Shown here: one piece after another, positions 1-47,745 of the stretch
How positions within the stretch are numbered: the first letter of the stretch is position 1
Layout: every line of letters begins with the position of its first letter
NCBI GenBank assembly: GCA_902777385.1
Contig: CACYTP010000014.1
Location: 1-47,745, forward strand
Source of the DNA: an uncultured bacterium
Lineage (GTDB): Bacteria > Cyanobacteriota > Vampirovibrionia > Gastranaerophilales > Gastranaerophilaceae
Direction: 5' to 3'
DNA length: 47,745 bases
Program-made: the position numbers and the translations under genes
The notes under the pieces: model-generated
Seen by the model: the letters and a program-made list of their open reading frames with translations, nothing else
Told to the model about the DNA's origin: nothing
The model's database searches: none

Positions 1-254
1 CAAGTAGCCTTGCGACCGTGGCAATCCAGCCGTTTGTTCTGCTGTTGATACTAAAGATTTTACACTATCTGAAAGGTCTGACCCCTCACCCGAAAATCTG
101 ACTTTCGCTTTGCTCAAGTCGATTTTCCGCCCTCTCCCGACGGTAGAGGGCAAATTTTCTATTCCAATATAGCTGAATTTCTCAGCTACAAAATCCTGTA
201 AGCCCTTACTACGAGAGGATTTTACCCCCCCCCCCTATGCTTAAATTCAATCAT
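1..254 (-). pseudogene. Left-edge reading frame held out of phase by an 11-G tract
   Basis: On the minus strand an ATG at 254-252 follows a GGAGG ribosome binding site (267-263) at 8 bases. A TATAAT (292-287) lies further upstream with TTGCAA 16 bases before it. Six codons in, the frame meets 11 consecutive G (235-225) and stops at once at TAA. With 9 or 12 G the frame would stay open for about 75 codons to the window edge; with 10 G it would stop at TAG shortly after. The downstream part overlaps hairpin-rich repeat DNA, so the product may be repeat-encoded rather than a conserved protein. I do not recognise the peptide. It is either a phase-variable gene in the OFF state, a decayed repeat-borne frame, or a homopolymer-length error in the assembly. 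Confidence 0.45.
17..223. repeat. Composite hairpin-rich intergenic repeat
   Basis: This stretch is more GC-rich than its surroundings and holds several inverted repeats: AAAATC/GATTTT with inner GACTT/AAGTC near 94-126, GCCCTCT (129-135) with AGAGGGC (145-151), AGCTGA (171-176) with TCAGCT (182-187), and AAAATCCT (190-197) with AGGATTTT (216-223). The first part (17-35) is identical over 19 bases to 47697-47715. This style of arm is typical of dispersed bacterial intergenic repeats. Confidence 0.6.
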
Positions 255-286
255 GATAATATCCTCCGTGGTTTTTATACATTATC

Positions 287-314
287 ATTATAAACTATTT
301 TTGGGATTTTGCAA
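287..314 (-). promoter_or_regulatory. Promoter for the poly-G frame
   Basis: On the minus strand TTGCAA (314-309), a 16-base spacer and TATAAT (292-287) precede the GGAGG and ATG of the left-edge frame. The -35 box matches consensus at four of six bases. Confidence 0.4.
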
Positions 315-322
315 ATGTATAT

Positions 323-1081
323 TTAAGAAATTTTAATCATTCCGAAATTGTTATTATTTTTATACAAATTATCAATTAATTTATTTATTTTTTTATCTTT
401 AAACTGATTTATGACACGAAGATTTAACATATCGGCAGTTATCTGCCTGTCAAGCATTTGAGGAGTTGATAAATTAACAGGAGAATTGTAAAAGAACGTT
501 GTTTTTACAAGAGTGCCACCGAGCATTTCAAATTTTGACACGGACGAAATTGCAAGAGAATTCTTTTTGTAATTTACGCACCTTGTCACCATGCCGTTAT
601 CCGGAGAAAACTCTTTGACAAAAGCTACACTTTTACCATCAGGTCTATAGACACACATTTTTACAATTTTTTCGGTTTGTAAATCATAATAGTAAACGGA
701 GGATATTTTATTCTCGTCTTTTGGAGAAAAATTTGTAGTTTTGACTTTATTACCTGAAATTTTATCGTATTCGGTTACGGATTTAAACAACGAAAACCCC
801 GTCATTCTCACCCGAATACCGTCAACATAATCCTCGACAGAAGTAATTTTTTTATCGTTAAAATAATCAAATTTAGTAACTCTGACCTTTTGTTTCGTTT
901 TTGAATTATATTCTATAATTTTCTCAATATTTTTACGATTGTACCTGTATATAACTTCTTTTACAAGAGTTTCTTTTTGCAAATCACAGACATCATTCGG
1001 TTCTTTCAAAAATTTTACGCAATCATCCAAATTAAATAAAAACTTGTGTGGTTCTTTATCAATTACAGCAGGTAACTTCAT
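323..1081 (-). CDS. Hypothetical protein with tandem Tyr-rich repeat units
   Basis: A 252-residue protein of unknown function. ATG 1081 is chosen because GGAG lies 8 bases before it; a longer frame starting at 1105 has no such site. The body is a series of units of about 20-25 residues of the form Y/F-D-x-x-T/S-G-x-K-V-x-x-T-x-F, resembling the YwqK/MORN-like or RHS-like beta repeats seen in many bacterial proteins. There is no signal peptide or membrane segment. The 545-residue protein at 13706 carries similar units, so the two may belong to one lineage-specific family. It ends before the repeat region and lies downstream of rdgB on the same strand, separated by about 75 bases. Confidence 0.7.
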   Translation of the reverse strand: MKLPAVIDKEPHKFLFNLDDCVKFLKEPNDVCDLQKETLVKEVIYRYNRKNIEKIIEYNSKTKQKVRVTKFDYFNDKKITSVEDYVDGIRVRMTGFSLFKSVTEYDKISGNKVKTTNFSPKDENKISSVYYYDLQTEKIVKMCVYRPDGKSVAFVKEFSPDNGMVTRCVNYKKNSLAISSVSKFEMLGGTLVKTTFFYNSPVNLSTPQMLDRQITADMLNLRVINQFKDKKINKLIDNLYKNNNNFGMIKIS

Positions 1082-1157
1082 TATCAAATCTCCTAACTTC
1101 AACAAAAAAATTTAATAATGAAAATAATATGTGATAAATTAGCTGACAGGATAATAT

Positions 1158-1742
1158 TTATCGTTTATTATTTTTAATAAACTCCAAAACTTTTCTGAGA
1201 GCATTACCCCTGTGTGAAATCAGATTTTTTTCTTCTTCCGATAATTCAGCCATGGTAAGTCCGTTTTTGCCGTCAACCAGAAATATCGGATCATATCCAA
1301 ATCCGTTCACACCTGCCTGCGTTTTAGAAATTGAGCCTAAACATTCACCCTTATCTTTAAAAAGAATTTCCCCGTTTTCACCAACAAGCGTCATATAGCA
1401 AACAAATTTAGCCTTTCTGTTATCGTACGGTTTTAAGACATTCAAAAGTTTATCTATTCTTGCCTGAGGAGTATCGGCATATCGTGCGGAATGAATACCC
1501 GGAGCCCCGTTTAACGCCTCTACGCACAACCCCGAATCATCCGCCAATGCAGGTAATCCCGTTAGTCTGTTAGCTTCTTTTGCTTTTATTAAAGAATTTG
1601 CCTCAAAAGTTTCACCGTCCTCAACGGGGTCAAATCCGTCAGGCGGAAGAACAAACTCAATATTTTCCGCTCCAAAGGAATTTGCAATTTCTTTTAATTC
1701 TTTCAATTTATGCGGATTAGATGTTGCAAAAACTATTTTCAT
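1158..1742 (-). CDS. rdgB: XTP/dITP diphosphatase (RdgB/HAM1)
   Basis: This enzyme hydrolyses non-canonical purine nucleoside triphosphates (dITP, XTP) to monophosphates and pyrophosphate, keeping damaged bases out of DNA and RNA. The 194-residue length is normal. Family signatures are present: SNPHKLKEL at the N-terminus (substrate loop), ADDSGLCVEALNGAPG around residues 67-82 (metal-binding acidic motif), FGYDPIF near 149-155 and SHRGNAL close to the C-terminus. AGGAG lies just before ATG 1742. The uppS stop is 9 bases upstream, so the two are probably co-transcribed. Confidence 0.95.
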   Translation of the reverse strand: MKIVFATSNPHKLKELKEIANSFGAENIEFVLPPDGFDPVEDGETFEANSLIKAKEANRLTGLPALADDSGLCVEALNGAPGIHSARYADTPQARIDKLLNVLKPYDNRKAKFVCYMTLVGENGEILFKDKGECLGSISKTQAGVNGFGYDPIFLVDGKNGLTMAELSEEEKNLISHRGNALRKVLEFIKNNKR

Positions 1743-1751
1743 ATAATCTCC

Positions 1752-2492
1752 TTATTTTCCGTAACGGCGTTGACGGGAATGAAATTCCTCTACTGCTTGT
1801 GCTAAAGCTGATTTATCAAAATCAGGCCACAAAGTTTTGGTTACAAAAAATTCAGCGTAAGCTATCTGCCACAACAGATAATTCGAAACTCTCATTTCTC
1901 CGCCAGTTCTGATTAACAAATCAGGATTTGGAATATCTTTTGTATAAAGAGATTGCGAAATCAAATTTTCATCAATATCATCTGCTGAAATTTCACCTGA
2001 TTTGACAAGTTCTGCAATATGTTTCACGGCATGCACCATTTCATCTCTTGCACCGTAATTGAAAGCTATCTGTAATCTGACACCCGTATTGTTTTTTGTA
2101 ACTTCGACAGCATTAGCCAATATTTTTTGAAGTTTTGGACTCAATTTTGTTAAATCACCGATAAAATTGATTACAACACCATTTTCGTGCATTTCCTGTA
2201 ATTCGTTTTCAAGAGTTTTTCCGAGCAAATCCATTAAAAAATCTACTTCTTCCTGCTTTCTGTTCCAGTTTTCCGTAGAAAAAGCATATACGGTCAAATA
2301 CTTAATACCAAAATCATCACAAGCACGCATAACAGTCTTTAGGGCATCAACGCCTTTTTTGTGTCCGAATGCGGAAGGCAATCCTTTTTGTTTTGCCCAG
2401 CGTCTGTTTCCGTCCATAATTATTGCAATATGTTGCAAATTAGTATCTTTTACATAATTTATAATTTTCTCATCAAGAGCAATCGTTTCCAT
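1752..2492 (-). CDS. uppS: Isoprenyl transferase (undecaprenyl diphosphate synthase)
   Basis: This enzyme condenses isopentenyl diphosphate onto an allylic diphosphate to make the C55 lipid carrier for peptidoglycan and polysaccharide synthesis. The 246 residues carry the cis-prenyltransferase signature IIMDGNRRWA with the catalytic Asp at residue 27, GHKKG, YAFSTENW, and the C-terminal DLLIRTGGEMRVSNYLLWQ and AEFFVTKTLWPDF blocks. AAGGAT precedes ATG 2492. It heads a transcript with rdgB and is divergent from deoB. Confidence 0.95.
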   Translation of the reverse strand: METIALDEKIINYVKDTNLQHIAIIMDGNRRWAKQKGLPSAFGHKKGVDALKTVMRACDDFGIKYLTVYAFSTENWNRKQEEVDFLMDLLGKTLENELQEMHENGVVINFIGDLTKLSPKLQKILANAVEVTKNNTGVRLQIAFNYGARDEMVHAVKHIAELVKSGEISADDIDENLISQSLYTKDIPNPDLLIRTGGEMRVSNYLLWQIAYAEFFVTKTLWPDFDKSALAQAVEEFHSRQRRYGK

Positions 2493-2521
2493 ATCCGTTA
2501 TCCTTATTTGTAATATTTATT

Positions 2522-2550
2522 TTAACACACACAAAATTATGTGCTAAAAT
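2522..2550 (+). promoter_or_regulatory. deoB promoter
   Basis: TTAACA (2522-2527), a 17-base spacer and TAAAAT (2545-2550) lie just before the AAGGAG and ATG of deoB. An imperfect dyad, CACAAAAT/ATTATGTG at 2530-2543, sits in the spacer and could be an operator. Confidence 0.55.
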
Positions 2551-2572
2551 AATTACAAGAAAAGGAGTTAAT

Positions 2573-3757
2573 ATGAGAAGAGCTATAGTTGTGGTAATCG
2601 ATTCTATGGGTATTGGAGCAATGGATGATTGCCGTGATTTTGGAGATGTACCTGAATGTAATACATTAAAACATGTTTGTGAATTTAACGGAGGATTAAA
2701 AGTTCCAAACCTTTCCGCTATGGGACTTGGAAATATACAAGATTTTATGGGAATAGATAAAACCGAAAAACCAACAGCAAAATACGGTACAATGATTGAA
2801 AAATCAAAAGGAAAAGATACCACAACAGGACACTGGGAGTTTATGGGACTGATTAACGAAAAACCGTTTGCAACTTTTCCGAACGGCTTTCCTGATGAGT
2901 TAATTAATAAATTTATCAAAGAAACAAACTGTGGCGGGGTTTTAGCCAATATACCGGCAAGCGGAACTGCTATTATTGAAAAATTAAATGACGAACACCA
3001 TAAAACAAAATTTCCTATTGTATATACAAGTGCGGATAGCGTATTTCAAATAGCTCTGGATACAGATTTGATACCGCTTGATACCTTGTATAAATGGTGC
3101 GAAATTGCAAGAAAACTTCTGGATGATGGAAATTATAACGTATCAAGAGTAATTGCAAGACCTTATAAAATTATAGACGGTAAACCTGTAAGAATTTCAA
3201 AAGACAGACGAGATTACTCAATGGTACCAAAACACACGCTGTTAAACGATATAAAAGACAGCGGTGCAAAAGTTATCGGTATCGGAAAAATTGAAGATAT
3301 ATTTTCTAAAGCCGGAATAACGCATGCTATCCATACAGGCTCAAACAAAGAAGGGTTAGAACTTACTCTTAAAGCCGTAAAAAATGAACTTGACTTACCT
3401 ACAATTGCATACAAAGATTATACAGAAAAAGTTATGCCGTATGAGATGATATTTACAAATCTTGTAGATACGGATATGCTGTACGGTCACAGAAATGATG
3501 CAAAAGGATACGGCAAAGCGATAGAAGAAATTGACTCTTATCTTCCTGCTATAACACAGGCTATGACTGATGATGATATGTTGATAATTACGGCTGACCA
3601 CGGATGCGATCCTTGTGTAGAGGGAACTGATCATACAAGAGAAAAAGTACCCGTAATTGTTTATACAAAAGACGAATGCGGTGAAGATTTAGGTACTATG
3701 ACAGGCTTTGACCACGTTGCACAATTTGTCAAAAAATGGATAAAATTAAACGCATAG
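2573..3757 (+). CDS. deoB: Phosphopentomutase
   Basis: DeoB interconverts (deoxy)ribose 1-phosphate and 5-phosphate in nucleoside salvage. The 394-residue protein belongs to the alkaline-phosphatase-like metalloenzyme superfamily. It begins MRRAIVVVIDSMGIGAMDD (first metal Asp) and has KGKDTTTGHWEFMG around the catalytic Thr, then the metal-binding HTGSNKEG, TADHGCDP and DHTREKVPV blocks. AAGGAG precedes ATG 2573 at a good distance. It appears monocistronic; no clear terminator was seen after it, and the ferredoxin gene has its own promoter. Confidence 0.95.
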   Translation: MRRAIVVVIDSMGIGAMDDCRDFGDVPECNTLKHVCEFNGGLKVPNLSAMGLGNIQDFMGIDKTEKPTAKYGTMIEKSKGKDTTTGHWEFMGLINEKPFATFPNGFPDELINKFIKETNCGGVLANIPASGTAIIEKLNDEHHKTKFPIVYTSADSVFQIALDTDLIPLDTLYKWCEIARKLLDDGNYNVSRVIARPYKIIDGKPVRISKDRRDYSMVPKHTLLNDIKDSGAKVIGIGKIEDIFSKAGITHAIHTGSNKEGLELTLKAVKNELDLPTIAYKDYTEKVMPYEMIFTNLVDTDMLYGHRNDAKGYGKAIEEIDSYLPAITQAMTDDDMLIITADHGCDPCVEGTDHTREKVPVIVYTKDECGEDLGTMTGFDHVAQFVKKWIKLNA

Positions 3758-3782
3758 GTAATTTTTTCATTTACAATTCCCG

Positions 3783-3811
3783 TTGCGTTTTAATATTTTC
3801 TATAGTATAAT
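3783..3811 (+). promoter_or_regulatory. Ferredoxin gene promoter
   Basis: TTGCGT (3783-3788), 17 bases, then a perfect TATAAT (3806-3811). The leader that follows contains a small hairpin, GCAGA (3819-3823) with TCTGC (3828-3832), before the AAAGGAG site. Confidence 0.65.
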
Positions 3812-3865
3812 ATTCTGAGCAGAGAATTCTGCAGTGTATTGTAATAATGTAAAAGGAGAAATCAA

Positions 3866-4042
3866 ATGAACGTAACTATTTCTGATGATTGCATTGCTTG
3901 CGGTGCTTGCGAATCTATTTGTGATGCAGTATTTTCAATAGAAGATAAAGCAGTTGTTGATGCTTCTGCAGTAGCAGCTAACGAAGACGGCGTTAAAGAA
4001 GCTGCTGAATCTTGCCCTGTAAGTGCAATAATTGTTGAATAG
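3866..4042 (+). CDS. Small [4Fe-4S] ferredoxin
   Basis: A 58-residue cytoplasmic electron carrier. Cysteines C9, C12 and C15 form CxxCxxC and C50 is followed by Pro, giving the four ligands of a single [4Fe-4S] cluster; C19 is an extra cysteine. The second cluster motif of clostridial two-cluster ferredoxins is absent, so this is the monocluster type. The acidic, Ala- and Val-rich composition fits. AAAGGAG precedes the ATG, and the gene has its own promoter and terminator. The redox partner cannot be told from the context. Confidence 0.93.
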   Translation: MNVTISDDCIACGACESICDAVFSIEDKAVVDASAVAANEDGVKEAAESCPVSAIIVE

Positions 4043-4060
4043 TAAATTCAAATTATAAAA

Positions 4061-4098
4061 AAATAACACCTGAGAATTTCTTGGGTGTTATTTTTTTT
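4061..4098 (+). terminator. Ferredoxin terminator
   Basis: The stem AAATAACACC (4061-4070) pairs with GGTGTTATTT (4084-4093) and is followed by a T run. Confidence 0.85.
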
Positions 4099-4173
4099 GT
4101 TACATAATGTAAAATTTATTGAAGATAAAAATAAGTATAGTCGTATAAGAATAAGTATTTTTATAGGTTAACT

Positions 4174-7100
4174 ATGTCATCAACAAACAACGTATCAAAC
4201 AACAAAAATACAACTGTTAATATGAACATGTTTCAAGCCGGGCTAAAAAAAACCCAGCTTAAATCTGATGCACAAAAATCAATATTTGATATGATTGATA
4301 AAAATAAAAATGGCGTAATTGACAATAACGAAACCAACGGCACAGAACAAGGTACAGTAAAGAATAAAGAAGGTAAAAGTGTTAAGCAGGATTATGTGAA
4401 GTTAAAAGACCTTGAAAATGGCAGGAAGCTTGTTGTAGGTAAAGATGGCAAAGAACATGTAATGTCGCATGACGGAGTTATTCTCAGTGATTCATACTTA
4501 AAACAACAGTCCGAGAAAAAAGCTGACAATAAAAAATCAAAACCGCAGACAACAGCATTATCAAAAGAAAAAAATCAATCGCTTAATAATATTATAAAAA
4601 GTCATAACGCCGCTCAAAAAGCTTTTGATAAACAAATGGCTGATGACGGCTGGGCAGGAGATGTAGCTGACGGCGTAAGTGCATTGTGGAATTCCGATAA
4701 CAGAGCGACCAAAGTAAGAGCAGATTTAAAAGCTTCAAAAGAAAATATTTCACAGCTAAAAGATGCCGCAAAACAAGGTGATGCACAGTTTAACAAAAAA
4801 TTTAAAGAGATTTACGGAGTAGATTATAACCAAAAAGCAATGGAGGCTTATCAAAAGAACCCGACAGAAGAGAATTATCAAAATGCGTTCGGGAAAAAAC
4901 AGCAAAACATAACCTCCAGAGTAGAAAATTATAACCAATCACAAAAAACAGGGGCTATGGCAGTTAAAACGACCGCCAAAATCGGTGCCGGAGTTGCCGT
5001 AGGAATTGCAACCGGAGGAACAGGCTTTGTTGCAATGGGTGCAGCTGCAGTAGGAACAGCCGCAGCATCAGCTGCTATAGAAGAAACCGACCGTTTAAAA
5101 GTCGGGGATGCCGTTACAAAAGGTAAGATAGAATTTAGAGAGGGTACAAATCACGGGCAAATCCTAAAAGATGCCGCCTTTGACGGAGCCGCAGTACTGG
5201 CAGGCGGAGCTGTTGCCAAAGGTGCAGGAGCAATAGTACAAGGCACAAAAGCCGCAACCGCAGCAGGACAAACTGCTGCAACATTAACCAAAGGTCAAAA
5301 AGTTGCAAAAGCCGGACTTACAATGACAGGTGATGTAGCTACAGGTGCGGTACAAGAAAAATTGCAAACAGGTGACGTAACTTTAGAAGGCACATTAATG
5401 AACGCTGCAATGAGCGGAGTCGGTTCTGTAGCAGAATCAGGCGTATTAAAAAAAGGTTATCAGGCAGCTAAAAAAGCTTTCGGGAAAACTCAGGATAATA
5501 TTCCTAATCCGACAACACATTCATCGAATACTCAAAGCTCTTCGAAAACAGAAAATGCAGCTGCAACCACAAAAACTGATACCCCTCAAGCATCTGCTAC
5601 AAATACAACAACTCAAAGCGGTAAAAAAGAGTATATAAAACCTGAAATGAAAGAAACCTCTATTGCACCTAAAGAAGATTTATTATCAGCTCCCGATCCT
5701 GATGCAGATTTAGAACGATTTGCCAATATGGGAGATCTTATTGCAAGAGGAACCAATGATGTTCCTAAACAAGGATTTTTCTCAAAATTATTTGGGAAAA
5801 AGCAAACAGCAGAAACAACAAATATAAATACAAATAATGCAAATGCAAAACGGGCAGAAATAAAAAAACTTGACCCTAACGTTGATTTGAATAATATTGC
5901 TGCAAGCGGAGTAAAAGACGGCGGAATCTTTACCCAAAATAATCAGTTGTATATAAGAAACGGCAACGAGGCAACTAAATTAAACCTTAGTCAAAGTACT
6001 TATGAAAGACTATTCCCTCATGAACAAATGCAATTTAATCAAGCCCCCGGGGCAAATTCCTGTTGGTTTTTGTCAAGTGTAGATGCCGCTTTTGATTCTC
6101 CGAGCGGTAAAGCCAGTATGCTTAAAATGTTTAGTGAAGATGCACAAGGCAATATAAGGGTAAAACTTTATAACACAAGTGATACCTTTGTTTTTCCTAA
6201 CGGAAAACCAATGAAAGGTATCAAACATGGAGTAAGAGGGGATGATGGAATTGCTATGTTAGAACAATCCATGGCAGCTAAATACGATATAAATGCCAGC
6301 AAAAAATATGCTAATTATGCGACTAATGAATTTAGTATTAATAGTTTTTCTCCTGATGCTTTAGACAGTCAAATATGTACAAAACAAACTGCTCATGATG
6401 CAATTACATTGCTCGGAGGCAGATTTAACTTCGACAAAAATGTACAAGCAAATGTAGATAAAGAAAAATTTAAAAACAATCTAAAAGCTGCTGCAAACGA
6501 TCCTAACAGTTTTCCAAGTATTGCCAGTTATGCACATCAAAGAGTAGTAAAAGGCGTTGAAACAATTGGCGGTACAGATTATGTTACGATTTCGGACCCT
6601 TATACAGCAGGTAATTATGAAAAAGTAAAACTTGATGATTTAATACAGAGAGATGCTCCTACATTAGCTGTATATTCTTTCCCTACGAAAGCTTCAGCAA
6701 AATCTAACAATTCAGGCATTACAAGTAATTCCTCTGATTATAGCCCGACTTCTTCGAGCCAACCAAGACCAACATCACCAAAATCAGAAGTACAGACACC
6801 GCAAACATCAGAACCAATAACCCCTCAACAACCTAAAAAGAGATTTGTTATAGGAGAGCAGCAAACCCCACAAGCAACAAGTCAACAGACAACAAGAGCT
6901 GCATCTTCGGAAAATGCTCCAACATCATCAATGCAACCTCAAAAAGCCCGTATCTCATCTGCAAATTTGAAAGAAATCGGTACAGTAAACGGTCAACCAA
7001 TAATGGCAAGATATGTTGAGCGAATAGGAGATATCTTTACTGTTGAAGTTAACGGTAAACAATACCAGATAGCATCAGGGCAAAACGTAAAATTATCTGA

Positions 7101-7365
7101 TAATGTTTCTCTAAAATGCGGCAAGTATGGTGTAACCGCCGAGATTAATCAAAATACAACACCACAAAGAGCTTCAAATTCCGGATATACAGAAACTTCA
7201 TCACGGAACGCTGCCCCTTCAACTACAACACCTAGAACCTCAAATAACCTTGCTATGCCGGCAGGTTATAGAGAATACGGGAAAGTTATGGGAAAAAGAG
7301 CCATAATAAATTCTGATAATGTTGTTATGTATGAAGCAAATGGCAGATGGAAAAGAGCGAATTAA
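4174..7365 (+). CDS. Large EF-hand protein with calpain-like cysteine protease domain
   Basis: A 1063-residue protein of unknown role. Residues 42-53 form a canonical EF-hand loop (D42, N44, N46, G47, D50, E53). Gly/Ala-rich hydrophobic stretches lie near 260-304 and 331-372 and may contact membranes. A Ser/Thr/Gln-rich linker follows. Residues about 560-835 resemble a family C2 (calpain) protease: Q623 then NSCWFLSS with C630, a helix DDGIAMLEQSMAAKY (690-704) like the calpain LEKAYAK helix, H788 in SYAHQ, and SDPY with D808 where calpains have Asn. The tail (about 935-1063) has two beta-rich modules after more low-complexity linker. There is no signal peptide. The ribosome binding site is weak. 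Protease activity and calcium dependence are inferred, and a secreted or effector role is only a guess from architecture. Confidence 0.75.
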   Translation: MSSTNNVSNNKNTTVNMNMFQAGLKKTQLKSDAQKSIFDMIDKNKNGVIDNNETNGTEQGTVKNKEGKSVKQDYVKLKDLENGRKLVVGKDGKEHVMSHDGVILSDSYLKQQSEKKADNKKSKPQTTALSKEKNQSLNNIIKSHNAAQKAFDKQMADDGWAGDVADGVSALWNSDNRATKVRADLKASKENISQLKDAAKQGDAQFNKKFKEIYGVDYNQKAMEAYQKNPTEENYQNAFGKKQQNITSRVENYNQSQKTGAMAVKTTAKIGAGVAVGIATGGTGFVAMGAAAVGTAAASAAIEETDRLKVGDAVTKGKIEFREGTNHGQILKDAAFDGAAVLAGGAVAKGAGAIVQGTKAATAAGQTAATLTKGQKVAKAGLTMTGDVATGAVQEKLQTGDVTLEGTLMNAAMSGVGSVAESGVLKKGYQAAKKAFGKTQDNIPNPTTHSSNTQSSSKTENAAATTKTDTPQASATNTTTQSGKKEYIKPEMKETSIAPKEDLLSAPDPDADLERFANMGDLIARGTNDVPKQGFFSKLFGKKQTAETTNINTNNANAKRAEIKKLDPNVDLNNIAASGVKDGGIFTQNNQLYIRNGNEATKLNLSQSTYERLFPHEQMQFNQAPGANSCWFLSSVDAAFDSPSGKASMLKMFSEDAQGNIRVKLYNTSDTFVFPNGKPMKGIKHGVRGDDGIAMLEQSMAAKYDINASKKYANYATNEFSINSFSPDALDSQICTKQTAHDAITLLGGRFNFDKNVQANVDKEKFKNNLKAAANDPNSFPSIASYAHQRVVKGVETIGGTDYVTISDPYTAGNYEKVKLDDLIQRDAPTLAVYSFPTKASAKSNNSGITSNSSDYSPTSSSQPRPTSPKSEVQTPQTSEPITPQQPKKRFVIGEQQTPQATSQQTTRAASSENAPTSSMQPQKARISSANLKEIGTVNGQPIMARYVERIGDIFTVEVNGKQYQIASGQNVKLSDNVSLKCGKYGVTAEINQNTTPQRASNSGYTETSSRNAAPSTTTPRTSNNLAMPAGYREYGKVMGKRAIINSDNVVMYEANGRWKRAN

Positions 7366-7445
7366 TACAAACTCTGCCTGCACAAGTTCATAAAATTTTA
7401 TATTATTATATTAATCGGCAAAAATTTTTGTTTTATTATTAAGAC

Positions 7446-7479
7446 AAAAAAAGACAGATTTTAAAAATCTGTCTTTTTT
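7446..7479. terminator. Bidirectional terminator
   Basis: AAAAAGACAGATTT pairs with AAATCTGTCTTTTT, with A and T runs on both sides. It serves the converging protease-like gene and ahcY. Confidence 0.85.
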
Positions 7480-7503
7480 AGTTATTTTATTTATTTGAAA
7501 TTT

Positions 7504-8796
<1,293 letters not shown>

Positions 8797-8940
8797 TTAA
8801 TTGTACTTTTAACAATCATTATTATAAAATTAAAAAAGAAAATAGCAATCTTTTGTGCTTTAATGTTAAAAGAAATATATTTATGTAAAAATTTCTTAAT
8901 AAATAATTTTATTTTGGCAAAAATCAGACTTGATAATCTT

Positions 8941-8970
8941 TATAATCTTGTGTAGTAAGGAGTAATAGTG
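8941..8970 (+). promoter_or_regulatory. Candidate -10 box, ribosome binding site and GTG start of the GH13-like gene
   Basis: TATAAT (8941-8946) is followed by AAGGAG and a GTG start at 8968. No good -35 box was found at standard spacing. Confidence 0.4.
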
Positions 8971-11900
8971 AAAGTTAGTTTAAATCAGACAATACAGTCA
9001 TCTAAGCAGCCTAATTTTAAAGGTCGTGAAATTGCAAAAGACGAATATGGCGAAAGGTATTACAAATGGAGTGCTCCGTTTGATCCGTCACGATTTGATT
9101 GTTATTTGGATGTATATCCTGTACAACCTGACAGAAACGGAGACTATTCCTCTAATGATTTTAAAAAGAGATACAAAGATATAAGAACCGGTAAAGACTC
9201 AATTCAACTAAATGCCGGTATAAACAATATTGATTTAGACTATATATTTGGCAGAGTTCAGGATGCACCTTTTGCGTACAGATACAGATTACAGCCTAAA
9301 GGCAATCCGTCTGCTCCTCCAATTTTTATGGTAGATGCCGGAGATGTAGTAGATAAACGCACATACGGCAATGGTGATTGGGAAAGCGTATATAATATTG
9401 TTGTTCCTACCTCAAGCATGGGTGGTAAAGCCGGTGCTGCAATACTTATTGGTGCAGATAATTTTGATGCCAGATATATGTACGACAAAAACGGTAATAT
9501 TGTACCAAATCCTGATGCAGAAAAGAATTTAAACACTTTCAAAAACTTTTCAAACCACATTGGCGGTTCTCTGGCAGGGGTACATCAAGCATTAAGAGAT
9601 GGACGACTTGATCCTTATTCAATAATATTTTATTTACCTCATACATCAGGTGACAAATTAAGTTCTGCCGGATATTGGCTTGAAAGCGGATTTCAGCTTT
9701 CAGCCGCAGGCGATACAATTGATAATTTTACAAAATTCCAAAATGAAATGTTTGCAAAAAGTAAAAAACTCGTAATGGATTCGGCTTTAACCAGTGAAGG
9801 CATGAGCGGTATCCATATTCAGAGTATATTACAACACGGAGCAGACGATGTATTTTTCGACTGGTTCAGAGCCAATTCGCTTAAAAATATGACAGCAAAA
9901 ATTGGTGCCTTTGGAACAAAAACTCAATATATTCGCCATAAATTAATCAATGCACCGGCAACTCCTGTTCAGGATGCAAACGGACATATAACATGGAAAA
10001 AGAATGTCAAGTATAACAAGCATAATCCTACTTATGTACAGGTTTACAACGTAGATCAGGCTTCTCCTGAGCAAGTTACAAATCCTAATTTAAAAATAGA
10101 CAAATACGGCAATCCTAACGGTTCAAATCCGATGAGATACGGAACTCATAATGACACTATTATGGCATACTGTTTCCCTATTAAATATGATACATATAAG
10201 GATAATGTTGACAGACTTAACGAATTGAACAAAAATCTCAGGCAGCAAAAGAAGCCTGTTATTCCTGTAGAATCATATATGGGAACAAGAATATTAACTA
10301 AATTTGAGGGCTTTGAATTTGAGAACAAAATTGAAGGCGGTTTCTATACATGGGATGCAAATGCCGATATCGCAAAATTTGATTATGCGGATACGGTAGA
10401 AGATTTGGAAGATGCAATGCACCTGCCGTTGAATGAAAGAAAAGCATATTTTCTGAATAAAGCACAAAAAAGAGCCGAAGTTCTTGATTATGCGGTTTCT
10501 TCTCTAAATTACTGGATTGGTAAAACCAATCAGGAATATAATCTTTATGTTGCACAAAATCTCAGAGGCATGGACATAAATAATGCGGCAGAGGCCGGCA
10601 AATTTATACAGGATAAAATTAAAAAGGGAATTTTGCCTGAAAAAATTAATCAGGAAAAAATTAACACAGAAATTATAGAAAACGTATTAAACGGAGACTA
10701 CTTATTACACGGAAAAGACTCTGTTGACAATTTCCACGACACAATTTTGGGCGGGTTAATGGCATATCCTCTTGAAAGCACAGAAGCAGGTAAAGATATT
10801 CTTGCACTGTTTTCAACTCCTTACATAACAAACAGAGCAACAAAACCTGAATATATCGGCAAATCAAGAATTGAGCTTTTAAAACACAGAAATCCTCATC
10901 TTACGGAACAATATGAAAATGTATACAACCTTACAACAAGAATGTATGCAGAAGAAATGTATGATTTTGCAAGAAAAGTTATAGATGATATCAATGCAGA
11001 TTTACCAAACAACTCAAAACTTAATCGTGACGGTGATACATCCGACTACGGAAAATATGTTATTCCTATTATTACGCAGGAAATTGCAAAATTTGCTGTT
11101 GTAAAAGGGTTATTCCCTGATGTTGACTACAAAATCAACAAAGAACGAGGCGGTATAACTTACGATTATGACGAAATGAAAAAGAAATCGCTTAAATCAC
11201 TTGGAATAAATCTTACAAATCAGGAAAACGAAGCGGAAGATTTGGTTCTTAAATTAAAAAGAGGAATTCGCAATATTTCTGAATCTGACAGAAAACACCT
11301 TGTAAAAGCAATCCACAAAATGATTGACGGAACAAATGTAAAAGATTTTGAAATGGCAGAAATGATAGTTGACAGAACAGGACTTGGAATGCAACTCAGA
11401 GTGGATGCCGCAAAAGATTTTTCTAATATGGACGGATTACGAAACGGTGCCGACAGATTTGACGATAACTGGAATCAAGTTATAAGGGTTTTGAATACAA
11501 TCGGTTCAAACGTAAGAAAAGTTAACCCAAATATATACATAGTTCCTGAAATTACAAACGAAGTTGATTTGTACAAACTTGGCGAAGGCGATATGTCAGA
11601 TCGTTTCAACTGGAAAAAAGGTGTATATGACGGTAAGTTTGAATATACAGACGATTTAATCATGAAATTAATCAGAGAAACTCAAATTGATGCCGTTGCA
11701 AACTACCAAAAATACTTTACCAATATTGGAGCTATATACGGTAAAAAAGGTGATGACGGTCAGGATTGGGGCGAAAATCAGGACGAAAGGATGTATAACA
11801 TATTCAGACAAGCTAAGTCCGAAGACCGTTATGACAGAAACAGAGATGGTGCAAATGATGCGGCAGAAGCATTTTTATTCTCTGTTCCTTATGATTCAAT

Positions 11901-13251
11901 AAACAAATCATATACCTTTGTTGCTAACCACGACAAGCCAAGAATTAACCACGTTTTATCATTGGATATGGGATTATTTTTCGCAAATCTGAACAACAAT
12001 TTATCCGGTCAGGAAAAAGAATACCGTCGCAGAGCGTACGAAGTATTAAATCCTGACAAAGATCCAAACAATACAAAAGCTGTTGATGATTACGATTTCT
12101 CTTATGTAAGTTCAATGGCAATAGCAAGAGGTGAATCCTTAAATCACGCATTTTACAATGCATTAAACGAGCTTTCAAACAAAAAAGATTCAAAAGGATA
12201 TGACCTGATTAATCCGGCACAAAAAGATGAAATATTATTCGGATTAAAGAAAGTAGTTGCAGATTTTGCAGCAGGAAAATATAAAGACATCTATTTTGAA
12301 CCTGACAACTTTGGAGTTGAGGAAGTAGATAAAGTTATCAGACTTATTGTAGATGAATATGCAGACAAGAATATGTCAAAACTTTCACCTGAAGCAAAAG
12401 AAGCATTATTTGATAAAGCTTTTGAAGTTATAATTGATACTGCATTAAACAATTCTTTGGGTATGGATAAATTTTTGGTAAATTCACCGGGTATCCCGAC
12501 AATATACGCCGGAGATGATACAGGTTCAACCGGTTTTGAAAGGTTGAAAAACAATTCTTTCACTAAAAACAGATCAGCAGTTCGTCACGATTATGTTGAC
12601 AAATACGACTTTATCAAGAAACGCAAAGAACAAAAAGAAGCTATTATGATGTTGCGTTCAAGACCTGCATTACACGCCCTTAACGACGGAGCAATGTTCT
12701 TGTTAAAACAGCAGGGCAGCAGAGAAGGAAGAAACGTTACAGGTATTTTAAGATATTCAACAGACGGAAGTGCCGTAATATCCTTACTCAATACTGCAGG
12801 AATAAGCCACGATTACAGACGTAAGACAGATCCGTACAACAACAGAACAACTATCAACGACAACAAAATTGATTTAAGTTACGATGGCAGAGATGGTTTT
12901 ATCGGACTACATGGCGGACTGGAACAGGGTATGGTATTCGTGAACGCTTTTGATCCTAATGATACATATAGAGTTTTCTACGGCGGTGAAGACAATTATT
13001 ATCTGGCAAAAGATAAAAATTGTACACAACCGATTGTATTAACCGATAACACGCTAACTTTATATCACGCATCACCTGAACTACAGAATTTAGATAAGGA
13101 ATTTCAGGAAAGAGTAGCTAATGCCAAGAAAACTAACACCTCTTTCTGTGGGAAAGCTTATGTTAATCAGGTATACAATGTAGCACCCGTAAACTACAAA
13201 AAATCAGAAGAAGTAAAAACCGGTGCAAAACTTGAAATTGTAAGTAAATAA
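8968..13251 (+). CDS. Giant alpha-amylase-superfamily (GH13-like) enzyme
   Basis: A 1427-residue protein, two to three times the usual GH13 length. The conserved regions of the alpha-amylase barrel appear in order: region I, VMDSALTSEG with D271 (the usual NH is replaced by SE); region II, LRVDAAKD with R811 and nucleophile D813; region III, IVPEITNE with acid/base E861; region IV, VANHDKPR with D989; then GIPTIYAGDD near the end of the barrel. About 540 residues separate regions I and II, where roughly 70-100 is common, so a large insertion of unknown function sits inside the barrel. There is no signal peptide; the N-terminus contains QPNFKG. All three catalytic acids are present, so alpha-glucan hydrolysis or transfer is plausible, but the substrate is unknown. 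The next gene follows after 21 bases. Confidence 0.78.
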   Translation: MKVSLNQTIQSSKQPNFKGREIAKDEYGERYYKWSAPFDPSRFDCYLDVYPVQPDRNGDYSSNDFKKRYKDIRTGKDSIQLNAGINNIDLDYIFGRVQDAPFAYRYRLQPKGNPSAPPIFMVDAGDVVDKRTYGNGDWESVYNIVVPTSSMGGKAGAAILIGADNFDARYMYDKNGNIVPNPDAEKNLNTFKNFSNHIGGSLAGVHQALRDGRLDPYSIIFYLPHTSGDKLSSAGYWLESGFQLSAAGDTIDNFTKFQNEMFAKSKKLVMDSALTSEGMSGIHIQSILQHGADDVFFDWFRANSLKNMTAKIGAFGTKTQYIRHKLINAPATPVQDANGHITWKKNVKYNKHNPTYVQVYNVDQASPEQVTNPNLKIDKYGNPNGSNPMRYGTHNDTIMAYCFPIKYDTYKDNVDRLNELNKNLRQQKKPVIPVESYMGTRILTKFEGFEFENKIEGGFYTWDANADIAKFDYADTVEDLEDAMHLPLNERKAYFLNKAQKRAEVLDYAVSSLNYWIGKTNQEYNLYVAQNLRGMDINNAAEAGKFIQDKIKKGILPEKINQEKINTEIIENVLNGDYLLHGKDSVDNFHDTILGGLMAYPLESTEAGKDILALFSTPYITNRATKPEYIGKSRIELLKHRNPHLTEQYENVYNLTTRMYAEEMYDFARKVIDDINADLPNNSKLNRDGDTSDYGKYVIPIITQEIAKFAVVKGLFPDVDYKINKERGGITYDYDEMKKKSLKSLGINLTNQENEAEDLVLKLKRGIRNISESDRKHLVKAIHKMIDGTNVKDFEMAEMIVDRTGLGMQLRVDAAKDFSNMDGLRNGADRFDDNWNQVIRVLNTIGSNVRKVNPNIYIVPEITNEVDLYKLGEGDMSDRFNWKKGVYDGKFEYTDDLIMKLIRETQIDAVANYQKYFTNIGAIYGKKGDDGQDWGENQDERMYNIFRQAKSEDRYDRNRDGANDAAEAFLFSVPYDSINKSYTFVANHDKPRINHVLSLDMGLFFANLNNNLSGQEKEYRRRAYEVLNPDKDPNNTKAVDDYDFSYVSSMAIARGESLNHAFYNALNELSNKKDSKGYDLINPAQKDEILFGLKKVVADFAAGKYKDIYFEPDNFGVEEVDKVIRLIVDEYADKNMSKLSPEAKEALFDKAFEVIIDTALNNSLGMDKFLVNSPGIPTIYAGDDTGSTGFERLKNNSFTKNRSAVRHDYVDKYDFIKKRKEQKEAIMMLRSRPALHALNDGAMFLLKQQGSREGRNVTGILRYSTDGSAVISLLNTAGISHDYRRKTDPYNNRTTINDNKIDLSYDGRDGFIGLHGGLEQGMVFVNAFDPNDTYRVFYGGEDNYYLAKDKNCTQPIVLTDNTLTLYHASPELQNLDKEFQERVANAKKTNTSFCGKAYVNQVYNVAPVNYKKSEEVKTGAKLEIVSK

Positions 13252-13272
13252 GTTGTTTGAAAGGATATTAAT

Positions 13273-13605
13273 ATGGAAGTAAGACTATGGGATACTCCGG
13301 TTATTGAAACTAACATGAAAGAGTATGCAAGAGTTATGAACGAAACAGCCAAGAGAAGTGAACCATACGCTTTGGAATTATACACTGATGTTTGGGGCAA
13401 TGTTTCGCCAAAAGACGCTTACTTCTTAACGAAAGAGGCTTACGGCGGAGTTGATATTTTTGATAAACAAACAGGCGAAAGAACTAAAGAGGGATTGGAA
13501 TTATTCAAAAAATCACTGACAAAGATGTTCGGACAAGAAAAAGATATAACCAAAATTACGGTTCGTGAATACATAAAACAAACAGTTAAAATGTTTAGAC
13601 TGTAA
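13273..13605 (+). CDS. Hypothetical 110-residue protein
   Basis: Not recognised. A soluble, mixed-charge protein with the segment ELYTDVWGNVSPKDAYFLTKEAYGG and a Lys-rich C-terminal helix region. There is no signal peptide or membrane segment. GAAAGGA precedes the ATG, and the gap of 21 bases from the GH13-like gene suggests co-transcription. Its job may be linked to that enzyme, but nothing in the sequence proves this. Confidence 0.75.
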   Translation: MEVRLWDTPVIETNMKEYARVMNETAKRSEPYALELYTDVWGNVSPKDAYFLTKEAYGGVDIFDKQTGERTKEGLELFKKSLTKMFGQEKDITKITVREYIKQTVKMFRL

Positions 13606-13669
13606 AACGGAAATGAACTTCTTTACAAAAATTAATTTAATTGATTTAACAGAGCAATTTTAAAAATCA

Positions 13670-13704
13670 GCACACTTTATATTTCTGTAAAAAAGGTAGT
13701 GTGC
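13670..13704 (+). promoter_or_regulatory. Hairpin enclosing the ribosome binding site of the 13706 gene
   Basis: GCACACT (13670-13676) pairs perfectly with AGTGTGC (13698-13704), which ends one base before the ATG. The AAAAGG ribosome binding site lies in the loop. Such a hairpin could gate translation, or could simply be a leftover of a promoter or operator. Confidence 0.45.
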
Positions 13705-13705
13705 A

Positions 13706-15343
13706 ATGACAAAAATTATTAATTCAGGTACATGCGACAAAATGACAGCAGAGGCAGTTGAACATTCAAAAAAAGCTGCACAAAATGTCCAAACAAAATT
13801 CTTTGGGGTCAAAAGTAAAGCCCCTATAACAGAAGATACCCCTGAATTTTCTTATGTAATTACAAAAAGTTTTTGGAATAAATTACTTCCAAAATCTATG
13901 CAAAAATATACAAAAACGAAATTATCAACTGACAAAACCCGAAAAATTGAAGAATCTGTTTTCAAAGTTAAAATACGAATTGAACATACCCTATGGAATG
14001 AAAATAACCAAATAACCTACCATGAAACTTATAATCCGAAAACAAAAATAAAACAAACCAAAGAAGCTACTAAAAACGGTTACAATCTAAAAACTTACGA
14101 AAATGGCATCCTGAGATATGAAGAATGTGATGGGACTTGGGGCAGAAAACTTAAACAAGGAGAGTTTCATCCGTATCAATATCTTTTGCATGTGGATGAA
14201 CCACAAAAAATAAGAGCTCACATTACATACGACGCTGAAGGTAAACGCACGGGAACAGAGATGTATGCAAAATACAAAGATGAAAACGGTATTGAGCGGC
14301 AATATTTAAAATACAAAGCTGCAAACATGAATATGACGGAATTTAATCCTGACGGAACATTGAAAAGTCATATTAAATATACAAAAAAATTAGACGAATA
14401 CAAATCTTACGAAAAAAATCCATACTGGGAAACCTATACCCAAACTGATGCTAACGGTAAGGTAATAGGCAAAATTGAATATAACTGCGGAAGCCTTTGG
14501 CGAAAACAACGAACTATTCCGACTGAAAACGGTTATATTAAGGAAATGAGCGACTATATACAATTAAAAGCTCATTGCAGAAAAGTAGTTAACAATGACG
14601 GCTCATTTGTAGAAACAATGAAGTATTATCAAGAACGCATCGGTGGCAAAATAACAGATATTAGAACAAGAGCCAAAGATGGAAGTGAAACTTACCGGAT
14701 ATTACACGGAAATATTGAAACAGATTTTTACCAATATGACAAAAATGGAAATTTAATTTATGAAAGAATATATAGTCTGAGCAAAAAAGAAACTGTTGAA
14801 AGACATTTTTCTTTCGGAAATATCGTTGGTGGAATTAAAGGTCCGATACTTGAACAAGTAAAAGTTACAAAAAACATCAATGGCAAAGATGAAACAAGAT
14901 ATTATAACGGAAAATATCAGAGAATAAATCCTGACGGTACAAAATACAGATACTCATCCGAACAGGAACGTGCCGCAGAATGGTACAAACAGGAAAAGGA
15001 AGCTGATTACAAAACAAATGACAATAATAATTCATCAAGAACAGAAAGAACTCGTACAACTACAGCAGGTGCAAAAGAAACCAGAGATGAATTTATTATC
15101 AGAATTCGTGACTTTCTGTCTTCTCGTGGCAAAAAGATTTTAAATGAAAGAGATTTAAGAAATCTTGCTAAAGTTATGGGTGTTGAAAAACCGGAACTGC
15201 TAACAAAATTTGGAGATAAAAACAATGCAGAAGCCAAAAATTTGTACCGCAGATTATGTATAAAATATCATCCTGACACAAACAACGGAGAGCCGGTTAA
15301 ACAGAACCTGTTCATTATCGTGCAAAACCTAAGAACAATATAA
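13706..15343 (+). CDS. Repeat protein with C-terminal J-domain
   Basis: A 545-residue protein. Residues about 90-420 are Tyr/Lys/Asn-rich units such as Y-x-x-D/N-G-x-L/V, similar to YwqK/RHS-like beta repeats and to the protein at 323-1081. Residues about 480-545 form a J-domain-like tail: a helix with KNLYRRLCIKYHPD, the diagnostic HPD at 522-524, and a short last helix ending the protein. J-domains stimulate the ATPase of DnaK-type Hsp70 chaperones, so the repeat part may be a client or targeting module. There is no Gly/Phe linker or zinc domain, so it is not DnaJ itself. The N-terminus carries KFFG at 31-34. Function is otherwise unknown. Confidence 0.72.
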   Translation: MTKIINSGTCDKMTAEAVEHSKKAAQNVQTKFFGVKSKAPITEDTPEFSYVITKSFWNKLLPKSMQKYTKTKLSTDKTRKIEESVFKVKIRIEHTLWNENNQITYHETYNPKTKIKQTKEATKNGYNLKTYENGILRYEECDGTWGRKLKQGEFHPYQYLLHVDEPQKIRAHITYDAEGKRTGTEMYAKYKDENGIERQYLKYKAANMNMTEFNPDGTLKSHIKYTKKLDEYKSYEKNPYWETYTQTDANGKVIGKIEYNCGSLWRKQRTIPTENGYIKEMSDYIQLKAHCRKVVNNDGSFVETMKYYQERIGGKITDIRTRAKDGSETYRILHGNIETDFYQYDKNGNLIYERIYSLSKKETVERHFSFGNIVGGIKGPILEQVKVTKNINGKDETRYYNGKYQRINPDGTKYRYSSEQERAAEWYKQEKEADYKTNDNNNSSRTERTRTTTAGAKETRDEFIIRIRDFLSSRGKKILNERDLRNLAKVMGVEKPELLTKFGDKNNAEAKNLYRRLCIKYHPDTNNGEPVKQNLFIIVQNLRTI

Positions 15344-15362
15344 TTAAGAAAGGACAACTCTT

Positions 15363-15752
15363 ATGGCAATACGAAAAATACCTGTTATGACACCTTTTCA
15401 GAGAACAATTAAATACAAATTACCATTTAGCAGAAGAACAATAGAAATACCTGAAAACCAACGTAATCGTTCAATAGCACTTGCCTGCATATCTACACTT
15501 GAAGCAGGGGCAGGTATGGTATTTACACTCGGCGGAATAGCAACAAAAGAGCCGGTATTTACAGGTGTCGGACTTGCGATATTGGGTAAAGTTGCAGGAA
15601 CTATTACTATGGTAAAAGGTCATTTGTGGGACTTTGCAGGTAATTTCGCAAAAAACAATGAAATAATGAAAAATATTACTAAGAACTTGGCAAAACTAAA
15701 AGATGAGAAATTACTTGAATCAATAAACTCAAACGAAATTCAAAAAGTGTAA
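15363..15752 (+). CDS. Small membrane protein, function unknown
   Basis: A 129-residue protein with two adjacent Gly/Ala-rich hydrophobic segments near residues 38-58 and 62-82, a basic N-terminal 35 residues and a charged helical C-terminus. AAAGGA precedes ATG, and it starts 19 bases after the J-domain gene, so the two are probably in one operon. It could anchor or accompany that protein at the membrane; this is inference. Confidence 0.72.
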   Translation: MAIRKIPVMTPFQRTIKYKLPFSRRTIEIPENQRNRSIALACISTLEAGAGMVFTLGGIATKEPVFTGVGLAILGKVAGTITMVKGHLWDFAGNFAKNNEIMKNITKNLAKLKDEKLLESINSNEIQKV

Positions 15753-15767
15753 TACTATTTAGTAAAA

Positions 15768-15986
15768 TTACATATATGACTTTATTCTTATAAACTTTAA
15801 CTCATAACCGAGTAATTCACCGATTAGTTTTGCTTCTTCATATTTGAGTGTATTTCGCATAAGTTTTTGCGAAATATTTGACTGCGAATAGTGCTTACCG
15901 GTCTTTTCCGAAACCATTTCCGCAAGTTTTGTTATTGAAACATCATTTTCTGCAAGTAATGTCTTGATGTCTGTTCTTACACTCAT
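15768..15986 (-). CDS. Small helix-turn-helix regulator (XRE-like)
   Basis: A 72-residue protein. I start it at ATG 15986, which has AGAGGA immediately upstream; the longer frame to 16127 runs through the regulatory region and has a poor leader. The sequence DIKTLLAENDVSITKLAEMVSEKTGKHYSQSNISQKL fits a lambda-repressor-like HTH, and the rest is LKYEEAKLIGELLGYEL. It is divergent from a pilin-like gene whose transcription start is covered by a 38-bp perfect palindrome, the obvious candidate operator. A TATAAT on this strand (16010-16005) may be its own promoter. Confidence 0.8.
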   Translation of the reverse strand: MSVRTDIKTLLAENDVSITKLAEMVSEKTGKHYSQSNISQKLMRNTLKYEEAKLIGELLGYELKFIRIKSYM

Positions 15987-16010
15987 AATCAGTCCTCTTT
16001 CATAATTATA

Positions 16011-16039
16011 TTGACATACTTGTAGCAATATGGTAAAAT
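16011..16039 (+). promoter_or_regulatory. Strong sigma-70 promoter of the pilin-like gene
   Basis: A perfect TTGACA (16011-16016), exactly 17 bases, then TAAAAT (16034-16039). The expected start point falls inside the palindrome just downstream. Confidence 0.75.
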
Positions 16040-16040
16040 G

Positions 16041-16078
16041 TATTATTATATAGGAATAATTATTCCTATATAATAATA
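16041..16078. promoter_or_regulatory. Perfect 38-bp palindrome, likely operator
   Basis: The left half, TATTATTATATAGGAATAA (16041-16059), is the exact reverse complement of 16060-16078. The core is GGAATAATTATTCC. It begins one base after the -10 box, so a bound dimer would block initiation. The divergent HTH gene is the natural candidate binder. Confidence 0.7.
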
Positions 16079-16119
16079 ATAAATGTAACGAGAATTTACA
16101 TTGATGAGGTAACTTATTC

Positions 16120-16812
16120 ATGAGCAAAGAAGATTTTACTGCATTTACTCTGGCTGAGGTATTGATTACTTTAGGTATTATTGGTGTCGTTGCCGCTATG
16201 ACACTACCTACATTAATTCAAAAACAGAACGACAGGGCAAATATTACAAGATTAAAAAAGGTATATTCTTCACTTTCTCAAGCCTATCTGATGGTAAAAG
16301 AAGAACATGGTTCAAGTGAAATCTGGGATATTAGAGATGGCAACCAAGCAAGCACAAGAACTATTTTTTCATACTTCGAACCTTATTTCAGAATTGTAAA
16401 AAAATGTGATAATGTAGCAGGATGCTGGTCAGATTCTACGAAATCACTATCCGGACAAGCAGCACATTGGTCAGGAGTAAATTATCTAGGGTACGGATAT
16501 TATGGTTTCATACTGGAAGACGGAACATATATGTCACTAGATTTGTGTGGGCAACAACTTGCTTATTTCGGCTTACCCTATAATTCTAATGAAATGAATA
16601 CCCAGCTTGTCCTGTTTTTTGTAGATGTTAACGGGAATAAAAATCCAAACACGTTAGGAAAAGATGTTTTTGGATTTGCCGTTGGGAAAGAAAAAATCAT
16701 ACCTTTTGGTGCAGGTAATAACTCAGCTAACTGCAATCGCAGTGTTAATAATACCTTAGCAGGTTATGATTGTGCTTACAAAGTTCTAATAGAAGATAAA
16801 ATAAGTTATTAA
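16120..16812 (+). CDS. Type IV pilin-like / type II pseudopilin-like protein
   Basis: A 230-residue protein with a class III signal: a short leader ending in A then FTLAEVLITLGIIGVV, the hydrophobic N-terminal helix cleaved by prepilin peptidase. The residue before F is Ala rather than the usual Gly, as in the second pilin of this window. The C-terminal domain contains several Cys (for example CDNVAGC and CNRS) that may form disulfides, and PNTLGKDVFGF, a pattern common in these minor pilins. It likely acts at the inner membrane or on the surface in a type IV pilus or secretion system whose other parts are not here. Confidence 0.85.
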   Translation: MSKEDFTAFTLAEVLITLGIIGVVAAMTLPTLIQKQNDRANITRLKKVYSSLSQAYLMVKEEHGSSEIWDIRDGNQASTRTIFSYFEPYFRIVKKCDNVAGCWSDSTKSLSGQAAHWSGVNYLGYGYYGFILEDGTYMSLDLCGQQLAYFGLPYNSNEMNTQLVLFFVDVNGNKNPNTLGKDVFGFAVGKEKIIPFGAGNNSANCNRSVNNTLAGYDCAYKVLIEDKISY

Positions 16813-16872
16813 ATTTGTGCACGATATTATGCTATATAAAAACTATTAACACATAAAACAAAAGTCTTTTTG

Positions 16873-17055
16873 TCATGCTGAACTTGTTTCAGCATCTGAC
16901 CCATGGTAAAATCTGATTGTGGTCTACACTAAACAATAATAAGAGAAATGAATCCTGATTTTAAGGATTTAAGTATCGATGTCAGTTTAGAACCGGAAAC
17001 GAAAGAAATTACATAACTCCACGGCAGCCAGATTCCGAAACAAGTTCGGAATGAC
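16873..17055. repeat. MITE-like element with inverted hairpin ends
   Basis: The left end holds ATGCTGAA with TTTCAGCAT; the right end holds ATTCCGAA with TTCGGAAT. Read on the opposite strand, the right end (GTCATTCCGAACTTGTTTC) closely matches the left end (GTCATGCTGAACTTGTTTC), so about 180 bp is bounded by imperfect inverted repeats. No coding frame lies inside. It fits a non-autonomous mobile or dispersed repeat. Confidence 0.6.
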
Positions 17056-17105
17056 ATATTAACATAGTACAGGAAACTGTTAAATTTTAGTTTTATAATA
17101 AATAA

Positions 17106-17141
17106 AAAATCACCCGTTTAGAAATCTAAACGAGTGATTTT
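17106..17141. terminator. Bidirectional terminator (tsf and pilin-like gene)
   Basis: AAAATCAC and CGTTTAGA pair with TCTAAACG and GTGATTTT, with one mismatch. A and T runs flank both sides. Confidence 0.8.
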
Positions 17142-17159
17142 ATTATATCTTTAGGGTAA

Positions 17160-18023
17160 TTAACCGCCAATTTGGCTCATAACTTCTTCTGCGAAGTTAT
17201 CTTGTCTTTTTTCCAAACCTTCACCAAGCATATATCTTGTGAAAGCTGTGATTGACAATTTACCTTCGATTAACTGACCAACAGTTACATCAGGATTTTT
17301 GATGAACGGTTGTTCTAGTAAGCATTTACCTGCCATTAATTTGTTAACACGACCTTCAACAATCTTAGCTCTGATAGCTTCAGGTTTCTTCAACAAGTCT
17401 TCTTTACCCATTTCAATTTCAGTTTCATGGTCAATAACTGACTGAGGAATTTCATTTCTTGAAATGAATTCAGGAGCACTTGATGCAATGTGTAAACAAA
17501 TATCATTCATCAATTCTGCATCCTTCTTATCTGTTTGAAGAAGAACACCGATTTTACCGTTGTGAATGTATGTTGCAGTATTACCTTCATAACGAACAAA
17601 TCTTCTGAAAGTAATTTTTTCGCCAATTGAAGCAATTTTTTCTTTGATAATATCAGCAACAACTTTACCGCATTTAGGGCAAGTAGAATTTAAGAAAGCA
17701 TCAACATCGGCAGGATTACCCTTTGCAACACCTTCAGCCAAGCAGTTAGCTAATTCTTTGAATTCTTCATTCTTTGCTACGAAGTCAGTTTCACAGTTAA
17801 CTTCAACCAAAGCACCGCAATCATCCAAAATAGCTGATGCTACAAGACCTTCAGCAGCAATTCTGCTCATTTTCTTGTCAGCAGAAGCTATACCTTTTTG
17901 ACGAAGAACTTCCATAGCTTTTTCCATATCACCGTCAGTTTCAACTAATGCTTTTTTAGCATCCATCATGCCTGCACCGGTTTTATCACGAAGTTCTTTT
18001 ACCATTTGTGCTGTAATATTCAT
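17160..18023 (-). CDS. tsf: Elongation factor Ts
   Basis: EF-Ts exchanges GDP for GTP on EF-Tu during translation. The 287 residues include the N-terminal UBA-like part MNITAQMVKELRDKTGAGMMDAKKAL, then NCETDFVAKNEEF and the second dimer-like region. It is co-oriented just downstream of rpsB, the classic rpsB-tsf order, with a 135-base gap. AAGGAG precedes ATG 18023. CPKCGK near residue 115 is an unusual pair of cysteines in the core domain. Confidence 0.96.
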   Translation of the reverse strand: MNITAQMVKELRDKTGAGMMDAKKALVETDGDMEKAMEVLRQKGIASADKKMSRIAAEGLVASAILDDCGALVEVNCETDFVAKNEEFKELANCLAEGVAKGNPADVDAFLNSTCPKCGKVVADIIKEKIASIGEKITFRRFVRYEGNTATYIHNGKIGVLLQTDKKDAELMNDICLHIASSAPEFISRNEIPQSVIDHETEIEMGKEDLLKKPEAIRAKIVEGRVNKLMAGKCLLEQPFIKNPDVTVGQLIEGKLSITAFTRYMLGEGLEKRQDNFAEEVMSQIGG

Positions 18024-18051
18024 CTGAATTTTCTCCTTATTTATTTTTAAA

Positions 18052-18156
18052 AGTAATTAAGTGACGAAGCTATTAAGCAATTAAGTTTTTACAAAATATA
18101 TTATTATACCGTAACAACTTATTCACTCATTCACCTAATCACTTAATCACTTCTGT
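18052..18156. repeat. Short TTAAGTGATTAAG-type repeats in the rpsB-tsf gap
   Basis: The left part contains ATTAAGTGACGAAGC and AAGCAATTAAG; the right part contains TCACTTAATCACTTC and CACTCATTCACC, the reverse complement of a related pattern. A similar TTAAGTGATTTAATGGGTGA lies near 30700. It may be a stem between the two genes or a dispersed repeat. Confidence 0.4.
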
Positions 18157-18158
18157 AA

Positions 18159-18959
18159 TTATTCTTCAACTTTAGCTTCTTCAGCTTTAGCTTCTTCAGC
18201 TTTAGTTTCTTCTGTTACGCCTGCATCTTCAGCTTTGATTTCTTCAATCTTATTTTTAGTGTTAGCGTTGTTTTCTCTCAATTGTTTACCTTCCAAAACA
18301 GCATCAGCTAATTTGGCAGTAATCAACTTGATAGAACGGATAGCATCATCATTACCAGGAATGATGTAGTTAATACCATCCGGATCAGCATTTGTATCAG
18401 CTAAACATACAACAGGAATACCAAGTTTATTAGCTTCTTGAATTGCAATAAGCTCTTTGCCCTGATCGATAATAAAGATTAAATCAGGTAAACCTCTCAT
18501 ATCTTTAATACCGCCTAAAGTCTTGCTTAATTTACCTAATTGTCTGTTCAATTGTGCAATTTCTTTTTTAGGTAATTTTTCAGCATGACCTGAACTCATG
18601 AATTCTTCTAATTCTTTTAACTTATTAACTCTGCCTCTGATAGTTTCAAAGTTAGTTAACATACCACCTAACCATCTTCTGTTAATGTAGTATGCACCGG
18701 CTCTTTTAGCTTCTTCAGCTACAACTTCAGCAGCCTGTTTTTTCGTACCTACGAAAAGGATGTTTTTATTTCTTGCTGCAAATTCTCTAACGATTGCATA
18801 AGCTTCATCCAATAAATCAGTAGTTTTACGCAAATCAATAACGTAAATACCATTTCTTGCACCGTAAATATACGGTTTCATTTTAGGGTTCCATCTTTGT
18901 GTTTGGTGACCAAAATGTACACCAGCTTCTAAAAGTTCAATCATTGATGCTACCGGCAT
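18159..18959 (-). CDS. rpsB: 30S ribosomal protein S2
   Basis: A structural protein of the small ribosomal subunit. The 266 residues contain the S2 signatures [45 protein letters not shown] and the [22 protein letters not shown] block. The C-terminus is extended by repeated EAKAEE units, an acidic low-complexity tail of about 25 residues. AAGGAG precedes ATG 18959. First gene of the rpsB-tsf operon. Confidence 0.97.
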
Positions 18960-19183
18960 CTTTTTTCTCCTTATGTTTTATGTATTGTACTACGGGCTAA
19001 AAGGTTTCATCCGACACAGATTATCAAATATTTACTATTTATAAAATATTAATCGGACTAGGGCTAAACCTATCAAACACAATTAGCCAACAACAAGGTA
19101 ACATGAACATACATTTTATGCAAATTTACGGTTCATGTTTTGTAACAATATAGCAATTATTATAATTATGGCGTTTTATATAA
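18960..19183 (-). other. rpsB upstream region, possible structured leader
   Basis: About 220 bases with GGGCTAAA present twice and short complementary pieces TCCGA/TCGGA spaced about 43 bases apart. Autoregulatory leaders are common before ribosomal protein genes, but I cannot show a defined one here, and I see no clean promoter. Confidence 0.2.
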
Positions 19184-19211
19184 TTGAAATTATCAAAAAA
19201 AATGCTATAAT
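19184..19211 (+). promoter_or_regulatory. Promoter of the 47-residue gene
   Basis: TTGAAA (19184-19189), 16 bases, then TATAAT (19206-19211), followed by AAGGAG and ATG. Confidence 0.6.
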
Positions 19212-19231
19212 GGAACAAAAAGGAGTAGTGT

Positions 19232-19375
19232 ATGACCGAAGTTAAAATAAAAGAAATATCCGAAATAAATGAAAACGGTCTAAACAAGACCAAGATGATT
19301 TTTTCTGACTCCAAAAAAGACACCGAAATAATTTTTGAAGGCTCCGGAAAAATTAAAGCTGCTATTAAAGTATAA
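19232..19375 (+). CDS. Small 47-residue hypothetical protein
   Basis: A very short, Lys/Glu-rich frame beginning MTEVKIKEISEINENG and ending GKIKAAIKV. It has a promoter with a perfect -10 and AAGGAG at good spacing, the main reasons to call it a gene. There is no membrane segment. It converges on the EF-hand gene two bases later without a terminator between them. Function unknown. Confidence 0.6.
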   Translation: MTEVKIKEISEINENGLNKTKMIFSDSKKDTEIIFEGSGKIKAAIKV

Positions 19376-19377
19376 TC

Positions 19378-19833
19378 CTATTCCTTAGCCAATAAATTTG
19401 TATATGTCTGTGTCTGCGCAAAATTTTGAGGTTGGTAATCGTTGTCTTTGCTGAAAATTTCATCCCTATCAACTTTTCCGTTACCGTTTATATCTATAGC
19501 ATAATGTGTTGTAGTATCAATTCTGTTAAATTTATTTACAGATTTTGCAATTTTGCCCGGAATCAGATTATTTGTTTCTTTACTAAACGTGTAAGAACCC
19601 ATTTGAATTATAGAAACCGCTTTCCATCTGCCATCACCATCTAAGCCAAATCCCTGATACGCTGCTATTTTATGCTGATTAGTTTTTTTATCGGTAAAAT
19701 TATATGCTATTTCTTTACCGGAAATAACAGAGGCAGTGTTTTCAACATACTCTGAATCATATTTTTTTCTAAAATGATTAACCGATGCACTAAATGTACC
19801 AAAAGTCATTCCAACTTGAATTTCTGTCCCCAT
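19378..19833 (-). CDS. Small EF-hand protein
   Basis: A 151-residue protein. Residues 114-125 are a textbook EF-hand calcium loop (D114, N116, N118, G119, D122, E125). A second acidic stretch, GLDGDGRW near 63-70, resembles a partial loop. No signal peptide is visible. GGAAAGG precedes the ATG. It is the second EF-hand protein in the window after the protease-like gene at 4174. Calcium binding is inferred from the loop; the role is unknown. Confidence 0.75.
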   Translation of the reverse strand: MGTEIQVGMTFGTFSASVNHFRKKYDSEYVENTASVISGKEIAYNFTDKKTNQHKIAAYQGFGLDGDGRWKAVSIIQMGSYTFSKETNNLIPGKIAKSVNKFNRIDTTTHYAIDINGNGKVDRDEIFSKDNDYQPQNFAQTQTYTNLLAKE

Positions 19834-19924
19834 AATATCACCTTTCCCATATATATCCCGTATATATATAAAAAGATTTTTTAAAAGATTATTTACAAGA
19901 AATACAGTTTTGTAAAGAATTATT

Positions 19925-19957
19925 AAAAAAGCAAAGCTCAGAACGCTTCGCTTTTTT
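19925..19957. terminator. Terminator of the 19986-20588 gene
   Basis: AAAAAAGCAAAGC pairs with GCTTCGCTTTTTT with one internal mismatch; T runs on both strands. Confidence 0.75.
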
Positions 19958-19985
19958 ACAGATAATCAATTTTTAATCAAATCTA

Positions 19986-20588
19986 TTATTTCGTTTCGGA
20001 CTCTTCTTCATCTTCTTCGCTATCATCTAAATTCCAACCGAATTTAATATAAAATTTATCTCCCGGTTCCAAATTTAACTCATCACCTTCTTCAACGTAT
20101 GATAGCGGAGAATTTTCATACAAGCTGACACCTGCAGATTTTAATCTGTTATCCTCTTCATCCTGTATAGCTCCTTTGACAGCATGATATCCCATCGAAA
20201 TACCCTTAACAAAATGATTACCAACAGTTAATGCAGCCTTTGTAGCAACTTGTCCTTTATCCAGCGGAAGAGCATACTTCCCCTTTCTCTGCTCTGTAAA
20301 ATTATGCTTTTGACCGCTTGAATCAACATAATAAACAGGAATAAATGAGAATTTTGCATTACGTTTTAATCTTGTCGGCGGCTTAACATCAACAACATCA
20401 CCATAAACTACATCTCCTGCAGAAAGGGTATATTTTTCATATACAACATCTTCAGTGATTTTTACCTTCATAGTTTTGGAAGGTTTGACGGTATTAAACG
20501 GAGTAATCGCCTCAACTTTAAGCGTTTCTGCCATAACAGGAACAGACGATAACATAATAAATAACAGAAGTACACCTAATTTTTTCAT
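19986..20588 (-). CDS. Exported protein with AITPF domain (paralog A)
   Basis: A 200-residue protein with a cleavable signal peptide (MKKLGVLLLFIMLSSVPVMA). The mature part begins ETLKVEAITPFNTVKP and ends in an acidic tail (SEEDEEESE). It shares with the next gene the order V-x-AITPF, then DVV-x-E-x-YT-x-x-G, then an FxFIP/AFVP strand, so the two are tandem paralogs of an unnamed exported family. A GAGGA site precedes ATG. Likely periplasmic or envelope-associated; function unknown. Confidence 0.8.
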   Translation of the reverse strand: MKKLGVLLLFIMLSSVPVMAETLKVEAITPFNTVKPSKTMKVKITEDVVYEKYTLSAGDVVYGDVVDVKPPTRLKRNAKFSFIPVYYVDSSGQKHNFTEQRKGKYALPLDKGQVATKAALTVGNHFVKGISMGYHAVKGAIQDEEDNRLKSAGVSLYENSPLSYVEEGDELNLEPGDKFYIKFGWNLDDSEEDEEESETK

Positions 20589-20638
20589 ACATTAAATTCC
20601 TCGAATAACTAACAATAATACTTTCTCATATTAAACGA

Positions 20639-20660
20639 CAGGTGTCAACATCAACACCTG
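20639..20660. terminator. Hairpin between the two AITPF genes
   Basis: CAGGTGT pairs with ACACCTG around an 8-base loop. There is no strong T run, so termination is uncertain. Confidence 0.4.
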
Positions 20661-20689
20661 CCGAATATAAAACTTAAATTATTTTCAAA

Positions 20690-21313
20690 TTATCTTAAAA
20701 ATTCGCCGTTACGATTTCTCAAAATATTAGGAAGCGGCATTGCCGGATTCCATTTGTTAGTTGAATCCATTGTACTTACATCAGTAATTGGTAATCCCGG
20801 AAGCCTTCTTGCAAAAGGTCTCTGAGATTCTATTGTTTCAGGGGTTGTAGTATCAATAGACAAAGCTGTTGCTGTTTCGGTAACATTTTGCGGTAAATCA
20901 ACCTGTTTTGGAATAATATCTTTAAAATTCAAAACAAACATTTGACCTGCACTAATTGCAACAGATACACCCTGAGGGATGCTTACAACCTGACCGTTAT
21001 TATTAACGTAACCACTCAACACTCCGTATGTCTGAGGATCAAATTGTCCTTCTTCATCATGTACGTTAATAAAACTGTAAGGAACAAAAGCTAACTGTCC
21101 GTTTTGCAAAACCAGTTTGCCCTTAACCGTATAACCTTCAAACAGAACAACATCATCCGTTACCTGAATATTACTGTTAATTCTTAAAGCAATTTCAGCC
21201 GGAGGATTACCGCTGCTAAAAGGTGTGATTGCTGTGACCGGAATATTCTTAGCAATTGCTTGGCTTGCAGTGAACGCCATAATTGCCATAATACCTATTA
21301 AAAATTTCTTCAT
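20690..21313 (-). CDS. Exported protein with AITPF domain (paralog B)
   Basis: A 207-residue protein with a signal peptide (MKKFLIGIMAIMAFTASQAIA). The mature start KNIPVTAITPFSSG and the following DVVLFEGYTVKGK and LAFVP segments parallel the downstream gene. The C-terminal 60 residues are Pro/Thr-rich with FARRLPGLP, lacking the acidic tail of paralog A. AGGAG precedes ATG 21313. The 101-base gap with a hairpin suggests linked but separately tunable expression. Confidence 0.8.
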   Translation of the reverse strand: MKKFLIGIMAIMAFTASQAIAKNIPVTAITPFSSGNPPAEIALRINSNIQVTDDVVLFEGYTVKGKLVLQNGQLAFVPYSFINVHDEEGQFDPQTYGVLSGYVNNNGQVVSIPQGVSVAISAGQMFVLNFKDIIPKQVDLPQNVTETATALSIDTTTPETIESQRPFARRLPGLPITDVSTMDSTNKWNPAMPLPNILRNRNGEFLR

Positions 21314-21505
21314 ACTTAATGCACTCCTAGGAAATTATATAATTATATACTTATTATAATGAAAGTCTAACACGGGAAATTTTTTCAGTCAATATATAAT
21401 TCGTATGATATTTTTATTTAAAAATTTAAAATTTATTTACAAAAAATATTACATTAGCAAAATTTTATATTTACGAAATTTATACATACAGACAAAGGAG
21501 AAATT

Positions 21506-21985
21506 ATGAATACAATTAGCAACAATACCCAATTCAATACGAATTTTACAGCAAGAACACAACTGGCAGAAGGATTGGGCAACAAGACATTTGACAGAGC
21601 TTGTAAAGAATTCCGGAAAATGACAAAAGATAACAACCTTACCCTGCACATGTGGGAAGATGGTGGAGTTTATAAATTCGATTTGGAAAGGAAAGAAGGC
21701 ATATCACACACAACTCAGTATGTAGGAAAAGATGTACTGGGTTACTTAATGATGGAAACCGGCGTAAAGGATATTGCAAAGTTTTTGAAATCCACTCTTA
21801 ATGCAGTTATTGCAAGACAAAAACACAATACAGGAAACGCTTATATGGATAACGTTAACGCAAATATTGATGCAACAATAGTATATTTGAAAAATAACGT
21901 TTTAAGAAACAAGATTAAAACGCAATTTGATGACGGTTTTGCTGACTATGACAAGGCAGGAGCATGTCTTCGTCTTAACGGATAA
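21506..21985 (+). CDS. Hypothetical 159-residue protein with NFTA N-terminus
   Basis: Not recognised. The first 16 residues are Asn/Thr-rich and end in TNFTA, reminiscent of the NFKG of the GH13-like enzyme. The rest is mixed alpha/beta with no membrane segment. AAAGGAG precedes ATG. It stands alone between the AITPF genes (divergent) and the DAHP synthase (convergent). Confidence 0.72.
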   Translation: MNTISNNTQFNTNFTARTQLAEGLGNKTFDRACKEFRKMTKDNNLTLHMWEDGGVYKFDLERKEGISHTTQYVGKDVLGYLMMETGVKDIAKFLKSTLNAVIARQKHNTGNAYMDNVNANIDATIVYLKNNVLRNKIKTQFDDGFADYDKAGACLRLNG

Positions 21986-22010
21986 ATATTTATAACATAA
22001 TTATCAATTA

Positions 22011-22041
22011 AAAAAACTCAGGAATAAATCCTGAGTTTTTT
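22011..22041. terminator. Bidirectional terminator
   Basis: AAAAAACTCAGGA pairs perfectly with TCCTGAGTTTTTT between converging genes. Confidence 0.9.
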
Positions 22042-22045
22042 GTTA

Positions 22046-23068
22046 CTATGCTTCGTTTATATGATTTATAAACTTGTTTAACCTGCCCATTACATCCTTG
22101 AACATTGGAATAGGTAAGCTTTGCTTTCCGTCAGACAGTGCATTTTCTGGATCATTGTGTACTTCTATCATTACACCTGAAGCACCAACCACCAAACCTG
22201 CCTTTGCCATAGGTTCAATTAAATATCTTTGACCGGTACCGTGACTCGGATCAACTATAATCGGCAAATGAGAATATTTCCTGATTACGGGAATAGAAGC
22301 TATATCCATTACATTTCTTGTAAAATCACTATCAAAACTTCTTATCCCTCTTTCACAAAGTATGACCTGACTATTTCCGTTGTACATGATATGTTCTGCA
22401 GCCAATAAAAATTCTCTTATTGTACTCGCAAGCCCTCTTTTAAGAATTACAGGCTTGTTACACTTACCTACTGCCTTTAACAACTTGAAGTTTTGCATAT
22501 TTCTCGCACCTATTTGCAGCACATCAATATAATCCATCATTAAAGGTAATTCTGTAGCATCCATAATTTCGCTGACAGTCAAAAGTCCGGTTGCCTCACT
22601 TGCATTTTTTAAATATTTTAAAGCCTTTTCTTCGTACCCCTGAAAGTCGTAAGGAGAGGTTCTCGGCTTAAAAGCACCGCCTCTAAGGAACTGTCCTCCC
22701 ATTTCCTTGACAGCAGTAGCGACTTCTAAAAGTGCGTCATAATTATCTTCTACGGAACAAGGTCCTGCTATTACAACAGGCTTATTGTTTCCGCCGACTT
22801 TAACACCGTTACTGAATTCTATAACGGTATCTTCTGCTTTTCTGTCTCTCGATGCAAGCCTGAAAGGTTCTCTTATCAGTTTGACCTCTTTTACGCCATC
22901 AAATGCCGCAATTCTGCCGGGAGTAATAGTGGTTTTATCACCCAATGCATCAATTACCGTATGAACTTCACCGATATTATATCTGACTTTAAAACCGTTA
23001 TTTTCCAAAAAGTCAATGACTCTCTTGGTTTGCTCGCTTCTGGCACCGGTTTCCATAATTATAATCAT
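22046..23068 (-). CDS. aroF: 3-deoxy-7-phosphoheptulonate synthase (type I-beta)
   Basis: This enzyme joins phosphoenolpyruvate and erythrose 4-phosphate in the first step of the shikimate pathway. The 340 residues comprise an N-terminal ferredoxin-like regulatory domain of about 70 residues and the barrel with VVIAGPCSVED, FLRGGAFKPRTSPYDFQG, LQIGARNMQNF, PVILKRG and VDPSHGTG. The domain order is that of the Thermotoga-type enzyme. AAAGGAG precedes the start. No other aromatic pathway gene is in the window. The paralog symbol is given by family only. Confidence 0.93.
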   Translation of the reverse strand: MIIIMETGARSEQTKRVIDFLENNGFKVRYNIGEVHTVIDALGDKTTITPGRIAAFDGVKEVKLIREPFRLASRDRKAEDTVIEFSNGVKVGGNNKPVVIAGPCSVEDNYDALLEVATAVKEMGGQFLRGGAFKPRTSPYDFQGYEEKALKYLKNASEATGLLTVSEIMDATELPLMMDYIDVLQIGARNMQNFKLLKAVGKCNKPVILKRGLASTIREFLLAAEHIMYNGNSQVILCERGIRSFDSDFTRNVMDIASIPVIRKYSHLPIIVDPSHGTGQRYLIEPMAKAGLVVGASGVMIEVHNDPENALSDGKQSLPIPMFKDVMGRLNKFINHINEA

Positions 23069-23120
23069 ATTTATTGTCTCCTTTGGGGTTACTAATTATA
23101 AATCAGCCTACCATAAAAAT

Positions 23121-23726
23121 TTAAGATAAACAATCAGTATTCAATTTTTGGTGCATCCTCACTGCCGGATAATACTCAGGCAAAATTCGCAGACAGCTGT
23201 CTACATATTCCTGAGCCAATACATAATCTTTGGTGTTAAAATAATATTCTGCAAGCAAATAATGTAATTCAGGATCATTAAAAAATTTATCTTTCCCTTT
23301 TTTCAGAAAAACTATTCCAAAATTATCATAATTATTTTTTAAAAAAACTCTGCCGATATACTTGTATATCTCGGGATTAATAGAAAACAACCATTCATCA
23401 TATTTACATATATTTTCAACGTAATTACCCAAATAATAATTGAACAAAACCTGAAAATCTATTTCAAAGAAATTCCTTAACTCCATATATGTAGGATAAC
23501 CTTCTATCCTGCCGCTGCACATTGATGCAAAAAATGCTCCCCAATGAGCCCTGACATCAAAATCTATTATATTTAAAAACATTTTTTTTGACTTTTCACA
23601 AGAACCCAAAAACAATTCTGCATAAGCACTTTCGAGTAAATAACCATTATCAGCAAAAAATTGTTGACAGGCAGGATTTCCTGCTGTCAACAATTCTTCT
23701 CTTGCTTTTATATATTCTAAATCCAT
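23121..23726 (-). CDS. TPR-like protein
   Basis: A 201-residue soluble protein, probably all-helical. The C-terminal half (about residues 135-195) reads as tetratricopeptide-like helices: LHYLLAEYYFNTKDYVLAQEYVDSCLRILPEYYPA. It starts 3 bases after the stop of the longer TPR protein, so translation is probably coupled. It likely works in protein-protein contacts with that gene's product. Confidence 0.75.
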   Translation of the reverse strand: MDLEYIKAREELLTAGNPACQQFFADNGYLLESAYAELFLGSCEKSKKMFLNIIDFDVRAHWGAFFASMCSGRIEGYPTYMELRNFFEIDFQVLFNYYLGNYVENICKYDEWLFSINPEIYKYIGRVFLKNNYDNFGIVFLKKGKDKFFNDPELHYLLAEYYFNTKDYVLAQEYVDSCLRILPEYYPAVRMHQKLNTDCLS

Positions 23727-23729
23727 AAA

Positions 23730-24902
23730 TTATTTATTATCTGTAGAATTCATACTGCTTAAGCTATTCATCATAGAATTCATCATGACTGCCTGAATAA
23801 CCTGCGGATCAACATTCTTTCCGTTTTCATTATTGCTTAACATGTACGGAAGCATAGACATCATAGGGTCATTGTTATTATTATTGTTACCCATCATCAT
23901 GTTAATTGTTTCGTATTCAGGATTAATATAGCTTGCAGGATTTACAGCCGGAGATTTCGTTGCTGCAACATCAGATGTTTCAACTTTAGTCTGAGGCTGA
24001 GTACTTGTTGTAATATTTAAGCCTGATCTTTTTAAAACATCTATTGCATCAAGTACCTCTTCATTTGTAGGTTCAGAAGATATACTTGCAGACATTGCAA
24101 TTTTTTCAAACATAGGAATTTCTGACTTATGTTCATTTTGTATCTGCTTCATATCCTGAATATCATCCTGATTAAGATTTTCTTTTCTGTTTATTGTCTT
24201 TTGAAGAGTATCTAACTGCTTTTGCTGATATTCTTTTTCTAATTCAGGAGAGAAACCATGACCGGAGTATGGAGCAGTAATAAACTGATCCAACGGATCC
24301 ATATTCTTCATAATTTCTTCTGCAGAAGGTGTTTTTGGAAGCGGATTAACCGGAGTCTTACAGTATATACCGCCTGTCAAACAATCTCTTCCCTTCAACG
24401 CTAATTCAAATAATTTACCCTGAGCATTACAATTGATAACCTTCTGGTAACAATTCTTCGCTGCCGTAACCTGACCTAGCCTTGTATAAGCCAATGCCAT
24501 ACAATAGTACGCATAAGCATCATTAGGATGTTTTTTAATATATGCGTATAATTCCTGCAATGAACCGGTATAATTACCCTGTCTGTAACGAGCAATTGCA
24601 CTCTTTATTGTAGGATTGTCATAATATATTTTGCTGTCAATCGTTTTGACATACAAATCCTTCATTGGAACAAATGAGTAAAAATCTTTTGCTGTCTTTG
24701 GAATTACTACTTCCGGAGCTTTGTTTTCCTCAGTTTGAGGCGTTTCTGCAGGAGCCTGTTGCTGCTGTTCCTGCTCCTTTTGTTTTTTTATCTCACTTCT
24801 GTGTATATCATCATACAAATCGTATGTAGGAAAAGCTCCTGCAACTCCATAAGTTGTTAATACAGCTAACACAGAAAGTATAATAGCTTTTTTTCTACTC
24901 AT
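23730..24902 (-). CDS. Exported TPR protein
   Basis: A 390-residue protein with an N-terminal hydrophobic segment ending in a likely signal cleavage (VAGA-FP near 22-23). A Gln/Glu/Pro-rich stretch (about 40-70) is followed by two or three tetratricopeptide units near 105-170, including NDAYAYYCMALAYTRLGQ and AAKNCYQKVI. The C-terminal third is Met/Asn/Ser-rich low complexity with an Asn run. AGAAGGG precedes ATG 24902. Likely periplasmic scaffold; no specific function is assignable. Confidence 0.8.
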   Translation of the reverse strand: MSRKKAIILSVLAVLTTYGVAGAFPTYDLYDDIHRSEIKKQKEQEQQQQAPAETPQTEENKAPEVVIPKTAKDFYSFVPMKDLYVKTIDSKIYYDNPTIKSAIARYRQGNYTGSLQELYAYIKKHPNDAYAYYCMALAYTRLGQVTAAKNCYQKVINCNAQGKLFELALKGRDCLTGGIYCKTPVNPLPKTPSAEEIMKNMDPLDQFITAPYSGHGFSPELEKEYQQKQLDTLQKTINRKENLNQDDIQDMKQIQNEHKSEIPMFEKIAMSASISSEPTNEEVLDAIDVLKRSGLNITTSTQPQTKVETSDVAATKSPAVNPASYINPEYETINMMMGNNNNNNDPMMSMLPYMLSNNENGKNVDPQVIQAVMMNSMMNSLSSMNSTDNK

Positions 24903-25214
24903 TTTTAATACCCTTCTATTCTTTTTTATAATCGAATACGTCTCTATATATTATATAACATTTTTTATAAAAAAATCTAGTTTAAATATATGAAATTTTC
25001 GGAATATTTGTTAGTTCATAAAAATATTAAGAAATATCAGTACAAAAATACAGAAAATTTATACCCAAATTAGCACATATAATTAAAACTATAAAAACAA
25101 TACATCCTCGATATCGTGTTATATCAACACTTTTAAGGTATATAACAATATTAAGTTTTGTAAAATTACTACATTTGTAATATGTAAATAAAAGGAAAAA
25201 ATTTCAAAAAGTGG
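24903..25214. other. AT-rich gap between divergent genes
   Basis: About 310 bases with no gene. It contains a small hairpin GTGTT (25116-25120)/AACAC (25126-25130) followed by TTTT, and AT-rich tracts. No promoter for the TPR gene could be fixed with confidence. Confidence 0.4.
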
Positions 25215-25220
25215 TATAAT
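25212..25220 (+). promoter_or_regulatory. Extended -10 promoter of the R3H ATPase gene
   Basis: TGGTATAAT gives a perfect -10 with the TGN extension. No good -35 is seen, as is usual for extended -10 promoters. Confidence 0.6.
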
Positions 25221-25262
25221 GTACATGGAGATAGTTAATATACATACGAGATTGCCGGTTAT

Positions 25263-25290
25263 TGTTTTGTTAGTCGAAAGACACAAAACA
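25263..25290 (+). promoter_or_regulatory. 5' leader hairpin with GAAA tetraloop
   Basis: TGTTTTGT (25263-25270) pairs with ACAAAACA (25283-25290); after a 2-base bulge GTC pairs with GAC, closed by GAAA. It lies between the extended -10 and the ribosome binding region of the R3H ATPase gene. Confidence 0.5.
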
Positions 25291-25307
25291 GAGAAAGGCT
25301 GAAGGAA

Positions 25308-26909
25308 ATGAGCAACTTACAATTTCAAAACGATCTTGACAGATTAATGGAGGTCGTACCTGACAAGGTAAAACGACATGTTTCCTATGAACAAATGGAT
25401 GATGTTATTGAAATTGTTTTGGATATAGGAAGAGCACCTGAAATTAGGCATGCCGGCGGAAAGATTGAGTATCTGGGAACAGATATAGTCAATTATGACG
25501 ATATAAAATTCGTAACTGACAGAATTCAAAATTTTACATCAGATAATCGCTCAGGTATTCCGGGGACTTTACACAGAATAAGTGCGATAAGAAATCGTCA
25601 GGGTAAAATTGTTGGTCTTACATGCAGAATCGGACGTGTAGTAACCGGAACAATTGCATGTATAAAAGATTTTTGTATGATGGGGAAAAGCATACTTTTC
25701 CTTGGACGTCCGGGGGTTGGGAAAACAACAAAACTCAGAGAAATTTCAAGACTCGTGGCTGATGAACTTGGAAAAAGGGTTGTTGTTGTAGATACTTCAA
25801 ATGAAATTGCAGGAGATGGCGATACCCCTCATCCGGCAATAGGACATGCAAGAAGAATGCAGGTTTCGCAACCGCAATTTCAGAAAGACATAATGATTGA
25901 AGCTGTTGAAAATCACACTCCTGAAGTCATTGTTGTAGACGAAATAGGTACGGAAGAAGAAGCTCAAGCAGCAAGAACGATTGCTGAACGTGGTGTTATG
26001 CTTATCGCAACTGCTCACGGAAATTCTTTGGAAAGTCTGATTAAAAACCCTACACTATCGGATTTAGTCGGTGGAATTCAGTCTGTAACATTAGGTGATG
26101 ATGAAGCCAGACGCCGCTCTTCTCAAAAAACAGTACTGGAAAGAGAAAAACAACCGACATTTGATATTGTCATAGAAATTCTTGACAGAAATACTCTTGC
26201 TGTGTACAAAGATACATCAGAAGCGGTAGACTATATTCTTAGAGGTTGGCCTATCCGACCTGAAATCAGAAAAGTCGACAATACTGTAAAAGAAGAAGTA
26301 CCAACTGAAGTTCCAAAGGCACAACCAACTATTTCCGAGCAAATTCAGGCTTTGGAAGAAAAAATTAACCCGTCTGACAGTCTGAAATTTAGTTTTTCAC
26401 GCCAAAAATATGTTGAAGAAGCTAAGGCTTACAAAAAAATATATCTGTATGCCGTATCAAGAACAATTGTTGAAAAAGTTATAGAAAGATTAGACCTGAA
26501 TGCAGAAATAACAAGAAATCTTGACGAAGCAGATATCGTAATTGCACACAAAAATTTTGCAAAAGGCGGAGCAAAAATTTTAAGTACCGCAAATGAATAC
26601 AGGTTGCAAATATTTTACATAAAAACAAATTCTATGGCCCAGATACAAAAAGTTTTGAAGGATGCACTTGATATTGAGAATTCCAGCTCTTTACAAGGAT
26701 ACTACGACGAAGCCGAACGGGCATTAGATGAAGCTAAAAATGCAATTAATAAAATTCTCGCAGGTGCAGAGAATGTTGAACTGCAACCACAAAATCAACA
26801 AATTCGTAAACTTCAGCATGAGCTTGTAGAACAACACAATCTTATAAGTAAAAGCGTCGGAGAAGGGGCTCAAAGACACCTGCGAATTGTCGGCGGAAAA
26901 AACGAGTAA
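25308..26909 (+). CDS. R3H domain / AAA ATPase, Ycf45-like
   Basis: A 533-residue cytoplasmic protein of the SpoIIIAA/Ycf45 group, typical of cyanobacteria and their relatives. After an N-terminal domain comes an ATPase core: Walker A GRPGVGKTT (133-141), Walker B VIVVDE with D211 and E212, and HGNSLESL. A linker and central domain follow, and the C-terminal ~60 residues form an R3H-like single-stranded nucleic acid binding motif (RKLQHELVEQHN ... GEGAQRHLRI). In plants and cyanobacteria this family is poorly characterised; RNA- or DNA-linked ATPase activity is inferred. The gene has its own promoter and a structured leader. Confidence 0.9.
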   Translation: MSNLQFQNDLDRLMEVVPDKVKRHVSYEQMDDVIEIVLDIGRAPEIRHAGGKIEYLGTDIVNYDDIKFVTDRIQNFTSDNRSGIPGTLHRISAIRNRQGKIVGLTCRIGRVVTGTIACIKDFCMMGKSILFLGRPGVGKTTKLREISRLVADELGKRVVVVDTSNEIAGDGDTPHPAIGHARRMQVSQPQFQKDIMIEAVENHTPEVIVVDEIGTEEEAQAARTIAERGVMLIATAHGNSLESLIKNPTLSDLVGGIQSVTLGDDEARRRSSQKTVLEREKQPTFDIVIEILDRNTLAVYKDTSEAVDYILRGWPIRPEIRKVDNTVKEEVPTEVPKAQPTISEQIQALEEKINPSDSLKFSFSRQKYVEEAKAYKKIYLYAVSRTIVEKVIERLDLNAEITRNLDEADIVIAHKNFAKGGAKILSTANEYRLQIFYIKTNSMAQIQKVLKDALDIENSSSLQGYYDEAERALDEAKNAINKILAGAENVELQPQNQQIRKLQHELVEQHNLISKSVGEGAQRHLRIVGGKNE

Positions 26910-26962
26910 TATAAAATCACGGTCATAATTACAACCATTACCCCCAAAACCCATGTGCCAAG

Positions 26963-26995
26963 CATGTTTTACATGTAAAGAAATGTAACAACATG
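26963..26995. other. Imperfect hairpin after the R3H ATPase gene
   Basis: CATGTT and ACAT pair with ATGT and AACATG, with unpaired bases between. There is no T run, so it is not a clear terminator. Confidence 0.3.
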
Positions 26996-27064
26996 AAATC
27001 ATGATGGCAATTATTGAAAAAGTATATACTTTATATATATAAGAGAGAAAAACACGAGGCTAAC

Positions 27065-27943
27065 ATGACAGCACCTATTTCTAGGAACAACCCAACAAGA
27101 CTATATAAAGGAACTACAAACCAGATACATACCGGTGAGTACAGACCTTATGGTATGGGTTCTAAAGGAAATATATTTATCCAAAACAATTATTACGGTC
27201 CGCAGCATGCCCGTGGCTGGGCAAGTAATGCCTGGGCTAACATGGATAATTGTCATGAAGACAGCGGAAATAGCAAATTCGGAGAAGTACTCGGCTGGGT
27301 TGGCGTAGGCATGTCAGCACTTGGAGGCGTATTAGACCTGTTTGGTGTTGGCAAAAAATCGTCATCCGCAAAAGGAAATGAAGGCGGTAACGATCCCGGA
27401 AATTCTCCTGCTACAGCATCGCAGGATGCAAAAGCTAAGACACGAGCTGAAGATCAGGCAACTCAAGCAGGCGGAGATGGTGATAATACAAGTAAAACAG
27501 GTAAAGGCAGCATAGCACAAGGTACTCCGGCACCGGATGCCGGAAACAGTAACGAAGAAGTCGATGCTCCTGGGGATTCGCCATCAGAAGCAGAAACAAA
27601 TTGGGATAATCAAAGCGTAAGAATATATGATGACAGCGGCAAAACAAAGGATATAAACGGTAAATTAAAAGTTACAAAACAAGCACAACAAGGCAGCAAA
27701 TTCCCTCAGGAATTCCAGACAACAACCGCAGCAGGATATACATATAAATATGAAAATACCGGAAAAACAGATAGCAAGGGACAACCTATATACAAATGTG
27801 TATCTGAAACAGTTAACGGAAAAACAAGACAGATAGCATCAGGTAATGAATATGCATGTCAGCTTGATGCAAATGGAAATCCTAAGTTTGAATTTGAACA
27901 AAACCAAGAAGTCGGCAACGACGGCAGAGGTAAAGGCGTATAA
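27065..27943 (+). CDS. Low-complexity hypothetical protein
   Basis: A 292-residue protein. ATG 27065 is chosen because GAGG lies 5 bases upstream; a TTG start at 27014 would add 17 residues without a ribosome binding site. The N-terminal part contains IFIQNNYYGP, then a Gly-rich hydrophobic stretch GWVGVGMSALGGVLDLFGVG (77-96). The centre is Gly/Asp/Ser/Ala-rich and probably disordered, and the end has two beta-rich repeats (YTYKYENTGKTDSKGQPIYKC). No signal peptide. Not recognised; possibly a surface or secreted protein. Confidence 0.72.
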   Translation: MTAPISRNNPTRLYKGTTNQIHTGEYRPYGMGSKGNIFIQNNYYGPQHARGWASNAWANMDNCHEDSGNSKFGEVLGWVGVGMSALGGVLDLFGVGKKSSSAKGNEGGNDPGNSPATASQDAKAKTRAEDQATQAGGDGDNTSKTGKGSIAQGTPAPDAGNSNEEVDAPGDSPSEAETNWDNQSVRIYDDSGKTKDINGKLKVTKQAQQGSKFPQEFQTTTAAGYTYKYENTGKTDSKGQPIYKCVSETVNGKTRQIASGNEYACQLDANGNPKFEFEQNQEVGNDGRGKGV

Positions 27944-27968
27944 AAACATATTTGAGAGTATAAAGATT

Positions 27969-27995
27969 AAAGGCGGTAATAAATACCGCCTTTTT
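27969..27995. terminator. Bidirectional terminator
   Basis: AAAGGCGGTA pairs with TACCGCCTTT, followed by T residues. Confidence 0.88.
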
Positions 27996-28000
27996 AGTTA

Positions 28001-28966
28001 CTAAAATTTTAACAAAACCTTCAAAGTTTCTTTTTCCTTATTTTTCTCGAAACCTTCTAACGCATCATCAACATTATAAGTGGCTGAAATTAACGGAGAA
28101 AAATCGACTTTTTCGGATTTAAGAAGTCGCAATGCTGCACCGAATTGTCCGCAACGTGAACCTAGAACGGTAATTTCATCTATTACTATCGGAGCAAGAT
28201 TAAATTCTTTTGAAGCAGCAACAGTACTTTTCAAAACAAGTGTTCCACGAGGCTTAGTGAGTGCAAGAGCAGTTTCAAAACCTGAAATCGAACCCGTTGC
28301 TTCTACGACAACATCATAAATTTTTTCGACCTTTAAATCCTGTAAAAGCTTAGTTTCTACACCTTGAGCTTTTGCAATATCAAGTTTATTTTGATGCTTA
28401 CCGACTAAAGTAACATCAATATTTTGGGCATTAAGAGTTAATGCTGTAATGAGTCCTAACTTGCCGTCCCCGAGTACAATGACTTTTTCGAACGGTTTAA
28501 TGTGTAATTGCTCCGTAATTTCACATGCTGCAGCAAGCGGTTCTACAAATACTGCCTGTTCATCTGTAACATTGTCCGGAACTTCAAACAAAGTTTCCAA
28601 CGGCATAGTAAAATATTCTGCGAATACGCCATCTTTTCTCCAAATACCCAAAGTATGTCGTTCCGGGCAATGACGATAAAGCTTTTCAGCACAATAAGGG
28701 CAATCAGGTTCTTTACATCCGTAACTAATCTCTGCAACAACTCTTTTGCCTAATAAAGATTTGTCTTCATCATTAACCTCCTCAACTACACCTACGGCTT
28801 CATGCCCCAAAATACCTTTATAGCCCATATAACCCTTTGTAATTTCGTAGTCAGTATTACAAATACCTGCCAGCGTAACCCTTACAAGAGCTTCGCCTTT
28901 TTTTGGCACAGGTTTTGGATAATTATTATCAAGTTTTAATCCTTCATCAAATACAACAGCTTTCAT
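28001..28966 (-). CDS. Zinc-dependent alcohol dehydrogenase family protein (MDR)
   Basis: A 321-residue medium-chain dehydrogenase/reductase. C36 and H55-E56 (GHEAVG) are catalytic zinc ligands; C84, C89, C92 and C100 form the structural zinc lobe. The Rossmann part carries VIVLGDGKLGLI as the NAD(P) loop. The substrate is unknown; relatives include threonine, sorbitol and other polyol dehydrogenases. The length is a little short of the 340-350 typical of those. AAGGAG precedes ATG. Neighbours do not reveal a pathway. Confidence 0.85.
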   Translation of the reverse strand: MKAVVFDEGLKLDNNYPKPVPKKGEALVRVTLAGICNTDYEITKGYMGYKGILGHEAVGVVEEVNDEDKSLLGKRVVAEISYGCKEPDCPYCAEKLYRHCPERHTLGIWRKDGVFAEYFTMPLETLFEVPDNVTDEQAVFVEPLAAACEITEQLHIKPFEKVIVLGDGKLGLITALTLNAQNIDVTLVGKHQNKLDIAKAQGVETKLLQDLKVEKIYDVVVEATGSISGFETALALTKPRGTLVLKSTVAASKEFNLAPIVIDEITVLGSRCGQFGAALRLLKSEKVDFSPLISATYNVDDALEGFEKNKEKETLKVLLKF

Positions 28967-29029
28967 AATCTCTCCTTAGTTAGATATCACTGAACAAATT
29001 TTAACATAAATAAAGTATTCAATAAATCA

Positions 29030-29068
29030 AAAAAAAACGGAATGTAAATAATATACATTCCGTTTTTT
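29030..29068. terminator. gltX terminator
   Basis: AAAAAACGGAATGTA pairs with TACATTCCGTTTTTT between gltX and the dehydrogenase gene. Confidence 0.88.
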
Positions 29069-29086
29069 ATAATTCATATTTACGAA

Positions 29087-30562
29087 TTAAGCCTTTACAG
29101 ACTTAATACATTTCTTTGCTCTGTTTAAAGATCTTTCTTTGCCGAGAATTGCAAGTATAGCAGCCATATCAGCACCGCAGGTTCTGCCCGTTACTGCTGC
29201 ACGAATTGCCCACATCGTAACTTTCGGTTTGATTCCTTTCTCTTTATATTGTCCTCTAAATACTTCCAATTCGTGGTGTAAGTCTTCTTCGTCAAACTTC
29301 CATCCTTGAGCTTGCTTAACAAACTCTTCCAAAACATCTTGTGCTACCTCCGTATCCAATATCTCTTCCTGTGCTTTCGGCTCAATCTCAACATCTTCGC
29401 CGAAGAAATAAGGAACCGCATCGGTTATATCAGATAACAGGGTAAGGGGTTCACGGGTAACTTCAACCATTCTTGTGTATTGAGCATCACTTAATTCCGT
29501 TAAATCGTATTTTGTCAAATACGGTTTAAGTCTTTCTTTCAAATCTTCTATATCAAGCATTTTGATATAGTGGCTATTCATCCAATTCAATTTATCATAT
29601 TCAAAAATAGAATTTGAAGATGAAATTTCGTTTATTCTGAAATCTTTTGCAATTTCATCAACAGTTTTAATTTCAACACCGTCTGACGGTGACCAGCCTA
29701 ACAATGCAACAAAGTTAATCAAAGCATCTGTTAAATATCCTTTTTCAACAAATTCTGATACGGCGGTTGCACCGTGGCGTTTTGATAATTTACTTCTGTC
29801 AGGAGCCAAAATCATACCCAAGTGTCCAAATTGAGGAACTTCAGCACCCAAAGCTTCATAAATCAATATTTGTTTATAAGTATTAGAAATATGGTCTTCT
29901 CCACGAATAATGTGAGAAATCTTCATCAACATATCGTCAATTACAACTGCGAAATTGTATGTAGGAGCACCGTTAGATTTCATAATAACGAAATCACCCA
30001 ACAAGTCTGTATCAACATGCAATTCGCCTTTTACCATATCGTTAAAGCTTAAAATTGAACTGTCATGGAAAGCTTTTTGAGCTTTTGAAATATTAAATCT
30101 TACAGCAGGTTTTCTGCCTTCAGCTCTGAATTTAGCTTTTTGTTCTTCTGTTAAATTTTCACATTTTTTTGTATAAACGTAAGGTTTTTTATTGTCGTGA
30201 GCTTCTTGTTTTTCTGCTTCCAATTCTTCCGGAGTACAGAAACATTCGTAAGCGAAACCTTTGTCTAATAATTCCTGAACGTATTTAGGATAAATATCAA
30301 ATCTCTGAGATTGAGTGTAAGGGCCATATTCGCCGCCTACATCAGGACCTTCATCCCAATTTAATCCCAAAGCTTTCAAACTGTCGAAAATATTATCAAT
30401 ATATTCCTGACTTGTTCTTTCTGCGTCAGTATCTTCAATTCTTAAAACGAATTTCCCGTTATTTTTCTTAGCAAATAAATAGTTGAATAAAGCTGTTCTT
30501 GCTGTCCCAACGTGCAAATTACCGCTTGGGGACGGAGCTATTCTGACTCTTACTTCTGACAT
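29087..30562 (-). CDS. gltX: Glutamate--tRNA ligase
   Basis: This enzyme charges tRNA-Glu (and possibly tRNA-Gln, if an amidotransferase exists elsewhere). The 491-residue class I synthetase has the HIGH-equivalent motif PSGNLHVGTARTALFN at the N-terminus, ADFDGRPA-region counterparts, and the KMSKS-equivalent DRSKLSKRHGA near 240-250. The C-terminal anticodon-binding helical domain is complete. GAAGGA precedes ATG 30562. Single gene with its own terminator. Confidence 0.96.
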   Translation of the reverse strand: MSEVRVRIAPSPSGNLHVGTARTALFNYLFAKKNNGKFVLRIEDTDAERTSQEYIDNIFDSLKALGLNWDEGPDVGGEYGPYTQSQRFDIYPKYVQELLDKGFAYECFCTPEELEAEKQEAHDNKKPYVYTKKCENLTEEQKAKFRAEGRKPAVRFNISKAQKAFHDSSILSFNDMVKGELHVDTDLLGDFVIMKSNGAPTYNFAVVIDDMLMKISHIIRGEDHISNTYKQILIYEALGAEVPQFGHLGMILAPDRSKLSKRHGATAVSEFVEKGYLTDALINFVALLGWSPSDGVEIKTVDEIAKDFRINEISSSNSIFEYDKLNWMNSHYIKMLDIEDLKERLKPYLTKYDLTELSDAQYTRMVEVTREPLTLLSDITDAVPYFFGEDVEIEPKAQEEILDTEVAQDVLEEFVKQAQGWKFDEEDLHHELEVFRGQYKEKGIKPKVTMWAIRAAVTGRTCGADMAAILAILGKERSLNRAKKCIKSVKA

Positions 30563-30788
30563 ATTTCCTTCTTTCTTTTTATTAATTAATTAATAATTGC
30601 AAACGTGAATAAAGGGTATGTAATACGTCTGCATATTAAAGGGTAGCATGAGCATAATTCGTTTTCAAGTAATAATTAAAGAAAATCTCCATACATATTA
30701 TTAAGTGATTTAATGGGTGAATAAAAGTAGACTTCTACTGTTAATTATGATATTATGAGGCATATAAATACTACAGGAGAATAACTCA

Positions 30789-32000
30789 ATGAATTATCGC
30801 AATATTAAACTTTTAATCGGGGGGGGGGCAATTTGCCTTTCTTTACTGCTCTGTAGCCAATCTTTAGCCGAAACATTAAAGTTACCCCGAATAGAAGGCA
30901 GTAATTATTTACAAGATTTTCATCCGATAAATTCTCCGCAACCTGCACAAAATTTTTATAAAGATGAAAGTTCTGCAGCTGAAAAGTATAAATCTTTCCA
31001 AAAGTATATCAAAAACAGAAATAACAACAGAATAATACTGGAAGAAATCGAGCGTAACTGGGTAAAACCTGAAAATTTGTCAGGACATAAACAAATAGCC
31101 CTTGTATATAAATTGTCGCCAAAGAAAAATATTTCTGATATAGAAATCTTACATTCTTCCGGCTCAATAGACTTTGACAAGTCAATAATTAACGCTTTTA
31201 ACAAATCAAAACCTATATTCAAATCAATAAATACAGACGACGCAACAAAGGATATAACTGATAACCGTAAATCTTACAAAATAAAAATGGTAATAGATTA
31301 TACTAACGGTAAATTATACAGCAGTACAGGCAGTTTTATGTCAGGTTTCAATCGGGGAGTCGGATTTAGGACTGAACCGCTTGCTGATATAACTTTTGAC
31401 AAATATAACTATGACGATACAATATCATCTTTTATTCACAGAGAATGGGACAGGTCTAATATTAAAGATTTCGGATTTGCAGTAGTGTCCGTTGACATTG
31501 ATAACTACGGTAATTGGTCAAAACCGATAATAAAAATATCTTCAGGCTCAACTGATTTTGACAAAACGGCACTCAATATTGCACAATATGTCGGAAACAA
31601 TACACCGATACAAAAAATTCACAATAATGCACATACTATTGGAATACATTTTACTAATTACGATACTTCAAAACTATCTGAAGCATACAAATCAAACTCA
31701 GAAAAATATCTATACACATATATGAATAGTCTTAATTCGCACCTAAAACTTTATTGGCCGCCATCAAGAAATATTATTGCAAACACTTCAAAAGCTGCAC
31801 AGATAAAATTTAACGTTAAAAAAGACGGGACTTTCGATGATATAAAAGTGTATAATTCGAGCGGTAATCCTGCATTTGACGAAACAGCCGTCAACACCGT
31901 AAAAAAAGTTCATCACTATAAACCGCTTCCATCAGATTACGATGAAGACAAAATTGAAGTCATTATGTCATTTGAAGTAAATGTTTTCGGTCACAGATAG
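30789..32000 (+). CDS. Exported protein with three TonB C-terminal-like domains; G10 tract in signal peptide
   Basis: A 403-residue protein with a signal peptide (hydrophobic 8-22, likely cut at SLA-ET). Three copies of a TonB C-terminal-like fold lie near residues 85-172, 210-290 and 312-398; each carries the S-S-G-x-x-x-F-D-x-(S/T/E)-(I/A) motif, with WPP/WVKP before copies 1 and 3. TonB normally has one such domain plus a long Pro-rich membrane anchor, which is absent here. A run of ten G (30819-30828) encodes three glycines in the signal peptide; 9 or 11 G both lead to TAG within about 13 codons. GGAG precedes ATG. Likely periplasmic, interacting with the envelope; function inferred only. 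Confidence 0.85.
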   Translation: MNYRNIKLLIGGGAICLSLLLCSQSLAETLKLPRIEGSNYLQDFHPINSPQPAQNFYKDESSAAEKYKSFQKYIKNRNNNRIILEEIERNWVKPENLSGHKQIALVYKLSPKKNISDIEILHSSGSIDFDKSIINAFNKSKPIFKSINTDDATKDITDNRKSYKIKMVIDYTNGKLYSSTGSFMSGFNRGVGFRTEPLADITFDKYNYDDTISSFIHREWDRSNIKDFGFAVVSVDIDNYGNWSKPIIKISSGSTDFDKTALNIAQYVGNNTPIQKIHNNAHTIGIHFTNYDTSKLSEAYKSNSEKYLYTYMNSLNSHLKLYWPPSRNIIANTSKAAQIKFNVKKDGTFDDIKVYNSSGNPAFDETAVNTVKKVHHYKPLPSDYDEDKIEVIMSFEVNVFGHR

Positions 32001-32011
32001 TTTTTACGAAA

Positions 32012-32719
32012 CTAATAATTATCCCCTCGAATAATTCTTGATAAAATTTTAAAATAAGATATAAAATCTTTTTTTAAATTCCAATTTTCTATGTACTCTT
32101 TTTCTGTAAAATTTGTGTTTTTGGGATTATTCCCAATATAATGCGGAGTTTTATAATTTATGGATGCTCCCGGCTTAAAAACGTACCTTATCAGAAAATT
32201 ATTATTCTGTTTTCTTATTTTATGCTCGTATATCGTAAGAGGTCTTGGGCCGGCTAATGACATATCACCTTTCAAAATATTAAACAACTGGGGTAATTCA
32301 TCAATACTGTATTTTCGTAATATTTTACCCACCTTTGTAATTCGGCTGTCATTCGGGGTTTGAACACTTTTTTCATTATCAGAATTAACTTTCATAGTTC
32401 TGAATTTATAAATTATAAAAGTCTTCCCATCCCTGCCAATCCTTTCCTGCTTAAATATAATCGGTCCTTTTGATGTAATTTTTACGGCTAAGGCACTTGC
32501 AATCATTATAGGAGCAGTTATGATACCGCCTGCAACTGAAAACAAAACATCTAATGCTCTTTTGGCTTTCCATTGTACAGATTTGGTATCTGAATAATTA
32601 TACAGCGTTTTATATTCATCAAGAATTTTTAGTTCGTCTTTAGACAACACATTTTTGGGACTAATTCTTCTAATCCCAAAATAAAAATTCGGTTCTGTGT
32701 TGTTTAAAGTTATGTACAT
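32012..32719 (-). CDS. Bacterial sugar transferase (undecaprenyl-phosphate sugar phosphotransferase family)
   Basis: A 235-residue monotopic phosphoglycosyl transferase that starts polysaccharide synthesis by moving a sugar phosphate onto the lipid carrier. The hydrophobic helix ALDVLFSVAGGIITAPIMI is followed by GPIIFKQERIGRDGKTFIIYKFRTM, KILRKYSIDELPQLFNIL and GDMSLAGPRPL, all family hallmarks. It is the short form, with about 60 extra N-terminal residues and no other membrane domain. No ribosome binding site is clear before ATG 32719. Only one polysaccharide gene is visible here. Confidence 0.92.
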   Translation of the reverse strand: MYITLNNTEPNFYFGIRRISPKNVLSKDELKILDEYKTLYNYSDTKSVQWKAKRALDVLFSVAGGIITAPIMIASALAVKITSKGPIIFKQERIGRDGKTFIIYKFRTMKVNSDNEKSVQTPNDSRITKVGKILRKYSIDELPQLFNILKGDMSLAGPRPLTIYEHKIRKQNNNFLIRYVFKPGASINYKTPHYIGNNPKNTNFTEKEYIENWNLKKDFISYFKILSRIIRGDNY

Positions 32720-32816
32720 ATAATAAATGTCCGTATGAATACATAATATATAAAATCACAAAAAAAATTTTTTGCTAACCGAAATAAACACATTTCATTT
32801 GTCATCAACAAACAAT

Positions 32817-34106
32817 CTACAACAAAATTTGTGTGCCAACCATAATTCTGTGGCTGTCCGGAGCGTTTTGGTTTTGACAGAACACATAATTCAAAATTAG
32901 CCTTAAAGCCTGTCCTTTGATAAACCAGTTTATTCCGGCAGTGTATTCTCTTTTCAGGTTGTGTGATACATCTCTATCAGGATCAAATTGGTCGTATCTT
33001 GCAATAACCTGCAATCTTGGGGTAATTTTGTAACCCACAATCCCATACAAGCCCTGGGCTTTTTTGTCCACGGCATTACTTCCGTTATACCCGTCAGCAA
33101 TTCCGTATTCAAATCTTGTCCAGAGTTTCTTGTATTTATAACCCACATAAACACTGCCAACCGTGTAGCGTGTCTCATTTTTACCTGCATTTAAACCGCC
33201 GCCTATAACCAGTTTACCGTATTTTCCGTTAGTTTTTCCAAGCGGCTTAATATCAACCCAGCCTGTAAATTCAGGGCCTGCAAACCATTTTCTGAAATAT
33301 CTGTCCGAACTATTGAATGCTAAACTATAATCTATTAAATCATAATTCCCTACAAGTCTTACACCTAAAGCTCTTGTAGAACCGAAGTTTCTGGCAATTT
33401 GAGAACGCATAATAAACGGCAAAATATATGAGCTGGAGCCTCCTTCTTTTCCGACCTGATTTCTCGAATAACCTATAATAACCTGATGATGCGGAATTGA
33501 ATTGTTTGTAATAAAAGCATCTGCGACAAAGTTTTGCATATAATTTCTGCCGTGAGCACCTTGAGGATTTACAATAACCTTAAAATCCGTTTTTGTATTG
33601 CGGAACCTACCCATAGCACCGATTTGCACAAAATTATTTCTGAAATCCGTGCTATAATCTCCGCTTTGCCAAAATCCTGATATACGCCCATTATATGCAC
33701 CAATAAATTGCACCTTTTCTACAGGTCCTTTTTTAGGTTCGAAAGTTAATTCATTTTCTAATAAATAAGATGCAATATCAGTACGGATAATGTTTCTTTC
33801 TATCATTCTTTTGAGAAGTGGTCTTTCTTCTGCTGAAACTTTTGCCTTTTTAACAGGTGCAATATCTTCTTTGTCAAAATCTTCTGTAGAACCTTCCGGC
33901 AGCAAATCAAAAACTTTTCTTACATCTTCATCTTCATTTTCTGCATCATAGACAGTAATATTACTCGGCTTATTTGTTTCATACTGATGAAGAAAAATCT
34001 GATCTGCATGATAACCCTCAATGCTATCCGTAATTGCATAGGACGGGGTACTTGAAGTAATATATAATATAGAAGCAAAAAGCATTATGTAAATAATCTT
34101 TTTCAT
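32817..34106 (-). CDS. Outer-membrane porin-like beta-barrel
   Basis: A 429-residue exported protein with a signal peptide (MKKIIYIMLFASILYITSSTPSYA). From about residue 150 onward it shows alternating hydrophobic/aromatic beta-strands typical of a barrel, as in OprO/OprP phosphate-type porins, with IARYDQFDPD and GINWFIKGQALRLILNYVF near the end. The substrate is unknown. The start has no ribosome binding site; a TATAAT at 34120-34115 lies 8 bases before ATG, suggesting a (near-)leaderless mRNA. Confidence 0.83.
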   Translation of the reverse strand: MKKIIYIMLFASILYITSSTPSYAITDSIEGYHADQIFLHQYETNKPSNITVYDAENEDEDVRKVFDLLPEGSTEDFDKEDIAPVKKAKVSAEERPLLKRMIERNIIRTDIASYLLENELTFEPKKGPVEKVQFIGAYNGRISGFWQSGDYSTDFRNNFVQIGAMGRFRNTKTDFKVIVNPQGAHGRNYMQNFVADAFITNNSIPHHQVIIGYSRNQVGKEGGSSSYILPFIMRSQIARNFGSTRALGVRLVGNYDLIDYSLAFNSSDRYFRKWFAGPEFTGWVDIKPLGKTNGKYGKLVIGGGLNAGKNETRYTVGSVYVGYKYKKLWTRFEYGIADGYNGSNAVDKKAQGLYGIVGYKITPRLQVIARYDQFDPDRDVSHNLKREYTAGINWFIKGQALRLILNYVFCQNQNAPDSHRIMVGTQILL

Positions 34107-34114
34107 AAGTCTTT

Positions 34115-34120
34115 ATTATA
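34115..34120 (-). promoter_or_regulatory. Porin -10 box next to the start codon
   Basis: TATAAT on the minus strand ends 8 bases before ATG 34106. Confidence 0.5.
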
Positions 34121-34131
34121 TCATAAACTAC

Positions 34132-34161
34132 TTGATTTTCATAATTTATTTATAGTATATT
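34132..34161 (+). promoter_or_regulatory. Promoter of the decarboxylase gene, leaderless arrangement
   Basis: TTGATT (34132-34137), 18 bases, TATATT (34156-34161), then 6 bases to ATG 34168. No ribosome binding site intervenes. Confidence 0.5.
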
Positions 34162-34167
34162 TTTATT

Positions 34168-35592
34168 ATGACGAATGTAACAAGAAACCAAAAAGCCCTA
34201 AAAATAAAAGCCCCAATTGTGGAAGCCTTAAAACAAGCCTATGAAAACCCGACATACCAATTTCATATTCCGGGACATACAAAAGGCAACGGTGTACTAC
34301 CTGATTTTAAAAAACTAATCGGAACAAAAGCTTTATCAATTGACACAACCGATGAATTTGACAATTTAGGAACATTACATCCTGCAACAGGCCCGATTAA
34401 AGAAGCTCAGGAATTAGCGGCAAAAGCATTCGGTGCAAAAAAGACTTTTTTCCTGCTTAACGGTTCAACAGCAGGAAATCTTGCAATTGCAATGGGTTTA
34501 ACCAAAAAAGGACAAAGAGTTCTAACTAACAGAAATTGCCACCGTTCAATCTTAACAGGTTTGATTATTTCGGGTGCGGAACCTGTATGGCTTGTACCAA
34601 AAAGATTTGACGACTGGGGAATTTGGGGTAATGTCACCCCTGAAAGCGTTGAAGAAGCCCTGTCAACTCATGATGACATTTCAATGGTTTGGATTACAAA
34701 CCCGACTTATGAGGGTGTAGTGTCAGACATAAAATCAATTTCTGCGATTTGTAAAAGATATAAAGTGCCGCTTATTGTTGATGAAGCACACGCATGTCTT
34801 TGGAATTTCAACAAACATCTTCCGACACCTGCACTACAGCTTGGAGCTGATGCGGTTGTTCATTCTTTGCATAAAACAGGCGGCAGTATGAGCCAGAGTT
34901 CTATGCTCCATATTGCGGAAAATTCTTGCCTGGATGTTGATGCGGTAGAAAAAGCATTAAAACTTTTACATACAACAAGTCCGTCATTAATTTTACTGGC
35001 AAGTCTTGATGCTGCCAGAGCAAATCTTGAAAGTCCGAGAGGTAAAAAACAGCTTGAACGTGCTATTGCGAACGCAAAATATTTACGCCGTGAAATTGAA
35101 CAAATGGAACATATCCACGATTTAAAACCTGATTTTGGCTATATGACAGATGTTACAAAAGTATTTATCAGAGCAGACGGCTTGTCGGGCAAAAGATTAG
35201 AATCTATTTTGGAAATTGAATTCGGCATCGAAGTTGAAAGTGCATCTGATGCAGGCTTGCTTTTACTTTCAAACTTAGGCAACACAAGAAAAGATATGGA
35301 ATATCTTGTTGAGAGTCTTAAAAAAATTGATAAATCAAATTATTCGGATATTTGTTATCTTGAAAACAAAAAACACATGCCTATGCTTACCCCGATAATA
35401 AAAATGAGCCTGAGAGAAGCTTTTTATTCGGAAAAAGAAACTATACCTAAAGATTTAGCGGTAGGCAGAATTTCAGCAGAAGTTATTGCAGAATGCCCTC
35501 CGGGGATTGCGGTTTTACTTCCGGGTGAATTGATTACGGAAGCACATTTACCTTATCTGACTGATTACAATTTTATAGAAGTAATAAAATAA
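34168..35592 (+). CDS. Orn/Lys/Arg decarboxylase family protein (SpeA-like)
   Basis: A 474-residue PLP enzyme that decarboxylates arginine, lysine or ornithine to make polyamine precursors. Residues include HIPGHTKGNG near 33-42, FLLNGSTAGN near 95-104, D205 and H208 in VDEAHAC (cofactor binding) and the Schiff-base K236 in HSLHKTGGSMSQ. PPGIAVLLPGE in the C-terminal domain is also typical. It is of the short Gram-positive/cyanobacterial type. Substrate is not decided by sequence. Divergent from the porin gene. Confidence 0.9.
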   Translation: MTNVTRNQKALKIKAPIVEALKQAYENPTYQFHIPGHTKGNGVLPDFKKLIGTKALSIDTTDEFDNLGTLHPATGPIKEAQELAAKAFGAKKTFFLLNGSTAGNLAIAMGLTKKGQRVLTNRNCHRSILTGLIISGAEPVWLVPKRFDDWGIWGNVTPESVEEALSTHDDISMVWITNPTYEGVVSDIKSISAICKRYKVPLIVDEAHACLWNFNKHLPTPALQLGADAVVHSLHKTGGSMSQSSMLHIAENSCLDVDAVEKALKLLHTTSPSLILLASLDAARANLESPRGKKQLERAIANAKYLRREIEQMEHIHDLKPDFGYMTDVTKVFIRADGLSGKRLESILEIEFGIEVESASDAGLLLLSNLGNTRKDMEYLVESLKKIDKSNYSDICYLENKKHMPMLTPIIKMSLREAFYSEKETIPKDLAVGRISAEVIAECPPGIAVLLPGELITEAHLPYLTDYNFIEVIK

Positions 35593-36375
35593 TTAAAAAC
35601 TTCTTATTTGAAGCGGATAAGTACTGATTTCCGTTTGTTCGCCTTTTAGTTCCCAAACAGTTGAGATATCGCACACAGCATCACCGTCTTTTTCTATTTT
35701 GTGAATGAATGTATTAGAGTCATCAGTTCTGTATGTTGTACAGGTCAGAACCTCATCAATAAACGCTTCTTTCATAAATTTCACATTCATTTTTTTAAGA
35801 AAATGAGTCAGCTTAAAATCCTTATCCAAAGTTGCATTTGCAATGTTAATGTAACTCTTGTTATTAACGTGATTGTTAAAATCAATATCGCTCAAATTTG
35901 TTTTGTGAGTAATAGTTTTAATTGCTTCTTTTTCTTCACTAAGTGAGAATTTTTTATGTTCACCCAGAGTAAACTCTTCACAAATCTCAAATTTATCCGC
36001 AATCAATTTTATTGGCAGCGGACGGCGTGTTTCTGTACTCAATATAAACCAACAGCTGTTACCCTTTGCAAAAACTTTACCATTGTGTGACAGTTCAAAA
36101 TCCGCATACATTCTCAATTTTGCCACCTCGGAAACCCACACGCTAACATCAATTTTTTCGGACCAAAAAGGCATCTCAGCTGTAAATTCCATATTAAGTT
36201 CAGCGACCACCCAATATATATTATCAGATATAACATCAAATGCTGCAACATGCTCCGTTGTCATATATTGAGCAAAGCAATCCTGAAAAAGCATGACCGC
36301 ACCAATAGGGGTTAATTTGTAATTTATATCCATACAATCGTTAGTAATAAAATAGGTTTGTGTATATTTATTCAT
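35593..36375 (-). CDS. Acyl-ACP thioesterase
   Basis: A 260-residue double hot-dog protein of the FatA/FatB-like family that releases fatty acids from acyl carrier protein. KLRMYADFEL and SCWFILSTETRRP lie in the first repeat; LSDIDFNNHVNNKSYI in the second is the typical active-site Asp/Asn/His stretch. I start it at ATG 36375, preceded by GGAG; longer frames begin inside the promoter (TATAAT at 36405-36400). Its stop codon abuts that of the decarboxylase gene with no gap. Confidence 0.87.
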   Translation of the reverse strand: MNKYTQTYFITNDCMDINYKLTPIGAVMLFQDCFAQYMTTEHVAAFDVISDNIYWVVAELNMEFTAEMPFWSEKIDVSVWVSEVAKLRMYADFELSHNGKVFAKGNSCWFILSTETRRPLPIKLIADKFEICEEFTLGEHKKFSLSEEKEAIKTITHKTNLSDIDFNNHVNNKSYINIANATLDKDFKLTHFLKKMNVKFMKEAFIDEVLTCTTYRTDDSNTFIHKIEKDGDAVCDISTVWELKGEQTEISTYPLQIRSF

Positions 36376-36411
36376 AAAACTTTTCTCCATTCTGAGAATA
36401 TTATACCAAAA

Positions 36412-36443
36412 AAACAAGCCCGATAATAATATCAGGCTTGTTT
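36412..36443. terminator. gapA terminator
   Basis: AAACAAGCC and TATC parts of the stem pair around 36413-36443, with a T run on the minus strand. It overlaps the thioesterase promoter. Confidence 0.75.
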
Positions 36444-36474
36444 AAATTTTTACAATTTGCTAACTTATAACAAA

Positions 36475-37485
<1,011 letters not shown>

Positions 37486-37524
37486 TTACTCCTTCTTATT
37501 TTGTAAATCTTATATAACATGTCT

Positions 37525-37553
37525 TTTATAGCATTAACATAAATCTTAATCAA
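37525..37553 (-). promoter_or_regulatory. gapA promoter
   Basis: TTGATT (37553-37548), 17 bases, then TATAAA (37530-37525) on the minus strand. Confidence 0.6.
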
Positions 37554-37598
37554 GTGTCTATAACCATGCTAAAAATTAAGAAATAATTAAATTTTTAA

Positions 37599-38105
37599 CT
37601 ATTCCGTAACAAATTCATCAATTCTGATATCATAATTATCATGCGGAATTTCATCAACCACAAAACCGCTGAATATAGGAGTAATTGTATTGATATCAGG
37701 ATAACTTCCCAAAAATCTGTCATAAAACCCACCGCCATAACCAAGTCTGTAGCCGTTTTTATCAACTGCAAGTGCCGGAACTAAAATTAAATCCAAAATT
37801 TCAGGATTTACCGGTTCTGATAACGGCTCATACACATTAAATTCCGATTTAACAAAATTATCACACATCGGGCAAACAAGGATTTTTTCCCCATCAACTC
37901 TCGGAAAATAAAAATTTTTGTCGTCCTTTAAAAGTTCAAGAAGATTTATTTCGTATTTCATCGGATAAAACAGCATCACATTTTTAGAAACACGATAAGA
38001 GTTTTTCTGTCTTATTTTTGCACAAATTGATTTACTGATAATTTTAATATCAAGCTTTCTTCTGGCTTCTTTAAACTTTTTACGCAACTCTGTTTTATTT
38101 TCCAT
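37599..38105 (-). CDS. 5-formyltetrahydrofolate cyclo-ligase
   Basis: This enzyme converts 5-formyl-THF to 5,10-methenyl-THF using ATP, recycling folate. The 168-residue length and the C-terminal signature VDKNGYRLGYGGGFYDRFL are typical; KKFKEARR at the N-terminus and FYFPRV are also in place. There is no ribosome binding site: a TATAAT (38117-38112) ends 6 bases before ATG 38105, implying a leaderless mRNA. It is divergent from the cobalamin gene across only 23 bases. Confidence 0.93.
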   Translation of the reverse strand: MENKTELRKKFKEARRKLDIKIISKSICAKIRQKNSYRVSKNVMLFYPMKYEINLLELLKDDKNFYFPRVDGEKILVCPMCDNFVKSEFNVYEPLSEPVNPEILDLILVPALAVDKNGYRLGYGGGFYDRFLGSYPDINTITPIFSGFVVDEIPHDNYDIRIDEFVTE

Positions 38106-38128
38106 AAATTTATTATATAATAACCTCG
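38106..38128. promoter_or_regulatory. Shared bidirectional promoter with palindromic -10
   Basis: The 23 bases between the two start codons contain TTATTATATAATAA (38110-38123), a perfect palindrome giving TATAAT on each strand. The one for the left gene ends 6 bases before ATG 38105, the one for the right gene ends 7 bases before ATG 38129. Both -35 regions would lie inside the opposite gene. Confidence 0.6.
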
Positions 38129-38710
38129 ATGAAAAATGAATTTAATACTAATAATTTAATAAATCCCAACTGGGAAAAACACGGTTATATCCAAGTCTAC
38201 ACCGGAGATGGTAAAGGAAAGACAACAGCTTCACTCGGATTAGCAATGCGAGCTTTGGGAAGAAGTTGGAAGGTTCTTATTATAATGTTCACAAAAGGTG
38301 GAAGTGACTACGGCGAACTAAATTCATTTAGAAATTTATCGGAAGAAATCTCTGAAAACCTGACTATTGTTCAGGCGGGTATGGATAGAATAGTATATGA
38401 AAACAACAAAACAGATGCCGATGCAACTGAAATATCCAAAGGATGGGAGCTTGCAAAAAAGGCTATAAAAAATGATGAATATAATCTGATTATTCTGGAT
38501 GAAGCTAATATTGCAATAGATTTAGGTTTTATTGATTTAAATGAAGTTATTGAAGTTCTGAAAAATAAACCGCAGGAAATGGAAATTGTACTTACGGGAA
38601 GGAATGCCAAACAGGAAATCATTGACATTGCACACCTTGTATCAAAGATTGAACCTGTCAAACATTACTGGGATACAGGTGTTGTTGCCAGAAAAGGCAT
38701 TGAATATTAA
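38129..38710 (+). CDS. cobO: Cob(I)alamin adenosyltransferase (CobO/BtuR type)
   Basis: It transfers an adenosyl group from ATP to cobalamin or corrinoid precursors. The 193-residue protein has the P-loop GDGKGKTT (26-32), DEANIAIDLGFI, TGRNAKQEII and the ending HYWDTGVVARKGIEY, all CobO/BtuR hallmarks. No other B12 genes are in the window, so it may act in salvage. The start is leaderless in appearance. Confidence 0.94.
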   Translation: MKNEFNTNNLINPNWEKHGYIQVYTGDGKGKTTASLGLAMRALGRSWKVLIIMFTKGGSDYGELNSFRNLSEEISENLTIVQAGMDRIVYENNKTDADATEISKGWELAKKAIKNDEYNLIILDEANIAIDLGFIDLNEVIEVLKNKPQEMEIVLTGRNAKQEIIDIAHLVSKIEPVKHYWDTGVVARKGIEY

Positions 38711-38719
38711 AAAATAAAC

Positions 38720-38748
38720 TTGTCATAATTATTGTTTTTTTATATAAT
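38720..38748 (+). promoter_or_regulatory. Promoter abutting the ATG of the 38756 operon
   Basis: TTGTCA (38720-38725), 17 bases, TATAAT (38743-38748), then 7 bases to ATG 38756. The expected +1 is at or one base before the ATG. Confidence 0.65.
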
Positions 38749-38755
38749 AGTGAAC

Positions 38756-39673
38756 ATGAAGAGAGTATTTTTATTAGCAGTAATAGGCGTGGTGTTTGCG
38801 TTAAATATCAGCGTTCCGGCGAATGCAGGATATTTTGCGGACAGAAAAGCCGCAAAAGAACAAATACAATATCAAAAAAATTGTAAAAAAGAAATTTCAG
38901 AAGTTTTTTCTAAACAGGATGAATTTGCGAAAAAATATGATATGGAGGGATTACGCAATTTATATGCCCCTGATTTTGTTGACAATGACGGTTACAACAA
39001 AGATGTTTACTTTAGTCTTGTCAGTGATACATGGGAAACTTATCCTGACATAACATACACTACAAAGATAAAAAACATACAGTTGAACGGAGATTACGCA
39101 ACAGTAGAAACCGAAGAATTTGCAGTTGCCACATCGGATGATTTTGACAGACATATAGTGGGAGAATTAAATTCAACTTCTACCTGTATATATCATTTAC
39201 AAAAACTTGGCAGTGAATGGAAAATCACAGCTGAAAACGTTACGGAAGAATTTTCCACATTAAAATATGGTGATGCCAGATATTTAAATATCACTCTGGA
39301 TACTCCGAAAATGATTGGGGCAAATAAAAATTATACAGCAACTTTAAAGGTAGATGCTCCAAAAAATTCAGTTGTTGTCGCAGCTTTAAATCAAGAAAGA
39401 ATTGTAAATCCGGCAAAAAAACCTGAAGAAAATTTCATGAAATTGCGGGATGACAACACTCTTGCAAGGATTTTTACATCAAACACTGACAATGTGAATG
39501 AATATACAGTCGCTTCCATTGGAATAACAGGGTTGAACACAACGAATGACGGACAAATAAAAGTTTATATGAACGGACTTGCATTTGTTATGTCAAGAAT
39601 AAATGTCATACCTATAAATAATTTTGCAAGGGTTGATAAGAAGGATAATAAGGATCAGGCTGATGAACAGTAA
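38756..39673 (+). CDS. Exported protein with NTF2-like domain
   Basis: A 305-residue protein with a signal peptide (MKRVFLLAVIGVVFALNISVPANA). I start it at ATG 38756; a TTG start 24 bases earlier would lie in the promoter. Residues about 45-165 resemble an NTF2-like/DUF4440 cone (DEFAKKYDMEGLRNLYAPDFV ... WKITAENVTEE), followed by a beta-rich C-terminal half. Likely periplasmic. First gene of an operon: lspA overlaps its last 11 bases. Function unknown. Confidence 0.75.
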   Translation: MKRVFLLAVIGVVFALNISVPANAGYFADRKAAKEQIQYQKNCKKEISEVFSKQDEFAKKYDMEGLRNLYAPDFVDNDGYNKDVYFSLVSDTWETYPDITYTTKIKNIQLNGDYATVETEEFAVATSDDFDRHIVGELNSTSTCIYHLQKLGSEWKITAENVTEEFSTLKYGDARYLNITLDTPKMIGANKNYTATLKVDAPKNSVVVAALNQERIVNPAKKPEENFMKLRDDNTLARIFTSNTDNVNEYTVASIGITGLNTTNDGQIKVYMNGLAFVMSRINVIPINNFARVDKKDNKDQADEQ

Positions 39674-40127
39674 ATTTGCCAAACTAATGTATTTTATAGT
39701 ATGTTTTGTGTTCTTCCTGATATCCGATTTGTTCCTGACAAGGTTATTATACAATAGTGTAACCGAGGGAATGACATATTCAGGCAAGTTATTTGCAGTT
39801 ACTTTTGTAAAAAATACGGGAGCAGCGTTCAATATTTTCCCTAATGCAAGAGAATTTCTTATAATTTTATCCGTTGTAGTTATAACACTTCTGTTTCTGT
39901 ATGTACTGAAAAATTTAAAGTCAATCTGGTTCAAAGAAATTTTCTTTATATCACTTTTATGTGCAGGCATTTCCGGTAATTTACACGAAAGAATTTTACT
40001 TGGGTATGTCAGAGATTTCTTCCAACTGAAATTTATAAATTTCCCTGTATTTAATATTTCCGATATACTAATTAATATTGGCGTTATAGCTTTGGTGATA
40101 ATAATATTATTAAAGAAAACAAAATAA
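39663..40127 (+). CDS. lspA: Lipoprotein signal peptidase
   Basis: It cleaves the signal peptide of lipoproteins at the lipobox Cys in the inner membrane. ATG 39663 is chosen as the normal-length start (154 residues); it overlaps the previous gene by 11 bases. Four membrane segments are visible. VKNTGAAFNIF, catalytic D118 in GYVRDF and D134 in FPVFNISD are present. The usual GN-L-x-D-R motif reads GNLHER, so the conserved Asp there is Glu; both catalytic Asp remain. Confidence 0.9.
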   Translation: MNSKFAKLMYFIVCFVFFLISDLFLTRLLYNSVTEGMTYSGKLFAVTFVKNTGAAFNIFPNAREFLIILSVVVITLLFLYVLKNLKSIWFKEIFFISLLCAGISGNLHERILLGYVRDFFQLKFINFPVFNISDILINIGVIALVIIILLKKTK

Positions 40128-40128
40128 A

Positions 40129-41040
40129 ATGATATATATTGCGGATGAAAATGATGAAGGAAAAAGACTTGACCTCATATTAACAGAGGTACTTGAAAAT
40201 GTTTCCCGCTCAAAAATCCAAACTCAAATAAAAAACGGCAACATTACCGTTAATTCTAAATCTCAAAAACCATCCTACATATTAAAAGAAGATGATGAAA
40301 TTGAAATAACGGAAATTCCGCCGTCAGTTATTGAAATTAAACCTCAGAATATTCTTTTGGATATTGTTTATGAAGACGAAAACATGCTGGTAGTAAATAA
40401 ACCATCCGGAATGCTTACACACCCCACGGTAAATGAAACTGAAAATACGTTGGTAAATGCACTGTTATATAAATACGGGGAAAATTTATCAGATTTGAAC
40501 GGAGAATTCAGAAGAGGAATAGTACATCGACTTGACAGAAATACATCTGGACTATTGATGATTGCAAAGAATAACCTTACACACGAATTTCTTGCAAATC
40601 AGATAAAAGAACACAAAATTGAAAAGACTTACAGGGCAATAGTTAAAGGAGTTTGGGAAAAAGATTGTCAGGAAATCAATCTTCCGATAGGCAGAAATCC
40701 GAAACAACCACATAAAATGATGGTTACAACGGACGGAAAAGAAAGCTGCTCTATTATAACCGTTATAAAACGATTTAAAGAAGCAACCGCAATTGAGATA
40801 AAACTTATTACCGGAAGAACACACCAGATAAGAGTTCACACAAGTTATTTTGGGCATCCTGTATATAATGATACATTATACGGTTCAGGCAAGGGTAAAG
40901 TCACAACCGATGAACAAGTTTTACAATCATTTAAATTAAAGTTTACAAAACCATTTTCTGATGAGATAATATCATTAGAAATTCCGGCTGACGAAAAATA
41001 TGTGAAAGTTTATAATTATTTTGAGGGTAGAGAAAAATGA
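40129..41040 (+). CDS. rluD: RluD-family 23S rRNA pseudouridine synthase
   Basis: It isomerises uridine to pseudouridine, probably in 23S rRNA. The 303 residues have an N-terminal S4 RNA-binding domain (RLDLILTEVLENVSRSKI, about 12-60) and the catalytic GIVHRLDRNTSGL with D136, then RTHQIRVH. It starts one base after lspA and overlaps the next gene by four bases (ATGA), indicating translational coupling. Substrate position is inferred from the family; the RluA/C/D distinction is not certain. Confidence 0.9.
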   Translation: MIYIADENDEGKRLDLILTEVLENVSRSKIQTQIKNGNITVNSKSQKPSYILKEDDEIEITEIPPSVIEIKPQNILLDIVYEDENMLVVNKPSGMLTHPTVNETENTLVNALLYKYGENLSDLNGEFRRGIVHRLDRNTSGLLMIAKNNLTHEFLANQIKEHKIEKTYRAIVKGVWEKDCQEINLPIGRNPKQPHKMMVTTDGKESCSIITVIKRFKEATAIEIKLITGRTHQIRVHTSYFGHPVYNDTLYGSGKGKVTTDEQVLQSFKLKFTKPFSDEIISLEIPADEKYVKVYNYFEGREK

Positions 41041-41411
41041 AATTAATATTACAGATTTTAGCATTTTTAGCAATATTCGGCGTAATTTTTTTGACAATTC
41101 TGAACGGTTCGGAAACAATAACTCTGCAGGTATGGGCTCCTTCTTATGATGCGGTAACTCAGACAGTAATACATTCTACAAAAACATTTAATGTAGCATT
41201 TGTTTTACTTTCAATATTAGGAGCAGGATTATTATCCGGAATTTGCTTATTCGTGCCGTTCTATTTAACACAAACAGAACAATTATACGCATACAAAAGA
41301 GAACTTGAAAAAACAAGCATTAAAACTGACAACAGCAATTCTCAAGTAAAAGTTTTACAGGCAAAAGTTGAAGTGTTGGAAAAAGCATTAAAAGATGCTT
41401 TAAATAGCTAA
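41037..41411 (+). CDS. LapA-like inner-membrane protein
   Basis: A 124-residue protein with two membrane segments (about 5-23 and 53-77), the periplasmic N-terminal loop LNGSETITLQVW typical of the LapA/DUF1049 family, and a C-terminal coiled coil (85-124). In enterobacteria LapA acts in lipopolysaccharide assembly; here that is only an analogy. It ends the operon that starts at 38756. Confidence 0.8.
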   Translation: MKLILQILAFLAIFGVIFLTILNGSETITLQVWAPSYDAVTQTVIHSTKTFNVAFVLLSILGAGLLSGICLFVPFYLTQTEQLYAYKRELEKTSIKTDNSNSQVKVLQAKVEVLEKALKDALNS

Positions 41412-41450
41412 TTTTTAACTTTGAATTTTTATAAAGCCAAACAGATTAAA

Positions 41451-41482
41451 AAACGACCTTTGGATTTCTCCAAAGGTCGTTT
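41451..41482. terminator. Strong bidirectional terminator
   Basis: AAACGACCTTTGGA pairs perfectly with TCCAAAGGTCGTTT around a 4-base loop between converging genes. Confidence 0.85.
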
Positions 41483-41508
41483 CTGAAATATTTAAGCGTT
41501 GGTACTTA

Positions 41509-42132
41509 TTATTTTCCTTTGTACATAACTGCTCTTGCAGCAGGTGAGTTAGGAAGAATAGATTGACCACCGAATTTAACCGGGTAAATATCGGTTGGGC
41601 TCTTAACTTCACAATTGCTATCTGAACCTGATGAGCAAGATACGATAGTGTTAGGATTCTTAGCACCATTGATATCGATTGCACCTTTACAAATACCGGT
41701 ATTAGTAGCAGTTACATCAGCACAGTTTCCTGCAGATTTAGGGAATGTAAATGCCATACCATCGTTAAAGTAGAATGTAAAGTTGTTGCTTGCAGAAGTA
41801 CCGAATTGGCCATTTGCTGCAGAAGCACCCCAAGCTTGTCCGTTGTTAGTACTTACAACGTTCATTCTGTTCTTAAACAAGTTGTAAAGTGAATTTGAAG
41901 TACCATCAGTTTGAGAACCTGTAGCTTGGCTCAAATCATAGTCATCAAGAGCTATGTTCAAAACTACAGCCTGTGATAAAACTGATAATGCTTTTTTGTA
42001 AGCTGTTCTGTACTGTGCACCTTGAGTTGCATTCATCAATGTAGGCATTGTCATAGCTGCTACAACACCGATAATACCCAAAGTAATCAATACTTCAGCC
42101 AAAGTAAACGCTTTTTTACCGTTCATAATCAT
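41509..42132 (-). CDS. Type IV pilin-like protein
   Basis: A 207-residue prepilin with GKKA-FTLAEVLITLGIIG, the cleavage and methylation site, and a hydrophobic helix. The C-terminal domain is Asn/Ser/Gly/Thr-rich with Cys pairs (CADVTATNTGIC and CSSGSDSNC) and a GAIDINGAKNPNT motif that also occurs, in variant form, in the pilin at 16120. GGAGG lies 10 bases before ATG 42132. Probably a major or abundant pilin; assembly genes are elsewhere. Confidence 0.88.
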   Translation of the reverse strand: MIMNGKKAFTLAEVLITLGIIGVVAAMTMPTLMNATQGAQYRTAYKKALSVLSQAVVLNIALDDYDLSQATGSQTDGTSNSLYNLFKNRMNVVSTNNGQAWGASAANGQFGTSASNNFTFYFNDGMAFTFPKSAGNCADVTATNTGICKGAIDINGAKNPNTIVSCSSGSDSNCEVKSPTDIYPVKFGGQSILPNSPAARAVMYKGK

Positions 42133-42277
42133 GTTCGAATATCCTCCGTTAATTAAATGGTTCTCTTATATTTTAGCACATATTCATATTAATGTCAATA
42201 TTTATAAAAAAATTTTAATTCACATGTTTTAATAATTCATAAACCGATTAGCCAATTTTTTTAATAAATATTTGTGA

Positions 42278-42299
42278 TAAAATCAACTTATATATAAGT
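42278..42299 (+). promoter_or_regulatory. rimO promoter with palindrome
   Basis: An extended -10, TGATAAAAT (TAAAAT 42278-42283), is followed by the 14-bp palindrome ACTTATATATAAGT (42286-42299) at about +1 and then GAGG and ATG. Confidence 0.4.
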
Positions 42300-42308
42300 G
42301 AGGACTAT

Positions 42309-43631
42309 ATGAAAAAAATTGCTTTAATAAATCACGGATGTGCAAAAAATCTTGTAGATTCAGAGTTGATGCTTGGTTTACTGGCTTCAAAGGGTTATGA
42401 AATTACTTTAGATGAAAATGATGCAGATGTTGTAATTATAAATACCTGCTCGTTCATACATGATGCGGAAAAAGAATCAGTACAGAGCATTCTTGGCACA
42501 GTATCAAGCGGGAAAAAAGTTATTGTAACGGGTTGTTTACCGCAAAAACATAAAGAAGAACTAAAAAAAGCTATACCTGAAGTGTGTGCAATGGTTGGTA
42601 CTACAGATTTTAAGGATATAGTTGAAGTTGTTGAACAGGTTTTGGATAATCAGAATGAAAAATACATATCAAAAATTTCTGAAAAACCTGAATACATATA
42701 CCCTGAGACTATACACAGACAGCAGATTACCATGGGAGCAAGTTCATATATAAAGGTGGCAGACGGATGCAACTATCATTGCGGATACTGTATAATACCG
42801 CAACTCAGAGGTGCATATCACTCAAGAACTATTGAAAATATCGTTGAAGAAGCAAAAGAGCTTGTACAAAAAGGCGTAACTGAAATTGATTTAATTGCTC
42901 AGGATACAACGAGTTACGGAATAGACTTGTACGGGAAGCCGTCACTTCCGAAATTACTGAAAGAATTAAACAAAATTGACGGCATTGGCTGGATAAGAAT
43001 AATGTACGCATATCCTACACAAATGAATAATGAACTTATTGAAACAATAGCCGAACTCGATAAAGTTGCGAAATATGTTGACATTCCTTTACAGCACTAC
43101 AGTAAATCAGTACTGGAAGCTATGAGAAGACCCGTTTCAGACTATGATGAACTTGTAAAAAATATAAGAGATAAAATACCGAACGTTTCAATAAGAACAG
43201 CATTTATCGTGGGTTATCCGGGGGAAACCGAAGAAGATTTCAAAGAACTTTATGATTATGTAAAACGCACAAGATTTGACCGAATGGGGGTTTTTGAGTA
43301 TTCACGAGAAAAAAATACAACATCATACTCCATGGAAAATCAGGTTCCTAAAAAAGTTGCTCACAAAAGGTATAAAGCTTTAATGGAGCTTCAGCAGCAA
43401 ATTTCTTACGAAATCAACCAAACATATATAGGTAAAACTATTCCATGTATTGTAGAAAGCTTCACTGATGATGGTGTGATAGTTATGAGATCCGAGCATG
43501 ATGCTCCTGAAATTGACGGTTTAGTGTACGCAACATCGGACAAACCCGTTGTTCCGGGAGATATTGAACAGGTTTTAATAGATAAAGCCGATGAATATGA
43601 TTTGTTTGGTAAAATAATTGAACAAAATTAG
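42309..43631 (+). CDS. rimO: Ribosomal protein S12 methylthiotransferase
   Basis: It adds a methylthio group to an Asp of ribosomal protein S12. The 440-residue radical SAM enzyme has the N-terminal cluster ligands C11, C47 and C76, the radical SAM triad C154, C158, C161 (ADGCNYHCGYC), and a C-terminal TRAM domain. The start INHGCAKNLVDSE distinguishes RimO from the tRNA enzyme MiaB. GAGG precedes ATG. Confidence 0.95.
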   Translation: MKKIALINHGCAKNLVDSELMLGLLASKGYEITLDENDADVVIINTCSFIHDAEKESVQSILGTVSSGKKVIVTGCLPQKHKEELKKAIPEVCAMVGTTDFKDIVEVVEQVLDNQNEKYISKISEKPEYIYPETIHRQQITMGASSYIKVADGCNYHCGYCIIPQLRGAYHSRTIENIVEEAKELVQKGVTEIDLIAQDTTSYGIDLYGKPSLPKLLKELNKIDGIGWIRIMYAYPTQMNNELIETIAELDKVAKYVDIPLQHYSKSVLEAMRRPVSDYDELVKNIRDKIPNVSIRTAFIVGYPGETEEDFKELYDYVKRTRFDRMGVFEYSREKNTTSYSMENQVPKKVAHKRYKALMELQQQISYEINQTYIGKTIPCIVESFTDDGVIVMRSEHDAPEIDGLVYATSDKPVVPGDIEQVLIDKADEYDLFGKIIEQN

Positions 43632-43732
43632 CAAAAAATATTTTTCTCACTTTTTATATCTTCATAATTAATTACAATTATGCCCAAAAAACAGAATGTA
43701 TGATAGAATGATAATTATTAAAGGAGAAATAT

Positions 43733-44686
43733 ATGAAATTAGTACTTTTATTATTACCTAATTTGTACGACATATTCACATTAATGATGATTGGGTACGC
43801 ATTTGTACTTCATCAGAAAGGTGAATTGCAAATACCTTTTGCGGTAGCTTGCGGACTTATTTATGTTGCTACAAGATTGGGTATCTTTGCAGGGAAACTG
43901 TTACACAAGATTTTAGGTCAACCTCAGGCAGTTGCAGCGGCAGAAGGGGCAGCACCCGATCCAAAAATGGCTGTATGGAATTTTGGACCACAAGTTGCAT
44001 TCGTTGTAATCTTCCAATTGATTATGGCTTTATGCTGTTTACCGCATTCTACAGCTGTTGCAAAAGTTCCTACCAATCAGTTACAAATGCAGGAACAAAA
44101 TCAAGTTGAAACTCCAAATTCTGAAGTCGTAAGTTCAAATGCTGTCAATACTGATGAAACTGCTGCTAAAGCAGAAGAATCCGTTGCAAAATCTGAACAA
44201 AAACAAGAACAGGCAAAAAATGCAACAAGTGATGTTGATAAATGGCTTAGCGAAGGTGAAGAAGAAGTTACCAAACCTCAACAGAAAAAAGAAGAAGTAA
44301 AGAAAGCAGCAAAAACAACTTCTACAAGAAGAGCAGCAACAAAAAAAGTCAAAACAAATAATACAGTTGCGGCACAAACTTATGTTGACAGTTCTTACGA
44401 AGTACCCGACAGAACTCTAAAAAGCGTAGGCGTTTCAATACCTGCCGAAACTTCAACAAATTATCGTTCTTCAAACCAGATTGCGGCTGCTAACGGTACA
44501 TATAATGTATCAGGCTTAACTCCAAAAAGATATCCGGGTGATGATAATCCGATTAACACAACTTGGGGTTATTACAAACAAACACCTCAGCAGCAAAATC
44601 AAAGCGTAAGACAGTCTAATAGTGCACAAACAGGAAAATCAGGTGCACATATTCCTGCCAATACACTTCGTTCAATCGGATATTAA
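43733..44686 (+). CDS. Membrane protein with long disordered tail
   Basis: A 317-residue protein with three hydrophobic segments (about 1-27, 35-60, 80-103) and then a ~210-residue Gln/Lys/Ala/Ser-rich tail containing KKVKTNN and two similar pieces, DRTLKSVGVSIPAE and ANTLRSIGY, the second at the C-terminus. AAAGGAG precedes ATG. Not recognised; the tail is probably cytoplasmic or periplasmic and disordered. Confidence 0.75.
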   Translation: MKLVLLLLPNLYDIFTLMMIGYAFVLHQKGELQIPFAVACGLIYVATRLGIFAGKLLHKILGQPQAVAAAEGAAPDPKMAVWNFGPQVAFVVIFQLIMALCCLPHSTAVAKVPTNQLQMQEQNQVETPNSEVVSSNAVNTDETAAKAEESVAKSEQKQEQAKNATSDVDKWLSEGEEEVTKPQQKKEEVKKAAKTTSTRRAATKKVKTNNTVAAQTYVDSSYEVPDRTLKSVGVSIPAETSTNYRSSNQIAAANGTYNVSGLTPKRYPGDDNPINTTWGYYKQTPQQQNQSVRQSNSAQTGKSGAHIPANTLRSIGY

Positions 44687-44706
44687 TAAAAATATATCAA
44701 ACTTAG

Positions 44707-44737
44707 TAAAAAGATGCGTTTAAAACGCATCTTTTTT
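44707..44737. terminator. Bidirectional terminator
   Basis: AAAAAGATGCGTT pairs with AACGCATCTTTTT and is followed by T residues. Confidence 0.88.
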
Positions 44738-44746
44738 AATGACAAA

Positions 44747-44974
44747 TTACTCTTTTACAATTCCCCTGAGACTTATTACGGTTTCATAACTTGCTCCTGC
44801 CTCAAGAAGTTCCTCGGCATACATTCCAAACATTGTAATAAGCCCATAAGCTTCATTTTTATCATCATCAGATTTGAGCTGCTTAACAACTTCCTTTATA
44901 GCATCTTCTCTTGAAAGATTTGAAAATTGTTTATTTATTCCCAAATGAAAACTTCTTCTCTTGGCTTTACCCAT
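44747..44974 (-). CDS. Small protein of the nanE operon
   Basis: A 75-residue soluble, helical protein starting MGKAKRRSFHLGINKQF. ATG 44974 is preceded by GGGAG; it overlaps the end of the ROK kinase gene by 8 bases, so translation is coupled. Not recognised. Its link to sugar metabolism rests only on the operon. Confidence 0.75.
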   Translation of the reverse strand: MGKAKRRSFHLGINKQFSNLSREDAIKEVVKQLKSDDDKNEAYGLITMFGMYAEELLEAGASYETVISLRGIVKE

Positions 44975-45848
44975 TAATACCAACTCCCAAAGCCAATAAA
45001 CCTGCACCTATCATGCCGGAATAATTGCCGGCTTGGGCTTTGACAACTCTTGTAGGCTGAGTAACAATTTCTGCATTAACTTTCTCGGTAATATAATCCG
45101 TATCAACAAATTCAGCCATTGAACCTGACAAAACGAAAACGTTAGGATCAAATATATCAGCCAACCCAATAATTCCGTTTATAATATCATTCTGCCAGAT
45201 ATTAAAAATTTCAGTCATCATTACGTCACCGTTTTTAACGCCATCAATTACATCATAAGTAGTAATATCAGGATTTTTGGATATTTCAACAGCCGTAATT
45301 CTTAATCCTGTACCTGAAGTATATGCTTCAAAACAATCTGTACTGCCACAGGTACACTTTCTATCATTTGTTCTTGACATTTTAAAGTGCATCTCACCTG
45401 CAGCACCGCTTTTACCTTTATATAATTTGTTATCCAAAATTATTCCGCCGCCGACACCTGTGCCGAGGGTAAGCATAACAGAATACGGCTCACCCTTTGA
45501 TGCTCCGATTATATGTTCTGCCCACGCCGCACAATTGGCATCATTTTCAACATAAACAGCTCTCTTGCTCAGAGATTTAAAATCCGTTTTAGGGTATTCT
45601 TTTGCAATATTTCCTGTAGAGCCTAAAATTCCGTCATTAGTGTTATTAACCGCACCACAAGTCGCAAACGCAATAACATCAACATTATTTTCGTGCTTTT
45701 GAATAATATTTTTGAATGTCGAAATTATTTCATCATAACTTTTTGGAGTAGAATGTTTCTCAACTTCTCCGACTATTTTTCCGGTTTCATCAATAATGGT
45801 ATTGTATATTTTAGTACCGCCAACATCAATTGCCAAAGCTTTTTTCAT
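44967..45848 (-). CDS. ROK-family sugar kinase (likely ManNAc kinase or glucokinase)
   Basis: A 293-residue kinase. It has DVGGTK (8-13, ATP), the catalytic D103 in ENDANCAAW, GTGVGGGI (129-136) and the ROK zinc site C165, C167 and C172 with the GEMHF histidine. Placement 4 bases downstream of nanE suggests N-acetylmannosamine kinase (NanK), which makes the substrate of NanE; glucokinase is the alternative. GAGG precedes ATG. Confidence 0.88.
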   Translation of the reverse strand: MKKALAIDVGGTKIYNTIIDETGKIVGEVEKHSTPKSYDEIISTFKNIIQKHENNVDVIAFATCGAVNNTNDGILGSTGNIAKEYPKTDFKSLSKRAVYVENDANCAAWAEHIIGASKGEPYSVMLTLGTGVGGGIILDNKLYKGKSGAAGEMHFKMSRTNDRKCTCGSTDCFEAYTSGTGLRITAVEISKNPDITTYDVIDGVKNGDVMMTEIFNIWQNDIINGIIGLADIFDPNVFVLSGSMAEFVDTDYITEKVNAEIVTQPTRVVKAQAGNYSGMIGAGLLALGVGING

Positions 45849-45852
45849 TGAA

Positions 45853-46539
45853 CTAACCTCTATTCACAAATCTTTTTGTAATCAATTGAGGACGTGTTAT
45901 TGCAGAACCTATAACAACACAATGAGCACCAAGCTCAAAAGCTTTTTCAACTTGCCACGGCTCCCAAATTCTGCCCTCAAGTACAACCGGTTTGTCGGTT
46001 TCTTTTACAAGTGTTTCCAGCAGTTTGAAATCAGGTTCGGTCGGATTAACATCAAGTGACTCTTTTGTATAACCCGATAATGTTGTAGAAAGAATATTTG
46101 CACCGAGTTTTGCGGCATTAACGCCTTCTTCCACAGTAGAAATATCCGCCATAGAAATTCGTTTATTTATTTTTATATATTTAATAATCTCTTTTAGCGT
46201 ACATCCACCCTCTCTCGGACGCATAGTCCCGTCAAATGCGACGATATCAGCACCTGCATCCACAAGAGAAATAACTTCTTTTAAGGTTGGCGTAATATAT
46301 ACTATCTCCTGCCAATTTTTCGGTATCACATCAGGCTTGGTCAGACCTATTACAGGCACATCAAAAAGATTTTTTGCATTCTTCACATCTCTTGCACCTG
46401 CAACACGCAAACCGCCTGCACCACCTTTGACGACCGATTTCATCATGGCAACCATGCATTTTTCAAGATACAACGGTTCAGAAGGCATTGCCTGAACTGA
46501 TACCACTACTTTATGCTCTAAACGTTTAATTATTTCCAT
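45853..46539 (-). CDS. nanE: N-acetylmannosamine-6-phosphate 2-epimerase
   Basis: It converts ManNAc-6-phosphate to GlcNAc-6-phosphate in sialic acid/amino-sugar use. The barrel has VSVQAMPSEPL, GGAGGLRVAG, VPVIGLTKPD, ADIVAFDGTMRPRE, MADISTVEEG, and PVVLEGRIWEPWQVEKAFELGAH-type blocks of the family. ATG 46539 is chosen: TATAAT (46551-46546) ends 6 bases before it, so the TTG at 46545 would lie on the promoter. No ribosome binding site, implying a leaderless mRNA. nanA and a transporter are not in the window. Confidence 0.92.
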   Translation of the reverse strand: MEIIKRLEHKVVVSVQAMPSEPLYLEKCMVAMMKSVVKGGAGGLRVAGARDVKNAKNLFDVPVIGLTKPDVIPKNWQEIVYITPTLKEVISLVDAGADIVAFDGTMRPREGGCTLKEIIKYIKINKRISMADISTVEEGVNAAKLGANILSTTLSGYTKESLDVNPTEPDFKLLETLVKETDKPVVLEGRIWEPWQVEKAFELGAHCVVIGSAITRPQLITKRFVNRG

Positions 46540-46545
46540 AGACAA

Positions 46546-46551
46546 ATTATA
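46546..46551 (-). promoter_or_regulatory. nanE -10 box, leaderless arrangement
   Basis: TATAAT on the minus strand ends 6 bases before ATG 46539. No clear -35 box. Confidence 0.5.
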
Positions 46552-46622
46552 GTATAAAAATTTTATTTTTAAATAAGGTCATGAAAAATATCTTTCCTAT
46601 AGAGAGAAAAGTTATGTAAGAT

Positions 46623-46715
46623 GGGTTCGGGATTTATAATGAACCCCTTTAATTAATGCTCCATGCAATGAGTCTGTAGGTCGTGGTAAATAATAGATTT
46701 ACCACAACCTACGGA
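46623..46715. repeat. Two palindromic elements upstream of the nanE operon
   Basis: GGGTTC (46623-46628)/GAACCC (46641-46646), then a 19-base arm (46673-46691) pairing with 46697-46715 with two mismatches around a 5-base loop. The larger one starts CTGTAGGTCGTGGTAAAT, resembling the GTAGGGTGGGTAAAG repeat at 47422. Confidence 0.6.
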
Positions 46716-46735
46716 CTTATATTCCATCTATGAAA

Positions 46736-46918
46736 TTAATAAGGCTCTGTTGCAAGCGTTATCATCAATATTCCAAAAAACGAATAAATTAACATTAATA
46801 TTAGCCCTATTGAGCCACATACAGCTATACATATATCCATATTCCATTTTAATTTTACAAATATAAATTTAAATATTGGAATAAGAGAAATCGGAGAATA
46901 TAACACGCATGCTAACAC
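46736..46918 (-). CDS. Small membrane protein of the repeat-bracketed pair
   Basis: A 60-residue protein with two hydrophobic segments, about 3-21 and 29-54. It starts at GTG 46918, sharing one base with the stop of the larger gene (TAGTG), so translation is probably coupled. Not recognised. A soluble protein plus a small membrane partner may be a toxin/immunity or sensor pair, but nothing in the sequence shows this. Confidence 0.55.
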   Translation of the reverse strand: MLACVLYSPISLIPIFKFIFVKLKWNMDICIAVCGSIGLILMLIYSFFGILMITLATEPY

Positions 46919-47439
46919 TAGGGTTTAAAATTATAATAATCTTCTAATCTCATTATTAAGTTACCTTCATTATCAATGTAGGCATCATATATTTCTGCAC
47001 CATGAAAAGTACTAAATAAATCGCTATCATTACTTTCAAATTCGATTGTCTTATGAACCAGACCATTATCACTAAAAATTTCATCAAAATTATCCTTTAT
47101 GAACTTTTCAAATCCTGCACTTTTTACAACTGCCTTTGAAATAGAACTATTTTCGTGTAAGACTAACACTTTACTATCTCTTAAATCAGGATTTTCACTT
47201 TGTATTCTCTTGATTATAAGCTCTTCATTTTCAGGACTACCTAATTCATGGACACTATTAAGTAAAACTCCGTTTTTCTCAATATATTCTCTATTTTTTC
47301 TATCTTTATTCTGTTCTAATCCTATCCTGAATAATCTGTATGATTCAGGCATTTTAAAATAATCAGAATATAATTTTCCTAAAGCAGTAGCACTATATTT
47401 ATCAGCAATTCTAACAGTAATGTAGGGTGGGTAAAGCAT
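46918..47439 (-). CDS. Hypothetical protein, 5' end inside a repeat
   Basis: A 173-residue frame from ATG 47439; a TTG at 47454 would add five residues. Both starts and the first residues (MLYPPYI) are encoded by the palindromic repeat at 47422-47497, so the native N-terminus may be lost or replaced. There is only a weak GGTGGG before the ATG. The rest is charged and soluble (RIADKYSATALGKLYSDYF ... LEDYYNFKP). Not recognised. Confidence 0.55.
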   Translation of the reverse strand: MLYPPYITVRIADKYSATALGKLYSDYFKMPESYRLFRIGLEQNKDRKNREYIEKNGVLLNSVHELGSPENEELIIKRIQSENPDLRDSKVLVLHENSSISKAVVKSAGFEKFIKDNFDEIFSDNGLVHKTIEFESNDSDLFSTFHGAEIYDAYIDNEGNLIMRLEDYYNFKP

Positions 47440-47497
47440 ATGCGAACCCACCAAGATATTTTATAAATGGTTAGCAATTCATTTTTGCTCACCCTAC
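47422..47497. repeat. Palindromic GTAGGGTG repeat
   Basis: GTAGGGTG (47422-47429) pairs with CACCCTAC (47490-47497); an inner hairpin pairs GGTGGGT (47426-47432) with ACCCACC (47446-47452). This is a common type of dispersed intergenic repeat, here running into a coding frame. Confidence 0.65.
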
Positions 47498-47674
47498 GTG
47501 CTAGGTTTGAAATGGATTCTCGGCGGTCAACCCCAAAAACAAGAAGAACAAAAACCAAAAGAGATGTTATAAAAGGTATTTGTGTAATATAAGAATATAT
47601 GTATGTATTTAATTTGTCATATCAGAGTTCATTTCCTATTGATGAAGGTAATTATATACTATTTTACAGTAGCA
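47498..47674. other. Gap without a gene
   Basis: About 175 AT-rich bases between two repeats. No convincing frame, promoter or RNA was seen. Confidence 0.4.
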
Positions 47675-47675
47675 T

Positions 47676-47715
47676 GTCATTGCGAGCCCGTTAGGGCGTG
47701 GCAATCCAGCCGTTT
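47676..47715. repeat. TCATTGCGAGCCC-type dispersed repeat
   Basis: ATTGC (47679-47683) pairs with GCAAT (47701-47705) and GCCC (47686-47689) with GGGC (47694-47697). Bases 47697-47715 are identical to 17-35 at the other end of the window. Confidence 0.7.
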
Positions 47716-47745
47716 AATTTGTCGATAATGATGAAATAACTGGAT

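Follow-up and report, generated by a model that had tools for sequence, protein, structure and literature searches.

Phase variation through poly-G tracts is best known from Neisseria and from the epsilonproteobacterial colonizers. The Campylobacter phasome consists mainly of modification and other surface genes, each in its individual context. In Neisseria, pilC and porA are phase-variable through poly-G/C, the pilC tract lying in the signal-peptide region, and the major pilin is varied by gene conversion. The lic genes of H. influenzae carry tetranucleotide repeats flanked by alternative start codons.

The locus considered here is a run of ten G in the signal-peptide region of a TonB-like gene of an uncultured member of the Gastranaerophilaceae, a family of non-photosynthetic Cyanobacteriota to which genome sizes, genus count and the prepilin motif also point. 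It lies in the window, by which we mean the whole 47,745-nucleotide stretch of DNA that was analysed (contig C14 of the 2.32-Mb genome G000). The tract resembles that of Neisseria pilC in its placement, but the protein families differ. Most of the other long G tracts of this genome precede prepilin-type genes and, unlike the Neisseria major pilin, these are tens of separate pilin genes, each with its own candidate switch. With lic they have in common a possible strong/weak/off output from two starts, the differences being that the repeat is a homopolymer and that a TTG is the sole, putative, second start. Two accounts of the Campylobacter poly-G/C phasome (PMC6321876, PMC8355987) describe a similar arrangement of G/C homopolymers in and between genes, many per genome, with frame-shift ON/OFF control of surface-related genes; the Neisseria surface genes hmbR and hpuA (PMC3786947) likewise contain or follow a poly-G tract. 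What sets the present case apart from Campylobacter is the use of a single duplicated leader cassette for tens of prepilin-type genes, and the family that carries it is unrelated. A search of the literature by title and abstract for phase variation, homopolymers or pili in Gastranaerophilales/Melainabacteria returned nothing relevant, and no description of a large poly-G phasome of this kind was found in the literature so searched.

Table 1. Long G tracts of the window and the elements around them
Feature	Position	Strand	Remarks
Shine-Dalgarno-like CAGGAG	30774..30779	+	5' of the ATG at 30789; identified from sequence
TonB C-terminal-domain protein, 403 aa	30789..32000	+	ATG start; ON (in frame) at G10
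G10 tract	30819..30828	+	Codons 11-13 (GGG GGG GGG) and first base of GCA (codon 14); hydrophobic region of signal peptide
Leader cassette	1..290	-	Promoter-like TATAAT, GGAGGATATTATC, ATG, leader, G tract, repeat-rich extension; runs off contig end
G11 tract (C11 on +) of prepilin-type leader cassette	225..235	-	Out of frame with its own ATG; gene cut by contig end

The initial annotation had placed a G10 tract within the signal peptide of a TonB-like protein, and this is borne out: the run is exactly ten G long, the N-terminus MNYRNIKLLIGGGAICLSLLLCSQSLA is, as judged by eye, a signal peptide, and the domain matches agree (Pfam TonB_2 at 5.9e-22 in two stretches, the better at residues 311-395; TonB_C at 1.4e-19; NCBIfam TIGR01352, tonB_Cterm, at 5e-22), the TonB C-terminal domain scoring over the curated cut-off. 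A TonB energy transducer proper is defined by an inner-membrane anchor, a Pro-rich spacer and an ExbBD partner. Here an N-terminal hydrophobic segment was found and a Pro-rich spacer is not apparent in the sequence; 'TonB-like' is used here for a protein with one or more TonB C-terminal domains preceded by a signal peptide, a role as TonB energy transducer being unproven. (The AlphaFold model has a mean pLDDT of 31, the alignment being too shallow.) When the tract is changed in silico, the consequences claimed earlier are recovered on recomputing the frame: 11 G gives 22 aa ending at CTG-TAG and 9 G gives 25 aa ending at CTT-TAG, so that the protein is lost either way. Tracts of 8 or 12 G truncate it likewise, and the frame is regained at 7 and 13 G. 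No alternative in-frame ATG, GTG or TTG was found in the first 60 codons of the ORF.

The tract is longer than chance allows. GGG accounts for 62 of the 688 glycine codons in the main ORFs of the window, and three stand consecutively in the tract; the seven G8 matches of the window were reached in none of its dinucleotide shuffles. Over the whole genome the run-length census gives five runs of G7, one of G8, none of G9 and 35 of G10-G13, and this jump marks the long runs as a separate class rather than the tail of a background distribution. The TonB-like tract is a homopolymer beyond chance length at which the gain or loss of one G alters the product. These are two of the features by which a contingency locus is recognized, the others being length variation between strains or within a population and reversible switching of expression. 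The proposal that it is a contingency switch is partly supported, by its context, a genome-wide class of long G tracts between start codon and surface-type gene. The further statement that the window holds two contingency-like loci needs enlarging: the tract at the left edge is real, but there are 35 in the genome, and the two in the window differ in kind.

The difference is that 34 of the 35 (loci L010-L042, the left-edge tract included) share one duplicated promoter-RBS-ATG-leader cassette, the TonB-like tract being the only one outside it. The commonest form of the cassette is ...TTATAATGATAATGTACAAAAACCACGGAGGATATTATC-ATG-ATTGGATTTAAGCATA-Gn-TAAAATCCTCTCGTAGTAAGGGTTTACAGG..., with variants. 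Its flanks are near-identical and its tracts are 10, 11, 12 or 13 G long; length therefore changes faster than sequence. The cassettes mostly precede prepilin-type genes: a match to PF07963 (N_methyl) lies within 1 kb on the same strand at 24 of the 35 tracts, and five of the 11 tracts lacking one sit at contig ends. The cassette genes carry the N-terminal methylation motif by which type IV prepilin-like proteins are recognized; in five representatives PF07963 scores above the curated cut-off in two and slightly below it in three, and the FTLAEVLITLGIIGV motif is invariant across all five proteins. In 21 cassettes the frame is open from the tract to the prepilin motif, typically (A)FTLAEVLITLGIIGVVAAMTLP, and the remaining two leader frames hit a stop within about 35 codons. 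Repeat-like in-frame peptides (of LLPRNDM and CHPELVSGS types) occur between the leader and the FTLAEV motif, for example at L010, L029 and L033; a prepilin peptidase would remove these segments. The window also contains prepilin-like genes at 16120-16812 (+) and 41509-42132 (-) that have no G tract.

Our reading, which we hold to be likely, is that G10 is a translational phase-variation switch of the TonB-like gene, ON in this assembly, and that the gene has joined, on its own, a poly-G phasome that extends through the genome; the gene is, in other words, probably a phase-variable locus within that large phasome. Replication slippage would add or remove G in the tract, and the altered count would change the reading frame within the signal peptide, with the envelope protein made at 10 (or 7, or 13) G and cut to 21-26 aa at 8, 9, 11 and 12 G. 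Slipped-strand mispairing is the simplest account, supported by the anatomy of the locus and by comparison with paralogs and relatives; we infer a high slippage rate at this tract and a surface phenotype of the switching. The main part of the phasome would be the repeated cassette (promoter, RBS, ATG, short leader and G10-13) ahead of prepilin-type genes. The frame consequences together with the lack of an early in-frame restart, the gap in tract lengths, the shared leader with variable tracts, the frame left open to the prepilin motif in 21 cassettes, the occurrence of both phases in relatives, a syntenic pair differing by one G and the spread of tracts through the family all support the switch.

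The most serious competitor, which we nevertheless consider unlikely, is that the homopolymer is neutral or transient, a mutable G10 that arose when the CA next to an ancestral G7 became GG through two substitutions and that is not selected as a switch. It draws on the ortholog in the sister species G005 (81% identity, the sole match at E<=1e-30 among 383 family genomes; the retrieved sequence matches public contig CACWHC010000002.1 of RUG10582 exactly), which reads ATC GCA GGG GGG GCA, that is GCA followed by G7, where the window gene reads ATC GGG GGG GGG GCA. The two (ATCGCAGGGGGGGCAATT in G005, ATCGGGGGGGGGGCAATT in the window) are of the same length, and the proteins read IAGGA and IGGGA. 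With one genome per species compared, G10 is therefore not conserved between the two species and is lineage-specific; if the sister state is ancestral, G10 grew on G7. The in-phase state of the TonB-like gene and its position apart from the cassettes also suit neutrality. Against it, products of such drift should be rare in this genome, because runs of 8-9 G are nearly absent from it, and a G10 would be hypermutable in effect anyway. The occurrence of long tracts in some relatives between genes or beside a metabolic-looking gene does mean that the presence of a tract is, by itself, no proof of a switch.

The phase of the cassettes raises two other alternatives. As assembled, none of the 32 cassettes with a clear SD-ATG has its tract in phase with that leader ATG, and the TonB-like gene, unlike every one of them, is in phase. 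None of 20 cassettes with an open prepilin motif is in phase, against a mean of 5.2 when tract lengths are shuffled (P 0.001), and the tracts of 12 or 13 G occur in cassettes in which those lengths too are out of phase. Three cassettes with interrupted tracts, L104 (GGGAGGGGGG), L105 (GGGTGGGGGG) and L106 (GGGGGAGGGGG), show the same lack of phase with the ATG. An in-frame ATG, GTG or TTG upstream of the tract or at its edge exists in the assembled frame of 21 of the 34 cassettes and in none of the other 13, and in most cases it is the TTG that follows the ATG by 4 nt (ATGATTG), so that 'off' may in many cassettes mean 'weak'. This is the basis for a graded switch, applying to the cassettes and not to the TonB-like gene, in which tract length would select among strong, weak and off. 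An in-frame TTG is also found in L104 and L105, whose downstream frames are open, and the open prepilin frame of L105 is possibly used by way of it. However, TTG is a weak start and lies farther from the SD, and TTG is missing from that place in the sister leader ATGAGCGAATTTACACCTA; on balance we regard the graded switch as rather doubtful.

The uniform phase could also reflect programmed slippage by RNA polymerase or the ribosome, in which the DNA keeps its length and a set proportion of transcripts or ribosomes shifts frame, an explanation more relevant to the cassettes and one that the counts just given favour, as does the retention of an open downstream frame in the interrupted, slip-resistant L104 and L105. 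It is made improbable by in-phase members in four relatives and by near-identical copies that differ in tract length, as DNA slippage predicts, and the TonB-like gene, already in phase, has no need of it. An error of assembly or sequencing in homopolymer length, suggested by a draft assembly in which several contigs end in a cassette, is very improbable, since G10 leaves the TonB ORF whole, the tract class recurs in five assemblies, each with its own leaders, and random errors would leave no gap at G8-G9.

The relatives in question (G005, G007, G009 and G033) have analogous leaders of different sequence in both phases, with 5/25, 6/25, 4/22 and 2/17 tracts in phase. Over the five genomes, G000 included, 17 of 109 prepilin tracts are in phase with the SD-ATG and 92 are out, against an expected one-third, the binomial P of 2.5e-5 being a guide only, because genes related to one another are not independent data and the tracts of G009 and G033 were read in part. 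The prepilin cassettes thus display differing lengths, conserved flanks and both phases, with only out-of-phase copies within G000. The comparison of G000 with G005 tracts yielded a single secure syntenic pair, G12 (L039 of G000) against G11 (L204 of G005).

Runs of at least 10 G are present in 93 of 117 family genomes and 36 of 41 genera, with a maximum of about 120-124 in one genome of ~2 Mb; in a wider sample of the phylum, runs of exactly 10 G are numerous in several genera of the family and mostly number 0-9 elsewhere, despite larger genomes. A tract-less genome of the same genus has 6 PF07963 matches as against 62 in G000. The tract-bearing genes of G086 include an epimerase, a GDP-mannose-dehydratase-like gene, a TPP enzyme and a GT-D-like protein, and several tracts there lie just upstream of GGTATAAT, as in promoter-type switches. 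At L147 and L148 of the same genome, four G9-G11 tracts lie directly 5' of TAAAAGTGGTATAAT or a close variant, an arrangement of promoter-spacer type; at L138 (about 1097 and 2553), tandem paralogs carry G10 and G9 in corresponding positions, a 3-nt difference keeping the two in frame. Scans of viral contigs found no match to the cassette; a degenerate prepilin pattern gave one match there, L210, with a poly-C tract. On this IMG/VR contig a prepilin-type gene at about 8735-9100 has C10 in its leader after ATG TTA TAT TCA, the same arrangement with C in place of G.

The phasome built on the cassette is a more interesting result than the TonB-like tract. Our picture of it is a tentative one, to which we give rather less credence than to the switch in the TonB-like gene: a single module placed before tens of prepilin genes, nearly all of them out of phase, would allow rare slippage to raise one or a few pilins per cell, with leaders specific to the species and with single envelope genes recruited individually. 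A phasome that spans the family, and that several genomes have built by duplicating a leader ahead of pilin-type genes, would represent a distinct way of varying the surface.
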